Source: Pseudomonas sp. SCB32 (lineage in GTDB: Bacteria; Pseudomonadota; Gammaproteobacteria; Pseudomonadales; Pseudomonadaceae). Taken from it: 64,000 nucleotides of DNA. This document shows, piece after piece, positions 1 to 64,000 of this stretch; within the stretch, counting starts at the first letter, position 1, and every line of letters begins with the position of its first letter. A program made the position numbers and the translations under genes. Under the pieces are notes generated by a model, which was not told the DNA's origin, ran no database searches, and saw only the letters and a list, made by a program, of their open reading frames with translations. The stretch lies in assembly GCF_009189165.1 (NCBI RefSeq), contig NZ_CP045118.1, forward strand, positions 2,356,001 through 2,420,000, written 5' to 3'.

Positions 1-1736
1 TTTTGCGGGTGGGCGATACGGTTCCAGTAGGCGATGCGCCAGGTGCCCAGGTACCAGTTGGGCACCACGTAGTGCCCCCAGAGCAGCGCGCGGTCGAGTG
101 CGCGTGCGTGGCGTACCAGGCTCTCGCGGGAGTCGGCGTTGATCAGACCGTCCACCAGGGCGTCGATGCCCGGATCGCGGAGGCCGATGAAGTTGCGGCT
201 GCCCGGTTTGTCGGCGCTGCTGGAGTGCCAGAACTCGCGCTGCTCGTTGCCCGGCGAGTTGGACTGCGGCCAACTGCTGACGATCATGTCGTAGTCCCGC
301 GAGCGCAGGCGGTTGACGTACTGCGAGACGTCGACTCGACGCAGCTGCATGTCGATGCCCAGTTCGGCGAGGTTGCGCTTGAACGGCAGCAGCACGCGTT
401 CGAAGTCGGCCTGGGCGAGCATGAACTCGAAGCTCAGCTGCTTACCGTCGGGGCCGACCATCTTGTCGTTCTCGATCTTGTAGCCGGCGTCCAGCAGCAG
501 CTGGTAGGCCTTGCGCTTCTGCTCGCGGATGATGCCGCTACCGTCGCTGGTGGGCGGTACGCAGACCTGGGTGAAGACCTCTGGCGGCAGCTTGTCGCGC
601 AGCGGTTCGAGAATCTTCAGTTCCTCGGCGTCAGGCAATTGGTGCGCGGCCATTTCGGAGTTCTCGAAGTAACTGCCGTCGCGCAGGTAGGAGCCAAAGA
701 ACAGCTGCTTGTTGGTCCACTCGAAGTCGAACAGCTGGATGATCGCTTCACGCACGCGGGCGTCCTGGAACACCGGGCGGCGCAGGTTGAAGGCGTAGCC
801 CTGCATGCCCCAGGGATTGCCGTTGACCGGCTCCTCGCGAACGATGCGACCATCGCGCACCGCCGGGGTGTCGTAGGCAGTGGCCCAGTTCTTGGCGATG
901 CGCTCGTCGTTGAAGTCGAACTGCCCGGCCTTGAAAGCCTCCAGGGCGACCGTGAGGTCGCGGTAGGAGTCCACCACCACTGCGTCGAAGTTGTTGAAGC
1001 CGCGGTTCACCGCCAGCTTGTCGCCCCACCAGTTTTTCACCCGCTCGTAGCGGATCGAGCGGCCCGCGTCGACCTTGGAGATGCGGTACGGGCCACTGCC
1101 CAGTGGCGGCTCCATACCGGTCTTGTTGAAGTCGCGGGTGGCCCACCAGTGCTTGGGCAGGATCGACAGCTGGCCGAGGATCAACGGCAGCTCGCGGTTA
1201 TTGCCGTGCTTGAAGTCGAAGCGCACGCGCAGTTTGTCTTCGGCCACCACCTTGTCGACGTCCGCGTAGTAGTTGCGGTACATCGGGTCGCCGTCCTTCA
1301 TCAGGGTCTCGAAGGTAAACACCACGTCCTCGGCGGTGACCGGTGTGCCGTCCTGGAACTTCGCTTCGGGGCGCAGGTAGTAACGCACGAAGCGGTGCTC
1401 CGGGTCCTTCTCGATCTTCTCGGCGAGCATCCCGTATTCGGTGAAGGGTTCGTCGAGGGAGTGGAAGGTGAGGGTGTCGTAGATAAGGTTGATCTGCGGT
1501 GCGGAGTTGCCCTTGGCGATGAAGGGGTTGAGGCTGTCGAACCCGCCGAAGTCGGAGAGGCGCAGGGTGCCGCCCTTGGGCGCGTCCGCGTTGACGAAGT
1601 CGAAGTGCTTGAAGTCAGCCGGGTATTTCGGCGCTTCGTCATAGAGGGTGATGGCGTGCTGCGGCGCGGCCTGCGCACTGCCCAGCAGTCCCAGCAACAG
1701 GCCGGCGAACAGCGCGGCGCGGCGGGGGCTCTTCAT
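1..1736 (-). CDS. ABC peptide transporter substrate-binding protein (YejA type), 3' end outside the window
   Basis: This is the periplasmic solute-binding subunit of a peptide/dipeptide ABC importer (SBP_bac_5 family). The reading frame is open from the ATG at 1736 to the window edge, giving 578 residues, and the C-terminal end is missing. The N-terminus is a signal peptide (MKSPRRAALFAGLLLGLLGS, then AQA) and the mature part opens with the family pattern YPADFKHFDFVNADAPKGGTL. The motif RYYLRPEAKFQDGTPVTAEDV is typical of this family. The ATG overlaps the stop of the upstream paralogue in an ATGA, so the two are translationally coupled. The permease and ATPase genes are expected beyond the left edge. 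In PAO1 the equivalent is, from memory, PA1810. Confidence 0.9.
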   Translation of the reverse strand, partial: MKSPRRAALFAGLLLGLLGSAQAAPQHAITLYDEAPKYPADFKHFDFVNADAPKGGTLRLSDFGGFDSLNPFIAKGNSAPQINLIYDTLTFHSLDEPFTEYGMLAEKIEKDPEHRFVRYYLRPEAKFQDGTPVTAEDVVFTFETLMKDGDPMYRNYYADVDKVVAEDKLRVRFDFKHGNNRELPLILGQLSILPKHWWATRDFNKTGMEPPLGSGPYRISKVDAGRSIRYERVKNWWGDKLAVNRGFNNFDAVVVDSYRDLTVALEAFKAGQFDFNDERIAKNWATAYDTPAVRDGRIVREEPVNGNPWGMQGYAFNLRRPVFQDARVREAIIQLFDFEWTNKQLFFGSYLRDGSYFENSEMAAHQLPDAEELKILEPLRDKLPPEVFTQVCVPPTSDGSGIIREQKRKAYQLLLDAGYKIENDKMVGPDGKQLSFEFMLAQADFERVLLPFKRNLAELGIDMQLRRVDVSQYVNRLRSRDYDMIVSSWPQSNSPGNEQREFWHSSSADKPGSRNFIGLRDPGIDALVDGLINADSRESLVRHARALDRALLWGHYVVPNWYLGTWRIAYWNRIAHPQ

Positions 1737-3562
1737 AGGGTGTTCTCCTGGTTTTTCTGCCACCAGGCGCGCAGGCCCAGGGTATAGGGCGGCGTGGTGA
1801 CGAAGGCGAAGCGATTGCGGTACGCCAGTCGATGCTTGTTCAGGTACCAGTTGGGAATGCTGTAGTGCTGCCATAGCAGCACCCGGTCCAGGGCGCGCGC
1901 GGCAACTTCCTGCTGGTCGCGGTCGGCGGCGCCGAGGAGTTTGTCGAGCATCGCGTCCACCACGGGGTTGGCGATGCCCGCATAGTTCTTGCTGCCCTTC
2001 ACCGCCACCTGGCTGGAGTGGAAGTACTGCCATTGTTCAAGGCCGGGGCTCAGGGTCTGGGGCAGGGTCATCAGAATCATGTCGTAGTCGAATTGGTCCA
2101 GACGCTGTTTGTACTGGGCACGGTCCACGGTGCGCAAGCGCGCATCGATACCAATGCCGGCGAGATTCTCCCGATACGGCTGGAGTATCCGTTCCAGGCT
2201 GGGATTGACCAGCAGGATTTCGAAGCGCAGCGGCTTGCCGCTGGCGTCCAGCAGACGGTCGCCGGAGAGTTTCCAGCCGGCGTCGGCCAATAGACTCAAT
2301 GCGTGGCGCAGGGTTTCCCGTGGAATGCCGTGGCCCTGGGTGACCGGTACCGTGAAGGGGCGGGTGAACAGTTCGTCCGGCAGCTGCTTGCGGTAAGGGG
2401 AGAGCAGCAGCCATTCCTGGCCCTGGGGCACGCCGGTGGCGGCAAAGGCGCTGTTGGGGTAGTAGCTGCTGGCGCGCGCGTAGGCATCGTTGAACAGCGC
2501 GCGGTTGGTCCATTCGAAGTCGAACATCATGCCGAGGGCTTCGCGCAGGCGGCGGTCGGCGAAGGTCGGCCGGCGCGTGTTCATGAACAGCGCCTGGGTC
2601 TGGGTCGGGATCTGGTGCGGGATTTCCGCGCGGACCACGTCGCCGCGTCGCATCGCCGGGAAGTGATAGGCACTGCGCCAGTTCTTCGCCTGGTGCTCGA
2701 TGTAGAAGTCGAATTCGCCGGCCTTGAAGGCTTCGAAGGCAATACCGGCATCGCGGTAGAACTCCACCTCGACCCGGTCGAAGTTGTACTTGCCGCGATT
2801 CACCGGCAGGTCCGCGCCCCACCAGTCCTTGATCCGTTCGAACACCAGGCGTCGCCCCGGCACTACTTCGGTGATCCGATAGGGGCCGCTGCCCAGCGGC
2901 GGTTCGAAGGTGGTGGCCTTGAAGTCGCGGCCTTTCCAGTAGTGCTGCGGCAGCACGGGCATTTCGCCCAGGCGCAGGATCAGCAGCGGGTTGTCGCTGC
3001 GCTTGAGGACGAAGCGGATGCTCTGGGCCGAGAGGATGTCGACTCGCTGCACTTCCTGCAGGGCGGTGCGGTACATCGGGTGCCCGTGCTTGAGCAGGGT
3101 GCGGTAGGAGAACGCCACGTCGTAGGCGGTGATCGGCTTGCCGTCGTGGAAGCGTGCCTGTGGACGCAGGTTGAACACCACCCAGCTGCGATCCTCCGCG
3201 TACTCGACGCTGCCGGCGATCAGGCCGTAGCTGGAGGCGGGCTCGTCACCCGAGGGGTCGTAGAGGCCAGTGCCGACCATCAGCGGCTCGTTCAGCTCAC
3301 TGACGCCGTACTGCAGGAAGTCGGCGGTGCTGATCGGCGGGCTGCCCTTGAGGGTATAGGGGTTGAGAGTGTCGAAGCTGCCCATGCCCATCAGGCGCAG
3401 GGTGCCGCCCTTGGGTGCACTGGGATTGACCCAGTCGAAATGGTCGAAGTTGGCGGGATACTTCAGATCGCCGAATTGCGCGTAGCCGTGGCTTTCAGTG
3501 ATCTGGGCCGACGCGGGCAGGCTGAGCAGGAGGCCGAGGAACAGGAGGGGCAGGCGACGCAT
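1733..3562 (-). CDS. ABC peptide transporter substrate-binding protein, second paralogue
   Basis: A 609-residue periplasmic peptide-binding protein of the SBP_bac_5/YejA family. It starts with the signal peptide MRRLPLLFLGLLLSLPASAQ, followed by GYAQFGDLKYPANFDHFDWV and the APKGGTLRL motif shared with the next gene. It is a full-length paralogue of the protein encoded just downstream and overlaps it by 4 nt (ATGA). Two binding proteins for one importer suggest two peptide ranges or a duplicated specificity; this is inference. It appears to be the first gene of the operon seen here, 106 nt downstream of mltD on the same strand. The PAO1 counterpart should be PA1811. Confidence 0.92.
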   Translation of the reverse strand: MRRLPLLFLGLLLSLPASAQITESHGYAQFGDLKYPANFDHFDWVNPSAPKGGTLRLMGMGSFDTLNPYTLKGSPPISTADFLQYGVSELNEPLMVGTGLYDPSGDEPASSYGLIAGSVEYAEDRSWVVFNLRPQARFHDGKPITAYDVAFSYRTLLKHGHPMYRTALQEVQRVDILSAQSIRFVLKRSDNPLLILRLGEMPVLPQHYWKGRDFKATTFEPPLGSGPYRITEVVPGRRLVFERIKDWWGADLPVNRGKYNFDRVEVEFYRDAGIAFEAFKAGEFDFYIEHQAKNWRSAYHFPAMRRGDVVRAEIPHQIPTQTQALFMNTRRPTFADRRLREALGMMFDFEWTNRALFNDAYARASSYYPNSAFAATGVPQGQEWLLLSPYRKQLPDELFTRPFTVPVTQGHGIPRETLRHALSLLADAGWKLSGDRLLDASGKPLRFEILLVNPSLERILQPYRENLAGIGIDARLRTVDRAQYKQRLDQFDYDMILMTLPQTLSPGLEQWQYFHSSQVAVKGSKNYAGIANPVVDAMLDKLLGAADRDQQEVAARALDRVLLWQHYSIPNWYLNKHRLAYRNRFAFVTTPPYTLGLRAWWQKNQENTL

Positions 3563-3668
3563 CGGGCGTTGGGTCCGATCCTTGGCTGGCGAGCTTCGTA
3601 CAGTAGCAGCTTGTCCTTGCCGCCAGAAGCCGCGCGCCGGACATTTGCGTCACGGCGCGTTGCGAGGG

Positions 3669-5261
3669 TCAGCGGCTGGCGGTGTCGAGGTAGAGCGTCA
3701 GGGTCTGGCCCGGCTTCAGGGCCTTGCCGCTGCGCGGGTTCCAGCGCTTGATGTGCTGCATTTCGACGTTGAAGCGCTTGGCGATCAGGTACATCGAGTC
3801 GCCTTGCTGGACCTTGTAGTAGGTCACGTTGTCCTGCTTGCTCTTGCTGCTCGAGGCCACTTGCTGGGTGGCGGCGCTGGCGCCACCTTGCAGCTTGAGC
3901 GTCTGTCCCGGCTTCACGCCGTGGCTGTCCAGGTTGTTCCAGCGCTTGATATCGGCAACGTCGACGTCGTTCTTCTTGGCGATCTGCCAGAGGGTGTCGC
4001 CATTCTTCACGGTGTAGGTGCGGGCCTGGGCGCGAGCGGGCGCGCGCTCGACCTGCGCCAACTGACGCGGGCTCTCCGGCTCGACGACCGGGCGGCCCAC
4101 CTGGCTGGGGATCGCCAGGACCTGGCCATTGCGCACGTGGTTGGCGCCCAGGTGGTTGGCGGACTTCAGTTCGGCGACAGTCAGGCGATAGCGCTGGGCG
4201 ATGCTGTGCAGGCTGTCACCCTTGCGTACGCGGTACTTCTGGGCAACGACGATCTCCTGCGGCTTGAGCGTGGCGATGCCGGCCTTCAGGGTGTCGGCCT
4301 TGTCCTTTGGCACCAGCAGGTGTTGCGGGCCGTCGAGGGTGACCTTGCGCTTGAAGGCGGGATTCAGCTGGTACAGCTCGTCCTCGTCGAGATCGGCGAG
4401 GGCGGCGACGCGCGACAGGTCGAGGCCCGGCTTGACGCGAATCGAGGTGAAGTAGGGTTCGTTGGCGATCGGGTTGAGGCTGATGCCATAGATGTTCGGG
4501 GCCATCACCAGCTGCGACAGGGCCAGCAGCTTGGGGACGTAGTCCTGGGTTTCCTGCGGCAGCGGCAGGTTCCAGTAGTCGGTTGGCAGGCCGAGCTTCT
4601 GGTTGCGCTCGATGGCGCGGCTGACCGTGCCTTCGCCGGCGTTGTAGGCGGCCAGGGCGAGCAGCCAGTCACCGTTGAACATATCGTGCAGGCGCGTGAG
4701 ATAGGTCAGCGCGGCGTTGGTGGATGCCTGGATGTCGCGGCGACCGTCATAGAAGTTGGTCTGGCGCAGGTTGAAATGGGTGCCGGTGCTCGGGATGAAC
4801 TGCCACAGGCCGACGGCTTGGGCGCGAGACACCGCCATCGGGTTGTAGGAGCTTTCGATGACCGGCAGCAGGGCCAGTTCAAGCGGCATGTCGCGCTCTT
4901 CGAGACGCTCCACGACGTAGTGCATATAGGGGCTGCCGCGTTCGCTGGCGTTTTCCAGGAACGACGGGTTGCTCATGAACCACAGGCGCTGGCGCTCGAT
5001 GCGCGGATTGGTGTCGATCTGATCCTGCAGCTGGAAACCGAAGCGGATGCGTTCCCAGATATCGTTCTGGTTCTGGGCATTCGCCCACGCCGGTTTGAAC
5101 TTCACGTCCACGGCGCGGCTGGCATTGCGGGCCTGGCTGTCGGAGGCGACGTGCTGGGTCGACTGACAGCCGGCGAGGCCCGCGGCGAGCAGCACCGCGG
5201 AGACTCGGACAGCACGAGCCAATGCGTCTAGATCGAAGGTCTTGCTGGTCTTTGGCGGCAT
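3669..5261 (-). CDS. mltD: Membrane-bound lytic murein transglycosylase D
   Basis: MltD cleaves the beta-1,4 bond of peptidoglycan glycans, forming 1,6-anhydro-muropeptides. The 530-residue protein has a lipoprotein signal with lipobox LAGC (Cys32). It then has an SLT catalytic domain with the likely catalytic Glu136 in VIESSYNP and the motifs AVGLWQFIPSTG and LALAAYNAGEG. Three C-terminal LysM domains follow (starting around YRVRKGDSL, YTVKNGDTL and YYKVQQGDS), which bind peptidoglycan. Length and domain order match the Pseudomonas family. It lies 79 nt downstream of gloB on the same strand, the same arrangement as in P. aeruginosa and E. coli relatives. Confidence 0.96.
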   Translation of the reverse strand: MPPKTSKTFDLDALARAVRVSAVLLAAGLAGCQSTQHVASDSQARNASRAVDVKFKPAWANAQNQNDIWERIRFGFQLQDQIDTNPRIERQRLWFMSNPSFLENASERGSPYMHYVVERLEERDMPLELALLPVIESSYNPMAVSRAQAVGLWQFIPSTGTHFNLRQTNFYDGRRDIQASTNAALTYLTRLHDMFNGDWLLALAAYNAGEGTVSRAIERNQKLGLPTDYWNLPLPQETQDYVPKLLALSQLVMAPNIYGISLNPIANEPYFTSIRVKPGLDLSRVAALADLDEDELYQLNPAFKRKVTLDGPQHLLVPKDKADTLKAGIATLKPQEIVVAQKYRVRKGDSLHSIAQRYRLTVAELKSANHLGANHVRNGQVLAIPSQVGRPVVEPESPRQLAQVERAPARAQARTYTVKNGDTLWQIAKKNDVDVADIKRWNNLDSHGVKPGQTLKLQGGASAATQQVASSSKSKQDNVTYYKVQQGDSMYLIAKRFNVEMQHIKRWNPRSGKALKPGQTLTLYLDTASR

Positions 5262-5340
5262 TGGCTGATGACTTTGTCCGGGGCAAAAATTTCGGGGATT
5301 CTAGAAATCGCGGCTGCCCTGGTCAAGATTTCGCCATCAG

Positions 5341-6120
5341 TCAGAACTGGTCCTTCCAGCGGCGAATGGTCGCAAAGACCTCGTCCGGCGTGCGGATTTC
5401 CTGGCCGCTCCGCTCGTCGGCAACTTTCTTAACGGATGTTTCTGACACGCGAAGGAATGGATTCGTCGCCCGTTCCAAGGCAATGGAAGAGGGCAGGCTG
5501 ATCTTCCCCTGCTCGCGCCAGCGGCTGACTTCGTCGAAGCGCGCGCGGACCTCGGGATTGTCCGGTTCCACCGCGCAGGCGAAGCGCAGATTGCTCAGGG
5601 TGTATTCGTGGGTGCAATAGACCAGCGTTTGGCCCGGAAGTGCCGCCAGGCGACTCAGCGAGGCGTGCATTTGTGCCGGGGTGCCTTCGAACAGGCGGCC
5701 GCAGCCGGCGGCGAACAGCGTATCGCCGCAGAACAGCAGCGGCGGCTCGTGGTCCCGATTGAAGTAGGCGATATGCCCGAGGGTGTGGCCGGGCACGTGA
5801 ATGACGTCGAAGCCGAGACCGAGCACTTCGATGTGGTCGCCATCTTCCAGCGCCACGTCGCGTGCGGGGATTCTCTCGCCTGCCGGGCCGAGCACACGGG
5901 CGCCGGTCCGGTCCTTGAGCTGCGCGACGCCGCCGACATGGTCGGCGTGATGGTGGGTGACCATGATGTCGCTCAGGGTCCAGCCGGGATGGGCGTCCAG
6001 CCAGGCCAGTACCGGCCCGGCGTCGCCCGGGTCGACCACCGCGCACTGGCGGCGGGTTACATCCTGCAACAGCCAGAGGTAGTTGTCGGAAAAGGCGGGT
6101 AGCGCGTCTATCTGTATCAT
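5341..6120 (-). CDS. gloB: Hydroxyacylglutathione hydrolase (glyoxalase II)
   Basis: GloB hydrolyses S-lactoylglutathione to lactate and glutathione, the second step of methylglyoxal detoxification in the cytosol. With the start at [18 protein letters not shown] the protein is 259 residues, the usual length. The frame continues upstream to 6195, but those extra 25 residues do not look like the family. The metallo-beta-lactamase metal motif THHHADH (His56, His58, Asp60, His61) is intact, and [11 protein letters not shown] and [13 protein letters not shown] carry further ligands. It is divergent from the methyltransferase gene, with 86 nt between the two starts that probably hold both promoters. 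Confidence 0.96.
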
Positions 6121-6206
6121 GGCTGGAAAGTCGCTAAGTAAGGGGCATTGGCGCATAGTAGTGCGGTTACGCACTTTTGTGTCGCGCGCTCCCACAGGGG
6201 GTAGTG

Positions 6207-6968
6207 ATGATCGAACCCGAACCCTTCGCCCAGGCCGACGCCGACTGGCTGGAACTGTTCGCCCAGGCGCGTCACTGGCTGGCCGGACCGATCGGCGGAA
6301 TGATGCTCGCCGAAGAGCAGCAACTGCTGACCGACGAGCTGGAACGCTATTTCGGTGGTTACCTGGTGCATTACGGCCCGCACGCCGAGCTGCCGGCCCG
6401 CACCGGCAACATCCAGCGCGGGGTGCGCCTGGGCCCGCCGTTGCCGGGGGTGGAGATCGCCTGTGACGAAGCCGCCTGGCCGCTGGGGGAGCATGCCGCC
6501 GATGTCGTGCTGCTGCAGCACGGTCTGGATTTCTGCCTGTCGCCCCATCGGCTGCTGCGCGAAGCCGCGCGCAGCGTGCGGCCGGGCGGGCATCTGCTGG
6601 TGGTCGGGGTCAACCCGTGGAGCGCCTGGGGCATCCGCCACTACTTCGCCCGCGACGCCTTGCGCCGCGCCCGCTGCATCTCGCCGACGCGGGTCTGTGA
6701 CTGGCTCAACCTGCTGGGATTCGCGCTGGAGAAACGCCGCTACGGGTGTTATCGTCCGCCGCTTGCATCGGCGAAATGGCAGAGCCGCCTGGCTCGTATG
6801 GAGACCTGGGGACCCGTCCTGCAGGGCTCTGGCGCCGGCTTCTATCTGTTGGTGGCACGCAAGCTGGTGGTCGGTTTGCGCCCCTTGCGCCAACCCCGCC
6901 GCGAGCCGCGCGGGCAACTGGTGCCGCTGCCGGTGGCCAAGGTCAGCCGCCGCGATTCCGAGTCCTGA
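6207..6968 (+). CDS. SAM-dependent methyltransferase, class I
   Basis: A 253-residue protein of the methyltransferase type-11 group. The segment [35 protein letters not shown] is typical of the post-motif region of class I SAM methyltransferases. The usual N-terminal glycine-rich SAM loop is weak, so the enzyme may be divergent. I set the start at the ATG at 6207 because AGGGGG lies just upstream and the frame's earlier start gives an unlikely N-terminus. Its substrate is unknown. It sits 11 nt before rnhA in the same direction, an arrangement conserved in Pseudomonas next to gloB (PA1814 in PAO1, from memory). Confidence 0.85.
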
Positions 6969-6979
6969 ATACGAGCGAT

Positions 6980-7423
6980 ATGAGCGAAGAGAAAGTCGAG
7001 ATCTATACCGACGGCGCCTGCAAGGGCAACCCGGGCCCGGGCGGCTGGGGTGCCGTGCTGTTCTACAAGGGCGCCGAGCGCGAACTGTGGGGCGGCGAGC
7101 CGGAAACCACCAACAATCGCATGGAACTGATGGCCGCCATCATGGCCCTGGCCGCGCTCAAGCGGCATTGCGACGTGCGCATTGTCACCGACTCGCAGTA
7201 CGTCATGCAGGGCATCACCGAGTGGATGACCAACTGGAAGAAGCGCGGCTGGAAGACCGCTGCCAAGCAGCCGGTGAAGAACGCCGACCTGTGGCAGGCG
7301 CTAGACGAGCAGGTGAACCGGCATACTGTCGAATGGCGCTGGGTGCGCGGCCACACTGGCCACCCCGGCAACGAGCGCGCCGATATGCTGGCCAACCGTG
7401 GCGTGAGCGAACTGCCGCGCTAA
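6980..7423 (+). CDS. rnhA: Ribonuclease HI
   Basis: RNase HI cuts the RNA strand of RNA:DNA hybrids, removing R-loops and Okazaki primers. The 147-residue protein has the four metal-binding carboxylates Asp11 ([16 protein letters not shown]), Glu49 (NNRMELMA), Asp71 (VTDSQYV) and Asp135 (NERADMLA). It also has the catalytic His125 in RGHTGHPG. The start at 6980 gives the standard N-terminus [12 protein letters not shown]; upstream starts in the frame only add overlap with the methyltransferase gene. It is followed by dnaQ 72 nt downstream, the classical rnhA-dnaQ pairing of gammaproteobacteria, here on one strand. Confidence 0.98.
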
Positions 7424-7495
7424 GCGTCCAGGTATCAGGATCAAGGTCGTCCGGCGCAGTCCGGGCGAATCAACCGCAAGAAGGTTTCACACAGA

Positions 7496-8233
7496 ATGCG
7501 CAGCGTCGTACTCGATACTGAAACGACCGGTATGCCGGTCACCGACGGCCACCGGATCATCGAGATCGGTTGCGTCGAACTCGAAGGTCGCCGCCTCACC
7601 GGCCGGCACTTCCACGTCTACCTGCAGCCCGACCGCGAGATTGACGAAGGCGCCATCGCGGTCCACGGCATCACCAACGAATACGTCAAGGACATGCCGC
7701 GCTTCCGCGAAGTCGCGGATGACTTCTTCGAGTTCATCAAGGGCGCCCAGCTGATCATCCACAACGCGGCGTTCGACGTTGGCTTCATCAACAACGAATT
7801 CGCGCTGCTGGGGCAGAGCGAGCGCGCCGACGTCGCCGACTACTGCGGCATCCTCGATACCCTGCTGATGGCCCGTGAGCGCCATCCGGGCCAGCGCAAC
7901 AACCTCGACGCCCTGTGCAAGCGCTACGGGGTCGACAACTCCGGCCGTGACCTGCACGGAGCACTGCTCGACGCCGAGATCCTCGCCGACGTCTACCTGG
8001 CGATGACCGGCGGCCAGACCAGCCTGTCGCTGGCTGGCAACGGTGCCGAAGGTGACGGCAGTGGTCGTGCTACCGCGACGGCTATCCGTCGCCTGGCGGC
8101 CGAGCGTGGGTTGACCCGGGTGATCCGAGCGACTGATGCGGAGATTGAGGCACATGTCGCGCGGTTGGCGGTGATCGAGAAGTCCGCTGGCGGTCCGTCG
8201 CTGTGGGCGCAGATGGAAGCGCCGAAGGAGTGA
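7496..8233 (+). CDS. dnaQ: DNA polymerase III epsilon subunit (3'-5' proofreading exonuclease)
   Basis: DnaQ is the proofreading subunit of the replicative polymerase. The 245-residue protein shows Exo I (LDTETTGM, Asp7 and Glu9), Exo II (HNAAFDVGFINNEFALL) and the Exo III-epsilon region with HGALLDAEILADVYL. After the exonuclease domain, QTSLSLAG matches the beta-clamp-binding motif found at this place in epsilon. The C-terminal tail (about 180-245) is the DnaE-binding segment. An AAGAAGG ribosome-binding site precedes the ATG. A strong intrinsic terminator follows about 20 nt after the stop. Confidence 0.97.
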   Translation: MRSVVLDTETTGMPVTDGHRIIEIGCVELEGRRLTGRHFHVYLQPDREIDEGAIAVHGITNEYVKDMPRFREVADDFFEFIKGAQLIIHNAAFDVGFINNEFALLGQSERADVADYCGILDTLLMARERHPGQRNNLDALCKRYGVDNSGRDLHGALLDAEILADVYLAMTGGQTSLSLAGNGAEGDGSGRATATAIRRLAAERGLTRVIRATDAEIEAHVARLAVIEKSAGGPSLWAQMEAPKE

Positions 8234-8254
8234 TCTGCCGCGCTGCTTGAGAGC

Positions 8255-8278
8255 AAGGCCCTTGTCAGGGGCCTTTTT
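8255..8278 (+). terminator. Rho-independent terminator after dnaQ
   Basis: Stem AAGGCCC (8255-8261) pairs with GGGCCTT (8269-8275) across a 7-nt loop and is followed by further T residues. It closes the rnhA-dnaQ unit. Confidence 0.85.
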
Positions 8279-8298
8279 CGTTTCAGCAGACGGCTCTT

Positions 8299-8394
8299 GT
8301 AGGAGCGGGCCATGCCCGCGATCGCGCGCATGGCGTGCTCCTACAGGTCGGCTCCGTCGTTTCAGTTCTCGTAGGAGCGGACTCTGTCCGCGAT
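8299..8394. repeat. REP-type palindromes, TAGGAGCGG family
   Basis: TGTAGGAGC at 8299-8307 pairs with GCTCCTACA at 8337-8345. A second half, starting GTAGGAGCGGACTCTGTCCG, follows at 8371-8394. The same sequence recurs at 20407-20474, so this is a dispersed extragenic palindrome of the Pseudomonas REP kind. Confidence 0.8.
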
Positions 8395-8429
8395 GTTTTT
8401 GCCTCGGGTTGGGTGCTCCTGCGCCGCTT

Positions 8430-8745
8430 CGAAGTGCGCGTGGACGTCTCGTTTCGCCCCCTCGGGCGAGTTACTTTCTCAAACTGCGGATGGCCGCCCC
8501 ACAGAAAGTAACCAAAGGTCTTGCCCCTGTATCCGGGTCCCGCTTCGCGGGACTGATTCGCTTCGCTCACCCTACGGGCCAGCCTTCGGCTGTTACTTCG
8601 CTGCGCTCCGTTTCCCTCGCTCCATCGAAGTTTCAGGGGCCCGCGTCGACGGGCCATCCCTGGCCCGACGACGCTCTCGCGGCATCCATGCCGCTCAACC
8701 CCTGAAACTCCTATTCCACTCGGCCTCCTGAAGGGGCGCTCCGGA
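8430..8745. repeat. Candidate dispersed repeat with GTTACTTTCT inverted repeat
   Basis: This stretch between dnaQ and ldcA contains a perfect 10-nt inverted repeat, GTTACTTTCT (8470-8479) and AGAAAGTAAC (8503-8512), followed by a C+T-rich, hairpin-dense tract. Open frames on both strands run through it, but none has a family-like composition, so I read it as non-coding. I recall very similar GTTACTTTCT/AGAAAGTAAC segments scattered in many beta- and gammaproteobacterial genomes, often wrongly annotated as hypothetical genes. Outer boundaries are approximate. The remaining DNA to 8950 (T-rich patches and an AT-rich stretch near 8880-8920) probably holds the ldcA promoter. Confidence 0.5.
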
Positions 8746-8950
8746 GTGTGCGGAGGTTTCTCTGGAAATCTTCAAGAGCCAGAGCAGAGTAATCAGCGTG
8801 AGCAGGGCTGGTTCCTTTGAGAAATGCCCTTTCCTGTCAGCGACGCGACGTTTTATTACAGCCGTCAGCCGGCCGCATTCCCCTACATTTAGTAAGTCCA
8901 TACTCTAGTAAGGATCGACGCCAGCAGAGCGTCCGCCTCAGGGGCTCACA

Positions 8951-11203
8951 ATGTATAAAGACTTAAAATTCCCCATCCTCATCGTTCACCGCGACATCAA
9001 GGCCGATACCGTGGCCGGTGACCGGGTCCGTGACATCGCCCGCGAGCTGGAGCAGGACGGCTTCAGCATCCTCTCCACCGCCAGCTCCGCCGAAGGGAGG
9101 ATCGTTGCCTCCACCCACCACGGGCTCGCCTGCATCCTGGTCGCCGCCGAGGGGGCGGGGGAGAACCAGCGCTTGTTGCAGGACGTGGTGGAGCTGATCC
9201 GCATGGCGCGGGTGCGCGCGCCGCAGCTGCCGATCTTCGCCCTTGGCGAGCAGATGACCATCGAGAACGCGCCGGCCGAGTCCATGGCCGATCTGCACCA
9301 GTTGCGCGGCATCCTCTACCTGTTCGAAGACACCGTGCCGTTCCTCGCCCGCCAGGTCAGCCGCGCCGCGCGCAAGTACCTGGAAGGCCTGCTGCCGCCG
9401 TTCTTCCGCGCCCTGGTGGAGCACACCGCGCAGTCCAACTATTCCTGGCACACGCCCGGCCACGGCGGCGGCGTGGCCTATCGCAAGAGTCCGGTGGGGC
9501 AGGCGTTCCACCAGTTCTTCGGGGAAAACACCCTGCGCTCGGACCTTTCCGTCTCGGTGCCGGAGCTGGGCTCGCTGCTCGATCACACCGGCCCGCTGGC
9601 CGAGGCGGAGGCCCGCGCGGCGCGCAATTTCGGCGCCGATCACACCTTCTTCGTGATCAACGGCACCTCGACCGCGAACAAGATCGTCTGGCATTCCATG
9701 GTCTGCCGCGATGACCTGGTGCTGGTGGATCGCAACTGCCACAAGTCGATCCTGCACGCGATCATCATGACCGGTGCGATCCCGCTCTACCTGATGCCGG
9801 AGCGCAATGAACTGGGCATCATCGGCCCGATTCCGCTTTCCGAGTTCAGCCGCGAGTCGATTGCCGCGAAGATCGCCGCCAGCCCGCTGGCGCACGGGCG
9901 CGAACCCAAGGTCAAGCTGGCGGTGGTGACCAACTCCACCTACGACGGCCTCTGCTACAACGCCGAGATGATCAAGCAGGCGCTTGGGAACAGTGTCGAG
10001 GTGCTGCATTTCGACGAGGCCTGGTACGCCTATGCGGCCTTCCACGACTTTTACGACGGGCGCTACGGCATGGGTACCAGCCGCCAGGACAGTGGCCCCC
10101 TGGTGTTCACCACCCACTCCACCCACAAGATGCTCGCCGCCTTCAGCCAGGCCTCGATGATCCACGTGCAGGACGGCGGCGCCCGGCGCTTCGACCGCGC
10201 GCGCTTCAACGAAGCCTTCATGATGCACATCTCCACCTCGCCGCAGTACGGCATTATCGCCTCACTGGACGTGGCCTCGGCGATGATGGAGGGCCCGGCG
10301 GGAAGCTCGCTGATCCAGGAAACCTTCGACGAGGCGCTGAGCTTCCGCCGTGCCCTGGCCAACGTGCGGCAGAACCTCGCCGAGGACGACTGGTGGTTCT
10401 GCGTCTGGCAGCCGCCGGGCGTGGAGGGCACCGACGAGGTGAAGACCCGCGACTGGGTGCTGGAGCCCAACGCTGACTGGCATGGTTTCGGCGATGCGGT
10501 CGAGGACTACGTGCTGCTCGACCCGATCAAGGTCACCCTGGCCACGCCGGGCCTAACCGCCGGCGGGCGGCTGGATGCGCGGGGCATTCCCGCGGCAGTG
10601 GTCAGCCGCTTCCTCTGGGAGCGTGGGCTGGTGGTGGAAAAGACCGGCCTGTATTCCTTCCTGGTGCTGTTCTCCATGGGCGTGACCAAGGGCAAGTGGA
10701 GCACCCTGGTCACCGAACTGCTGGAGTTCAAGCGCAGCTACGACGCCAACCAGCCGCTGGCGGACGCCCTGCCCAGCGTTGCCCAGGCGGGTGGGGCGCG
10801 GTATGCGGGCATGGGCCTGCGCGATCTGTGCGACGAGTTGCACTGCTGCTACCGCGACCACGCCACCGCCAAGGCCATGAAGCGCATGTACACCGTGCTG
10901 CCGGAAATCGCCATGCGCCCGGCCGATGCCTACGCGCAGTTGGTGCGCGGCGAGGTGGAGGCGGTGCCCATCGACCAGTTGCTGGGGCGTATCGCGGCGG
11001 TGATGCTGGTGCCCTATCCGCCGGGCATCCCGCTGATCATGCCGGGCGAGCGGTTCACCGAGTCCACCCGCTCGATCCTCGACTACCTGGCCTTCGCGCA
11101 GAGCTTCGAGCGCAACTTCCCGGGCTTCGACTCGGATGTGCACGGGCTGCAGGTCCATGAGGTGAACGGCGAGCGGCGCTATACGGTGGAGTGCTGCAAG
11201 TGA
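8951..11203 (+). CDS. ldcA: Lysine decarboxylase (Orn/Lys/Arg decarboxylase class I)
   Basis: This PLP enzyme converts lysine to cadaverine and CO2. The 750-residue protein has an N-terminal receiver-like wing domain (about 1-135, opening MYKDLKFPILIVHRDIK), then the aspartate-aminotransferase-fold core. The core has HTPGHGGG near 176, FVINGTSTANKIV, and the PLP-binding Lys (about residue 393) in HSTHKML. The C-terminal domain has the conserved MPGERF. Length matches P. aeruginosa LdcA (PA1818), which is the first enzyme of lysine catabolism and is under ArgR control. Repeated (T/C)GTCAG elements at 8834 and 8863 upstream could be regulator half-sites, but they do not match the ArgR consensus well. 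A strong terminator follows directly. Confidence 0.92.
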   Translation: MYKDLKFPILIVHRDIKADTVAGDRVRDIARELEQDGFSILSTASSAEGRIVASTHHGLACILVAAEGAGENQRLLQDVVELIRMARVRAPQLPIFALGEQMTIENAPAESMADLHQLRGILYLFEDTVPFLARQVSRAARKYLEGLLPPFFRALVEHTAQSNYSWHTPGHGGGVAYRKSPVGQAFHQFFGENTLRSDLSVSVPELGSLLDHTGPLAEAEARAARNFGADHTFFVINGTSTANKIVWHSMVCRDDLVLVDRNCHKSILHAIIMTGAIPLYLMPERNELGIIGPIPLSEFSRESIAAKIAASPLAHGREPKVKLAVVTNSTYDGLCYNAEMIKQALGNSVEVLHFDEAWYAYAAFHDFYDGRYGMGTSRQDSGPLVFTTHSTHKMLAAFSQASMIHVQDGGARRFDRARFNEAFMMHISTSPQYGIIASLDVASAMMEGPAGSSLIQETFDEALSFRRALANVRQNLAEDDWWFCVWQPPGVEGTDEVKTRDWVLEPNADWHGFGDAVEDYVLLDPIKVTLATPGLTAGGRLDARGIPAAVVSRFLWERGLVVEKTGLYSFLVLFSMGVTKGKWSTLVTELLEFKRSYDANQPLADALPSVAQAGGARYAGMGLRDLCDELHCCYRDHATAKAMKRMYTVLPEIAMRPADAYAQLVRGEVEAVPIDQLLGRIAAVMLVPYPPGIPLIMPGERFTESTRSILDYLAFAQSFERNFPGFDSDVHGLQVHEVNGERRYTVECCK

Positions 11204-11207
11204 CGGA

Positions 11208-11238
11208 CGGGCCCTGATGCGCAGGGCCCGCCTTTTTT
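11208..11238 (+). terminator. Rho-independent terminator after ldcA
   Basis: CGGGCCCTG (11208-11216) pairs with CAGGGCCCG (11222-11230), 5-nt loop, followed by CC and a run of six T. It separates ldcA from the c-di-GMP gene. Confidence 0.92.
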
Positions 11239-11302
11239 AAAAGACCAACTATTCTTGTCGGGATCGGTACAGGGAGAAACGAGGAAAAAGGGAGGTTTCC
11301 CC

Positions 11303-13489
11303 ATGCGCTGCCCCTCGACATTGCCGAACGAAAGCGAACGCCTGAGCGCGCTTTCCGACTATGGATTCGACGATGAAGCCCTGCTGCCGAGTCTGGACCC
11401 GGTGGTGCAGATCGCTGTGCGCATGTTCGGCATGCCGGTCGCTGCGGTGAACATGATCGGCAGCGATCACGTGTTCTTCGCCGCGGCAACGGGCGTGGGC
11501 GAGGTGGACATGGGGCGCGACGTCTCCTTCTGCGCCCACGCCATCACCCAGAACGAGGTGATGGTGGTACCCGACGCCAGCCGCGACGAGCGTTTCCACG
11601 ATAATCCGTTAGTGACCCAGCCTTCGGGCATACGGTTCTACGCCGGTGTGCCGCTGCTGTCGGTGGAGGGCCACCCGCTGGGCGCCTTGTGCATCATCGA
11701 TAGCCAGCCCCATGACGACTTCTCGGTCGACGACCGGGAACGCCTGCGTGAACTGGCGCGCATGGCTGCCGACCGCCTGGAGCTGCGTCGCATCGAAGTG
11801 ATGTCGGCGCGTACCCGACCGCTGTTCGAGGAGTACGCCGGCAGCTCGCCGACGCCGGTGGTCTGGTTCGATTGCTGGGGCGAGATCGTGGCCTGGAACG
11901 AGGCGGCCGCCAATCTGTACGGTTACGCGCTGGAAGAAGGGGCGGGGCAGTCGTTCGAGTCGCTGCTGCCGGAGCGCGGGCGTGCAGCCTTCCGCAGCCT
12001 GATCAACCGTGCCATCGACGCGACCTCGCTGGATGGCATGGAGGTGCCGACGGAAATCACCGGCGTGCGCCGGGACGGCACCGAGCTGGCCCTGGGGCTC
12101 ACGCTGTTCTGCTGGACGGAGAAGGGCAAGCTCAAGTTCGAGGCCGTGCTCAAGGACCTGACCGCCCGGCATCAGGAAGAGGAAGCGCTGCGCCAGTTGG
12201 CCAGTGTCGATGTGCTGACCGGCCTGACCAACCGTGGCCGTTTCTACCGGGTCACCGAGGACATACTGGTGCAGTCGCGTCCGGCGGCGGTGCTGATGAT
12301 CGACCTGGACGGCTTCAAGGACGTCAACGACTCGCTGGGGCACGCGGTGGGCGATGGCATCCTGCGTGAGGTCGCCGTTCGTCTGGAGCGCCTGGCCAGC
12401 GCGGGGGCCACGGTGGCACGCATCGGCGGCGACGAGTTCGCCATACTCGAACCGAATCTGATCGCGCCGGATCAGGCCATGCGTCTGGCCCAGGCGGCCA
12501 TCGCACGCATCGCCGACCCCATCATCATCGACGCCCACGAAGTGCGGGTGGCTGCCAGCTGCGGGGTGGCACTGGCGCCGCTGCACGCCCAGGAAGCCCT
12601 GGAGCTGGTCGGCGACGCCGACCTGGCACTGTTCAAGGCCAAGAGCAGCGGGCGCGGCCATGCCTTCGTCTTCGTTCCGGCGCTGAAGATGGAAGCGGCG
12701 GCGCGGCACCTGTACGGCATGGAGTTGCATCGCGCCGTGGCCAATGGCGAGTTCCTGCTGTTCTACCAGCCGCAGGTGAGCCTGCGCGATGGCTCCCTGT
12801 GCGGCGCGGAAGCCCTGATCCGCTGGCAGCATCCGCAGCGCGGGCTGTTGTCGCCTGCTGCCTTCCTGCCATCGCTGGAGGGTGGGCCGCTGGCGGCGAT
12901 AGTTGGCGCCTGGATTCTCGACGAAGCCTGCGCCCAGGTCGCCTACTGGCGGCGCAACGGCGCGCCGAAGGTGCGCATGGGTGTGAATCTGTTCGGGGCG
13001 CAGTTCCGTATGGGCAACCTGGTCTCCCAGGTGCTCGAAGCGCTGGAGCGTCACGGCCTGCCGGCCGAGGCCCTGGAGCTGGAGATCACCGAGAATATCG
13101 TGCTCAACCATGACGACGTGGTGCTCAATACCCTGCGCACGCTGCGCAGCTACGGCGTGGGGATTGCCTTCGATGACTTCGGCACTGGCTACGCATCGCT
13201 GAGCCTGCTCAAGACCTACCCGCTGAGCCGGATCAAGATCGACCGCTCCTTTGTGATCGGCATGCTGGAGTCCCGGCAGGACCTGTCGGTGATCCGCGCG
13301 ATCCTCGACATGGCCCGCAGCTTCGACCTCGATACCATCGCCGAAGGCATTGAGACCTCGGCCCAGCGCGATCGACTGCGCAGCGAACGGTGCGCGGAGG
13401 GGCAGGGCTACCTGTTCGCCAAGCCGATGCCGGCCAATCAGTTCGAGCAGGTCTTCGGCATCGGTGGCCGGCAGTTCGGTTCCGCCTGA
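11303..13489 (+). CDS. GAF-PAS-GGDEF-EAL cyclic-di-GMP signalling protein
   Basis: A 728-residue protein predicted to make and/or break c-di-GMP. An N-terminal GAF domain (about 25-165, with FCAHAITQNEVMVVPDA and FYAGVPLLSVEGHPLGALCIID) is followed by a PAS domain (about 180-300) with a short PAC-like end. A GGDEF domain with intact RIGGDEFA (375-379) comes next, then an EAL domain with EAL at 503-505, ITENIV, DDFGTGYASLSLL and AEGIE. Both active sites look complete. No RxxD inhibitory site lies at the usual spot before GGDEF. There is no signal peptide or membrane helix, so sensing is cytosolic. The ATG at 11303 is chosen because GGGAGG lies 7 nt upstream. It sits between ldcA and the permease, which are adjacent in PAO1. 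Confidence 0.92.
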   Translation: MRCPSTLPNESERLSALSDYGFDDEALLPSLDPVVQIAVRMFGMPVAAVNMIGSDHVFFAAATGVGEVDMGRDVSFCAHAITQNEVMVVPDASRDERFHDNPLVTQPSGIRFYAGVPLLSVEGHPLGALCIIDSQPHDDFSVDDRERLRELARMAADRLELRRIEVMSARTRPLFEEYAGSSPTPVVWFDCWGEIVAWNEAAANLYGYALEEGAGQSFESLLPERGRAAFRSLINRAIDATSLDGMEVPTEITGVRRDGTELALGLTLFCWTEKGKLKFEAVLKDLTARHQEEEALRQLASVDVLTGLTNRGRFYRVTEDILVQSRPAAVLMIDLDGFKDVNDSLGHAVGDGILREVAVRLERLASAGATVARIGGDEFAILEPNLIAPDQAMRLAQAAIARIADPIIIDAHEVRVAASCGVALAPLHAQEALELVGDADLALFKAKSSGRGHAFVFVPALKMEAAARHLYGMELHRAVANGEFLLFYQPQVSLRDGSLCGAEALIRWQHPQRGLLSPAAFLPSLEGGPLAAIVGAWILDEACAQVAYWRRNGAPKVRMGVNLFGAQFRMGNLVSQVLEALERHGLPAEALELEITENIVLNHDDVVLNTLRTLRSYGVGIAFDDFGTGYASLSLLKTYPLSRIKIDRSFVIGMLESRQDLSVIRAILDMARSFDLDTIAEGIETSAQRDRLRSERCAEGQGYLFAKPMPANQFEQVFGIGGRQFGSA

Positions 13490-13493
13490 GCGA

Positions 13494-13517
13494 CAAGGGG
13501 CGGAATTTCGCCCCTTG
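13494..13517 (+). terminator. Hairpin after the GGDEF-EAL gene, possible terminator
   Basis: Nine-bp arms CAAGGGGCG (13494-13502) and CGCCCCTTG (13509-13517) directly after the stop codon. There is no T-run, so termination is uncertain. Confidence 0.5.
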
Positions 13518-13706
13518 GATTGATCCCGCGCGGGGAAATCGTTCGAAGGCTGCGCATTCGCGGTGGAAACTGTTTCCTCCTTTGCCTTGTGCTGACTACC
13601 CTGTAGGGCAGATCGGAACATTGCGTCCGAATCAGGAGGCCTTCGCCATGAACGGCGCGGCAGGTAGGAACCAATAGAACAAGGCCGCAGACTTTAAGGA
13701 GTGCAG

Positions 13707-15050
13707 ATGGCGGGAGCGAAAAAGGGCAGCATGGGGTTCTGGAGCTGCACCGCGCTGGTGGTGGGCAACATGGTCGGCTCGGGGGTGTTCCTGTTGCCGT
13801 CGAGCCTGGCGGCGTACGGCGGGCTCAGCCTGTTCGGCTGGCTGGTGTCGACCACGGGGGCCGTGCTGCTGGCCTTCACCTTCGCCCGGCTGGCGCGGCT
13901 CAATCCCGGCGCTGGCGGCCCCTATGCCTATACCCGCGACGGATTCGGCAGTTTCGCGGGCTATCTCTGTGCCTGGACCTACTGGAAAGCCGCCTGGATC
14001 GGCAACGCGGCGATCGCCGTGACGCTGGTGGGCTATCTGCGCGTATTCATCCCGGTGCTGGCCGACCCGCTGCTGATGGTCGCCACGGCCATCGGCGCCA
14101 TCTGGCTGTGCACCCTGATCAACCTGCGCGGCATCACCGCCTTCGCCCTGGTGCAGAACCTGCTCACCGCGCTCAAGCTGATTCCGCTGATCCTGGTCGG
14201 CATCCTCGGCTGGTTCCACTTCAATCCCGACTACCTGACCATTCCCGCAGCCAGCGAGCTGCCGAACATGGGCTACGCCCAGGCCATTGCCACCACGGCG
14301 GCGTTGACGCTCTGGTCGTTCATCGGGCTTGAGTCGGCCACCGTGCCGGCGGACGACGTGCGCGACCCGAAGAGGACCATTCCCCGCGCCACGCTGTTCG
14401 GTACGCTGGCGGCCGCGGCGGTGTACATCCTGTCCATTACCTCCGTGCAAGGGCTGATGCCGCCGGAAGTGCTGGCCAAGTCCACTTCGCCCTTTGCCGA
14501 CGCCGCGCGCATCCTGCTGGGCGACTGGGGCTACTACCTGGTGGCTGGCGGTGCAGTGATCGCCTGCCTGGGTGCGCTCAACGGCTGGGTGTTGCTGCAA
14601 GGGCAGATTCCGGTGGCGCCGGCCCGCGACGGGCTGTTCCCCGAGTCCCTCGGTAAGCTCAACAAGAATGGCGCGCCGGCCAACGGCCTGCTGTCTTCCG
14701 GGTTGCTGGTCACCGCACTGGTGATGGTCGACGGCCACGGCGAGTTGGTGGAGGTGTTCAACGTCATCATCCTGCTCGGCACCATGACCGGCGTCGTGCC
14801 CTATGCCTTCTGCACCGCGGCGCTGCTGCAGCTGCTGGCGGTGAAGCCGGACTCCTTCTCGCCGCGTTCGCGTCCGCAGGTGCTGGCCATCGGTTGCCTG
14901 GGCTTCCTCTACTCGCTGTGGGCGCTTTACGGCACCGGCGAGCAGGCAATCTTCTGGGGCTTCCTGGTGTTCATGGCCGGCATCCCGATGTACACCTGGC
15001 GGCAGTACCGCAACCGTGTCCAGGGGCTGCCACTGGCGGCAGGCGACTGA
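13707..15050 (+). CDS. APC-family amino acid antiporter, probable lysine/cadaverine exchanger
   Basis: A 447-residue inner-membrane transporter with about 12 hydrophobic helices. The opening MGFWSCTALVVGNMVGSGVF carries the GxG substrate-binding signature of helix 1 in the APC superfamily, and ARLNPGAGGPYAYTRDGFG is the CadB/PotE/ArcD-type loop. The ATG at 13707 has TAAGGAG 6 nt upstream; an in-frame GTG at 13701 would overlap that site. PAO1 has the equivalent (PA1819) directly after ldcA, where it is proposed to export cadaverine in exchange for lysine. That role is inferred from context. Here it has its own upstream region because the c-di-GMP gene intervenes. Confidence 0.88.
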   Translation: MAGAKKGSMGFWSCTALVVGNMVGSGVFLLPSSLAAYGGLSLFGWLVSTTGAVLLAFTFARLARLNPGAGGPYAYTRDGFGSFAGYLCAWTYWKAAWIGNAAIAVTLVGYLRVFIPVLADPLLMVATAIGAIWLCTLINLRGITAFALVQNLLTALKLIPLILVGILGWFHFNPDYLTIPAASELPNMGYAQAIATTAALTLWSFIGLESATVPADDVRDPKRTIPRATLFGTLAAAAVYILSITSVQGLMPPEVLAKSTSPFADAARILLGDWGYYLVAGGAVIACLGALNGWVLLQGQIPVAPARDGLFPESLGKLNKNGAPANGLLSSGLLVTALVMVDGHGELVEVFNVIILLGTMTGVVPYAFCTAALLQLLAVKPDSFSPRSRPQVLAIGCLGFLYSLWALYGTGEQAIFWGFLVFMAGIPMYTWRQYRNRVQGLPLAAGD

Positions 15051-15121
15051 AAGTCCGTTCCGGCACGATCCCGTCAGATCAAGCACTTGATGGCGGTTTT
15101 GCAAGCCAACTCGCGCCCGAT

Positions 15122-15148
15122 GCCGTGGCCTGTGTCACAGACCACGGC
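15122..15148. promoter_or_regulatory. Near-perfect 27-bp palindrome, candidate operator
   Basis: Arms GCCGTGG-C-CTGTG and CACAG-A-CCACGGC around a single central T give 12 of 13 matching positions per arm. It lies 139 nt before the isomerase start and about 25 nt before a TATAGT hexamer (15172-15177). The geometry (no loop) fits a dimeric repressor site better than a hairpin terminator. The cognate regulator is unknown. Confidence 0.5.
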
Positions 15149-15286
15149 ATCGACTTTTGGTCTTGCCTTGTTATAGTGACGCGATTTCCGACATCTGTTT
15201 CTGACGCCAAAAAAAGAACTGTATGCCGGGCCCTTGCGGTGGTTAGCCGCAGCCTGGCGTGAAGCAGGCATCCCCGAGGACATTCC

Positions 15287-16099
15287 GTGACCGAGTACAA
15301 AGCATTCCGCGTCGAACTGGCGGACAAGATCGCCCATGTGCAGATCAACCGCCCGGAAAAGATCAACGCCATGAACGCCGACTTCTGGAAGGAGATCATC
15401 GATATCTTCCAGTGGGCGGACGAAACGGATGAAGTCCGTGTGGTGGTCCTCAGCGGCGCCGGTAAACATTTCTCCGCCGGCATCGACCTGGCGTTGCTGG
15501 CCCAGGCCGGCAGCCAACTGGGCAAAGACGTCGGTCGCAATGCCCGCGCCCTGCGCAAGACCATCCTGCAGCTGCAGGGCTCGTTCAACACCGTCGATAA
15601 CTGCAGCAAACCGGTGCTCGCCGCGATCCAGGGTTACTGCATCGGTGGCGCCATCGACCTGGTCTCCGCCTGCGACATGCGCTACTGCAGCGCCGATGCG
15701 CTGTTCTCCATCAAGGAGATCGACATGGGCATGGCCGCCGATGTCGGCACCCTGCAGCGCCTGCCGCGCATCATCGGCGACGGCATCATGCGAGAGCTGG
15801 CCTACACCGGCCGCAACGCCGACGCCGAGGAAGCCCGGCAGATCGGCCTGGTCAATCGCGTCTACGCCGACCATTCCGCGTTGCTCGATGGGGTCATGGA
15901 TATCGCTCGGCAGATCGCCGCCAAGTCGCCGATCGCCATCCGTGGCACCAAGGAAATGATCGGCTACGCCCGCGACCACCGTGTCGAGGACGGCCTGGAA
16001 TACATCGCCACCTGGAACGCCGCCATGCTGCAGTCCGCCGACCTGCAGACCGCCATGATGGCGCACATGAGCAAGAAGAACCCCGAGTTCGCCGATTGA
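15287..16099 (+). CDS. Delta(3,5)-Delta(2,4)-dienoyl-CoA isomerase (crotonase family)
   Basis: A 270-residue crotonase-fold enzyme. The stretch from GGAIDLVSACDMRYC through KEIDMGMAADVGTLQRLP to YIATWNAAMLQ closely resembles eukaryotic peroxisomal/mitochondrial dienoyl-CoA isomerase (ECH1). The catalytic Glu (KEIDMG) and Asp (AADVG) of that family are both present. It shifts conjugated double bonds during beta-oxidation of odd-position unsaturated fatty acids. HFSAGIDL is the oxyanion-hole and CoA-binding loop. The start is a GTG with GAGGA 6 nt upstream. It is usually annotated only as enoyl-CoA hydratase (PA1821 in PAO1). fimL follows 42 nt downstream. Confidence 0.88.
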   Translation: MTEYKAFRVELADKIAHVQINRPEKINAMNADFWKEIIDIFQWADETDEVRVVVLSGAGKHFSAGIDLALLAQAGSQLGKDVGRNARALRKTILQLQGSFNTVDNCSKPVLAAIQGYCIGGAIDLVSACDMRYCSADALFSIKEIDMGMAADVGTLQRLPRIIGDGIMRELAYTGRNADAEEARQIGLVNRVYADHSALLDGVMDIARQIAAKSPIAIRGTKEMIGYARDHRVEDGLEYIATWNAAMLQSADLQTAMMAHMSKKNPEFAD

Positions 16100-16141
16100 T
16101 GCCCATCCACTCTTCTTGCGCGCAGGAGGCGCACTAGGCCG

Positions 16142-17815
16142 ATGGTTACTGGAGCCACGTCCCTCAGTCTGGTTCGCGACGAGCTGTTCGCCACGATGGA
16201 AGAGGCCGAACAGAATCTCGAGCACTTCATCGCCGAGCGTCAGAACGGCCACCTGCTGCAGCACTCGGTCGAGTGCCTGAGCCAGATTCGCGGCACCCTC
16301 AATCTGATCGAGCTGGCCGGCGCCGAGCTGCTGGCCCAGGAAGCGCTGTCGCTGGCCACCGATATTCCCGCCGGTGTCAGCGAGGACCGCGATGGCCAAC
16401 TGGCCGCACTGGGCAATGCGCTCTACGTGCTGCGCCGCTACCTGGAAAACCTCGAAGCACATCGCCAGGAAATCCCCGAGCTGTTGCTGCCGGCGATCAA
16501 CGACGTGCGCCAGGCCGCCGGCCAGCCGGCCTTGCCGGAGAGCTTCTTCTTCAGCGCGCGGCTGGACCTGCCGCGCCCGCTGCGCGCGGTGACGGCACCG
16601 CAGGTGGATGACTCGGCCCGTGAAGTCCGCCGGCTGCGGCAGATGTACCAGGTCGGCCTGCTCGGGTTGATCCGAGAACAGAATCTCTACCCCAGCCTGA
16701 AGCTGATGGGCCGCGCCCTGGCCAAGCTCGATCTGCTGCTGGGCAGCGCCTCGCGCACCCGCCTGTGCTGGGTTGGCGCCGGCGCGCTGGAAGCGCTGGT
16801 GGATGCGCGGATGCTGCCGCGCAAGACGCGCAAGCAGGTCTTTGCCCGCCTGGACCGCGAACTCAAGCAACTGATCGGCAATCCGCAGTACGAAGCGCCG
16901 CGCCAGTTGCTCAAGGAACTGCTCTATCTCACTGCGCTGGCCGATACCAAAGGCCAGCGCGCCAGCGAACTGCGCCAGGTGTTCGGCCTGGCGCCGCTGC
17001 CGTTCACCGATCATCTGCTGGAAGACGAATCGCAGCGCCTGTCCGGCCCCGGCCAGTCGGTGATGCGTTCGCTGTCGGTGGCGATCCGCGAGGAACTCAC
17101 CGCGGTCAAGGATCAGCTCGACCTGATCGAGCGTGGTGTGTCCCAGGCCGATGCGCTGGGCATCCTGCATACTCAGCTGGGCAAGCTGGCCAAGACCCTG
17201 GGCATGGTAGGCCTGAACTCGGCGTCCATCGCCCTGCAGCACCAGCACACGGTGGTGGCGGGGTGGGTGGCCAAGGGGACCGCGGATGATCCGGGCGCCC
17301 TCAATGCGCTGGCCGATACCTTGCTCTACGTCGAGAGCATGGTCGGCAACCTGGAGCGCGGCGAGCGCCCGAGCGCGCGCGCCGTGCCGCTGGGCGAGGA
17401 TGAGTCGTTCGCCGTGCATCAGCTGGCCGAGGCTCGCATCGTGGTGATCGACGAGGCCCAGGCGGGCCTCGCGCTGGCCAAGCGGGCGATCACCGCGTAC
17501 CTGGAATCCAACGGCGACAAGCTGCACCTGGCCAACGTCCCCATCAGCCTGCAGGCGGTGCGCGGCGGCCTCTGGTTCCTTGGCCAGGAGCGCGCGGCAT
17601 TGCTCGTGGGCGCCTGTGGCGATTACATTCAGGGGCAGATGATCGAGACGACCCAGATGCCGTCCGAGCAGATGCTGGAGACCCTGGCGGATGCGCTGAC
17701 CGGCCTGGAGTACTACCTGGAGGGTGGAGCCATGATGCGGCTTGAAGGCCAACCCGACGTCCTGGACGTCGCCAGCGAGAGCGTCAAGGCGCTCGGCCTG
17801 ACGGTGGCCGCCTGA
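16142..17815 (+). CDS. fimL: FimL, regulator of type IV pili and cAMP-dependent virulence
   Basis: A 557-residue cytosolic protein resembling the N-terminal part of the chemotaxis-like kinase ChpA, with degenerate Hpt-type helical modules (for example [17 protein letters not shown] and [20 protein letters not shown]). The expected phosphorylatable histidines of active Hpt modules are not evident. In P. aeruginosa FimL (PA1822) is needed for twitching motility and acts with FimV/PilG to raise cAMP through adenylate cyclase CyaB. Here it has the same place, between the isomerase and nudC, and its stop overlaps the nudC start by 1 nt (TGATG). AGGAGG precedes the ATG at a somewhat long spacing of 12 nt. 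Confidence 0.9.
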
Positions 17816-18651
17816 TGCGTACCGGACGCTGGGAGTCGGCGTTGTTCGAGGTGGCGGCGCATGGCGGCTGGGCGGTTGCCCACTGCCAGCAGCAGTTCCT
17901 CGCCGACAGCAACGGCGTGCTGTTCCCCCGTGACTGGCTGAAGCGCCAGGACCTGGCGGTGCTCTCCGAGCATGCTATCGGCCAGTTCGACGGCGAGCCG
18001 GTGTACCTGCTGGAAATCGAGCGTCCCGACCCGCTGGACGGTGCCAGCTGGATCGGCCTGCGCCAGTTCATGCTGGAGGGCGAGGAAGACATCTTCGCCA
18101 TGCTCGGCTTCGCCAGCCAGATCGGCATCTGGTGGCGGCAGAACCGTTTCTGCGGCAGCTGCGGCCAGCCCAACCAGCGGATGCCCCGCGACCGTGCCAT
18201 GCAGTGCGAGACTTGCGGCATCCAGCGTTACCCGCTGCTGTCGCCGAGCATGATCGTATTGGTGACCCGTGGCGACGAACTCCTGCTCGCGCGTTCGCCG
18301 CGTTTCGTGCCCGGCGTGTACAGCACCCTGGCCGGCTTCGTCGAACCGGGCGAGTCAGTCGAGCATTGCGTTGCCCGCGAGGTGCGCGAAGAGGTCGGGG
18401 TGGAGATCACCAATATCCGCTACATCGGCAGCCAGCCCTGGCCGTTCCCGCATTCGCTGATGTTTGGTTATCACGCCGAATACGCCAGCGGCGAGATCGT
18501 CATGCAGCCGGACGAGATCGAGGACGCGCGCTGGTTCCATATCGATGACTTGCCGCGTTTGCCGGCTGGGCGCTCCATCGCCCGCTACCTGATCGAGCTG
18601 TACCTGGCGCGCCGCGCCGGCCGGCCCGATCCCATCCTGTCCGGCGCCTGA
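17815..18651 (+). CDS. nudC: NAD(+)/NADH pyrophosphatase (RNA decapping Nudix hydrolase)
   Basis: NudC hydrolyses NADH to NMNH and AMP and removes NAD caps from RNA. The 278-residue protein has a zinc site of four Cys (C113, C116, C131, C134) and a complete Nudix box at 174-196 (GFVEPGE...REVREEVGV). It also has the NudC-specific motif SQPWPFPHS at 206-214. It overlaps fimL by 1 nt, so it is translated from the same mRNA. The stop codon coincides with the first base of an inverted-repeat element. Confidence 0.96.
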
Positions 18652-18793
18652 GAACCTGTTTCCGATCTGCTGCGCGTCGGCCGTAGGGCGTTGGATAGCG
18701 CCCTCAGATGCTCATTTACAGATCGTAAACTCCGCTCTTCGGGCGCAATCCGCCAACTACGGCTCTAGCTCGCAGGATCGGTAAACAGGTTCT
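18651..18793. repeat. 143-bp MITE-like element with terminal inverted repeats
   Basis: The ends AGAACCTGTTT (18651-18661) and AAACAGGTTCT (18783-18793) are perfect 11-bp inverted repeats and extend to about 17 bp (CCGATC and GATCGG) with one indel. The interior has smaller inverted segments (for example ACAGATCGTAAACTCC) and no ORF. I see no target-site duplication. It lies between the convergent nudC and TauE-family genes and starts at the last base of the nudC stop. Confidence 0.65.
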
Positions 18794-18811
18794 GAGGTTT
18801 CAGGCGCCGCG

Positions 18812-19591
18812 TCAGGCCGCGTTGAACCAGTGTTGCCAGGCCAGGCGCACGGTCAATGCCAGCACCACCAGGATGAACACCGGGCGAATGAACTTGGCGC
18901 CGCCGCCAATTGCCGTGCGCGCGCCGAAGTAGGCGCCGATCATCAGGGCGCTGCCCATGCACAGGCCCATCACCCAGATCACCTGGCCGGAGGCGACGAA
19001 CACTGCCAGGGCGAGCACGTTGCTGACGAAGTTCATGCTGCGCGCCACGCCGCTGGCGCGTACCAGGTCCAGCGGGTACATCAGCAGGGTGCTGACGGTC
19101 CAGAAGGCGCCGGTACCGGGGCCGGCGACGCCGTCGTAGAAGCCCAGGCCTAGGCCTTGCGGCCACTGGCGGCCCTTGGCGATCTTCGGATCGGCGTCCA
19201 GCGGGGCCTCCGGGGTCTTGCCGAACAGCAGGTACAGGCCGCAGCCGAACACCACCACCGGCAACATGCGGTTCAGCCATTCTGCCGGCATCAGGTGCGC
19301 GGCCCAGGCGCCCAGCGCTGCGCCGATGGCGGTGCCGATAATCCCGTTTCGCCATTGGCGCGGATGGAACAGCTTGCGCCGGTAGAAGGTGTAGCTGGCG
19401 ACGGCGGCGCCGAAGGTCGAGCTCAGTTTGTTGGTGCCAAGCGCCAGGTGCGGCGGCACTCCGGCGGTGAGCAGGGCGGGGATGGTCAGCAGGCCGCCAC
19501 CGCCGGCGATGGCGTCGATGAAGCCGGCGAGGAAGGCGACGCCGGCGAGGATGACGAGGGTGGTGGGGTCAACAACGAGTTCGAAGGGCAT
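18812..19591 (-). CDS. TauE/SafE family inner-membrane permease (YfcA-like)
   Basis: A 259-residue membrane protein with about 8 helices and the two family repeats (FLAGFIDAIAGGGGLLTIPALL near the start and GLGFYDGVAGPGTGAF in the second half). Members move sulfur-containing or organic anions across the inner membrane; the substrate cannot be read from sequence. It faces nudC convergently and is divergent from the small membrane protein gene at 19750. Confidence 0.9.
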   Translation of the reverse strand: MPFELVVDPTTLVILAGVAFLAGFIDAIAGGGGLLTIPALLTAGVPPHLALGTNKLSSTFGAAVASYTFYRRKLFHPRQWRNGIIGTAIGAALGAWAAHLMPAEWLNRMLPVVVFGCGLYLLFGKTPEAPLDADPKIAKGRQWPQGLGLGFYDGVAGPGTGAFWTVSTLLMYPLDLVRASGVARSMNFVSNVLALAVFVASGQVIWVMGLCMGSALMIGAYFGARTAIGGGAKFIRPVFILVVLALTVRLAWQHWFNAA

Positions 19592-19749
19592 GGGGTCGGC
19601 CTTGATCGGGGGCCCGTCGTCCCGCTCCTTTGTAAGGAATGGGACGACAGGGAAACGTTAACGGGCCCGAAAGCTGCAACGGTCTGGCTGGCCGCGCAGG
19701 TACGCGGTGCGCATAATGCCGGCAATTCTACATGTAAGGAAATCATTCG

Positions 19750-20394
19750 ATGCAGTACGACGGTCTGGCCTGGGTCATTGCGTTCGTGGCCCTGCTGGCC
19801 CTGCTGGTGGCGGCCCGCATTCTTTTCGACCGGCACTGGTTTCTCGGCTGGCTGCGCGGCATGGCGGGTCTTGCGTTCATCGCGCTCGCCGCGCTGGTCG
19901 GGCTGGTGGCCTGGGACCTGCGCAGCTACGACCCGCTGCCGCAGGATCATCCACTGGCCACCCTCAGCTTCAAGCAACTGAGCCCGCAGCGGTTCGAGGT
20001 GACGTTGCTGGAAGGAGACCAGGAGCGTCGTGTGGAACTGGCTGGTGACCTCTGGCAGCTGGATGCGCGGGTGATGGAGTGGAAGGGCCTGGCGCGGCTG
20101 ATCGGCCTCGCGCCGGGGTATCGCCTGCAGGATCTCAGCGGTCGCTTCCTCGCCGTGGAACAACAGTCCATGGGGCGCAAGGTGCCGCTGGTGGGCGAGG
20201 TGGCGGGCATCGACCTGTGGCGCTGGCTGCGCGACGGCCAGCACGACCTGCTGACCTTCGTGCCCAGGGCCGGGCGGGTGAATTACCTGCCGATGGCCGA
20301 CCAGGCGGTGTTCGCCGTGCGTTACGGGCCGGGCGGGCTGACCGCCGAGCCGATGAATGCCGCGGCGATCCAGGCGTTGAAAACCTGGCAGTGA
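19750..20394 (+). CDS. Conserved two-helix membrane protein of unknown function
   Basis: A 214-residue protein with two N-terminal membrane helices (about 7-25 and 35-55), then a roughly 150-residue domain facing the periplasm or cytosol. That domain has beta-rich stretches such as RFEVTLLEGDQERRVELAGDLWQLDAR. I do not recognise the family; homologues are, from memory, conserved at this place in Pseudomonas and sometimes labelled cation/multidrug efflux protein without evidence. AAGGA lies 10 nt before the ATG. It ends at a REP pair and a bidirectional terminator shared with the SDR gene. Confidence 0.8.
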   Translation: MQYDGLAWVIAFVALLALLVAARILFDRHWFLGWLRGMAGLAFIALAALVGLVAWDLRSYDPLPQDHPLATLSFKQLSPQRFEVTLLEGDQERRVELAGDLWQLDARVMEWKGLARLIGLAPGYRLQDLSGRFLAVEQQSMGRKVPLVGEVAGIDLWRWLRDGQHDLLTFVPRAGRVNYLPMADQAVFAVRYGPGGLTAEPMNAAAIQALKTWQ

Positions 20395-20406
20395 TCCGCC
20401 TGCTTG

Positions 20407-20474
20407 CGTAGGAGCGGACTCTGTCCGCGATTGGCATCCGCCGTGAAGAAATCGCGGATGAATCCGCTCCTTCG
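20407..20474. repeat. REP palindrome, TAGGAGCGGACTC family
   Basis: CGTAGGAGCGGACTCTGTCC (from 20407) and ATCGCGGATGAATCCGCTCC (from 20451) form an imperfect long hairpin. It is the same family as 8299-8394. Confidence 0.8.
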
Positions 20475-20496
20475 AAAAGCCCACGTTCCGCCCATG

Positions 20497-20524
20497 AAAA
20501 AGGGAGCCAACCGGCTCCCTTTTT
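20497..20524. terminator. Bidirectional Rho-independent terminator
   Basis: AAAAAGGGAGCC (20497-20508) pairs with GGCTCCCTTTTT (20513-20524). A-run on one side and T-run on the other serve both convergent genes. Confidence 0.93.
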
Positions 20525-20541
20525 CGTTTGCGCGATAACCC

Positions 20542-21309
20542 TCAGGCGAGGAAACCACCGTCCACGTTCAGCGTCACGCCGGTGGTGTAGCTGGAGGCAT
20601 CGCTGGCGAGGTACAGCACGGCACCGGCCATTTCGCTCGGGTCGGCCACGCGCTTGAGCGGGATGCGCTGCAGGGCGATGTTGCGGATGGCGTCATTGCT
20701 GACTAGCGCCGAGGCGAACTTGGTGTCGGTCAGGCCCGGCAGCAGGGCGTTGCAGCGGATGCCGAACTGCGCGCATTCCTTGGCGAAGACCTTGGTCATG
20801 CTGATCACCGCGGCCTTGGTCACCGAGTAGATGCCCTGGAACTCGCCCGGGGTGACGCCGTTGACCGAAGCGACGTTGATGATGCTGCCGCCACCGTTGG
20901 CCTTCATCAGCTTGCCGCCTTCGATGGACATGAAATAGTAGCCACGGATGTTCACGTCGACGGTTTTCTGGAAGGCCGACAGGTCGGTGTCCAGCACGTT
21001 GCAGAACTGCGGGTTGGTGGCGGCGTTGTTGACCAGGATGTCGAGGCGGCCGAACTGCTCGCGGATATGCGCGAAGACGCTCTGGATCTGTTCCATCTCG
21101 CCGATGTGGCAGGCAATCGCAGTGGCCTTGCCACCGGCGGCGACGATCTCGTCGGCTACGGCCTGACAACCGTCGATCTTGCGGCTGGAGACGATTACGT
21201 GCGCACCCTGCTGGGCCAGCAGCTTGGCGATGGCTTCGCCGATGCCACGGCTGGCGCCGGAAACGAAGGCGATCTTGCCGTCGAGGTCGAACAGTTGGGT
21301 CTTGGACAT
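20542..21309 (-). CDS. Short-chain dehydrogenase/reductase
   Basis: A classical SDR of 255 residues. The cofactor loop SGASRGIG is at 17-24, NNAATN matches the NNAG structural motif, and the catalytic Ser148, Tyr161 and Lys165 (YSVTK) are all present. The cofactor is NAD(P)H and the substrate unknown. AAGGAG precedes the ATG. It lies 27 nt after the ACAD10-like phosphotransferase gene on the same strand, a pair also found in PAO1 (PA1827 region, from memory). Such pairs commonly act on hydroxyacyl-CoA or related lipids; this is inference. Confidence 0.92.
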   Translation of the reverse strand: MSKTQLFDLDGKIAFVSGASRGIGEAIAKLLAQQGAHVIVSSRKIDGCQAVADEIVAAGGKATAIACHIGEMEQIQSVFAHIREQFGRLDILVNNAATNPQFCNVLDTDLSAFQKTVDVNIRGYYFMSIEGGKLMKANGGGSIINVASVNGVTPGEFQGIYSVTKAAVISMTKVFAKECAQFGIRCNALLPGLTDTKFASALVSNDAIRNIALQRIPLKRVADPSEMAGAVLYLASDASSYTTGVTLNVDGGFLA

Positions 21310-21336
21310 GGTTGGCTCCTTGTTATTGGGTGCGCC

Positions 21337-22404
21337 TTACAGGCGGGACTTGCCGATGACCTGCAGGCTTACCTGCTCCAGCAGCTTGTTGGCGTGGATG
21401 AAGGTGGCGAAGCGCTTGTCCTGGGTCTGGCCGTGGAAGAAGCGGTAATAGATCTGCTGCATGATGCCGGCCAGGCGGAACAGGCCGTAGGTGTAGTAGT
21501 AATCGAGGTTGTCGATCTGGATGCCGGCGCGCTCGGCGTAGTAGTCGGCGAACTGCTGGCGGGTCAGCATGCCCGGCTCATGGCTCGGCTGGCGCCGCAG
21601 CATCTGCAGCGGCTGCGGATCATCCGCCTGGATCCAGTAGGCGAGGGTGTTGCCCAGGTCCATCAGCGGGTCGCCGAGGGTGGTCATTTCCCAGTCCAGC
21701 ACGCCGATGATCTGCATCGGGTTGTTCGGGTCGAGGATGACGTTGTCGAAGCGGTAGTCGTTATGCACGATCCCCGGCTTGTGGTGGTCGGCCGGCATCT
21801 TCTCGCGCAGCCACACCTTCACCTGTTCCCAGGCCGGCGCGTCTGGGGTCAGGGACTTCTCGTAGCGATCGATCCAGCCGCCGATCTGGCGCTGCACGTA
21901 GCCCTCGGGCTTGCCCAGGTCGCCCAGGCCGCAGGCGTTGTAGTCGACATTGTGCAGGTCGACGAACTTGTCGATGAAGCTCTTGCACAGCGCAGTGGTC
22001 TGCTCCGGGCTGAAATTCAGCTCCTTGGGCAGGTCGCTGCGCAGGATGATGCCGTTGACCCGCTCCATGACGTAGAACTCGGCGCCGATCACCTGCTCGT
22101 CGGTGCAGTACAGGTACGCCTTCGGGCAGTAGGGGAAGCCGTCCTTGAGCTGGTTGAGAATGCGGTACTCGCGGCCCATGTCGTGGGCCGACTTGGCTTT
22201 CTTGCCGAAGGGCGGACGACGCAGGACCAGCTCCTGGTTGTCGTACTGGATCAGGTAGGTCAGGTTCGACGCGCCACCAGGGAACTGGCTGACACGCGGC
22301 TGGCCCTGCAGGCCGGGAATGTGATCCCGGAGGTAGCCGTCGATCACGGCGGCATCGAGTTCTTCGCCTTCGCGGGAGCGGATGGTCTGGTCAGTCAACG
22401 ACAT
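21337..22404 (-). CDS. Aminoglycoside-phosphotransferase-fold kinase, ACAD10/11 type
   Basis: A 355-residue protein of the APH/choline-kinase fold. The ATP loop is FPGGASNLTYLI, the catalytic loop IVHNDYRFDNVILD (HxDxxxxN) and the metal motif IGVLDWEMTTLGDPLMDLG (DWE). The closest known architecture is the kinase part of human ACAD10/ACAD11, which phosphorylates 4-hydroxyacyl-CoAs so they can enter beta-oxidation. Location beside an SDR, an SCP2 protein and acyl-CoA genes fits such a role. The frame is open to 22479, but MSLTDQT at 22404 with AAGAAGGGA upstream is the better start. Confidence 0.88.
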   Translation of the reverse strand: MSLTDQTIRSREGEELDAAVIDGYLRDHIPGLQGQPRVSQFPGGASNLTYLIQYDNQELVLRRPPFGKKAKSAHDMGREYRILNQLKDGFPYCPKAYLYCTDEQVIGAEFYVMERVNGIILRSDLPKELNFSPEQTTALCKSFIDKFVDLHNVDYNACGLGDLGKPEGYVQRQIGGWIDRYEKSLTPDAPAWEQVKVWLREKMPADHHKPGIVHNDYRFDNVILDPNNPMQIIGVLDWEMTTLGDPLMDLGNTLAYWIQADDPQPLQMLRRQPSHEPGMLTRQQFADYYAERAGIQIDNLDYYYTYGLFRLAGIMQQIYYRFFHGQTQDKRFATFIHANKLLEQVSLQVIGKSRL

Positions 22405-22640
22405 GCTGGTCCCTTCTTCTACTGGTCTTCCCCGTGGGGCCGGAGGCACCGTACGAGGTGGCGCGCAGGCCGGCGGCATGCTCTGGCTGGATCAGACAGA
22501 AGAATGATGGCGCCGGGTGATCATTGGCTAATCTAATGTCGGGTCCTGCCCGTCACAAGCATTCGAAGCCGTTATTGGCGTCCGTGTTGCACCCCGATCA
22601 GGCTGCCTGATTCGGCGGTTGCGCCAGGGCGCGGGCATAA

Positions 22641-22669
22641 AAAAACCGGAGCCATGGACTCCGGTTTTT
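22641..22669. terminator. Rho-independent terminator after the SCP2 gene
   Basis: AAAAACCGGAG (22641-22651) and CTCCGGTTTTT (22659-22669) form an 11-bp stem with a 7-nt loop. It ends the 23778-22697 minus-strand unit. Confidence 0.9.
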
Positions 22670-22696
22670 CGTGCGGCTTGGGCAGGTTGCCTCGGA

Positions 22697-23008
22697 TCAG
22701 ACCGGGAACAGTTCGCCCAGCTTCATCGCCAGCATCATGTCGCCTTCGGCGCGCAGCTTGCCAGCCATGAAGGCCTGCATGCCGTCGGTTTCGCCGCTGG
22801 TGATGCCCTTGAGGGTTTCGCTGTCCATGATCAGGGTGACGTTGGGGTTCTCGGCATCGCCCTGTACCACTTCGCAGGTACCGTCCTTGACCACCAGATA
22901 GTGGTTGTCACCGTCTTCGATGTTGAACTGGAACACCAGGTCGAGGCCTGCGGCCGCGCTGGCGTTGAACTTGCTCTTCATGGTGGAAACGATGTCAGCA
23001 ACGCTCAT
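22697..23008 (-). CDS. SCP2 sterol/lipid-carrier domain protein
   Basis: A 103-residue stand-alone SCP-2 domain (from VADIVSTMKSKFNAS through VTLIMDSETLKGITSGE to FMAGKLRAEGDMMLAMKL). SCP2 folds bind fatty acyl chains or acyl-CoA in a hydrophobic tunnel. A ribosome-binding site AAGGAA precedes the ATG. It follows the histidine phosphatase gene by 59 nt, probably in one operon, and ends at a strong terminator. Confidence 0.93.
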   Translation of the reverse strand: MSVADIVSTMKSKFNASAAAGLDLVFQFNIEDGDNHYLVVKDGTCEVVQGDAENPNVTLIMDSETLKGITSGETDGMQAFMAGKLRAEGDMMLAMKLGELFPV

Positions 23009-23067
23009 GGTTCTATTCCTTTTCTAGGTTTTCTCGCGCGACGGTCGAGGTCGCAATGGGCCGGTAC

Positions 23068-23778
23068 TCAGCGATAGGTGATGAGTTCCGGCGCCTTCAA
23101 CAATTCCAGATGCACGTGACTGTTGAAGGAAGCCAGGGCCACTTCGCTGCCGCGGAACTTCAGGCGGTTGAGCGAAGTGTTGACAATCTGCCAGTTGAGT
23201 TCGAAGGCGTTCAGCGGCGGAATGCCGGTCACCAGTTGCAGCATCGCGGTGATGGTGCCGCCGGAGGTGAACACACCAATGCTGTCCTTGCCGCTCGCTG
23301 ACTCCAGCAGGCGCTTGAGGCCGCCGTGCACGGTATCGAGGAATTCGGCCCAGCTGACCAGACCGTCCTTGTCGTGCTCGCCGGAGACCCAACGGGCAAT
23401 TACGGTGGAAAACAGACGCTGGAACTCGGCGCGGTGGTCGGCGGCGTTGCGCATGATGTGCAGCGCCTGCGGCTCCAGTTCGAGGATATCCGGCAGGTGC
23501 GCGCGGATCACCGCGTCGGCTTCGAATTCGTTGAAAGCGGGGTCTATTTCCAGCGCAGGGATAGCGATCCCGGCGTCGCTCAGGCGGCCCATCACCGCTT
23601 CGGCGGTATGCCGCTGGCGACGCAGGTCGCCACTGACGCAGCGGTCGAAGCGCAGACCCAGGTTCGCCAGGTGCTCGCCGAGGACTTCCGCCTGGCGCAC
23701 GCCAATGGGCGAGAGCACGTCGTAGTCGTCGGAGCCGAATGAAGCCTGGCCATGTCGAATCAGGTAGATGCTTCCCAC
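23068..23778 (-). CDS. Histidine phosphatase superfamily (phosphoglycerate mutase-like) protein
   Basis: A 236-residue branch-1 histidine phosphatase. YLIRHGQASFG holds the nucleophilic His of the RHG motif, GDLRRQRHTAE the second Arg, and IGVFTSGGTITAMLQ corresponds to the region of the second catalytic His, here shifted to a TSGG form. I place the start at the GTG at 23778 because the family begins just before the RHG motif; the frame extends 31 codons upstream without family similarity. The substrate is unknown. It is probably co-transcribed with the SCP2 gene. Confidence 0.85.
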   Translation of the reverse strand: MGSIYLIRHGQASFGSDDYDVLSPIGVRQAEVLGEHLANLGLRFDRCVSGDLRRQRHTAEAVMGRLSDAGIAIPALEIDPAFNEFEADAVIRAHLPDILELEPQALHIMRNAADHRAEFQRLFSTVIARWVSGEHDKDGLVSWAEFLDTVHGGLKRLLESASGKDSIGVFTSGGTITAMLQLVTGIPPLNAFELNWQIVNTSLNRLKFRGSEVALASFNSHVHLELLKAPELITYR

Positions 23779-23989
23779 GCGCAGTATCTCGGCAGGGCTG
23801 AAAGTTTCGGCGAGGTTATGAGGATCACCTGGGGCTGTCAACGAAAAAACATACGCTTGTTTGAATGCCATTCGCTGGACTGATGCAGCGGTTTGCCAGC
23901 GCTGGTGGCGGGCCTGCGGCGTGGGTATGCTTGCGGGATTCGCTGCGCTCGCCTGGCGGGTGCGAACAGAATTGTAAAAGGGGATGTGA

Positions 23990-25021
23990 GTGGAGTTTCT
24001 AGCGGATTACGCGGGTTTCCTGGCCAAGACCATCACCGTGGTGGTGGCCATCGTCATCGTTCTGGTGGTGATCGCCGCGCTGCGCGGCCGCGGTCGCCGG
24101 GGTGGCGGCGGGCACCTGGAGGTGCACAAGCTCAACGACTTCTACAAGGAGCTGCGCGAGCGCCTGCAGCACAGCGTGCTGGAGAAAGCCAAGCTGAAGG
24201 CCCTGCGCAAGTCCGAGGCGAAGTCGGCCAAGGATGCGAAAAAGAAGAAGGGCGGCGAGCAGAAGAACCGCGTCTACGTGCTGGACTTCGACGGCGACAT
24301 CAAGGCCTCGGCCACCGAGCAGCTGCGCCATGAAGTGACGGCGTTGCTGACCCTGGCCACCCCGCGTGACGAAGTGGTGCTGCGCCTGGAGAGCGGCGGC
24401 GGCATGGTCCACGGTTACGGCCTGGCAGCTTCCCAGCTGGCGCGCATCCGCCAGGCCGGCGTACCGCTGACCGTCTGCGTCGACAAGGTGGCGGCCAGCG
24501 GCGGCTACATGATGGCCTGCATCGGCGAGCGCATCCTTTCCGCACCCTTCGCCATCCTCGGCTCCATCGGCGTGGTGGCGCAGCTGCCCAACGTGCACCG
24601 CCTGCTGAAGAAGCACGACGTCGATTTCGAAGTGCTCACCGCCGGTGAGTACAAGCGCACCCTGACCGTGTTCGGCGAGAACACCGAGAAGGGCCGGGAG
24701 AAGTTCCAGGAAGACCTGGAAACCACCCACGAACTGTTCAAGCGCTTCGTCGTCCACTACCGCCCGCAACTGGCCATCGACGAGATCGCCACTGGCGAGG
24801 TCTGGCTGGGTCAGGCGGCGCTGGGCAAGAAGCTGGTGGACGAGCTCAAGACCAGCGACGAATACCTGGCCGAACGCGCCCGCGAGGCGGATGTCTACCA
24901 GCTCAGCTATGTGCAGAAGAAATCCATCCAGGAGCGCTTCGGCGTCGGCATCAGCGGCGTGATCGACCGCGTGCTGGTGACCTGGTGGGAGCGCCTGGGG
25001 CGCAGCCGTTTCTGGCAATGA
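23990..25021 (+). CDS. sohB: SohB, inner-membrane serine peptidase (S49 family)
   Basis: A 343-residue protease closely similar to E. coli SohB along its length, including MVHGYGLAASQLARIR and LTVCVDKVAASGGYMMAC. One N-terminal membrane helix (about 11-31) is followed by a Lys-rich coiled segment and the S49 peptidase domain. The Ser-Lys dyad is Ser170 (AASGGY) and Lys222 (GEYKRT). The start is GTG with AAGGGG about 7 nt upstream; the ATG just before it (23984) is followed by a stop. It is thought to degrade membrane or exported proteins. Confidence 0.95.
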   Translation: MEFLADYAGFLAKTITVVVAIVIVLVVIAALRGRGRRGGGGHLEVHKLNDFYKELRERLQHSVLEKAKLKALRKSEAKSAKDAKKKKGGEQKNRVYVLDFDGDIKASATEQLRHEVTALLTLATPRDEVVLRLESGGGMVHGYGLAASQLARIRQAGVPLTVCVDKVAASGGYMMACIGERILSAPFAILGSIGVVAQLPNVHRLLKKHDVDFEVLTAGEYKRTLTVFGENTEKGREKFQEDLETTHELFKRFVVHYRPQLAIDEIATGEVWLGQAALGKKLVDELKTSDEYLAERAREADVYQLSYVQKKSIQERFGVGISGVIDRVLVTWWERLGRSRFWQ

Positions 25022-25073
25022 ATCCAGCGGGCGCGGGAGTGCGCCCGTCAAGCTATCGAACGAGGAGGGCGAG

Positions 25074-26066
25074 ATGAGTGCATTCAAGGCGTTGTGGGTC
25101 ACCGAGTCGGCGCACGGCGTGTACGACCTGCAAGTGACCGAGCGGCAGGTTTCCGATCTGCCGGCAGGTGAAGTGCTGGTGCGGGTGAAGTATTCCTCGC
25201 TGAACTACAAGGATGCGCTGTCCGCCAGCGGCAACCGGGGCGTCACCCGCAAGTACCCGCACACGCCCGGCATCGATGCCGCCGGTGTGGTGGAAGAGTC
25301 TTCGGCGGGCGAGTTCGCGGTTGGCGACGAGGTGATCGTCACCGGCTACGACCTGGGCATGAACACCCCAGGCGGCTTCGGCCAGTACATCCGCGTCCCG
25401 GCGGCCTGGCTGATCAAGCGTCCGCAGGGTCTGTCGCTGCGCGAAGCGATGATCCTCGGCACCGCCGGCCTGACCGCTGCACTGTGCGTCGACAAGCTCG
25501 AGAACGCTGGCGTGACTCCGTCCTCGGGTCCCGTCCTGGTCACCGGCGCGACCGGCGGCGTGGGCAGCATCGCGGTGATGCTGCTGGCTCAACTGGGCTA
25601 CACCGTGGCCGCCGCCACCGGCAAGCTGGAGCAGGCCGAGCTGCTGAATCGTCTCGGCGCGCGGCAGATACTCGACCGCGCTACCGTCTCCGACGGCGTC
25701 GATAAGCCGCTGCTGCGTGAGCAGTGGGCCGGTGCGGTGGACACCGTGGGCGGCGACATCCTGTTCAACGTGGTCAAGTCGCTGCAGTACGGCGGCAGCG
25801 TCGCCTGCTGTGGCCTGACAGCAGGCGCCGCCTTCAAGGCCACCGTGCTGCCCTTCATCCTGCGTGGCGTGAACCTGCTGGGCGTGGACTCGGTGGAGCT
25901 GCCGCTGGTGGTCAAGGCTTCCATGTGGGACAAGCTGTCCCTGCAGTGGAAGCTCGACAACCTCGAAGCGGCGGTGCGCGAGATCAAGCTCGACGATCTG
26001 CCTGCCGCCATCCACCAGATTCTGGCCGGCAAGCTTGTAGGGCGGGTGCTGGTGAATCTGGACTGA
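25074..26066 (+). CDS. yhdH: MDR-family NADPH oxidoreductase, YhdH/AcuI type
   Basis: A 330-residue zinc-free medium-chain reductase. The region SSLNYKDALSASGNRGVTRKYPHTPGIDAAG is diagnostic of the YhdH/YhfP/AcuI group, and the NADP-binding Rossmann loop VTGATGGVGSIAV is intact. Family members reduce acrylyl-CoA or related enoyl compounds. It follows sohB by 52 nt on the same strand. A short terminator hairpin follows. Confidence 0.93.
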   Translation: MSAFKALWVTESAHGVYDLQVTERQVSDLPAGEVLVRVKYSSLNYKDALSASGNRGVTRKYPHTPGIDAAGVVEESSAGEFAVGDEVIVTGYDLGMNTPGGFGQYIRVPAAWLIKRPQGLSLREAMILGTAGLTAALCVDKLENAGVTPSSGPVLVTGATGGVGSIAVMLLAQLGYTVAAATGKLEQAELLNRLGARQILDRATVSDGVDKPLLREQWAGAVDTVGGDILFNVVKSLQYGGSVACCGLTAGAAFKATVLPFILRGVNLLGVDSVELPLVVKASMWDKLSLQWKLDNLEAAVREIKLDDLPAAIHQILAGKLVGRVLVNLD

Positions 26067-26075
26067 TGAAACTCG

Positions 26076-26098
26076 AAGGGGCCCGCGATGGGCTCCTT
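26076..26098 (+). terminator. Terminator after yhdH
   Basis: AAGGGGCCC (26076-26084) pairs with GGGCTCCTT (26090-26098) with one G-T pair and is followed by TTGTCCTT. It overlaps the leader of the next gene. Confidence 0.7.
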
Positions 26099-26126
26099 TG
26101 TCCTTCTGAGGCAAGGAGGCCTTGGA

Positions 26127-26735
26127 ATGGGATGGAGGTCAGTATTTCTCGGTAACGAGAGCCCTTCGAGGGCGCGTCTGATTGTGATGTTGTCCACTTA
26201 TGCCGTGCTGGGTCTGCTCGGACACGGATTAATTACCGATTTCATTCCCACGGCTGACTGGCTCTCGGATGGAGTGATCCCTTCAGTATTGGTCGCAGGG
26301 ATTCTGTCGCTCGCTTTCTACTGGACGCTCTTGACTGATCGTGGGTATTTCGCCCTTGAGACGCCTCGATTGGTGAGGTGGTTGGCAGTAGTGTTGGCGC
26401 CTGTACTGCTGTTCATGTGCTGTCTCATCGTGCTGGTCTATGCGGGAGGCGACCTGCAGGCGCGCTTTTGGGGACGGCCTCAGTCCGCGACTGTCACGCT
26501 GGAAAAGCAGCACACCAACAGTCGTCGTACTTGTCACTACCGATTGGTGGGTGAGGATCTGAAGCGATCCCTGTTCAAGCACGCCTGTGTCCAACAGGAA
26601 CGCTATGGGACATTGCCAGCGCGTGCCGCCTACGTTCTGGTAGGTAGGTCATCTTCTCTCGGTCTTCATATCGACGAGATCATGACGTCCAGCGGAGAGC
26701 GGATACTTTCACCGCTGGAAGCCTTGCTTCGCTGA
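26127..26735 (+). CDS. Unrecognised inner-membrane protein with C-terminal soluble domain
   Basis: A 202-residue protein with three predicted membrane helices in the first 110 residues (for example IVMLSTYAVLGLLGHGLI, VIPSVLVAGILSLAFYW and WLAVVLAPVLLFMCCLIVLV). A roughly 90-residue soluble tail follows, with two conserved-looking Cys (RTCHYRL and KHACVQQ). I do not recognise it. The ATG at 26127 has AAGGAGG 7 nt upstream, better than the frame's first start at 26088. Base composition is lower in G+C than its neighbours and codon use is less biased, so it may be a later acquisition. Confidence 0.75.
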   Translation: MGWRSVFLGNESPSRARLIVMLSTYAVLGLLGHGLITDFIPTADWLSDGVIPSVLVAGILSLAFYWTLLTDRGYFALETPRLVRWLAVVLAPVLLFMCCLIVLVYAGGDLQARFWGRPQSATVTLEKQHTNSRRTCHYRLVGEDLKRSLFKHACVQQERYGTLPARAAYVLVGRSSSLGLHIDEIMTSSGERILSPLEALLR

Positions 26736-26749
26736 CTGGAACTACTGCT

Positions 26750-27604
26750 TCAACCCAGGTCCGGCAGCAGGTAATCCGCCCACAGCGAATCGGCGAACTG
26801 GTGGCGGAAGAAGCCGAAGTGGCCGATGCGCTTCACGCCGATGTCTTCTGGCGCAATTCGCTTCAGCGTCTTCGGCGAGCCGTGATAGAAGCCGTGCAGC
26901 GACTCGGTATTGCGTCCGGACATCATTTCGTCGTCGGTGAAGGAGATGGAGGTGATGGGTGTGCGCACCGATGAATACGCCTCGCGCACCGCGCCACCTT
27001 CGGCGCCCACCGCGTATTCCGGGTTCAGGCACCAGCGCCGCCATTGCTCGATCACCCCGCGCGGCAAATCCCCGACCACACCCAGGCGTTTGCCTGGGAA
27101 ATAGCCCAGCAGTGGCGTGACAGTTGGTGCCAGGAAATACCAGAGCAGCCAGGCCTTGTGCCGCAATCCCTTGGTGTTTTCGCGCCAGTAGCCGCTGCCG
27201 GTGGCGATGGTGAAGGCGCGGTGGATGCGCTCGGTGCCGCGTACGAAGGGCAGAATCTGCCCGCCGAGGCTGTGGCCGATCCAGTACACCGGCAGGCCGC
27301 CTGCGGCTTCCACCACGGCGTCGAGCATGGCGCTGCAGTCGTGGTTGCCCCAGGCCAGGACATCCACGTCCAGGTCGCGCAGGTGGCCGCTGCGGGACTG
27401 GCCCATGCCGACGTAATCGAAGGTCACGGTGAGATAGCCACGCTCGGCCAGCCAGTTGGCGAAGGCGGTGTAGAAGCGCTGCTCGACGCCCATGGCGGGG
27501 ACGATCAGCACGGCGCCACGGGCTTTGCCAGGCGGGTAGTACCAGTGGCTGGAAAGGCTGTGGCCGTTGCCGTTGGCCAGGGGACGCGGAAGCGGGGTGA
27601 TCAT
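26750..27604 (-). CDS. Alpha/beta hydrolase
   Basis: A 284-residue alpha/beta-hydrolase-fold protein. The nucleophile elbow is GHSLGG (IGHSLGGQILPF). An acid residue is likely in SFTDDEMMS and the catalytic His in GHFGFFRHQF near the C-terminus. GAVLIVPAMGVEQRFY is the oxyanion-hole strand. It belongs to the COG4757-type predicted hydrolases; substrate unknown. It lies 46 nt after the hotdog-fold gene on the same strand, suggesting an operon. Confidence 0.87.
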   Translation of the reverse strand: MITPLPRPLANGNGHSLSSHWYYPPGKARGAVLIVPAMGVEQRFYTAFANWLAERGYLTVTFDYVGMGQSRSGHLRDLDVDVLAWGNHDCSAMLDAVVEAAGGLPVYWIGHSLGGQILPFVRGTERIHRAFTIATGSGYWRENTKGLRHKAWLLWYFLAPTVTPLLGYFPGKRLGVVGDLPRGVIEQWRRWCLNPEYAVGAEGGAVREAYSSVRTPITSISFTDDEMMSGRNTESLHGFYHGSPKTLKRIAPEDIGVKRIGHFGFFRHQFADSLWADYLLPDLG

Positions 27605-27650
27605 GGCGGACTCCGTGATAAAGAGGCCCGGCAGTGCCGAGCCGAACCCG

Positions 27651-28088
27651 TCAGGCCTGGCTGACGTACATGGTGATCTCGGCGCGGAACACCGGCTTGT
27701 CGCCGACGTAGGCGAGCACCGGCACGCGAATGTCGCCTTCCTGGCTCCAGTCCACCGCGCTGGCGTCGGCCACGGCGCGCACGTCGCCGGTGGCCTTGGC
27801 CAGGTATTCCACCGTCATGCCACGGGGACTCCAGCGGCGGCCCGTGGGGATCGATACGTCGGTCACGGTGCCGGCCACCAGTTCGGCGGCGTTGCACAGG
27901 GCAATGGCGTGCACGGTGCCGATATGGTTCAGCACTTCGCGGCGCTTGGCGAAGGTGACTTCCGCATAGCCTGGGCGCAGTTCGACGAACTGCGGGGCGA
28001 TGGTGGAGAAATACGGGGCGATCTGGCCGATCATGGCGCTGAACTGCGCCGGGCCGGCTTGTTGGTACATCTGCAGCATCTGACTCAT
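27651..28088 (-). CDS. Hotdog-fold thioesterase-like protein (DUF4442)
   Basis: A 145-residue hotdog-fold protein. The pattern EVLNHIGTVHAIALCNAAELVAG is the central helix of the DUF4442/PaaI-like group, and VEYLAKATGDVRAVADAS follows as the main strand pair. Probably an acyl-CoA thioesterase, substrate unknown. It is the first gene of a unit running into the alpha/beta hydrolase. It is divergent from the TetR gene across a 139-bp gap with repeated TTCTAGAA boxes, so it is the likely target of that repressor. Confidence 0.85.
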   Translation of the reverse strand: MSQMLQMYQQAGPAQFSAMIGQIAPYFSTIAPQFVELRPGYAEVTFAKRREVLNHIGTVHAIALCNAAELVAGTVTDVSIPTGRRWSPRGMTVEYLAKATGDVRAVADASAVDWSQEGDIRVPVLAYVGDKPVFRAEITMYVSQA

Positions 28089-28159
28089 GGTGACTCCGCG
28101 AACTGGCTGGAATGAGCAAGCAGGATTGAAGATGGATGCGCGCCCAGGCAGTATACGAA

Positions 28160-28206
28160 GACTAGAAATTAATTCTAGAAGATTATTCTAGAATTTTATT
28201 CGAGAC
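28160..28206. promoter_or_regulatory. Four 8-bp boxes at 13-bp spacing, candidate TetR operator
   Basis: GACTAGAA (28160), TTCTAGAA (28173), TTCTAGAA (28186) and TTCGAGAC (28199) recur exactly every 13 bp with A+T spacers ATTAA, GATTA and TTTTA. The two central boxes are perfect palindromes. It lies in the divergent gap between the hotdog gene and the TetR gene, 22 bp before the TetR start. Confidence 0.65.
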
Positions 28207-28227
28207 GTCGATCTCGACAGGAACCCC

Positions 28228-28806
28228 ATGGCCCGACCCTCCCGCAAAGACGACATCCTCCAGGCCGCACTGGCCTGCTTCAGCGAATCCGGCGTGGACG
28301 CCACTACCATCGAGATGATTCGCGACCGTTCCGGCGCCAGCATCGGCAGTCTCTACCACCATTACGGCAACAAGGAGCGGATCATTGGCGCGCTGTACCT
28401 CACCGGCGTCGGCCAATACGCAGCACTGCTCGACGCCGGATTGGAGGAGGGAATGAGCGCGGAGGCTTGCGTGAAGCTGTTCGTCACCTGCTACGTCGAC
28501 TGGGTGGCAGCCAATCCGGACTGGGCGCGTTTCATCCTGCACAGCCGTGGCCGTGTCGAGGCAGGAGAGGTGGGCGAGGCGTTGCGTGAGGCCAACCGCC
28601 AGCAGGGCCGACGCATTGCCGGAGCGCTCTCTGAACACCGCAAGGCCGGTGCGTTCAAAGAGCTTGCGCCGGAGTTGTTCAATTCGGTGGTGATCGGCCC
28701 GAGCCAGGACTACGCGCGCAACTGGCTGGCCGGGCGGACGAAGGTGGATCTGATCGATTGCCGGGAGCAGTTGGCGCAGATCGCCTGGGAGAGTGTGCGG
28801 GCCTGA
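28228..28806 (+). CDS. TetR/AcrR-family transcriptional regulator
   Basis: A 192-residue repressor-type protein. The N-terminal HTH is clear (ACFSESGVDATTIEMIRD, then SGASIGSLYHHYGNKERI). The C-terminal ligand domain is variable. Divergence from the hotdog/hydrolase genes and the box array between them suggests autoregulation and control of that pair, probably by an acyl compound; this is inference. AGGAA precedes the ATG. Confidence 0.92.
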   Translation: MARPSRKDDILQAALACFSESGVDATTIEMIRDRSGASIGSLYHHYGNKERIIGALYLTGVGQYAALLDAGLEEGMSAEACVKLFVTCYVDWVAANPDWARFILHSRGRVEAGEVGEALREANRQQGRRIAGALSEHRKAGAFKELAPELFNSVVIGPSQDYARNWLAGRTKVDLIDCREQLAQIAWESVRA

Positions 28807-28829
28807 GTGCTGCGCGTACCGTGACCCTG

Positions 28830-28906
28830 CAGGAGCGAGCTTGCTCGCGAACAGAGTTTCCAGCGACACCGAAGTCAGGCTGGTTCGCGAGCAAGCTCGC
28901 TCCTAC
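28830..28906. repeat. REP palindrome, AGGAGCGAGCTTGC family
   Basis: CAGGAGCGAGCTTGCTCGCG (from 28830) and CGCGAGCAAGCTCGCTCCTA (from 28886) form a long hairpin. The same sequence occurs at 50564-50631. Confidence 0.85.
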
Positions 28907-28928
28907 GAAGATCAAACGCGCAGAAATG

Positions 28929-28954
28929 AAAAAGCCCCGCATTGCGGGGCTTTT
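28929..28954. terminator. Bidirectional terminator between tetR and the cysI operon
   Basis: AAAAAGCCCCGC (28929-28940) pairs with GCGGGGCTTTT (28944-28954) around a 3-nt loop. Confidence 0.92.
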
Positions 28955-28968
28955 CCTTGTTGGCCGGA

Positions 28969-29472
28969 TCAGGCGAGCTGACGGCGCCGGAACAGCGGTT
29001 GCGGCTGGGTCACTGAGGTCTGGTAGACCTCGGAGAAGTCTTCCAGGCTCGCCAGCGCGTCGTGCGGATCACGGTCGGCGCGGATGGCGTAGGCGTCGAA
29101 GCCGCAGCTCTGCATGAAGAACAGTTGGTCGCGCAGCACGTCGCCGATGGCGCGCACTTCGCCCTTGTAGCCGAAGCGCTCGCGCAGCAGGCGCGCGGTG
29201 CTGAAGCCGCGGCCGTCAGTGAAGGCAGGGAAGTTCACGGCGATGACCTTGAACTTGTCCAGGTCTTCGGCGATGGCTTCGGGCTCTTCGTCCGCGTCCA
29301 GCCAGACGCCCAGGCCGCCGTCACGGCCGCGCAGGGCAGGGCCGTGTTCCAGCCACAGGTTCAGCGGGATGATCACGTCGTCGCAGTTGGGCACGGTCTC
29401 GAGGGTCGCGTCCTTGGGCAGCAGGTGCCAGCGGTCGTCGACGACCTCGCGGTTCTTAATGATTCGCTGCAT
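28969..29472 (-). CDS. DUF934 protein, sulfite-reductase-associated
   Basis: A 167-residue protein of the DUF934 family (IPLNLWLEHGPALRGRDGGLGVWLDADEEPE, then VNFPAFTDGRGFSTARLLRERFGY). The family is almost always encoded beside cysI and is thought to help sulfite reduction, perhaps as an electron-transfer or assembly partner. The gene overlaps the 3' end of cysI by 17 nt and its AAGGAG site lies inside cysI, so the two are translated together. PA1837 in PAO1, from memory. Confidence 0.92.
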   Translation of the reverse strand: MQRIIKNREVVDDRWHLLPKDATLETVPNCDDVIIPLNLWLEHGPALRGRDGGLGVWLDADEEPEAIAEDLDKFKVIAVNFPAFTDGRGFSTARLLRERFGYKGEVRAIGDVLRDQLFFMQSCGFDAYAIRADRDPHDALASLEDFSEVYQTSVTQPQPLFRRRQLA

Positions 29473-31114
29473 ATACGCGCTCCTTGAAGGGATCGATGCC
29501 GATGCGACGGTAGGTATCGAGGAAACGTTCCTCTTCGGTGCGCTGTTCCACGTAGACGTTGATGATCTTCTCGATCACGTCGGCCATCTGGTCCTGGGCG
29601 AAGGATGGGCCGAGGATCTGCGCAAGGCTCGCCTCACGGCTGGCGCTGCCGCCGAGGGAGACCTGGTAGAACTCCTCGCCCTTCTTGTCCACGCCGAGGA
29701 TGCCGATGTGGCCCACGTGGTGGTGGCCGCAGGCGTTCATGCAGCCGGAGATGTTCAGGTCGAGGTCGCCGATGTCGAACAGGTAGTCCAGGTCATCGAA
29801 GCGACGCTGGATGGCTTCGGCCACCGGCAGCGACTTGGCGTTGGCCAGGGAGCAGAAGTCACCGCCCGGGCAGCAGATGAGGTCGGTCAGCAGGCCCACG
29901 TTCGGGGTCGCGAAACCGTTCTCGCGCAGTTCGCCCCAGAGGGTGAACAGCTGCGCCTGCTCGACGTCGGCGAGGATGATGTTCTGGTTATGGCTGTTGC
30001 GCACTTCGCCGAAGCTGTAGCGGTCGGCGAGGTCGGCGACCACGTCCAGCTGCTTGTCGGTGATGTCGCCAGGCGCCACGCCGGTGGGCTTGAGCGACAG
30101 GGTCACGGCGACGTAGCCGGGCTTCTTGTGGGCGAAGGTGTTGCGGGTGCGCCAGCGGGCGAAGCCGGGGTTCTCGGCATCCAGCTGGGCGAGGGCCGCG
30201 TCCTGGTCTTCCAGGGCCTGGTAGGCCGGGTCGACGAAGTGGGCGGCCACGCGCTGCAGTTCGGCGTCGGTCAGGGTGCTCGGGCCGTCCTTCAGGTTCG
30301 CCCATTCGGCGTCGACCTTCTGGGCGAAGACTTCCGGAGTCAGTGCCTTGACCAGAATCTTGATGCGCGCCTTGTACTTGTTGTCCCGACGGCCATAGCG
30401 GTTGTACACGCGCAGGATGGCGTCCAGGTAGGACAGCAGGTGCTGCCAGGGCAGGAATGAATGGATGAAGCTGCCGACGATCGGGGTACGGCCCAGGCCG
30501 CCGCCGACGGAGACGCGGAAGCCCAGCTCGCCGGCTTCGTTCTTCACCGCTTCCAGGCCGATGTCGTGCACCTCGATGGCGGCGCGGTCGCTCACGGCAC
30601 CGTTGACGGCGATCTTGAACTTGCGCGGCAGGTGGGCGAATTCGGGGTGGAAGGTCGACCACTGGCGGATGATCTCGCACCAGGGGCGCGGGTCCACGAG
30701 TTCGTCACGGGCGACGCCGGCGAACTGGTCGGTGGTGGTGTTGCGGATGCAGTTGCCGCTGGTCTGGATCGCGTGCATCTGCACGGTGGCCAGCTCCGCC
30801 AGGATTTCCGGCACGTCTTCCAGTTCCGGCCAGTTGTACTGGACGTTCTGGCGAGTACTGATGTGTGCGTAGCCCTTGTCGTAGTCGCGGGCGATCTGCG
30901 CCAGCTTGCGAACCTGCCGGGAGGACAGCAGGCCGTAAGGCACGGCCACTCGCAGCATGGGTGCGTAGCGCTGGATGTACAGGCCATTCTGCAGACGCAG
31001 CGGGCGGAATTCCTCGCCGGTCAGTTCACCTGCCAGGTAACGGCGGGTCTGATCGCGGAACTGCTTGACGCGATCTTCTACGATCCTTTGATCGTATTCG
31101 TCATATACGTACAT
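29456..31114 (-). CDS. cysI: Assimilatory sulfite reductase hemoprotein (nitrite/sulfite reductase family)
   Basis: A 552-residue siroheme/[4Fe-4S] enzyme that reduces sulfite to sulfide for cysteine synthesis. Two ferredoxin-like halves are visible, and the cluster Cys ligands lie in LICCPGGDFCSLANAK and ISGCMNACGHHHVGHIG. SGNCIRNTTTDQFAG is the siroheme-binding segment. The start MYVYDEYDQRIVEDRV is the Pseudomonas form. The 250 nt upstream (to 31364) hold an AT-rich patch at 31217-31262 that is the likely promoter; CysB control is expected but not shown. DUF934 follows in the same operon. Confidence 0.95.
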   Translation of the reverse strand: MYVYDEYDQRIVEDRVKQFRDQTRRYLAGELTGEEFRPLRLQNGLYIQRYAPMLRVAVPYGLLSSRQVRKLAQIARDYDKGYAHISTRQNVQYNWPELEDVPEILAELATVQMHAIQTSGNCIRNTTTDQFAGVARDELVDPRPWCEIIRQWSTFHPEFAHLPRKFKIAVNGAVSDRAAIEVHDIGLEAVKNEAGELGFRVSVGGGLGRTPIVGSFIHSFLPWQHLLSYLDAILRVYNRYGRRDNKYKARIKILVKALTPEVFAQKVDAEWANLKDGPSTLTDAELQRVAAHFVDPAYQALEDQDAALAQLDAENPGFARWRTRNTFAHKKPGYVAVTLSLKPTGVAPGDITDKQLDVVADLADRYSFGEVRNSHNQNIILADVEQAQLFTLWGELRENGFATPNVGLLTDLICCPGGDFCSLANAKSLPVAEAIQRRFDDLDYLFDIGDLDLNISGCMNACGHHHVGHIGILGVDKKGEEFYQVSLGGSASREASLAQILGPSFAQDQMADVIEKIINVYVEQRTEEERFLDTYRRIGIDPFKERVYAANH

Positions 31115-31364
31115 GAATCATCCTGCTGTCAGGCTATAGCGCTCAGGCGTACTGCGTATCCCAGCGCGCACGGCAACGCGCTCCACGCGGAGTGGGGCGC
31201 ACGATACCAGTTAGGGAATATGCGTAAAAGTGATGTTTGAGTATATGGCGAGAACTTTTGGATCTATGCCGCGCCGGGCCTGAAACTCAGGCCGGCCGGC
31301 GGCTTGCACGGGGGCGATACCGTCATGCTGCGTCGGGATTTTTCACCCGCGCGCAAGCATTGAA

Positions 31365-31859
31365 TCAGACCTCGCGGCCGTGGGCGGCGTCGCGCAGTTG
31401 CGAGGTGTCGACGCGTACGAAGATCGAGTCACCGACGCAGGTCAGCACATCGCCGGCGTAGACCTCGCAGATGATCCTGCTCTTGCGCCCGACCTCACCC
31501 GCTACGTGCGCCTTCAGGGTCAGCGGCACTCCCATCGGCGTCGGCTTGATGTACTTGATGCCCAAGTTCCCGGTCACGCAGTCGATACGCGGCAGGCTTC
31601 CCGGCTCGCGCCCCTCGGCGCGGTAGTGGTAGGCCATGGCGGTCCAGTTCGAGTGGCAATCCACCAGCATGGCGATCAGACCACCGTAGACCAGTTCCGG
31701 CCAGCCGCAGTACCTGGCGTCGGGCAGGTGCTCGGCGACGACGTGGATGCCATCCTCGTGCCAATGGCTCTTGACGTGCAGTCCGTGCGGGTTGCTGCCG
31801 CCGCAGCCATAGCAGACGCCTTCCGGCGCGACGGTGTCTTGCAGTGAATCCAGGTGCAT
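31365..31859 (-). CDS. PaaI-family hotdog thioesterase with N-terminal Cys motif
   Basis: A 164-residue hotdog-fold protein. After the N-terminal CYGCGGSNPHGLHVKSHW segment, the helix ELVYGGLIAMLVDCHSNWTAMA and strands RIDCVTGNLGIKYIKPTPMG match PaaI-type acyl-CoA thioesterases. The two close Cys at the N-terminus recall a zinc-knuckle seen in a subset of this family. AGGAAGG precedes the ATG. Divergent from the tiny membrane protein at 32016. Confidence 0.87.
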   Translation of the reverse strand: MHLDSLQDTVAPEGVCYGCGGSNPHGLHVKSHWHEDGIHVVAEHLPDARYCGWPELVYGGLIAMLVDCHSNWTAMAYHYRAEGREPGSLPRIDCVTGNLGIKYIKPTPMGVPLTLKAHVAGEVGRKSRIICEVYAGDVLTCVGDSIFVRVDTSQLRDAAHGREV

Positions 31860-32015
31860 GGCCCTTCCTGATGTATTTTCGCTTGTTCTTGTCGAAGACG
31901 CAGCCTAACGGCTTTGGCGGCATCGCGGAAAGGGGCGGTTCCTTGAGGGGTGGACGGAGCTGGTCTTAACTCTCGTGTGTGGTCCTTCAGCCAATAACGA
32001 GAACAAGGGGGAAGC

Positions 32016-32126
32016 ATGAGCGAAGAGTCCAGCAATGATCGCGACAGCGTCGTCGATGCGCGTGCCGCGTTCGTCCTGATCCTGCTGGTGGTTGCCACGG
32101 CGGTGTACTGGGTCAGCCATCAGTGA
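32016..32126 (+). CDS. Tiny single-helix membrane protein (36 residues)
   Basis: The ATG at 32016 has AAGGGGGAAGC directly upstream. The frame encodes 36 residues: a polar, acidic N-terminus (MSEESSNDRDSVVDAR), one membrane helix (AFVLILLVVATAVYW) and VSHQ. Composition (charged start, single 15-20-residue hydrophobic helix, near-perfect ribosome-binding site) supports a real gene. Function is unknown. It lies in front of the convergent DUF2970 gene, whose product is also a small membrane protein. I recall small hypothetical genes at this place before metH in PAO1. Confidence 0.7.
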   Translation: MSEESSNDRDSVVDARAAFVLILLVVATAVYWVSHQ

Positions 32127-32187
32127 CGGCAATGCCGGCGGGTCGCTCTGCGGCCCGTCCGGCGCCTTGCCTTTCCAACCCGCCTTG

Positions 32188-32403
32188 CTAGAGTCCGGCG
32201 AAGTGCAGCACCACTCGCACCAGGGCGTAGAGCAGCAGCACGAAGACCAGCGTGAACAGGATGCCCATGGCGATGAAGTGGCTGGGCTTGCCCTGGCTGA
32301 AGTCACGTGCGCGGTTTTTCCCGCTCTGCACGCCGAAGGCGGCGGCCAGCACGCTGTGCAGCATCTGCCAGAAGGTTGGTGGCTTGTTCTGTTGATCGTC
32401 CAT
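32188..32403 (-). CDS. DUF2970 small membrane protein
   Basis: A 71-residue protein of the DUF2970 family. A cytosolic start with FWQMLHSVLAAAFGVQSGKNRARDF, the family signature, is followed by one C-terminal membrane helix (FIAMGILFTLVFVLLLYALVRVVL). The ATG at 32403 is preceded by AGGAGG at 9 nt. Function unknown. The next gene upstream on this strand, a MATE transporter, ends 47 nt before. Confidence 0.88.
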   Translation of the reverse strand: MDDQQNKPPTFWQMLHSVLAAAFGVQSGKNRARDFSQGKPSHFIAMGILFTLVFVLLLYALVRVVLHFAGL

Positions 32404-32450
32404 CGTTCGCACCTCCTATGCTTTGAGACTAGCTCTTGGAAACATAGCCG

Positions 32451-33776
32451 CTAGAGTTCGATCTGGGTCCACTCGCGCTTCTGCCACATCATCGCGAAGA
32501 TCACCGAGGCCAGTCCGCGCTGGAGAATCTGCATGCTCCAGATCGCCAACAGGCCGCCACCGAGGACCGGCCCCACCAGGTAGGCCAGCGGCAGGAAGAA
32601 CAGCCACTGGTTACCCAGGCTGACCGCCATCACCGTGCGGGTGGCGCCGGCGCCCAGCAGGGCCTGGGTGAGCACCAGGGCGGTGGCATCGATCACCATG
32701 CCCAGTCCGGTGAGGGTCAGCGGCAGGCGGCCCAGTTCGATCAGCACAGGGTCGCTGACGAACAGTCGCAGGATGGCTTCTGGGAACAGCCAGAACGGTG
32801 AGCCCAGCAGCGCCAGGCCGCAGGCAGCGACCTTCACCACGTCCCATCCCCAGCGGTGTGCGCTGTCGAAGTCGCGCTCGCCCATGCTCTGGCTGACCAG
32901 CGTTGTGGCTGCCATGCCCAGCCCGATGCCGGGCAGGATCAGGAACAGCGCCAGGTTGATCAGTACGTGGGCCACCGCCAGTTCGGGGGTGCCGACCTGC
33001 GCGATGATCCAGAACAGCAGGGTGATGCCGGCGGCGAAAAAGAATTGCTGCAGCGAGTTGGGCAGCGACAGGCGCAGCATCACGCGGATATCGCGTTCGC
33101 TCGGCAGGCGCGGGCGCAAGCCCAGGGCGCGGGCGTCGCGCCAGGTAATCCAGGCATAGATCAGGGACCCCAGGTAGAGCGCCAGGGTGGTGCCCAGTCC
33201 GCTGCCCACGGCACCCATGCGCGGCAGGCCGAACAAGCCGTGGATCAGGCTGTAGCTGATCGCCGCATTGGCCAGGTGCATCACCACCAGTGTGCGCATG
33301 TACATGCCCGAGCGGCGTGTGCCGTTCCAGTAGCCACGGAAGGAGAAGTTCAGCCCCACCGCCAGCACCGACAGCGCGCGCCATTCGAAGTAGGGAATGC
33401 CGACAGCCAATACGTCGGAATCGCTGGACAGGGCGCGGACGATGGGCTCGGCGAACAACAGGCAGACAAGTGTGATCGGCAGCGACAGGCCCAGTGCCAC
33501 CAGCAGGCCACAGTTGAGCGGGGCGGCCTGGTCCTCCGTGCGGCCTTCGCCTCTTCGCCGCGCCACCAGCGCCTGAACGCCAGCGCCGAGGCCCATGACC
33601 AGGGAGATCGCAACGAAATTCGCGTAGCTGCCGATGCCGACACCGGCCAGGGACTTTTCACCCAGATGGCCGACCATCGCGGCATCCACCAGGTTGAGCA
33701 GGCTCTGGCTGAGCATTCCACCGATGATCGGCAGGCCCAGACTGAGAATGTTCTGGAGGCGCTGGCGCTCTAGCAT
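32451..33776 (-). CDS. MATE-family multidrug/Na+ efflux transporter
   Basis: A 441-residue, 12-helix transporter of the MATE family (NorM/DinF group). GLPIIGGMLSQSLLNLVDAAMVGHLG is the helix-1 signature, and the second half starts with RLSLPNSLQQFFFAAGITLLFW, the internal repeat. It probably exports cationic compounds in exchange for Na+ or H+. The ATG at 33776 has AAGGA upstream; the frame is open to 33827. Confidence 0.92.
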   Translation of the reverse strand: MLERQRLQNILSLGLPIIGGMLSQSLLNLVDAAMVGHLGEKSLAGVGIGSYANFVAISLVMGLGAGVQALVARRRGEGRTEDQAAPLNCGLLVALGLSLPITLVCLLFAEPIVRALSSDSDVLAVGIPYFEWRALSVLAVGLNFSFRGYWNGTRRSGMYMRTLVVMHLANAAISYSLIHGLFGLPRMGAVGSGLGTTLALYLGSLIYAWITWRDARALGLRPRLPSERDIRVMLRLSLPNSLQQFFFAAGITLLFWIIAQVGTPELAVAHVLINLALFLILPGIGLGMAATTLVSQSMGERDFDSAHRWGWDVVKVAACGLALLGSPFWLFPEAILRLFVSDPVLIELGRLPLTLTGLGMVIDATALVLTQALLGAGATRTVMAVSLGNQWLFFLPLAYLVGPVLGGGLLAIWSMQILQRGLASVIFAMMWQKREWTQIEL

Positions 33777-33887
33777 GGCGTCCTTGGAGGCAGTGTGCTT
33801 CCGGCCTGTTGTGGAAGTCGAGCGCACCCATGCCGGTAGGGTGCACTGAGCGAAAGCCTAGCGTAACCCTGCTGCCCCCGCCGCGTT

Positions 33888-35249
33888 TCAGGCCAGCAAT
33901 AGCTCCGCGAGGCGGGCGGCGTGCACACGCAGCTCCGGCACCGCCGTGGCCTCCCAATGGCTGGCGCGCAGCATCGGGCTAAGCAGGTAGAGGTGAGGAT
34001 TGACTGCGCCCTGGGCATCCAGCAGGTGGAAGCCGGCGTCGGTATCCAGGCCCAGGCCTTGTTTGTCCTGGCGAATCACGCCTTGTTCGAGCAGGCCGCG
34101 CAGCAGTGGCTCGTCGACCGTGCGCAGGTTGGTGCTGGGGCCAGTGCAATTGATCAGGAAGTCGAAGCGCTCCACTACTGTCTCCGAGGCACCCCGGCGG
34201 CGCACGTCCAGCTCGATTCCGCCCTGGCTGGACCGTGCGGCCAGCACGCGGCCAGCTTGTACACGCAGCTGCCCGGTGGCGCACAGCTTGTTGATGCGTT
34301 GTGCCACCGGTGGCGCGGCGCGGTGACGGTGCACATCCCAATAGGGTTGCAGGTGGCGCAGGAAACGCCCGCGATCGACCTCGTCGAGACCTTGCCAGAG
34401 CTGCGGCGTCACCGGGCGTAATGCAGCGATCACATCCCGCCAGTCGTGGCCGTCCTGCGCAGCCTGGTGGATCAGTGCGCGCAAGCTGCTCAGGCGCTGG
34501 GTCAGGCGCATATCGTGGAGGAAGTCTTCGGGCAGCTTCGGCAGCACCGGGTGATGGGCGTTATCGCGGTGCGCCTGGGGTAGAAGGGCACGGCGAGACA
34601 GCGCCAGTAATGCTCCCCGGTGCCCCTGGTCCTGTAGCGCCAGGGCCATGTCATACATGGTCAGGCCGGTGCCCAGCAGCAGCACGCTGGCGTCGGTTGG
34701 AATCGCCTCAAGCGCGCCTGCGGTCCATGGGTCGCGCAAATAGCGCGGGTCCTGCTCCAGGGGCGTGAGTGGCCCGGGAGTGGCTGGCGCGAAGTTGCCG
34801 GTAGCGATGACGACCTTGTAGCTGTCCAGCGTCTGGCCGTCGTCCAGCATCAAGCGCAGGTGGTCGCCCTGGTCGGTCAGTTCCACGACCTGCTGGCACA
34901 AGCTACTGAAACGCACACCGGGCGCGGCTTCGGCGATGGCGCGGCCAAGGCGATCCTGCAGGTAGTCGCCATAGAAGCGTCGGGGCAGGAAATCGCCAGG
35001 GCGTGCATCGGGCATCTGCTGGCGGGCGAATTCGAGGAAGTCGGAAGGCCGGTCGGGGAACAGGCTCATCCGTTCGGCCGGCACGTTGAGGATGTGGCTG
35101 GCGGAATGGGTGCCGTACGCCAGACCGCGAGCCAGGCGGCCCGAGCGGTTAATCAGGCTGAGGCGCAGCGGTCCGTTGGCATTGCGCAGCAACTGGATGG
35201 CCAGTACCGTGCCGCAGAATCCGCTTCCAATGATGGCGATATGTTCCAT
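33888..35249 (-). CDS. FAD/NAD(P)-binding protein (COG4529/YdhS type)
   Basis: A 453-residue flavoprotein of the NAD_binding_9 family. The dinucleotide loop IAIIGSGFCGTVLAIQLL is at the N-terminus, and SHILNVPAERMSLFPDRPSDF is the family signature. A second GxGxT motif (VLLLGTGLTMYD) marks the NAD(P) domain, and FLINCTGPSTNL is near the end. The redox substrate is not known; some members act near hydroxamate or sulfur metabolism. The MEHIAIIG start at 35249 fits the fold; the frame extends to 35306. Confidence 0.87.
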   Translation of the reverse strand: MEHIAIIGSGFCGTVLAIQLLRNANGPLRLSLINRSGRLARGLAYGTHSASHILNVPAERMSLFPDRPSDFLEFARQQMPDARPGDFLPRRFYGDYLQDRLGRAIAEAAPGVRFSSLCQQVVELTDQGDHLRLMLDDGQTLDSYKVVIATGNFAPATPGPLTPLEQDPRYLRDPWTAGALEAIPTDASVLLLGTGLTMYDMALALQDQGHRGALLALSRRALLPQAHRDNAHHPVLPKLPEDFLHDMRLTQRLSSLRALIHQAAQDGHDWRDVIAALRPVTPQLWQGLDEVDRGRFLRHLQPYWDVHRHRAAPPVAQRINKLCATGQLRVQAGRVLAARSSQGGIELDVRRRGASETVVERFDFLINCTGPSTNLRTVDEPLLRGLLEQGVIRQDKQGLGLDTDAGFHLLDAQGAVNPHLYLLSPMLRASHWEATAVPELRVHAARLAELLLA

Positions 35250-35372
35250 GCAACCCGCTCCATATTCAAACCCGCGCAGGGTCGCAGAGGTGGGGCGCGA
35301 TGACAACCGTGACGAAACGACGCGATGGGCTGCGTCCGGCGATGCAGGGGCAATCGCCGGACACGTTGAGGT

Positions 35373-35723
35373 TTACTCGAACAGCCCGTGCCAGCAGTCG
35401 CTCAGCTCGCCCAGTTCGAAGGACTTGCACCAGGACTGCTTTTCCAGCCACAGGCGGGTGGTTTCGCGGTCGGCGTCGGTCAGGCTGCCGACGGCATTCA
35501 GGCACAGGTAGCCGGTGAACTCGCCGTCTTCGGTGGCGCCGCCGACGAAGACCCAGCCCTCGGACTCGACGAAGGCGATCCACTCATCGAGCACGTCGTC
35601 CAGTTCGCCGGTGTAATTCACTTCCAGGCTGAAACCGAACTCCTGGAACTCGCCCAGGCGCAGCTTCTTCTGCAGGCGGCGCTTGCGCGGTTTGGCCATC
35701 TGTTCGGGGGTGAGGTATTTCAT
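35373..35723 (-). CDS. yggL: YggL-family ribosome-associated protein (DUF469)
   Basis: A 116-residue protein of the YggL family (RKRRLQKKLRLGEFQEFGFSLEV at the start, then WIAFVESEGWVFVGGATEDGEFTGYL). E. coli YggL binds the 50S subunit. The family body starts at MAKPRKRRL (35699); the frame's ATG at 35723 adds eight residues and has a weak GAGAGAA upstream, while the internal ATG has no site, so I keep the longer form. Monocistronic in appearance. Confidence 0.9.
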   Translation of the reverse strand: MKYLTPEQMAKPRKRRLQKKLRLGEFQEFGFSLEVNYTGELDDVLDEWIAFVESEGWVFVGGATEDGEFTGYLCLNAVGSLTDADRETTRLWLEKQSWCKSFELGELSDCWHGLFE

Positions 35724-35766
35724 CTGTCGTTCTCTCGTCAGGGTAAGTCCGGCAGGTGGCCGGGCT

Positions 35767-36204
35767 TCAGTCCATGGTGTCCTGGGTGATCCGCACGTCG
35801 GCGAACCACAGCGTTCGCCAACGCGCCATGCGCTCTTGTAGAGGCAGCAGGCGTGGTGAGGCGGGCTGCGGTGCTCCCAGGGTGGCGGGATTATCCAGTA
35901 TCTGGGCGTTCAGTGCAGCGTAGGTTCGGCCATTGTCTTCCCACAACGCGGCGACCAATACGCCACAGTGGCGGCAGAGCAGGAAGTCCACGGTGCCGCT
36001 GCCCTGGTGGTAGCGCAGCGCGTTCGCCGCCGAGCGGCACTGGATGGAAAGTTTTCCCTGGGCGTCGGAAATGTAGGCCGCGCCGTGCTTGCGGCAGAAA
36101 TCGCAGTCGCAGGCACGTGGTGTGAACTGGTCAGGTTTTCGACTGAGTTCGGCCTGAACGGAAATGTTCGCGCAGTGGCAGTGCCCTTGGATGAGGTTCG
36201 TCAT
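35767..36204 (-). CDS. GFA/CENP-V family glutathione-dependent aldehyde-activating enzyme homologue
   Basis: A 145-residue zinc protein. HCHCANISV, CDCDFCRKHGAAYISD and LCRHCG are the Cys ligands of the GFA fold. Members bind glutathione adducts of formaldehyde, but many have unknown function. CAGGAGC precedes the ATG at 36204; the frame is open to 36321. It marks the right end of ordinary sequence before the lower-GC accessory block. Confidence 0.87.
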   Translation of the reverse strand: MTNLIQGHCHCANISVQAELSRKPDQFTPRACDCDFCRKHGAAYISDAQGKLSIQCRSAANALRYHQGSGTVDFLLCRHCGVLVAALWEDNGRTYAALNAQILDNPATLGAPQPASPRLLPLQERMARWRTLWFADVRITQDTMD

Positions 36205-36354
36205 GCTGCCGGCTCCTGAGTTTGCGTCTCGGAGGGTGCAGTCCCTTGCCGTATGGAGCAAGCCTGATCGTGGCTTATGGGGTGAGGCGCCAGGCCTGAA
36301 CGAGCTGCAACGAAAAGGCACCCGGAGGTGCCTTCTCGATTCGCCCGTCGGACA

Positions 36355-37470
36355 TTAAAGGTAAAAGACCGTCAATTGCGCAGTGCCAGTGACCTTTCCT
36401 CCCGTGACCTGTGCAGCGGTGCCGATTCGGTAGTAGGACACGTTCATTTTGATAGGTAAGGCCGAGTTACCTGATGTCGGGCTGTAATCCGATACGACGT
36501 AGCTGGCGTCGCCGAAGCGAATGGGGGCGGTATTGGATTCGTTGGTGATCCGAAGGCCGACGCCTTTCGCCATATTGGCCCCGGTAGCGTTCTGGAAGGT
36601 ACCGTCCGTGGCGCTGATGATCGTACCGATCGGATCGAGCTGATACTTGATGCTGTTCATGCCGCTGGGGCAGTTCCGTAAGGTGAACTGGAAGGGTTTG
36701 GTCTTTACACTCGTTGCCGAGACGAAGTCGCTCTTTTTCGCCGTGTCGAGAATGACATCTGTCCCTTCTGCGGTGCAGCTCAAAGCTTGGAGTGTAACCG
36801 GTCCGATGATGTAGTTCCGGCTTCCGATAGCGGTCGAGAATGTCCCATCGGTTACCTGCGCGGAATTGGTCATCGTGAAGGTTTGTACCGTTCCGGCAGT
36901 AATTCTTCCTGTCTGGATCAGACGAAATTTCAGCTGAGCGCCAAATGAGTAACTGCTCGACCGTGTGTTTTGGCAATACCGATCACTGTATGGGACTGTC
37001 CCTGAGCCGCTGAGCCAAGGGTTCCAGCCATTGACTCCACCATTCTGGTCGCAAAAAGCACCGCTGGTGTAGAGGCGAAATTCGTAAATTATGCCGACGC
37101 CAGGCACGTTGGTATTGAAAACCTTGTAGGTCGTCCCAGCTTCGCTGTAGCTCCCCGCCTGCGCCATGGTGGGGAATTTAATTCCGATACCACCTTTTGT
37201 GCTGTTGCTGAGAGTGCAGGTGTAGATATTGGTTACTGCTTCTCCGGTTACCCAGTTCGAAAGCGGCGCCATTGAAGCACTGTTGTCACGAGGTACCGAA
37301 ATTGGGCTCGGAAAAGTGAAAGTCTCGGCGCTGGAACCGTTGAAGGTGCAGGATGCGGCGGCCATTGAGTTCTGACTCCAGAGAATCATGGAAATTGCCA
37401 GGGAGCCATACGCCGCGGCCGATTGAAGTCTGCGATTCTTTCTCCAGTTCCTGAGTCCACATACATTCAT
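36355..37470 (-). CDS. Orphan chaperone-usher-type fimbrial subunit/adhesin
   Basis: A 371-residue secreted protein with a long signal peptide (basic start to about residue 20, then a hydrophobic run ending near MAAASC). The C-terminal half (about 230-371) has the layout of a type 1 pilin domain: paired Cys (ALSCTAEG and RNCPSGMN), alternating strands, and a donor/acceptor-type end GTAQLTVFYL. The N-terminal half (about 40-215) may be a receptor-binding lectin-like domain, so a tip adhesin is likely. AAGGAG lies 7 nt before the ATG. No usher or chaperone is seen near it. G+C is visibly lower than in core genes. It follows the export operon on the same strand after a 312-nt gap. Confidence 0.75.
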   Translation of the reverse strand: MNVCGLRNWRKNRRLQSAAAYGSLAISMILWSQNSMAAASCTFNGSSAETFTFPSPISVPRDNSASMAPLSNWVTGEAVTNIYTCTLSNSTKGGIGIKFPTMAQAGSYSEAGTTYKVFNTNVPGVGIIYEFRLYTSGAFCDQNGGVNGWNPWLSGSGTVPYSDRYCQNTRSSSYSFGAQLKFRLIQTGRITAGTVQTFTMTNSAQVTDGTFSTAIGSRNYIIGPVTLQALSCTAEGTDVILDTAKKSDFVSATSVKTKPFQFTLRNCPSGMNSIKYQLDPIGTIISATDGTFQNATGANMAKGVGLRITNESNTAPIRFGDASYVVSDYSPTSGNSALPIKMNVSYYRIGTAAQVTGGKVTGTAQLTVFYL

Positions 37471-37782
37471 TGCAGTGCTCCTTAATTAAAGAGGGAGGTG
37501 GTGGCCTGGTGCGAGGGAATCGGAATGAGCTGCACCTTCTTGGCATGTCCAATCCCGACGGGCGCTCGTGACGCAGGCAAAAGGCCTCGACTGTGTCCAC
37601 CAGAGTGAGTGATTAATACCGGATGCTTCGATTCGGGTCTGTCCGAGCACGCGGTCCCGGATGTTGGGAAAATTCTTGTTTTCGCGAGGATTGCTTCTCG
37701 GATTGCGCGACTATTCATAGGCCTGTGGAGGTTTCGAGAGCCTTCAGCCGTGATGTGGGGCCACCTGGGGGCTAGCGCGCTT
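37471..37782. other. 312-nt gap between the acyltransferase and fimbrial genes
   Basis: Apart from the AAGGAG ribosome-binding site (37478-37483) and an AT-rich TTAATTAAAG just above it, I see no gene, clear promoter or terminator here. A frame at 37482-37892 overlaps the acyltransferase end and has no coding character. Confidence 0.5.
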
Positions 37783-38697
37783 TCACTTGGTGGGAGCGAA
37801 GCCGTAGCGGGAGGGGTGATCGGCAAGGATCCAGTTCGGATAGGCATCCCCATAGGCCTGCTCAATGCAGTTCGCCACTTGCTGGGGAGCATCGTCGCGC
37901 TTGAGTTCTATGGGGGCGTAGATCCGGTGGCCGAAGTGTCCCTTCGAGAATGTAATGTGGAAGCACAGCAGTACGGCGTCGACATGGCTGCCAATATTGA
38001 AGACGCCACGGTGCAGACGAGCTGGCCGTCCCAGCATGGAGACCTCGACCGTCTCCATGGGATAGCGTTGCATCGTGTGGGGCGGCGCATCGCTGAACAG
38101 AACCGCAATGCGCTCCTGCCGCAAGGCCCGCATCAGTCTCAGCCCCAGGCCGGAGCGATTGTTTTCATCGTAGGTGTGCAGTATCCGCAGGCCGGGAATC
38201 AGAACGTCTTCGCGATTGCCATAGGCCTCCCGGGGGCTGCCAGATACAACGGCCAACTCCTTGAGGTTCAGTGCCGCACGCATTGCATCGACGACGTAGA
38301 TGTTGGCGTACTCGGAGACGTAGTGAAACGGTGAGACCACCACCGGTCTGCCGGGAGTCTTTTGTTGGATCGCACGTACAGCCTCTGCCAGTTCCCTGGC
38401 CGCCAACTCCAGTTCAGGCCACAGGTGTCCTCTGCCGTACAGCCGTCCCATCTGCATGCGGCGGTCGATCAGGGCTTCCAGTTCCTTGCTGGCCATGGTG
38501 CGCCACTTATCCGCGCGGCTCAGCGAGGTGCTGTCCGCGCCCCACTCGTAGCGAAGCCGGCCGTTCCAGCGCGCATTGGTACTCAATAGGCTGCGCACGC
38601 CCCAGGACAACAGCGCTGTGCGCTCGATTCCCCGTGCGGACAAGGACAGCAACCAGCGGTCCCGCCAGCGAAGTCCCGCTTCAGCTTTCTTGGTCAT
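37783..38697 (-). CDS. LpxL/HtrB-like acyltransferase in the peptide-export operon
   Basis: A 304-residue protein with the layout of the LpxL-type lysophospholipid/lipid A acyltransferase superfamily. VVVSPFHYVSEYANI places His125 and Glu129 where LpxL has its His-x4-Asp/Glu catalytic pair (spacing here is one shorter). VLFSDAPPHTM corresponds to the second acidic motif, and VEVSMLGRPARLHRGVFNIGSHVDAVLLCF to the vFvpFfG..A region. The tail NCIEQAYGDAYPNWILADHP recalls IE..IR..PeqwlW. No N-terminal membrane helix is evident, unlike LpxL. The gene overlaps the TolC gene by 17 nt, so it belongs to the export operon. I infer acylation of the exported peptide or of a lipid needed for it. Confidence 0.7.
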   Translation of the reverse strand: MTKKAEAGLRWRDRWLLSLSARGIERTALLSWGVRSLLSTNARWNGRLRYEWGADSTSLSRADKWRTMASKELEALIDRRMQMGRLYGRGHLWPELELAARELAEAVRAIQQKTPGRPVVVSPFHYVSEYANIYVVDAMRAALNLKELAVVSGSPREAYGNREDVLIPGLRILHTYDENNRSGLGLRLMRALRQERIAVLFSDAPPHTMQRYPMETVEVSMLGRPARLHRGVFNIGSHVDAVLLCFHITFSKGHFGHRIYAPIELKRDDAPQQVANCIEQAYGDAYPNWILADHPSRYGFAPTK

Positions 38698-40000
38698 CGG
38701 AGGTCAACCAGTTGTCGAGCATTTTAATGTCGGCCATTCCCAGGGAAGCGACTTCCGCCTTGAGTGCCAGGTAGGCAGACAGCATCTCGTATTGGGCTTT
38801 GGCCCGTTCGCCACGACTGGCGAACAACACTTCCTGAGCTCTCAGCACATCGAGGTTGGAGCGGCTGCCGGTTCTATATCCGATGCGTGTTGCCTCCAGC
38901 GAGGACTCGTTCAGGCGAACGATTTCTCCCAGTGCATTGCTTCGTTCCTGGGCCCAGTTGAAGCGCTGGAACCACTCTTGGGTATCGGCAGCCGATTTTC
39001 GCGTGGCAGCGAGCAGTGTGTTCTGTGCTTTTTCTTCGCCGGCCACGGCTTGGCGAATGCGAGCCCGGTTTGCACCACCGGTAAACAGCGGGGCCGATAT
39101 GGTGAGCATCGCGCTATTGGTCGTGGTGGGCTCTGAATAGCCAGAGCTGGCGCCAACAGGCGAATGACTGGCAGTCAGGTTGATCACCGGATAACGCTGT
39201 GCGCGAGCCTTCTCGGTATTCTGGTCTGCATTGCGAAGCTCGAGCTTACCGAGCTGAACAGGGAAGCTGTACGTTTCGGCCTGGTGGACCCATTGTTGCA
39301 AGCTCTTGGCTTTCAGCCAGGGCTTCGTGCGTCTTGTCGATGACAGTTCGGTCGGCGTGATATTGCGCCCGGTCAGGGTTGCCAGGGCACGCTGGCTCGA
39401 GTCCAGGGCGCGGAGAGCATCCTGTTGGCGCAACTGAGCCTCGCTCAGGCGTGAAAGGGCTTCCTGCACGTCGATGACCGTAGCCTCGCCGCCAGCTTGC
39501 AGTTTCACGGTCAAGGCGTGTTGTTCCCTGACAGCGCGAAGGTAGTCTGTCGCTCGAGTATGTTCCTGGGTGGCGGCCAGTAGGTCGAAATAGGCATTGG
39601 CACTGCGTAGCACCAGGGCCTGCCAAGTGCTGGCATATTCGAGTTCTGCCTTGGCGCTGGCAATACTTGCCTGGCGAAGTTCGACCCAGCGCTCCCAGTC
39701 GAAGACGGGCTGGGTCAGCGTTACCATCCAGCCGTTCTGCCAGTATTTGGTGGTTGGACCATTGTCAGTCTTGATCTGGTTATAGGTCCGCCCCCAGCCT
39801 CCGTCGAGCCTTGGCAGGAGAGCCGCTCGCGCAAGCGGCACTTCCTCGCGCTCGATCGCGATCTCGGAATTCGCCGCTGAGAGTTCGGCGTCGCGGGCGA
39901 GGGTGTCGTTGATGACGGACAGGAGTTCGCCCGCTGGGGCAACGAGGGGCATGAGTGCAATTCCGAGCCCCACCGTAATCAGTGCTTTCCAGGTTTTCAT
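38681..40000 (-). CDS. TolC-family outer-membrane efflux protein
   Basis: A 439-residue outer-membrane channel of type I secretion/efflux systems. The signal peptide MKTWKALITVGLGIALMPLV is followed by two repeated halves of long coiled alpha-hairpins (AANSEIAIEREEVPLARAALLPRLDGGWG; later QGVAGEEKAQ-type helices) ending in the conserved GxRSNLDVLRAQEVLF region. Its ATG overlaps the ABC exporter stop (ATGA). It completes a dedicated tripartite exporter together with the adaptor and the C39 ABC protein. Confidence 0.93.
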   Translation of the reverse strand: MKTWKALITVGLGIALMPLVAPAGELLSVINDTLARDAELSAANSEIAIEREEVPLARAALLPRLDGGWGRTYNQIKTDNGPTTKYWQNGWMVTLTQPVFDWERWVELRQASIASAKAELEYASTWQALVLRSANAYFDLLAATQEHTRATDYLRAVREQHALTVKLQAGGEATVIDVQEALSRLSEAQLRQQDALRALDSSQRALATLTGRNITPTELSSTRRTKPWLKAKSLQQWVHQAETYSFPVQLGKLELRNADQNTEKARAQRYPVINLTASHSPVGASSGYSEPTTTNSAMLTISAPLFTGGANRARIRQAVAGEEKAQNTLLAATRKSAADTQEWFQRFNWAQERSNALGEIVRLNESSLEATRIGYRTGSRSNLDVLRAQEVLFASRGERAKAQYEMLSAYLALKAEVASLGMADIKMLDNWLTSDDQES

Positions 40001-42096
40001 GCAGGGATACCATTGTGCTGAGCACGGGGAATGAGCCTGCCTTCGATCAGCTGATAGCTACGGTCGAATCGCGACGCCAGCGAGGGGTCGTGGGTAATGA
40101 CGATGATCGTGCGGTCCAGGCGTTGAAGTAAGTCGGCGATACCGGCCACTGAGGCTGGATCGAGGTTGGATGTGGGCTCATCGAGAAGCAGCAGTTCGCT
40201 GTCCTGGTAGAGCGCGCGTGCCAGTAGCAGGCGCTGGCGCTGCCCGGCGGAAATATTCGCGATTGAATCGCTGATGACGGTCTGGGTGCGCATTGGCAGT
40301 CGCATGACGTCGCCCAGCAGGCCGACGTCCTTGAGCAACTGGTTAATCCGGTTGTGGTCGGCATTGGCGCTGAACAACGAAATGTTATCGGCAATGCTGC
40401 CGTTGAGGATCAGGTCGCCTTGGCGCATCTGCGTCATGTGATGGCGCACTTCGTCGACAGCGAGGTTGGCGTAGCTCACATCGTTCAAGCAGATGTCGCC
40501 CTGCTGCACCGGTTCTGCCGCGCAGAGCAGCTTGAACAGCGTCGACTTGCCCACACCGGATGGGCCGACGATGACGATCTTGTCGCCGCGGCGGATGTCG
40601 AGCGATACGCCGTCCAGCACCTGGCGGTCGGATATGCCGTAGCTGAAGCTGACGTCGCGCACCTTGATCGACTCGAGGCGACGCAGTTCTGCAGTTCTTC
40701 CTATCTGTTCAGGCGGGGTGTAACGCTCCGGTTCGTGTTCCACGATATCGGCGACACGCTGCACCGGTACGCTGAGCATGAAGCGACCGAACAAGGCGTT
40801 GATGGACTGGGCCAGTCGCTCGGAGGAGAGGGACTTGTAGATCATGAAGGAGTAGAACACGCCAACGGAGATCTTTCCGTCGAGCATCAGGCCGGCGGCC
40901 AGCCAAGTAATGACGATTACATCGGCGTATTCGACCAGCTTCAATACCGCATCCCGGCCAGCGGTCAGTTTTGCGCTGTGGAGCGCCGCGGCCGCGTTGG
41001 CTCGGAACTTCGCCATGAAGATGGCAGTGCGTCGGGTTTCTCCGCAGGCGAGCTTGATCAGCGACGCGCCACGGACCGTTTCGATCAGCGCGTCGTCACA
41101 CTGCGCCGATCGCTCCAGTACCAGCATATGGGCATCGCGCATCGGCGCGTACAGGGCGAATGCCGTGCCCAGGTACAGAACGAAGATCCCCAGTGCGACG
41201 ATGGCCAGCAGCGGGCTTTGTATCAGCATGAGGGCAATTGCAAGGGAGGCTACTGTGAGGTCGATACGAAGCGAGATGCTTGTCCGCACGGTGTAGTCGT
41301 TGATTTCCTCCTGCGATTTCAGGCGCGCGAACAGGTCGCCGACATTGCGCTTCTCGAAGTAGGAGATGGGGTTTCTCAATAGCTGTCCCAGCAAACCCTG
41401 AGTCACGTTGACGCTGACCAGGGTTCCCGCCAATGCCGTCAGGTAGCCCTGCACGAACTTGCCGAAGGTACCGATGGCGAAGATGCTCGCGAACGTGATG
41501 GCAAGAATGTGCAGCAGGTTGCGGTTGTCGCTGGTCACCACATGGTCGAGGACCAGGTTGCCGAAGTAGGGCATGGCGAGGATGGCGAACTGACTACCAA
41601 TGGCCACGAACATCAACTTGGCGAGTTGGCCACGCAATTGCGGGTTCAGCTTTCGTACCCGGGTCAGTGCGCCGGGAACCTGGGACTTCGCGCGGATACG
41701 GGGAAGCTGGGGCGTCGGCGAGCATTCGAGGAGGTAGCCGGAGACGTTCGCCAGGAACATGTCCAGTGCCAGTCGGCGTCGGCCCGAAGCCGGATCGATG
41801 ATCACTACGTAGTTGCGTCGGACCTTCTCTAACACCACGAAGTGGGCGCCGCCGAAATGCAGGATCGAGCCTGGCTTCAGGTTGGGCATGTCGTTGGCGT
41901 CGAACTGGTAGGCCTGGACGGCGAGGCCGAATTCGGTCGCCACATCGTACAGGTCCATCAGCGTCAGGCCGTTGGATGAAAGGGGGCGGTGTGCGGTGAT
42001 CTCGCGCACCTCGGTTGCGCGCCCCAGGTGCGTCAGCACCATGGCAAGACAGGCGTAGCCGCAGTCTGCGACCTCGTTCTGATAGATGATTCGCAT
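39997..42096 (-). CDS. C39-peptidase-containing ABC exporter (bacteriocin/microcin type)
   Basis: A 699-residue PCAT. The N-terminal C39 protease cuts double-glycine leaders. Gln6 and Cys12 (QNEVADCGYACLAMV), His85 (GGAHFVVLE) and Asp101 (IIDPASG) form the triad, with the same C-H and H-D spacing (73 and 16) that I recall for colicin V exporter CvaB (C32, H105, D121). Six membrane helices follow (about 150-430), then the ATPase with Walker A VGPSGVGKSTL, signature ISAGQRQRL and Walker B LLLLDEP. The ATG at 42096 lies 2 nt after the adaptor stop; the frame is open to 42138. The substrate is probably the peptide at 43508-43657. Confidence 0.95.
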   Translation of the reverse strand: MRIIYQNEVADCGYACLAMVLTHLGRATEVREITAHRPLSSNGLTLMDLYDVATEFGLAVQAYQFDANDMPNLKPGSILHFGGAHFVVLEKVRRNYVVIIDPASGRRRLALDMFLANVSGYLLECSPTPQLPRIRAKSQVPGALTRVRKLNPQLRGQLAKLMFVAIGSQFAILAMPYFGNLVLDHVVTSDNRNLLHILAITFASIFAIGTFGKFVQGYLTALAGTLVSVNVTQGLLGQLLRNPISYFEKRNVGDLFARLKSQEEINDYTVRTSISLRIDLTVASLAIALMLIQSPLLAIVALGIFVLYLGTAFALYAPMRDAHMLVLERSAQCDDALIETVRGASLIKLACGETRRTAIFMAKFRANAAAALHSAKLTAGRDAVLKLVEYADVIVITWLAAGLMLDGKISVGVFYSFMIYKSLSSERLAQSINALFGRFMLSVPVQRVADIVEHEPERYTPPEQIGRTAELRRLESIKVRDVSFSYGISDRQVLDGVSLDIRRGDKIVIVGPSGVGKSTLFKLLCAAEPVQQGDICLNDVSYANLAVDEVRHHMTQMRQGDLILNGSIADNISLFSANADHNRINQLLKDVGLLGDVMRLPMRTQTVISDSIANISAGQRQRLLLARALYQDSELLLLDEPTSNLDPASVAGIADLLQRLDRTIIVITHDPSLASRFDRSYQLIEGRLIPRAQHNGIPA

Positions 42097-42098
42097 GA

Positions 42099-43301
42099 TC
42101 AGCCCCGTATCATCTGGAACAGCGGCTCGAGGACCCATTCGGCGATGGTCCTGCGCTCGATCACTACGCTGGCGCTACCGCGCATGCCCGGGAGAATTTG
42201 CAGGGGCTTGCCGGCTGTACCGAAGGTGTCGCCGGGCAGGGTTGCCCAGGCCATGTAGTTGCTTGTCTCGACGGGCTTGCCGAGTGCCGCGGTCGTGGTG
42301 CTTTCGCTTTTGTTCATGACGGTGTCGGAGATCGACGCGATGCTAGCCTGCACGGCGCCGAAGCGTGCGTAAGGGAAAGAATCCAGCTTGAGGCGCACGA
42401 GTTGTCCCACCTTGACGAAACCACGCTGCCGAGTAGGGATATTCAGTGTCGCCACCAGGGGTTGGCCGGAGTCCGTGTTTATCACTTGGGCGACATCCTC
42501 TGGCTGGAGCATGTGGCCGGCCACCAGGCTGGAAAAAGTCACGGTCCCTGCCTGGGGGGCGTAAACGGTGGTGTTCTGACGCGCTGCCTCATAACGAAGG
42601 CGAATTTCCTGCACGTCGCGATTGAGCTGTGCACCCATTTCGCGTTGTTGAGCCTTCAGTTCCTGCTGGCTGCCACGCAGGGTTTCCAGTTCGCTCACCA
42701 GCGATTGGCGCCGGGCATCACCCTGAGCGATTTCCGCGGAACTCTGGTTGGCTTGCAGGCGTGCCTGCTCTACCCGATCGGCCGTGACATAGCTGGCCAT
42801 GTCTTCCAGGCGTCGGAGAGTGTTGGCGGCATCGGCGGCGATCTGACGGATCCGCGACTGCTGCTTGGCGAGCGCCTGCAGTTCCAGTTCTCTTGCGGCC
42901 GCTGTACGTTCGCTGGCCTGGAGGCGCGCGGTAATCGCTGCAAGCCGGTCCTCGTATTGACTTCTGGCAGTGGCGATCTGTTCGTCGCGCATCGCTTCGT
43001 CGAACTTGGGCTTGGGAGTTCCATCACTCGACAGATTCAGGTCCCGGGCAAGTTCGAATAGTGGCTGCCCCTGCTCGACTTTTTGGCCGGAAATAATATG
43101 TACTGAAGTAACCAGGCCGGTGAGTCCGGTAATCTTGACTTCTGAAGGCGAGACTATTTCGAAGGGAACGTCGCGCTTGAGTTCGATTTCCTGGAAGAAT
43201 GCATAGACGATGGCCAATGCCACCACGAATGAGCTGAAGTAGGCGATCCAGCGCCAGGAAATGTCAGTGAAGCGCGGTAGCTTTTCTGCTTGGATGCTCA
43301 A
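42099..43301 (-). CDS. HlyD-family membrane-fusion adaptor
   Basis: The periplasmic adaptor linking the ABC exporter to the TolC channel. It has one membrane helix near the N-terminus (WIAYFSSFVVALAIVYAFF), a lipoyl half-motif (GLVTSVHIISGQKVEQGQPLFEL), a long coiled-coil hairpin (about 90-230) and the second lipoyl half (VYAPQAGTVTFSSLVAGHML). No ATG exists upstream of the helix; the frame is open to 43397. I take the TTG at 43301, which has AGGTAG just upstream and gives a 400-residue protein with a normal short cytosolic start. A TTG at 43397 is the alternative. It ends 2 nt before the ABC gene. Confidence 0.88.
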   Translation of the reverse strand: MSIQAEKLPRFTDISWRWIAYFSSFVVALAIVYAFFQEIELKRDVPFEIVSPSEVKITGLTGLVTSVHIISGQKVEQGQPLFELARDLNLSSDGTPKPKFDEAMRDEQIATARSQYEDRLAAITARLQASERTAAARELELQALAKQQSRIRQIAADAANTLRRLEDMASYVTADRVEQARLQANQSSAEIAQGDARRQSLVSELETLRGSQQELKAQQREMGAQLNRDVQEIRLRYEAARQNTTVYAPQAGTVTFSSLVAGHMLQPEDVAQVINTDSGQPLVATLNIPTRQRGFVKVGQLVRLKLDSFPYARFGAVQASIASISDTVMNKSESTTTAALGKPVETSNYMAWATLPGDTFGTAGKPLQILPGMRGSASVVIERRTIAEWVLEPLFQMIRG

Positions 43302-43507
43302 GGGGCTACCTGCTGCGGTGTGAAACCGTGCTGTGTCGTTTATTAAGTTTCTCGTGGCCGATGTATGCCGGGATTTGCCGAGCGCTATCCGGCGCAAGGC
43401 CGGACAGCGTCGTAACGCAATAGAACGTCAGGACAGAACAGAGTACGTTCGTCGATCAGTGCTTGATCTGCTGCCGTTGCAGTCCTGAAGTCATCGGCTT
43501 ACACCAA

Positions 43508-43657
43508 TTACGTCGTAGCGGGCGCGCGGGTGGTGCCGCCGCTGCCACCGCCGCTCGGCGGGCACGGAGTGGGGGCCGGAGCCGGTTGATTCTTGGACTT
43601 GCAGCAGCCGCCGGCCAGTTCGGATTTGACGAGTGCGTCGCGCTCTACTTTTTTCAT
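43508..43657 (-). CDS. Double-glycine-leader peptide precursor (49 residues), predicted exported peptide
   Basis: A short gene on the minus strand, 206 nt before the adaptor gene. CAGGA lies 9 nt before the ATG. The product is 49 residues: leader MKKVERDALVKSELAGG (17 residues, Leu at -4 and Gly-Gly at -2/-1), then a 32-residue core. The core starts with Cys-Cys-Lys (residues 18-20) and has a Pro/Ala tract (25-34) with a third Cys at 32. It then has a Gly/Ser tract (SGGGSGG) and the end TTRAPATT. The leader is charged and has no hydrophobic segment, so it is not a Sec signal or lipobox. The -7, -8 and -12 positions do not match the usual double-glycine consensus, so the leader type is divergent. 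The exporter next to it has exactly the protease expected for this cut. I do not recognise the family; bactericidal, signalling or metal-binding roles are possible. Confidence 0.75.
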   Translation of the reverse strand: MKKVERDALVKSELAGGCCKSKNQPAPAPTPCPPSGGGSGGTTRAPATT

Positions 43658-44399
43658 TTGAGATTTTCCTGAGAATTAAGATTTCTTTGGATGGTAAAAT
43701 TTGGTTCGTGTGAATTGTTTAATGCTGAAGGATTGGGATTCGGTTTCGTGTATCTCCTCCCTTGCCGTTGCTTGAATAATTATGAGTATCTCTGGTAGAA
43801 GTTCGTGCATCCAGTATGTGTACTACGAATGCGCTTTCGGATGTTCGAGTACTTTTCATCACGTATGAATGTGAGGTTCGATAAAAATTGGAGCAGTTCG
43901 TGATGCTCTCTGTCGGCTCTTCCAGTTTCGGACGACTTATTCGTGCCGAAATCGAGTGGCTGCCGACGAGGTGAATTTTTTCAGTTTGAGGCGGGACGAA
44001 CAATGTGAATGTGTAAGGTCTTGCGTAGGAATACTCTGAAGTTTCTACTGGCGAGTATCAGCAGTGATAACCAGTTTGGAAATTTTGTAGGGAATTTCAT
44101 GGGGGATCGTTTTTTAACGATGGACTTGCAGCAGTTCTGAGTTTTGTGCGCTCTGTCGCGCTGGCAGCATCCCGTATCCCGGGATGTCGATCTTGTGCAT
44201 GCGTGCAATGGGGGCTGGATCAAGGGAAGGGGAGTGTGAGTGCACCCTTGCGTTCAGGATCGATCAGCTCGAGCAGGGGGCGGAGGGAGAGGAGATGGGT
44301 TGAGCGGCAAAGTGCGCTGTACTAAAGGGGAGGGCGGTCGGATTGGGCCCCCGAAGGACGTCTGGTTTCACTCCGGGGGCTCTGGTGTGGGGGATCGAG
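43658..44399. other. 742-nt AT-rich gap between the peptide gene and metH
   Basis: This is the longest gene-poor stretch here and is clearly poorer in G+C than the core genome. It should contain the promoter of the minus-strand export operon. An ATCGTT/AACGAT hairpin with a T-run lies at 44106-44122. Frames at 43719-44003 and 43981-44223 have no ribosome-binding site or family-like composition. A GC-rich part (about 44240-44399) near metH has a long hairpin GCCCCCG/CGGGGGC (44347-44381) that could end metH transcription, without a T-run. Confidence 0.5.
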
Positions 44400-48092
<3,693 letters not shown>

Positions 48093-48113
48093 TGGAGGTA
48101 CCTAGAAGGAGGC

Positions 48114-48128
48114 GTGACAATAGGTCAC
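48114..48128. promoter_or_regulatory. GTGAC-N5-GTCAC palindrome in the metH-cti gap
   Basis: Arms GTGAC (48114-48118) and GTCAC (48124-48128) lie 21 nt upstream of the metH start. It may be an operator in the divergent promoter region; no regulator can be named. Confidence 0.3.
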
Positions 48129-48264
48129 TGATGATATCAAAGCTGTAGAAAATTTGAGCTTGCGGAGATTTGCATGAAAATCTCTCATGTTCTGCCCTTG
48201 GATAGGCAGCGCCGCGGCGGCGTTCCCGCTAGAATCCGCCCATTCCGAAGGTCTGGAGCCCTAC

Positions 48265-50553
48265 ATGTCCCGGCGAGCACGCTTCACGTTGTTCATCGCA
48301 TCCCTGATGCTTTCCGCGTTTTCCCAGGCCGCGGGCCTGTCCTACACCAAGGACATCCAGCCGATCTTCACCGAGAAGTGCGTGGCCTGCCACGCCTGCT
48401 ACGACTCGCCGTGCCAGCTCAACCTGACCGCCGCCGAAGGCGCTCAGCGCGGGGCCAACAAGCTGCCGGTGTACGACGGCTCGCGGACCAAGGCGGCGGA
48501 CACCACCCGCTTGTTCCTCGATGCCCATGGCGCGGATGCCTGGCGACGCAAGGATTTCTGGCCGGTACTCGACGGCCGGGGCAGCCAGGCCGCGCTGATG
48601 GCGCGGATGATCGACCTGGGCCATGCACACCCGCTGGTGCCCAACGAGAAGATTCCGGATGGACTCGACCTGTCGATCAACCGCACCAACCAGTGCCCGA
48701 CGCCCGACAGCATCGACGACTTCGTGCAGAAGAACCCGCGCAGCGGCATGCCCTTCGCCGTCACCGGCCTGACCGATAAGCAACTCTCGACCATCAAGAC
48801 CTGGCTGGCCCAGGGCGCGCCAGTGGACGAGCAGGCCTGGCAGCCGAGCGCGGGCGAGGCGGGCCAGATCGCCGATTGGGAGGGCTTCCTGAACCAGCCC
48901 GGCGCGCGAGAGAGCCTGGTTTCGCGCTGGCTCTACGAGCACCTGTTCCTGGCGCACCTGTACTTCACCGAGAATGGCCAGACGGGGCACTTCTTCCAAC
49001 TGGTGCGCTCGCGCACGCCCAGTGGCCAGCCGATCGACCCGATTGCCACCCGCCGTCCGAACGATGACCCGGGCAACAATTTCTACTATCGCCTCTGGCC
49101 GATCCAGGGCGTGATCGTGCACAAGACGCACATTACCTACCCGCTCAACGCGGCCAAGCTGGCGCGCACCCAGGAACTGTTCTACGGCACTGACTGGAGC
49201 ACCGACATGGTGCCCGGCTATGGGCTGCTGCACCGCGCCAATCCGTTCGAAACCTTCGCCGCGATCCCGGCCCAGGCGCGCTACCAGTTCATGCTGGACA
49301 ACGCCGAGTACTTCGTCCGTACCTTCATCCGCGGGCCGGTGTGCCGTGGGCAGATCGCCACCGACGTGATCCGCGACAACTTCTGGACGGTGTTCCAGGA
49401 CCCGCAACACGACCTCTACGTCACCGATCCGGATTTCCGCGCCCAGGCCTCGCCGCTGCTGGCGCTGCCGGGGCAGATCGATGGCATGGGCGCGATGCTG
49501 TCGCAGTGGCGCGCCTACCGCGACAAACGCAATGCCTACGAGGAGCTGCGCCAGGATTTCTACGATGAGGCCCCGGCGCCGACCTGGGCCGACCTCTGGG
49601 CCGGCAACGACAACGCCGTGCTGAGCATCTTCCGGCAGTACGACAGCGCCTCGGTACGCAAGGGGCTGATCGGTGGCATCCCGCAGACCATCTGGTGGCT
49701 CGACTACCCGCTGTTCGAGCGCACCTACTATGGCCTGGTGGTGAACTTCGACGTTTACGGCAACGTGGCTCACCAGGCGCAGACCCGGCTGTACTTCGAC
49801 CTGATCCGCAACGGCGCCGAGCAGAACTTCCTGCGCCTGATGCCGGTGGCCGCACGCAAGCCGCTGCTGGATGACTGGTACCAGAACAGCGGCAAATTCA
49901 AGATGTGGGCCGACTACTACACCAGCGACAGCACCCGGCCGACCGGACTGTTCCTGCCGGAGAAGGGCGCCAAGAACGCCTTTGCCCAGCAACTGCTCAA
50001 GCGCTACGTGGCGCTCAACGCACGGCCCGATCCGATCAATATGTGTGAGAGCGGCGCCTGCTACCGCAACAACGTCGCCGCGCCGCTGCAGGATGCCGAG
50101 CAGTTCTTCAGTCGCCTGGTCAGTCGCCCGGCGGCGGGGCTCTCGGTGATCGACTACTTCCCCGAAGCGACCATGCTGCGAGTAGAGCTGCCTGACGGCC
50201 AGCGCGAGATCTATACCGTGCTGCGCAACCGCGCCCACAGCAACGTCGCCTTCATCGCGGGCGAGTCGCTGCGCTACCAGCCGGGGCTGGATACCCTGAC
50301 CATCTACCCCGGCGTGCTCTCCAGCTACCCGAACTTCATGTTCAATCTGAAGGCAAACGAGGTGGGCGACTTCGTCCGTGCGCTGGAGCAGGTCAAGGAT
50401 CAGGTCGCATTCGACGAGGTTGTGGATCGCTGGGGTATCCGCCGCAGCCATCCGCAGTTCTGGTTCTACTTCCATGACCTCGACGCCTATATCCGCGAGA
50501 CCGAGCCGGTGGAGGCGGGGATTCTCGACATGAACCGCTACGAGAACCTCTGA
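48265..50553 (+). CDS. cti: Fatty acid cis/trans isomerase (periplasmic, heme c)
   Basis: Cti converts cis- to trans-unsaturated phospholipid acyl chains, stiffening the membrane under solvent or heat stress. The 762-residue protein has a signal peptide (MSRRARFTLFIASLMLSAFS) and a c-type heme motif CVACH at 39-43 followed by a Cys-rich segment ACYDSPC. Length and ends match the Pseudomonas enzyme. The ATG at 48265 has GGAG 6 nt upstream; the frame is open to 48187. It is divergent from metH with no gene between them. Confidence 0.96.
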   Translation: MSRRARFTLFIASLMLSAFSQAAGLSYTKDIQPIFTEKCVACHACYDSPCQLNLTAAEGAQRGANKLPVYDGSRTKAADTTRLFLDAHGADAWRRKDFWPVLDGRGSQAALMARMIDLGHAHPLVPNEKIPDGLDLSINRTNQCPTPDSIDDFVQKNPRSGMPFAVTGLTDKQLSTIKTWLAQGAPVDEQAWQPSAGEAGQIADWEGFLNQPGARESLVSRWLYEHLFLAHLYFTENGQTGHFFQLVRSRTPSGQPIDPIATRRPNDDPGNNFYYRLWPIQGVIVHKTHITYPLNAAKLARTQELFYGTDWSTDMVPGYGLLHRANPFETFAAIPAQARYQFMLDNAEYFVRTFIRGPVCRGQIATDVIRDNFWTVFQDPQHDLYVTDPDFRAQASPLLALPGQIDGMGAMLSQWRAYRDKRNAYEELRQDFYDEAPAPTWADLWAGNDNAVLSIFRQYDSASVRKGLIGGIPQTIWWLDYPLFERTYYGLVVNFDVYGNVAHQAQTRLYFDLIRNGAEQNFLRLMPVAARKPLLDDWYQNSGKFKMWADYYTSDSTRPTGLFLPEKGAKNAFAQQLLKRYVALNARPDPINMCESGACYRNNVAAPLQDAEQFFSRLVSRPAAGLSVIDYFPEATMLRVELPDGQREIYTVLRNRAHSNVAFIAGESLRYQPGLDTLTIYPGVLSSYPNFMFNLKANEVGDFVRALEQVKDQVAFDEVVDRWGIRRSHPQFWFYFHDLDAYIRETEPVEAGILDMNRYENL

Positions 50554-50563
50554 CTGCAGTCAT

Positions 50564-50631
50564 GCAGGAGCGAGCTTGCTCGCGAACAGCCCCGCTGCGG
50601 GGGTTGGTTTGCGAGCAAGCTCGCTCCTACG
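50564..50631. repeat. REP palindrome, AGGAGCGAGCTTGC family
   Basis: GCAGGAGCGAGCTTGCTCGC (from 50564) and GCGAGCAAGCTCGCTCCTAC (from 50611) form a hairpin after cti; same family as 28830-28906. Confidence 0.85.
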
Positions 50632-50735
50632 AAATGCTGATCCACCCAGCTGCGAATTATTCCTACTAAAACGGTAGGGCTTTCTACCTCGCCCCCGAAT
50701 GGCGTAAACTGGCGCCACGTTTGCGAGGAGTTGCC

Positions 50736-51320
50736 ATGAGCGCCATCACCATCACCGAAGCCGCACAGGATTACCTGGCCGAACTGCTGTCCAAGCAGGA
50801 CACCCCCGGCATCGGCATTCGCATCTTCATCACCCAGCCGGGAACCACCTACGCCGAAACCTGCATTGCCTACTGCAAGCCGGGCGAGCAGAAGCCGGAA
50901 GACACCCCGGTAGGCCTGAAGGATTTCACCGCCTACATCGACGCCATCAGCGAGCCCTTCCTGGAAGACGCCGTCGTTGATTACGCCACTGACCGCATGG
51001 GCGGTCAGCTGACCATCAAGGCGCCGAACGCCAAGGTGCCGATGGTCAACGAGGACAGCCCGCTGACCGAGCGCATCAACTACTACCTGCAGACCGAGAT
51101 CAACCCCGGTCTGGCCAGCCACGGCGGCCAGGTGAGCCTGGTGGATGTGGTTGAGGACAACATTGCCGTGCTGCGTTTCGGCGGCGGTTGCCAGGGCTGC
51201 GGCGCGGTCGAGATGACGCTGAAGGATGGCGTCGAGAAGACCCTGATCGAGCGCATCCCGGAGCTGAAGGGCGTGCGTGACGTCACCGACCACAGCAACC
51301 GCGAGAACGCCTACTACTGA
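50736..51320 (+). CDS. nfuA: Fe-S biogenesis protein NfuA
   Basis: NfuA carries [4Fe-4S] clusters to apo-enzymes under oxidative stress or iron limitation. The 194-residue protein has a degenerate A-type scaffold domain (1-100, lacking the three A-type Cys) and a C-terminal Nfu domain with Cys152 and Cys155 in [14 protein letters not shown]. Length matches P. aeruginosa NfuA. TGCGAGGAG precedes the ATG at 50736. A strong terminator follows. Confidence 0.97.
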
Positions 51321-51338
51321 GTTGGCGTGCGAGCAGCG

Positions 51339-51364
51339 AAAAGGCGACCTTCGGGTCGCCTTTT
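51339..51364 (+). terminator. Rho-independent terminator after nfuA
   Basis: AAAAGGCGACC (51339-51349) and GGTCGCCTTTTT (from 51354) around a TTCG tetraloop; it can also serve the convergent MFS gene. Confidence 0.93.
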
Positions 51365-51449
51365 TCGTTTGGATATTTCGGTTGTGGGGCAGCTGGCCTG
51401 GCGGCCGGATCGCGGGCCATGCCCGCGAAAGGCGCCCGTAAGGGCGCGT

Positions 51450-52619
51450 TTACAGGTTGACCGCCAACTCTTTGCGCCCCGACCAGATCATCACCACCGC
51501 CACCAGCAACACCGGCCACACCAGCAGGTTAACCGCGTTCCAGCCGATGCTGGTGATCAGCGCACCGGAGCTGAAGGACATCAGCGTCGCCAGGCTGCCA
51601 TTGCCCAGCTCCATCAGCCCCTGCGCGTGGCCGCGTTCCTCTGGCTGGTGGCCAAAGGCGAGCAGGGTGGTGCCGGCCACCAGCATCAGGTTCCAGCCCA
51701 TGCCCAGCAGCAACGAGCTGATCAGGAATTGCGTCACCGACTGCCCGCTCAGGGCCACCGAGGCACTGGTCGCCAGCAGTGCCAATCCCAGCCACGCGAC
51801 GCGGCGGCCGCCAAGGCGATCCACCAGCGAGCCAGCGACGAAGGCGGGGAGGAACATCCCCAGCACGTGCCACTGAATCACGCTCACCGAACGTTCCAGC
51901 GGCAGCCCGCAGAAGCTCATCGCCAGCGGTGTGGCATTCATGATCAGGATCATCAGCCCGTGGCCGGCAGCGGTGCAGGCCATGGCCGCGCGGATCGCCG
52001 GACGGGACAGTAGCTCGCGCATGACCTTCCAGCCACCGGTGGACGGCGCGGGTGCGGCCCCCTCCGGCAGGCGGCTGATCACGGCCAGGGCCAACAGCGC
52101 GAGGGCGGCAATGGCCAGGTACGAGCCCACGAAGGGCGCCGGCAGCGCATTGCGTGACCACAGCGCCAGGCTTGGCGCGAGCAGTGCCGCCAGCACGCCA
52201 CCACCAATCACATAGGCCGTGGCGCGGCCCTTGTGCGTCTCGTCCACAGCCTCCAGCGCGGCGAAGCGGTAGTACATCGCCGAAGCCTGATAGGCGCCGA
52301 TCGGCAGCGCTCCGAGGCAGAACAGCAGGAAGTCGGCCAGCCACACGCCCAGCGCGCAGAGCAGCCCACCGAGCACGCCGCAGGCAGCCCCCAGCAGCAA
52401 GCCGCGTCGGCGGCCGTGGCGCTGCATGAACAGCGACAGCGGTTGCACCGCCAGCAGGTTGCCCAGCATCAGGATGGCCAGTGGCAAGGTGGCGAGACTG
52501 TTCAGCGGCGTGAGCTGGGCGCCGACCAGCGAAGTCAGGGTGATACCGATCAGCGAGCAGGACCAGTACAGCGCCTGGCTGGTGAACAGCAGGCGGATCG
52601 CCGGGGTGCGCAGCAACAT
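51450..52619 (-). CDS. MFS transporter
   Basis: A 389-residue major-facilitator protein with 12 predicted helices. After helix 2, SLFMQRHGRRRGLLLGAACG is the loop 2-3 motif typical of MFS, and SLVDRLGGRRVAWLGLALLA is the equivalent in the second half. Substrate unknown; PA1848 in PAO1, from memory. The frame runs on to 52877, but that part overlaps the DUF1272 gene in another frame. The start at 52619 lies 10 nt after its stop, so the two form an operon with the GlxA-type regulator. Confidence 0.88.
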   Translation of the reverse strand: MLLRTPAIRLLFTSQALYWSCSLIGITLTSLVGAQLTPLNSLATLPLAILMLGNLLAVQPLSLFMQRHGRRRGLLLGAACGVLGGLLCALGVWLADFLLFCLGALPIGAYQASAMYYRFAALEAVDETHKGRATAYVIGGGVLAALLAPSLALWSRNALPAPFVGSYLAIAALALLALAVISRLPEGAAPAPSTGGWKVMRELLSRPAIRAAMACTAAGHGLMILIMNATPLAMSFCGLPLERSVSVIQWHVLGMFLPAFVAGSLVDRLGGRRVAWLGLALLATSASVALSGQSVTQFLISSLLLGMGWNLMLVAGTTLLAFGHQPEERGHAQGLMELGNGSLATLMSFSSGALITSIGWNAVNLLVWPVLLVAVVMIWSGRKELAVNL

Positions 52620-52629
52620 GTGCGTGCCC

Positions 52630-52872
52630 TCAACCCTGGCAGCCGGCGGGCTTGAGTACGCGCTGGGTGGATGGCGGATTGGCCGCCAGTTTCTCCGCCG
52701 GACGACGCGGGCGCGGCACCAGTTCACCGCCGCAGTTCGGGCAGTTGCCGTGCAGCACCTGGTCGGCACAGTCCTGGCAGAACGTGCATTCGAAACTGCA
52801 GATGCGGGCTTCCGGGCTGTCGCCGGGCAGGTCGCGGTCGCAGCATTCGCAGTTGGGGCGTAGTTCGAGCAT
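52630..52872 (-). CDS. DUF1272 zinc-ribbon protein
   Basis: An 80-residue Cys-rich protein (MLELRPNCECCDRDLPGDSP, then CSFECTFCQDCADQVLHGNCPNCGGEL) of the DUF1272 family, probably binding two zinc ions. Function unknown. It lies between the MFS transporter (10 nt) and the regulator (26 nt) on the same strand. A longer frame (52630-53199) covers it, but only this part has protein character; the rest is antisense/overlap with the regulator gene. Confidence 0.88.
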   Translation of the reverse strand: MLELRPNCECCDRDLPGDSPEARICSFECTFCQDCADQVLHGNCPNCGGELVPRPRRPAEKLAANPPSTQRVLKPAGCQG

Positions 52873-52898
52873 GGCAAAGTCCTTTTTTGTGGTGGTCG

Positions 52899-53903
52899 TC
52901 AGTGCAGTTGGCCGAAGCGTTCGGCGTATTCCTGGGGGCTGATCGCCAGGTGCTTGTGGAAGGTGCGACGCAGGTTCTCCGGGTGACCGAAGCCGCACAG
53001 TCGCGACACCGTGCTGATCGATGCCTGGGCGTCCTGCAACAGTGCGCGGGCGGCCTCCAGACGCACCCGTTCGACATAGCGGCCGGGGCCCATGCCCATT
53101 TCGTTGATGAACACCCGCGACAAGGTGCGCGGGCTCATGCAGGCCTGCCCCGCCAGGGCTTCCAGCGACAGGTCCGCCCCGAGATTCGCCGGAATCCACT
53201 CCAGCAGCGCTGCCAGGCGTGGCGTGCGACTGGGCTCCGGCGTCAGCCAGTGGCTGAACTGCGCCTGCCCGCCGGGGCGCTTGAGGAACATCACCAGGCG
53301 CCGCGCCACCGATAACGCCAGCGCGCGGCCCAGGTCGGCTTCCACCAGCGCCAGGGCCAGGTCGATCCCGGCCGTCACGCCAGCGGAGGTGAAGACATGA
53401 TCGTCACCGTCGCGGCGCTGCGGATCGTAGGTGTGCAGACGGTCGCCCTGCACCCGTACCTCGGGGAAGCCTGCGCACAGCGTATCGACGTCGGCCCAGT
53501 GGGTGGTGGCCGGGCGGCCATCGAGCACACCGGCCGCGGCCAGGATCAGCGCCCCGGAGCACACCGAACCGAGCCTGCGTACCTTGGGTTCGGCGTCTGT
53601 CAGCCAGCGCAGCAGATCGGTGTTCCGGCACTGGGCTTCGACGCCAAGGCCGCCGGGCACCAGCAAGGTATCCAGTGTTGTCGGATCGACGTCACGCCAC
53701 GCAACTTCGGCGCAGATGCACAGGCCCGCCGAGGTCGCCACCGGCCCGACCTCTTCGCCGAGCACCTGCAGCCGGTAGATCGGCGCGAGTCCCTGGCGCT
53801 GGCGCTCGACGTTGGCGGTGGCGAATACCTGCAGCGGCCCGGTGACGTCCAGGCTCATGACCTCGGGGTAGAGCAGGCAGGCGATCTGGCGCGGCGAATC
53901 CAT
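52899..53903 (-). CDS. GlxA-family transcriptional regulator (DJ-1/PfpI plus AraC HTH)
   Basis: A 334-residue regulator. The N-terminal DJ-1/PfpI-like domain (about 5-190) has the pseudo-catalytic elbow SVCSGALILAAAGVLDG. The C-terminal AraC/XylS domain has two HTH units (LSLEALAGQACMSPRTLSRVF, then ISTVSRLCGFGHPENLRRTF). Such proteins sense nitrogenous or amino compounds. Its two downstream neighbours (DUF1272 and MFS) probably form its regulon, by position only. Confidence 0.92.
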   Translation of the reverse strand: MDSPRQIACLLYPEVMSLDVTGPLQVFATANVERQRQGLAPIYRLQVLGEEVGPVATSAGLCICAEVAWRDVDPTTLDTLLVPGGLGVEAQCRNTDLLRWLTDAEPKVRRLGSVCSGALILAAAGVLDGRPATTHWADVDTLCAGFPEVRVQGDRLHTYDPQRRDGDDHVFTSAGVTAGIDLALALVEADLGRALALSVARRLVMFLKRPGGQAQFSHWLTPEPSRTPRLAALLEWIPANLGADLSLEALAGQACMSPRTLSRVFINEMGMGPGRYVERVRLEAARALLQDAQASISTVSRLCGFGHPENLRRTFHKHLAISPQEYAERFGQLH

Positions 53904-54028
53904 GGTGGGCCTCGTTCAAGGTATGGAACGAGTGTGGCGGCGACTGATGCTGGCGGCAATGTCAGTCATCGCACGAATATTGCCATCCTGCCGTTGGCGG
54001 CGCTGTGCAACTGCTGGTTGCGGAAATG

Positions 54029-54057
54029 AAAAAGCCCGGCGTGTGGCCGGGCTTTTT
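54029..54057. terminator. Bidirectional terminator
   Basis: AAAAAGCCCGGC (54029-54040) and GCCGGGCTTTTT (54046-54057) with a GTGTG loop; it ends the 54343-54074 gene on the minus strand. Confidence 0.92.
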
Positions 54058-54073
54058 CGGGCCACTCCTGGGA

Positions 54074-54343
54074 TCAGGCAGGCATGTGCCACTCTTGCAG
54101 GCGATAGCCTTCGCGGTTCAGCTCATCACGGGCCTGGACCAGCAGGCCTTCGAGTTGTTCCGGGTCGGAATAGGCGGAGCTGGGGATGCGGGTGAGCCCC
54201 AGCAGGCGGGTGCCGGTCCGGTCGATGACGGACAGGTCGAGGCTGCCGTCGCCCCCTTGAGAAACCCAGGTGACGCACTGGAAGGGTTGGAAGGCTCGTC
54301 CGGTGATCAGCAGAGCCTCGTTGAAACGAAGGGTCGCATTCAT
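54074..54343 (-). CDS. Conserved small protein of unknown function
   Basis: An 89-residue protein starting MNATLRFNEALLITGRAF, with strand-like segments (VTWVSQGGDGSLDLSVIDRTGTRLLGL) and a helical end (LEGLLVQARDELNREGYRL). No signal peptide or helix is seen. I do not recognise it beyond thinking it conserved in Pseudomonas. The ATG at 54343 is chosen because upstream frame sequence is unlike protein. A strong terminator follows. Confidence 0.7.
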   Translation of the reverse strand: MNATLRFNEALLITGRAFQPFQCVTWVSQGGDGSLDLSVIDRTGTRLLGLTRIPSSAYSDPEQLEGLLVQARDELNREGYRLQEWHMPA

Positions 54344-54501
54344 GGTGTGATCTCTCTGCGCGGTAATCCATTGCGAAGATGGCGACGGCGGTCCATCCAC
54401 CGTCGTGTTCGTTCACGCAATTGATGTTTTCAGAAGCGAAGAAAGTCACAGCCCATGTCGCGTTTCTACACGGAGTAGTCGCAAATTAATCCGAAAGGAT
54501 C

Positions 54502-54532
54502 GCTGCAGGCCCCGCCAGCCGTGGCCTGCAGC
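54502..54532. terminator. GC-rich hairpin downstream of lpd
   Basis: GCTGCAGGCC (54502-54511) and GGCCTGCAGC (54523-54532) form a 10-bp stem with an 11-nt loop, 57 nt past the lpd stop. No T-run, so it may stabilise the 3' end rather than terminate. Confidence 0.35.
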
Positions 54533-54588
54533 AACTCCAGGGGTGCGCCATCGCGCCGCACGCACCGCTCGTCAGCAACGACCAACGG

Positions 54589-55989
<1,401 letters not shown>

Positions 55990-56199
55990 GCAGTGCTCTC
56001 CGGGATGGAAAAAGAGGTGAATCGAGGTTAGCCCCTGCCGACCGGATCACCAGCGCAGGGCCCTGGAATAGCGTTACGCAATTTATATTTCGACCATAAT
56101 ATCTTGATTCGCGCAAGTCACCCCCACATGACAGGCGCGGCGGGGAGGGCGAGAATGCAGGGCTTTGGCGCCTCCGGTTCGCGCGCCTACGGAGAATTC

Positions 56200-57321
56200 A
56201 TGAAAATCGACTGCGATTTCGACAGCGGCAACATCCAGGTCATCGACGACAGCGACCCGCGCCACGTGCGCCTGGCGCTGCGCCCGGATACCCGGAGCCC
56301 GCACTTCCAGTGGTTCCATTTCAAGGCCGAGGGTTTGCAGCCCGGCCAGCAGTACCAGTTCAGCCTGACCAACGCCTCCGGCTCCAGCTACACCGGCGGC
56401 TGGCCGGGCTACAACGCCGTGGCGTCCTATGACCAGCGCGACTGGTTCCGCGTGCCCAGCACCTTTGATGCCGATGGCCTGCACTTCACCCTCGACGCCG
56501 AGCAGCCCCAGGCCTGGTTCGCCTACTTCGAGCCCTACAGCCGCGAGCGCCACGCCGAACTGGTGAAGCGCGCCATCGCCAACGGCGCCGAACTGCTCGC
56601 CACCGGGCACAGCCTGGAGGGCCGCGAGCTGCCGCTGCTGCGTATCGGCAAGGGCGCAGCGGGCGCACGCAAGATCTGGCTGATCGCCCAGCAGCACCCC
56701 GGCGAGCACATGGCCGAGTGGTTCATGGAAGGCCTGATCGAGCGCCTGCAGTCCGGCGACGCCGACATCCAGCGCCTGCTGGAGCGCGCCGACTTCTACC
56801 TGGTGCCGAACATGAACCCGGACGGTGCCTTCCACGGCCACCTGCGCACCAATGCCGCCGGCAAGGACCTCAATCGCGCCTGGGCCGCACCCAGCGCCGA
56901 GGAAAGCCCGGAAGTGCTGTTCGTGCAGCAGCAGATGGCCAAATACGGCGTGGACCAGTTCCTCGACGTGCACGGCGACGAGGAAATCCCCTTCGTGTTC
57001 GCTGCCGGTTGCGAGGGCAACCCGGAATTCACCCCACGCCTGGACCGCCTGGAAAGCCTGTTCCGCGAGCGCCTGGAAGCCAACGGCGAGTTCCAGAGCG
57101 TGCACGGCTACCCGAAGGACGCACCGGGCCAGGCCAACCTGACCCTGGCCTGCAATCACGTCGGTCGTACCTACGACTGCCTGTCGCTGACCCTGGAAAT
57201 GCCGTTCAAGGACCACAACCTGTCGCCCAACGCCCGCACCGGCTGGGACGGCGCGCGTTCCAAGGCGCTGGCCGGCGCGGTGTTGACCACCGTCGCCAGC
57301 CTGCTCGACGAGCTGCGCTGA
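56200..57321 (+). CDS. M14 carboxypeptidase, cytosolic carboxypeptidase (CCP) type
   Basis: A 373-residue zinc carboxypeptidase. The N-terminal beta domain (1-110, MKIDCDFDSGNIQVIDDS) is the feature of the AGBL/CCP group. The peptidase domain holds zinc ligands His166 and Glu169 (QQHPGEHMAEW) and His258 (FLDVHGDEE), with catalytic Glu333 (LTLEMPF). There is no signal peptide, so it acts in the cytosol. Eukaryotic relatives trim glutamate chains from tubulin; the bacterial substrate is unknown. GGAGAA precedes the ATG at 56200; the frame is open to 56104. Confidence 0.92.
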   Translation: MKIDCDFDSGNIQVIDDSDPRHVRLALRPDTRSPHFQWFHFKAEGLQPGQQYQFSLTNASGSSYTGGWPGYNAVASYDQRDWFRVPSTFDADGLHFTLDAEQPQAWFAYFEPYSRERHAELVKRAIANGAELLATGHSLEGRELPLLRIGKGAAGARKIWLIAQQHPGEHMAEWFMEGLIERLQSGDADIQRLLERADFYLVPNMNPDGAFHGHLRTNAAGKDLNRAWAAPSAEESPEVLFVQQQMAKYGVDQFLDVHGDEEIPFVFAAGCEGNPEFTPRLDRLESLFRERLEANGEFQSVHGYPKDAPGQANLTLACNHVGRTYDCLSLTLEMPFKDHNLSPNARTGWDGARSKALAGAVLTTVASLLDELR

Positions 57322-57375
57322 TCAAGGGCGCCCATTGGGCGCCAATGCGGGCCTACGCAACGGCCTGTGGCAGCC

Positions 57376-57460
57376 CGTAGGATGGCGTGGAGCGAAGCGA
57401 TACCCATCGGTTTGCATGCGAATAACGCTGATGGGTATCGCAAGCTCCACCCATCCTACG
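57376..57460. repeat. GTAGGATGG palindrome, copy 1
   Basis: The left arm from CGTAGGATGGCGTGGAGCGA (57376) pairs with the right arm ending GCTCCACCCATCCTACG (57460). The first 33 nt of the left arm are identical to copy 2 at 60319-60400; the loop differs. A dispersed extragenic palindrome. Confidence 0.85.
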
Positions 57461-57499
57461 GGCTACGCCCTACAGCGATAAGCCCTGTTGCGGTTCTTC

Positions 57500-57584
57500 G
57501 TAGGATCGAGGGGACGACCAGCCCTTGCTCGCGAACGGACTTGTGCCATCTCAGGCCGGATTGCGAACCAGTTCGCTCCTACAG
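57500..57584. repeat. Degenerate REP palindrome
   Basis: CGTAGGATCGAGGGG and TTGCGAACCAGTTCGCTCCT are decayed arms of the TAGGAGCGA type. With copy 1 of the GTAGGATGG palindrome it fills most of the 366-nt gap 57322-57687, which has no other gene. Confidence 0.5.
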
Positions 57585-57687
57585 GTACCTGAACTGACCG
57601 TTCGATCAGTCCGCCCGCCATATTCGTTGAATCTTCCTCCCCAGCTGCTAGTCCAATGAATGAGGCATTCGCACGAAGGAGGTGCGT

Positions 57688-57846
57688 ATGAATCGACATC
57701 GGAAGCTGTTAACCCCTCAGGAGATCGAAGACCTGCAGGAACGCTTGGATGCCATGGAAGAACTGGACTTCAGAGAGCGCCGTGAAGTGCGCAAGAACCG
57801 CTCGGGCGAACACAGGCCTCGCACCTACGCTGGCGCGCTAGCCTGA
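57688..57846 (+). CDS. Small highly charged protein (52 residues)
   Basis: The ATG at 57688 has AGGAGG 5-6 nt upstream, a near-perfect site. The 52-residue product starts MNRHRKLLTPQEIEDLQERL and continues with an acidic-basic helix (DAMEELDFRERREVRKNRSG) and a short tail. It is likely a single amphipathic helix. No function can be given; similar tiny charged proteins are conserved in pseudomonads as far as I recall. It stands alone after the REP cluster. Confidence 0.7.
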   Translation: MNRHRKLLTPQEIEDLQERLDAMEELDFRERREVRKNRSGEHRPRTYAGALA

Positions 57847-58166
57847 TCAACAGGGCCCCAGGGCCCATCCTCACTGGTAAAACAGTTCGGGAAACACGGC
57901 AGGGCCGATCCGGCGCCACTCGCCGGACCGGCCTCCGTGATGGCGGTAGCTGCGTTCATTTCGTCGGACAATTTCCACCGTCCCACAGCCGCGGCTGACG
58001 GCTCCTTTCGGCAATGGGCATTCCAGAGCGGTTCGTATCTGTATCTTCCCGCTTACCCAGTAGCCGTGATCTTACAAAAGACCACCTGAAAACTTGAACG
58101 GCATCACATAGAATCGGGTTTCCGCTGAATCCAATCCGCTTTACCCCGGTAGTCAGACGTCGTTTT
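57847..58166. other. 320-nt gap without recognised gene
   Basis: A GGGCCC-N2-GGGCCC palindrome (57854-57867) and AT-containing sequence near 58080-58130 (TTGAAC and TAGAAT elements with poor spacing) are all I see; the latter may hold the promoter of the next gene. Confidence 0.4.
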
Positions 58167-58556
58167 ATGGATACCCACAACACTCCCATTGGGCCGGTAC
58201 CGGCGCATCTTGTCCGTGAAGCCGTGCCCAAGAAGACCGGCCTCGGCTGGGTGGTCGAATTCAATGTCGCCACCTGGCTCAACCTCGCCGTGCGCGATGA
58301 AACGCCGATCATCCTCAAGGTCACCTACCAGGATGGCGAGCGGACGCGTGAAGTGCGGCTCGACAAAAGCAAAGTCATCGGCGGCCAGCGCATCCTCCTG
58401 TGCGGCATCGCCAGCCTGGGGATCAATCAGAAGCTCGAGTCCATGAGCCTGTCACTGGAAACCCATTCGCCCATCCAGTCCCTGCTGGTCGAGGAACTCT
58501 TCGTCCAGGCCGTCGAGCGCCAGACCGCGAAGCACGGCACCCGCAAATCCCGCTGA
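58167..58556 (+). CDS. Hypothetical protein, possible single-domain beta protein
   Basis: A 129-residue protein with strand-rich sequence (WVVEFNVATWLNLAVRDETPIILKVTYQDG and VIGGQRILLCGIASLGINQKLESMSLSLE). No signal peptide, membrane helix or known motif is visible. No clear ribosome-binding site precedes the ATG, so the start is uncertain. It is followed 136 nt later by a thioesterase gene. Confidence 0.65.
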   Translation: MDTHNTPIGPVPAHLVREAVPKKTGLGWVVEFNVATWLNLAVRDETPIILKVTYQDGERTREVRLDKSKVIGGQRILLCGIASLGINQKLESMSLSLETHSPIQSLLVEELFVQAVERQTAKHGTRKSR

Positions 58557-58692
58557 GCACCTACGCGCCGCGAGGGGACGCCGTTGCAATCGTCCGGCAT
58601 TCCCGCGGCCTATGCAGCGCCGCAGGGCTTGCGATCCGCCTGCAGCAGCGGGGAACATTGCCTGGCCCCGCCCGTAGCGCCAGGAACCGCCC

Positions 58693-59145
58693 ATGCCTCT
58701 CGACGTCGAACAGCTCAAGCTCTACACCGCCCATCGCGGCCTCGCCATCCCCATGCTCGACCACCTGCAGTTCCGCCACGCACCGGCGGCGGACGGCAAG
58801 GGACCGGGCTGCATCGTCCTGCGCATCGAGCCGTACCACCTCAACGGCTGGGCCAACGCCCACGGCGGGCTGATCATGACGTTGCTCGACGTGGCCATGG
58901 CGCTCAACGCCAGCGCAACGGACGAAGCCAATCGCGGCGTGGTGACCATCGAAATGAAGACCAACTTCCTGCGCCCCGGCGGCGAAGTGGGCGAGGTGCT
59001 CGAAGCCCACGGCTCGGTGAAGCACCACACGCGCTCCATTGCCTTCTGCGAGGCCGAGCTGCGCAACAGCGCGGGCGTGGCGGTGGCTTCCGCGTCCGGC
59101 ACCTTCAAGTACGTCAACGCCCCGCGCCCGTTGGCCGATGCCTGA
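58693..59145 (+). CDS. PaaI-type hotdog acyl-CoA thioesterase
   Basis: A 150-residue hotdog thioesterase. HLNGWANAHGGLIMTLLDVAMALNA is the HGG-containing active-site helix of the PaaI/4HBT group, with VTIEMKTNFLRPGGEVGEVLEA as the following strands. It hydrolyses acyl-CoAs; chain-length preference cannot be told. Confidence 0.9.
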   Translation: MPLDVEQLKLYTAHRGLAIPMLDHLQFRHAPAADGKGPGCIVLRIEPYHLNGWANAHGGLIMTLLDVAMALNASATDEANRGVVTIEMKTNFLRPGGEVGEVLEAHGSVKHHTRSIAFCEAELRNSAGVAVASASGTFKYVNAPRPLADA

Positions 59146-59285
59146 TCGATCCCGGCTGGCGCCAGCTGTCAGTGCCGTAATCCGTCATTAAGCGGCGTAT
59201 GACGCTTCCTGCGGACTGCTCAACCTTCAGCTGTCAGACCTGGGAAGGCTCTAAGTCGGGCGCTGAAGGAGATTTCCTTGCCTTG

Positions 59286-59340
59286 TTGTCATTAATTCGT
59301 CATATAACGTAACTACATTTTTCTGTCATGAAAATGTCAC
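59286..59340 (+). promoter_or_regulatory. Two Pho boxes upstream of ppk2
   Basis: TTGTCAT-TAAT-TCGTCAT (59286-59303) and CTGTCAT-GAAA-ATGTCAC (59323-59340) both have the 7-4-7 layout of PhoB sites (CTGTCAT-N4-CTGTCAT). The second is followed 8 nt later by GAATAA, a possible -10 element, as in PhoB-activated promoters lacking a -35. The ppk2 ATG is 41 nt after the second box. Confidence 0.75.
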
Positions 59341-59380
59341 CCACGGACGAATAAGCCAGTGACGGCACAAGGCAACACTC

Positions 59381-60298
59381 ATGCTCCTCGATGACAAAAC
59401 GCTGCCCCGGCGCATCGGGCGCGACCTGCTCGACGACCGGGACGAAGAGCTGGAACTCGAACTGTTCGACGAGCTCTACGACTTTGAAGGCCTGTACCAG
59501 GGCAACCTGCAATCCCACGAAGAGCGCCTGGCGCGCCAGCGCTACTTCCACACCCTGTTCCGCCTGCAGGCCGAGCTGGTCAAACTGCAGAACTGGGTGG
59601 TGAAAACCGGCCACAAGGTCGTCATCCTCTTCGAAGGCCGCGATGCGGCGGGCAAGGGCGGCGTCATCAAACGCATCACCCAGCGCCTCAATCCCCGTGT
59701 GTGCCGCGTTGCCGCGCTGCCCGCGCCGAACGATCGCGAACGCACCCAGTGGTATTTCCAGCGCTACGTCTCGCACCTGCCGGCGGCGGGGGAGATCGTC
59801 CTGTTCGACCGCAGCTGGTACAACCGCGCCGGTGTCGAGCGGGTGATGGGCTTCTGCTCCGATGACCAGTACGAGGAATTCTTCCGCAGCGTGCCGGAGT
59901 TCGAGCGCATGCTGGCGCGCTCCGGCATCCAGTTGATCAAGTACTGGTTCTCCATCTCCGATGAAGTACAGCACTTTCGTTTTCTCGGCCGCATCCACGA
60001 CCCGCTCAAGCAGTGGAAGCTCAGCCCCATGGACCTGGAGTCGAGAAGGCGCTGGGAGGCCTACACCAAGGCCAAGGAAATCATGATCGAGCGCACCCAC
60101 ATCGCCGAAGCGCCCTGGTGGGTGGTGCACGCCGACGACAAGAAGAAGGCCCGGCTCAACTGCATCCACCACCTGTTGAGCCAGATCCCTTACGAAGAAG
60201 TCAGCCAGCCCAGCGTCGAACTCCCCGAACGCCAGCGCCACACCGACTACCGCCGCAACCCCACGCCGGAAGAACTGCTGGTGCCGGAATTCTACTGA
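59381..60298 (+). CDS. ppk2: Polyphosphate kinase 2 (class I PPK2)
   Basis: A 305-residue PPK2 that phosphorylates nucleoside diphosphates with polyphosphate, or the reverse. Walker A is EGRDAAGKGG at 85-94, and Walker B is in IVLFDRSWYNRAGVERVMGF. The lid region FRFLGRIHDPLKQWKLSPMD and C-terminal PWWVVHADDKKKARLNCI are all typical of the single-domain class. Pho boxes lie upstream, which predicts induction by phosphate starvation. The ribosome-binding site (AAGGC) is weak. Confidence 0.95.
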   Translation: MLLDDKTLPRRIGRDLLDDRDEELELELFDELYDFEGLYQGNLQSHEERLARQRYFHTLFRLQAELVKLQNWVVKTGHKVVILFEGRDAAGKGGVIKRITQRLNPRVCRVAALPAPNDRERTQWYFQRYVSHLPAAGEIVLFDRSWYNRAGVERVMGFCSDDQYEEFFRSVPEFERMLARSGIQLIKYWFSISDEVQHFRFLGRIHDPLKQWKLSPMDLESRRRWEAYTKAKEIMIERTHIAEAPWWVVHADDKKKARLNCIHHLLSQIPYEEVSQPSVELPERQRHTDYRRNPTPEELLVPEFY

Positions 60299-60318
60299 CC
60301 CGGCTCCGAATCGCTTTT

Positions 60319-60400
60319 GTAGGATGGCGTGGAGCGAAGCGATACCCATCGATCCCGCACACCGACCGCATGGGTATCGCTGCGCTCCACCCATCCTACG
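60319..60400. repeat. GTAGGATGG palindrome, copy 2
   Basis: TGTAGGATGGCGTGGAGCGA (from 60319) pairs with GCGCTCCACCCATCCTACG (to 60400). Arms match copy 1 (57376-57460). Confidence 0.85.
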
Positions 60401-60421
60401 GTGCGCCGGAGCCGACCGTAG

Positions 60422-60449
60422 GGCGTACAACCGTTCGCGGTTGTACGCC
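60422..60449. repeat. Perfect 12-bp-arm hairpin, GGCGTACAACCG
   Basis: GGCGTACAACCG and CGGTTGTACGCC around TTCG. It is part of a mosaic of palindromes after ppk2 and probably a REP-like element. Confidence 0.6.
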
Positions 60450-60512
60450 GATACACCTCAACCCATCGCGGCTCCGGGGTCCGTCCGGAGTGCCTTGGGG
60501 ATCCGGCTAAAC

Positions 60513-60539
60513 GGCGCATAACGTCGAACGTTATGCGCC
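60513..60539. repeat. Perfect hairpin GGCGCATAACGT
   Basis: GGCGCATAACGT (60513-60524) and ACGTTATGCGCC (60528-60539) lie directly beside the stop of the BRO-N gene. They may end its transcript or be another dispersed palindrome. Confidence 0.6.
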
Positions 60540-60540
60540 C

Positions 60541-61047
60541 CTACGTCCGCAGCCGCTTTGCCCAACTGCGCCAGCCCGTACGTCCGGCGATGGGCGAGCG
60601 GCCGCCGAGCACGCGGGGCAGGTCGCCGACGCTCATCCAGTAATTGTCCTGCCACTCCAGCACGTCCAGGCACTGCTTCTCGAACTGCAACTGCACATGG
60701 CGGGGGCCATTGGCGGCGAACTGGCTGCGCACCTGTGGCACTACGGTGCCGCTGATCCAGCGCCGCAGCGAGCCGTAGTCCGGCACGTTGAACAGCACCA
60801 GCGCCTGGTACACGCCGGATTCGCTCACCAGCACGTAGTCGAGTTCGAGGTCGTCTTCGGTCAGCAGCCGTTCCTGGCGAATCTGGTCATCGGCCATGCG
60901 CATGGCCATGCGTTCTTCGTGCGGGTAGCCCGTCACGCGGCAGAAGTCGGAGAGGATGAACCAGACCTGATCGTCGATCAGGAGGGCGCGCAGTTGGCGG
61001 CGATTGCGGATGAAGGGGAGTGGGGTAAGGAGGGATGAATCGTCCAT
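60541..61047 (-). CDS. BRO-N domain protein
   Basis: A 168-residue protein with an N-terminal BRO-N domain (about 15-110: LRALLIDDQVWFILSDFCRVTGYP, then DLELDYVLVSESGVYQALVLFNVPDYGSLRRWISGTVVPQVR). The domain is common in phage antirepressors and viral BRO proteins and binds DNA or regulates repressors. No phage genes are near it and its base composition is like the core genome. The start may be the ATG at 61047 (used here) or the in-frame GTG at 61056. Confidence 0.85.
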   Translation of the reverse strand: MDDSSLLTPLPFIRNRRQLRALLIDDQVWFILSDFCRVTGYPHEERMAMRMADDQIRQERLLTEDDLELDYVLVSESGVYQALVLFNVPDYGSLRRWISGTVVPQVRSQFAANGPRHVQLQFEKQCLDVLEWQDNYWMSVGDLPRVLGGRSPIAGRTGWRSWAKRLRT

Positions 61048-61254
61048 TTCAGTCACATCTCTATCACGAGCAGACCACCAGCGGACGATGTTGGATCAGC
61101 AGCCACACGAACCAACACGCCGCGTTCCGGTGGACGGCCCAAATGGTTGGGCCGCCGATACAGATCGGCGATTGTCTCTGAGTGTTCGGGCTGCTAATCC
61201 CGGCCCCGTCGGTTTCACGGGGCCAGATGAGGCTAAGGAAAGAGGGGGATACGG

Positions 61255-62451
61255 TCAAGTCGGGATATTGTCTAAATCAGGTAGTTCAAATTCGAGTGAG
61301 TCAGATTCGAATTCTTCAATAATTTTCTGGTTATAGTCGTCAAGGTATTGCTGCAGGGCTGCTCTATCTATTAGGCGAACTAATGCTGAGTTGGCAAGCT
61401 CTTTTGCGGAATTTGTAAAGTATGAATTGGTTACAACCATGGCCTCGTCGCAGCCATAAAATGCCTTGGCGGATATCGCTTGCTGGACTGCAGAGTTGCC
61501 AACTGATCCCGAGTAATTTTTTGCTTGAATAACTATTTTCTTGCCAAATCTGCTTACAAAGAGATCGGCTCCTTGATCGGCGGTTCTTTTGGTTTCCTCA
61601 ACGTCGTAGCCGATGGTCTGGAAAATTTTTACCAAGAAGTCTTCGAATTGAAATCCATCCATGGCGTCAACAAGGTACATTGTGACGAACTTGTTCGGGT
61701 TGAAGTTTTCTAGCTGAGCGCCAAGTCTATTTACCAGTATGTCGAAGTGAATTTTTTCGCAGTGCATCAAGAGACTTTTTAGATTGCTCCATGCCAAAAG
61801 GGCGGTTCCTGGGGTGCTGACCGCTTGATGGTTGTAGTTCATCTCGGAAAATTGAATGTTGTTCTCCCATAAGAAGTAGAAAAATAATGAGAGATCGCTT
61901 CTAAATGTGGTTCCTGATTCTTGGATCCAAGATGTAAGTGTTTGGCGAAGTGATGGCTTAATATGTCGGCTAAGCTCGCGGGAGAATCCACTATATATGG
62001 AGTTGAATGCTGTGGTAAGGAGTAGCTTGTCGAGTAGCTTTGGGAGGCCTTCGAGTTCGTTGAATCCCTTTCTAATTAGAACTTCTCTGAATAGCTCTCG
62101 ATCAGAATAGGTGCCATCTATTCGCGCGCCAACGGTGCTGGCGTCGTTTGGCGTGGAGGTAAAATCGCGCGTAGTATGAATAAAGTTTGTAAAATATGGC
62201 TTTTTTAGCTCTGAATATTTTCTTAGTACATTGCTTAATAGTTCGTTAAGCTGAGCTTGTTCTTTCTTTTTTCCGATAAAATCTTGGATTATCCCCTTGG
62301 ATTTGTACTGGAAGTCTGGGTAAAAGGACGGGTCTAAAGGTGTTAGGTCCCTTGCGGTGATGCTTCCCGATGTTTGAGAGGAAGAGGGGGTGCACCACGG
62401 GCAGTTTGTTTCGAATGTGGTCTTTTTGCAGGTGTTGCATTGATATATCAT
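61255..62451 (-). CDS. Zinc-ribbon Mrr-like restriction endonuclease
   Basis: A 398-residue protein. An N-terminal CxxC-CxxC zinc ribbon (Cys5, Cys8, Cys17, Cys20) is followed by an unrecognised helical middle (about 60-250). The C-terminal Mrr_cat nuclease domain runs from EDFLVKIFQTIGYDVEETKR through ADQGADLFVSRFGKKIVIQA to VVTNSYFTNSAKELAN. The GAD and QAK residues are the PD-(D/E)xK-type active site. Mrr nucleases cut modified or foreign DNA. AGGAGG lies 7 nt before the ATG. DNA is clearly AT-rich compared with its neighbours, a sign of horizontal transfer. An HNH gene lies 67 nt upstream. Confidence 0.88.
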   Translation of the reverse strand: MIYQCNTCKKTTFETNCPWCTPSSSQTSGSITARDLTPLDPSFYPDFQYKSKGIIQDFIGKKKEQAQLNELLSNVLRKYSELKKPYFTNFIHTTRDFTSTPNDASTVGARIDGTYSDRELFREVLIRKGFNELEGLPKLLDKLLLTTAFNSIYSGFSRELSRHIKPSLRQTLTSWIQESGTTFRSDLSLFFYFLWENNIQFSEMNYNHQAVSTPGTALLAWSNLKSLLMHCEKIHFDILVNRLGAQLENFNPNKFVTMYLVDAMDGFQFEDFLVKIFQTIGYDVEETKRTADQGADLFVSRFGKKIVIQAKNYSGSVGNSAVQQAISAKAFYGCDEAMVVTNSYFTNSAKELANSALVRLIDRAALQQYLDDYNQKIIEEFESDSLEFELPDLDNIPT

Positions 62452-62518
62452 GTTTGGCCTCCTGCTGGTTAGCCTTTGGCGGAAAGGCTATTTGGCGATA
62501 AATTACAGTCGTGCGCTC

Positions 62519-63139
62519 TTAGCCAAAATGCTTCTCTCGGTGGCAGTTCGGGCACAAAGCAATCGCATTTCTTACTGTGTCTTCACCGCCATTTGCGAGC
62601 GGTAGACAGTGGTGTACTTCGAGGTAAGGAGAATTATCAGATTTGCGATTGAAGGGCGCAGGCTGCTTGCAGTCCTCACATTTCCCCTTCGCACGTAGCA
62701 ATACCTCGGCGACCACATCGGGATTACGGTTAAACACCACCGTGCGGACAGTTTTCTTGCTCGGCTTCTTCGGTGCATTTGCCAGACGGTCTCTGCGCTG
62801 TTCGGCTGAGTCTTGAAGTGCTTCTTTTACGGATTGCAGGAAGTCGTCTTGCATGGTTGCTGCTTCGTTCTGCGAGCCTTGCCGATACTCCGCGTACATC
62901 ACCAGGGCGCGGCGATACATGTCTTTCCCGTGCGTATTGAGTTGTAGGATTTCCTTGGTTGGGTCGAACTTCTGGCAAATGACGGCGAAGGCTGCACTGG
63001 TCTTGATATCGCCGAGTGAGAAGTCGCCTTGGTCAAAGTGCATTGCCAAATCTTTAAGGCGGCCGTCGATAGGGCCCGTGTAGTTCTGGATGGTTTTTGG
63101 GCTTTTGCCTTGGGCGATCAACCAGTCTTTGAATGTCAT
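62519..63139 (-). CDS. HNH endonuclease with integrase-like N-terminal segment
   Basis: A 206-residue protein. The C-terminal HNH nuclease (about 150-206) has zinc-binding CEDCKQPAPF and CPNCHREKHFG and the core LEVHHCLPLANGGEDTVRNAIA, similar to McrA-type enzymes. The first 35 residues (FKDWLIAQGKSPKTIQNYTG) resemble the SAM-like core-binding domain of tyrosine recombinases, without the catalytic domain. A Gln/Lys-rich linker joins them. It is the first gene of an AT-rich two-gene unit with the Mrr nuclease, probably a type IV restriction or other defence module. Confidence 0.83.
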   Translation of the reverse strand: MTFKDWLIAQGKSPKTIQNYTGPIDGRLKDLAMHFDQGDFSLGDIKTSAAFAVICQKFDPTKEILQLNTHGKDMYRRALVMYAEYRQGSQNEAATMQDDFLQSVKEALQDSAEQRRDRLANAPKKPSKKTVRTVVFNRNPDVVAEVLLRAKGKCEDCKQPAPFNRKSDNSPYLEVHHCLPLANGGEDTVRNAIALCPNCHREKHFG

Positions 63140-63200
63140 CTACCGCAAACTCTCTTGCCGCTGAATCTCAGTTGCTGCTTCTCTGCGTATCGGGCGAGGC

Positions 63201-64000
63201 TCATTCCCCGTCCACTCCGTTGCGCTGATGCCGATAAACACTCACCGCCTCATAAACCGCTTTCCGCAAACGGTTGATGCCACCAATGGGCTGGTGCTCG
63301 GGCAGTGCATGCCAGGGGTTGTAGGAAATGTTGTCGCACGCGAAGTTCTGCTCGCGGCTGTCGAAGTCCTGGGCGGGGATGCTGACGGTGGCGACGGTCT
63401 GGAAGGGGGCGTCCTTTTCGCTCCATTCGACGCTGGTGTCTTCGATGGGCATGTATTGGCTCGGGTCCTGTTTCTGCACTTGCAGGGCGAAGCAGGCGGG
63501 TACGCGGTCGACCGAGAGTTGCTGGTACATGGCGGTGCGCAGGAAGTTGGGCTGCTTTTCGTTGAGCTTGGGGAGCTGGTAGGCCGGGCAGCCATCGGTC
63601 ATGGGGATGACGCGGTATTTGATGTTGTTCGCCTCGCCCAGTTTGTAGGGCGCGATGCCGTTGTAGCCGGCCTGGAGCGGGCTGTCGGGGGCGGGGGCGA
63701 GGGTTTGCAGGGCGATGATCAGGTGGCGGAGTTCCCAGGTATTGGGCTTCCAACTGGGGAAGAAGGCGCCGATCTGCTGGCCGCTGGCCTGGGCGGCGAA
63801 GTTCTGCCGGTATTCGGCGACGTCGCGGACGAAGAACACCGAATGGTTGAACATGACGAAGTCCTGCTCGGTGTCGTGGCCTTTGCCGGGCATCAGCTTG
63901 GCTCCGGGGACATCGAGCAGTTTGATGGCCATACCGCGGGCGTCGCGGGCGCTGTCGAACTGCGGGTAGGGGTTGCCGTTGGAGAAGCGGACCATGGCCT
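63201..64000 (-). CDS. Catalase-family protein, 5' end outside the window
   Basis: The C-terminal part (264+ residues) of a heme catalase-like protein. MVRFSNGNPYPQFDSARDARGMAIKLLD is the conserved region preceding the heme pocket (RFS motif), followed by DFVMFNHSVFFVRD. It resembles the small catalase-related group (no NADPH domain). The ATG near 63995 is internal to the family alignment, so the real start is beyond the right edge. The gene is core-like in composition. Confidence 0.87.
   Translation of the reverse strand, partial: AMVRFSNGNPYPQFDSARDARGMAIKLLDVPGAKLMPGKGHDTEQDFVMFNHSVFFVRDVAEYRQNFAAQASGQQIGAFFPSWKPNTWELRHLIIALQTLAPAPDSPLQAGYNGIAPYKLGEANNIKYRVIPMTDGCPAYQLPKLNEKQPNFLRTAMYQQLSVDRVPACFALQVQKQDPSQYMPIEDTSVEWSEKDAPFQTVATVSIPAQDFDSREQNFACDNISYNPWHALPEHQPIGGINRLRKAVYEAVSVYRHQRNGVDGE

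Follow-up and report, generated by a model that had tools for sequence, protein, structure and literature searches.

Lysine acylation of RTX toxins by HlyC takes place in the cytoplasm and precedes their type I export, the substrate being a large protein, and the gene cluster of VexE also contains an ABC exporter gene. VexE of the Vi capsule is described as having an active LPLAT domain with a Tyr in its HX4D/E motif and a His/Asp pair, and as adding acyl chains needed for the polymer's efficient export and surface anchoring (PMC9597891). According to the account in PMC4792965, PatA and LpxL/LpxM have an invariant His and an acid in a later block. Lipidation of ribosomal peptides is described for selidamides, nostolysamides and other GNAT-lipidated RiPPs, in which a leader is combined with a fatty acyltransferase and Lys1 is acylated in one case (PMC13060382). 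Among small peptides exported after a Gly-Gly leader, class II microcins are reported to carry leader hydrophobic residues at positions −4, −7 and −12 (PMC11494933). Here we analyzed a 64,000-nucleotide stretch of the Pseudomonas sp. SCB32 genome, hereafter called the window, which contains an operon combining a Gly-Gly precursor, a C39 exporter and an LPLAT-type acyltransferase; our searches of open-licence PMC papers listed no description of this operon or of its precursor family.

Operon layout and the inserted segment

Five genes lie on the minus strand of the window between positions 43657 and 37783, in the order precursor, HlyD, C39 ABC exporter, TolC and LPLAT acyltransferase. A sequence-only reading had proposed a 49-residue Gly-Gly precursor followed on the same strand by a tripartite exporter, and our analysis recovered these genes in the same order and at the same coordinates. 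The precursor (ORF 43657-43508, 49 aa) consists of a 17-residue Gly-Gly leader, MKKVERDALVKSELAGG, and a 32-residue core, CCKSKNQPAPAPTPCPPSGGGSGGTTRAPATT, which begins with CCKSKNQPAPAP and has a Lys at core position +3 (Lys+3). It is followed by genes for an HlyD-type periplasmic adaptor of about 400 aa (42099..43301), a C39 peptidase-containing ABC exporter (39997..42096), a TolC-family outer membrane factor assigned by domain matches (38681..40000), and an LPLAT-type acyltransferase of 304 aa (37783..38697). The spacing reported earlier was reproduced exactly, with a 2-nt gap between the end of the HlyD gene at 42099 and the ABC gene, a 4-nt ABC/TolC overlap and a 17-nt TolC/LPLAT overlap. 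Pfam matches on the operon proteins comprise Peptidase_C39, ABC membrane, ABC ATPase, HlyD_3 and OEP. The C39 triad previously read as intact (C12/H85/D101) was borne out: counted from a Met15 start at 42096, it corresponds to C26/H99/D115 in the 713-aa ORF listed from 42138, falls in a Peptidase_C39 match with a Pfam E=4.9e-28 and lines up with the solved bacteriocin transporter 8vp3. All parts of a C39-type type I exporter are thus represented, namely a triad-bearing C39-ABC fusion, an adaptor, a TolC-type channel and an adjacent small Gly-Gly substrate.

Translation of HlyD more likely starts at the TTG at 43301 than at the ORF start at 43397, because a relative in genome G022 shares this TTG and the residues after it and the DNA match ends there; the gap between the precursor stop codon and HlyD would therefore be 206 nt. 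Upstream of the precursor, the 43658-44400 region is AT-rich (49.5% G+C), has no blastn match past its first 15 bases in two other carriers (G022 and G008) and contains no sigma-70-like site that we could find. A promoter scan of positions 37400-44500 found none (2.2 expected by chance), a terminator scan of the same interval gave 6 vs 6.9 by chance, and no known RNA family was found at gathering score between 36000 and 45000.

The operon stands at 37783..43657 as first read, but the inserted unit is larger: it spans ~36.2-44.4 kb and takes in a fimbrial adhesin gene. This segment (36220..44400), whose left edge is approximate and whose right edge is the metH stop codon, is missing from the six congeners examined. 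In two of them (G024 and G009), both the gene at ~36.2 kb and the metH stop are matched and stand only 96 and 75 bases apart (L135 and L138), which leaves ~8.2 kb extra in the window genome; the other four non-carriers also lack the operon. The insertion has a G+C content of 58% vs 63-65% outside, and the third-position G+C of its genes is 0.64-0.78 vs 0.93 in metH, the only flanking gene for which it was determined; these differences suggest horizontal gain. Leaving aside a record labelled Enterobacterales, the nearest named non-Pseudomonas relatives of LPLAT among the matches listed belong to Burkholderia and Cupriavidus. The fimbrial adhesin-like protein of the insertion is encoded at 36355..37470 on the minus strand (Pfam Fimbrial, residues 231-370). 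Its gene adjoins the operon in all three carriers of the genus, with 64-66% identity in the other two, and the remaining fimbrial adhesin matches in the genus are at 27-45% identity (some match in 6 of 25 genomes). It is an orphan, the three usher genes of the genome lying elsewhere, the nearest ~132 kb before the window. On the other side, metH adjoins a fatty acid cis/trans isomerase (CTI) gene (48187-50553, plus strand); a long ORF antisense to CTI (48229-50475) has no Pfam match.

The precursor family and its co-inheritance with the acyltransferase

A genome scan with an 18-sequence LPLAT alignment yielded 59 loci, in which the presence of LPLAT is a given because the loci were found through it. 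HlyD and ABC matches occur in 59/59 (partial in several) and TolC in 57/59, the exceptions being L021 and L045, the latter at a contig end. LPLAT comes before HlyD in 54 loci and last, as in the window, in five (L012, from a Pseudomonas nitroreducens strain, L013, L014, L021 and L033). The sequence-only reading had counted homologous operons without a conserved small gene at this place as a refutation, and its idea withstood this check: related small ORFs precede the exporter genes in 58 of the 59 loci, and the sole locus without one, L067 from a Candidatus symbiont, has an ABC gene matched in part only.

We also analyzed 249 genomes of Burkholderiaceae, the family of L015 (Paraburkholderia xenovorans LB400), with cut-offs of E≤1e-4 for the precursor, E≤1e-15 for LPLAT and E≤1e-30 for the window HlyD. 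The precursor was found in 29 genomes, LPLAT in 28 and HlyD in 27, and all three occur together in the same 27, so that LPLAT belongs to the system no less than the adaptor does. The acyltransferase recognised earlier is thus not an accessory: it is tied to the precursor as tightly as HlyD. G209 and G244 have precursors without an LPLAT or HlyD match, on contigs of 9-31 kb, and a weak LPLAT match (65 bits) is the sole hit in G161. Within the 25 genomes of the window's genus, strong precursor matches and LPLAT are found in the same three; weak precursor matches in congeners G015 and G018 (E 0.005-0.04) were taken as noise, G018:C258 having an open frame. Some copies look decayed, namely that of G271 (L133), one of the 27, whose LPLAT, HlyD, ABC and TolC matches are fragmented, and that of L067. 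In another of the 27, G273 (L130 and L131), HlyD is split into parts ~0.7 Mb apart and the distal part abuts the start of an usher gene, which looks like a rearrangement through HlyD and usher genes. Frame L125:7477-8067, which has no Pfam match, looks like a wrong frame and was discarded.

Judged by its sequence relatives, the window precursor is more than a chance ORF. Annotated relatives of it in the protein collection include two from Pseudomonas. We aligned 73 distinct precursors, two of which came from the collection of predicted proteins; L025 and L035 were omitted as near-duplicates of L034, and false regex matches in L016, L017, L019, L020, L036, L046 and L047 were removed by eye. The leader is 17 residues long in 70/73 precursors, and in these Arg6, Leu9, Gly16 and Gly17 are invariant while position 4 is Ile, Val or Leu. 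Purifying selection is apparent over codons 2-20, with pN/pS per site of 0.008/0.321, 0.011/0.268 and 0.019/0.202 in three Paraburkholderia groups, and values of 0.129/0.331 in three Pseudomonas precursor sequences. A ribosome-binding-site-like motif precedes 39 of 72 precursors, whereas for plus-strand ATGs of these loci the figure is 1094 of 16318.

Core length varies from 17 to 51 residues; the cores are hypervariable, polar and mostly cationic, with an abundance of Ser, Thr, Ala, Pro and Lys. The Cys-Cys-Lys start noted in the window peptide is only partly a family trait: its Lys is the best conserved core residue, found at +3 in 68/73 precursors and within the first four core residues in 71/73, but Cys-Cys often varies, with a Cys in first position in 56/73, a Cys-Cys start in 48/73, no Cys at all in 16/73 and five Cys in some. 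In a second set of 33 precursors outside the 73, Lys+3 occurs in 31/33 and a Cys start in only 9/33; this set is not fully independent, most of its loci having been found by a profile that includes the Lys column, and one member (L110) is identical to the precursor of L025 and L035. The regex applied to this set required the leader pattern and GG, not Lys. No Lys is present in the first four core residues of 2/73 precursors and of L123 (1/33), and L132 has a Lys only at +6.

Two to four precursors per locus are found in 9/59 loci, seven of them mostly from Caballeronia (L037, L039, L044, L049, L050, L054 and L061) and two from Paraburkholderia (L051 and L060), and many of their cores resemble xxK(A/S)SSSS..TNTTVTISI. 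Seven genomes have at least six precursor matches each, some far from the exporter. By eye, some precursors lying apart from the exporter genes (L117-L124, L126 and L128) adjoin ORFs for an Lrp-like regulator or a trimeric autotransporter, and in L119, L120, L124, L126 and L128 the cores are longer and close with a VNGKTVVDRTVTY-like motif. The earlier impression that the core is not a recognised one agrees with the lack of any Pfam or NCBIfam match for the window precursor at E≤0.001. Searched against both libraries, 74 precursors gave only scattered matches of 1-5 members each, the best of which, SCIFF (E 0.0006, one member), was dismissed together with listeriolysin S (0.0016, five members) as Cys-run or low-complexity noise. 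Among 5.8 billion predicted proteins, a profile search that scored the 8000 best candidates gave at least 10 precursor matches. Set against the 73 and 33 precursors, nearly all of which came from DNA, this indicates a family easily missed by annotation.

The acyltransferase and its adhesin neighbours

The structure model of the window LPLAT has the PatA/LpxM fold, in keeping with the LPLAT superfamily, although its sequence is just 10-17% identical to the solved chains of PatA and LpxM. The HX4D/E motif is absent and replaced by HX4Y/F in 56/56 family members (His125 and Tyr130 in the window); the His is invariant, as is Asp203 (56/56), the candidate block-3 acid partner of the His, which by position and fold may be equated with Glu200 of PatA. 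Sequence comparison places the enzyme at a distance from described families: it has no Pfam match above cut-off, scoring below that of PF03279, and gives weak matches to the NCBIfam PIM acyltransferase model and to Lip_A_acyltrans. A PDB sequence search with the LPLAT profile returned nothing up to E=1, and a HlyC-family domain was detected neither in the window LPLAT nor in 18 family members at E≤1. The genome encodes two lipid A acyltransferase-family proteins elsewhere, and profile comparison of LPLAT with them was not significant. LPLAT has 124 relatives at E≤1e-5; among the 120 listed, those with a name are mainly from Pseudomonas, Burkholderia, Paraburkholderia, Caballeronia and Cupriavidus, plus single relatives from Dyella and Variovorax and a record labelled Enterobacterales. 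A plasmid search gave one LPLAT match, on a 1.3-Mb Caballeronia replicon. At the cut-offs used, neither the precursor nor the LPLAT family is named by any model in Pfam, NCBIfam or PADLOC. Anti-phage defence was considered and rejected, PADLOC matches being confined to the ABC protein (13 families, mostly ATPases) with none on the five other proteins scanned.

Adhesin genes adjoin 30/59 loci in total, a figure in which related loci are not independent. Using tblastn, we found a fimbrial gene, usher or adhesin, in the flank of 20/59 loci, 16 of them with an usher; it lies downstream in L012 and upstream in all others. In ten more loci a YadA-type trimeric autotransporter starts divergently; nine of these were identified by motif and L062 by eye, and the autotransporter of L024 was confirmed by Pfam. 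Neither type is present in 29/59 loci, for which flanks of up to 10 kb, shorter in several, were available. The closeness of operon and adhesin genes looks more than chance because there are only one to five usher genes per genome (eight genomes checked). In L037, L039, L044, L050, L061 and L063, an usher, an adhesin, a shorter fimbrial-type match, the precursor(s), LPLAT and the exporter follow one another on one strand, as if they formed one super-operon.

Interpretation and comparison with known systems

We consider the chances about even that the operon produces a peptide, lipidates it and exports it, with acylation probably on Lys+3 and before cleavage and export. The uniform 17-residue leader would be the recognition element of the precursor, and the LPLAT-type enzyme, acting on the cytoplasmic side with acyl-ACP or acyl-CoA as donor, would transfer a fatty acid onto the core. 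Lys+3 is the best candidate acyl site, being the most strongly conserved residue of an otherwise changing core; its side-chain amine would be the most likely acceptor, with the N-terminal amine or a Cys thiol as alternatives. The C39 domain would then cleave after Gly17 and the ABC-HlyD-TolC conduit would export the lipopeptide. The acyl chain may hold the short, polar, fast-changing core at the membrane or cell surface, anchoring it on the outer face as the VexE product anchors the capsule. What the peptide would do there is a matter of conjecture, probably attachment, or contact with hosts or neighbours; the repeated adhesin neighbourhood points to a role in attachment.

Several observations weigh against lipidation of the peptide. 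The structural relatives PatA, LpxM and VexE act on lipids or sugars, not peptides, and Lys+3 could instead serve cleavage or export. The precursors of G209 and G244 come without an LPLAT or HlyD match, though on contigs of 9-31 kb, and a few precursors lack an early Lys. Moreover, the match of Asp203 with Glu200 of PatA is one of position and fold, and the comparison with the genome's own lipid A acyltransferases is not significant. The enzyme might rather acylate a membrane lipid (lipid A, a phospholipid or similar), protecting the producer or aiding the exporter while the peptide leaves unmodified. Its fold, shared with enzymes acting on lipid A and PIMs, and the failure to find any other immunity candidate near the precursor speak for this; yet it leaves the near-invariant Lys+3 unexplained, and the operon LPLAT is not needed for lipid A itself because two lipid A acyltransferase-family genes are present elsewhere. 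On balance, we regard acylation of a membrane lipid as unlikely. A metal-binding or redox function of a secreted Cys-rich core, suggested by the Cys-Cys start of 48/73 cores and the five Cys of some, appears highly improbable given that 16/73 cores have no Cys and that 24 of the other 33 have no Cys start; the former count also ruled out Cys-Cys as the functional heart of the peptide.

An antibacterial system akin to class II microcins, the comparison drawn by the sequence-only reading, seems quite unlikely, even though the Gly-Gly leader, C39 exporter, adaptor, TolC and hypervariable, mostly cationic cores would suit it. Leader length agrees with the 15-18 aa GG/GA of microcins (17 aa in 70/73), and glycine, which makes up 12-26% of microcins, amounts to 7/49 residues in the window peptide and to at least 12% in 20/70 precursors. 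The leader is hydrophobic at −4 in 70/70, but at −7, mostly polar, in only 2/70 and at −12, always Arg, in 0/70. The 17-51-residue cores are polar and abound in Ser, Thr, Ala and Pro. The usual immunity gene, already reported as missing, was not found: among ORFs of 25-160 aa on the minus strand of the window between 42001 and 44402, none has a membrane-like stretch. On the leader rule and the lack of an immunity-like gene we rejected class II microcin membership, and by the sequence of its leader the family does not belong there. Several carrier genera among the 59 loci are known from plants and soil, which would favour a signal to host or kin, like RaxX, with an acyl group that is minor or absent. 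The raxX-raxSTAB logic, as described in PMC6637879, in which a Gly-Gly precursor, a modifying enzyme and a C39 exporter are clustered, favours such a signal as well. Core variation is nevertheless too great for one receptor, and we think a secreted signal very unlikely.

Returning to a lipidated exported peptide, a bolder proposal, which we advance tentatively and judge somewhat more likely wrong than right, is that these operons represent a new ribosomal lipopeptide class. In such a class, an LPLAT-fold enzyme turned to peptides would acylate Lys+3 of dozens of hypervariable cores sharing one leader, in a system centred on Burkholderiales, moved into Pseudomonas and working with surface adhesins. 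If true, this would be peptide lipidation by a lipid A-type acyltransferase, a type of enzyme that, to our knowledge, is not known as a peptide modifier. With a single enzyme and a single nearly invariant Lys at its centre, the idea is open to direct testing.

Compared with known systems, the operon shares with class II microcins a Gly-Gly leader and a C39 ABC exporter and differs in leader pattern, core type and the lack of an immunity-like gene found here. With raxX-raxSTAB of Xanthomonas, compared by description, it shares the clustering of a Gly-Gly precursor, a dedicated modifier and C39 exporter genes; the modifier described there is a tyrosine sulfotransferase (PMC6637879), whereas here it is an LPLAT, and no sulfotransferase was detected by Pfam or NCBIfam among the operon proteins. 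TolC, a core gene in Xanthomonas, lies within the operon here. In selidamide-type systems, as described, the enzyme is a GNAT found with a lanthionine synthetase, whereas the operon modifier is an LPLAT; neither domain was found among the operon proteins with Pfam or NCBIfam. PatA and LpxL/LpxM have the same fold and invariant His, and the operon LPLAT differs from them in lacking the HX4D/E acid and in being tied to a peptide exporter. VexE, as described, likewise has a Tyr (here Tyr/Phe) at the HX4D/E acid and keeps the His and Asp; its substrate is UDP-GlcNAc, its product serves a polysaccharide and it carries a TPR domain, in contrast to the 304-aa enzyme and exported peptide of this operon. 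The likeness to HlyC-HlyA lies in the proposed lysine acylation before type I export, with no HlyC-family match and a small peptide as substrate here. By analogy, the operon would work like RaxX-RaxST, HlyC-HlyA and VexE, without being, by the features tested, a member of the first two.
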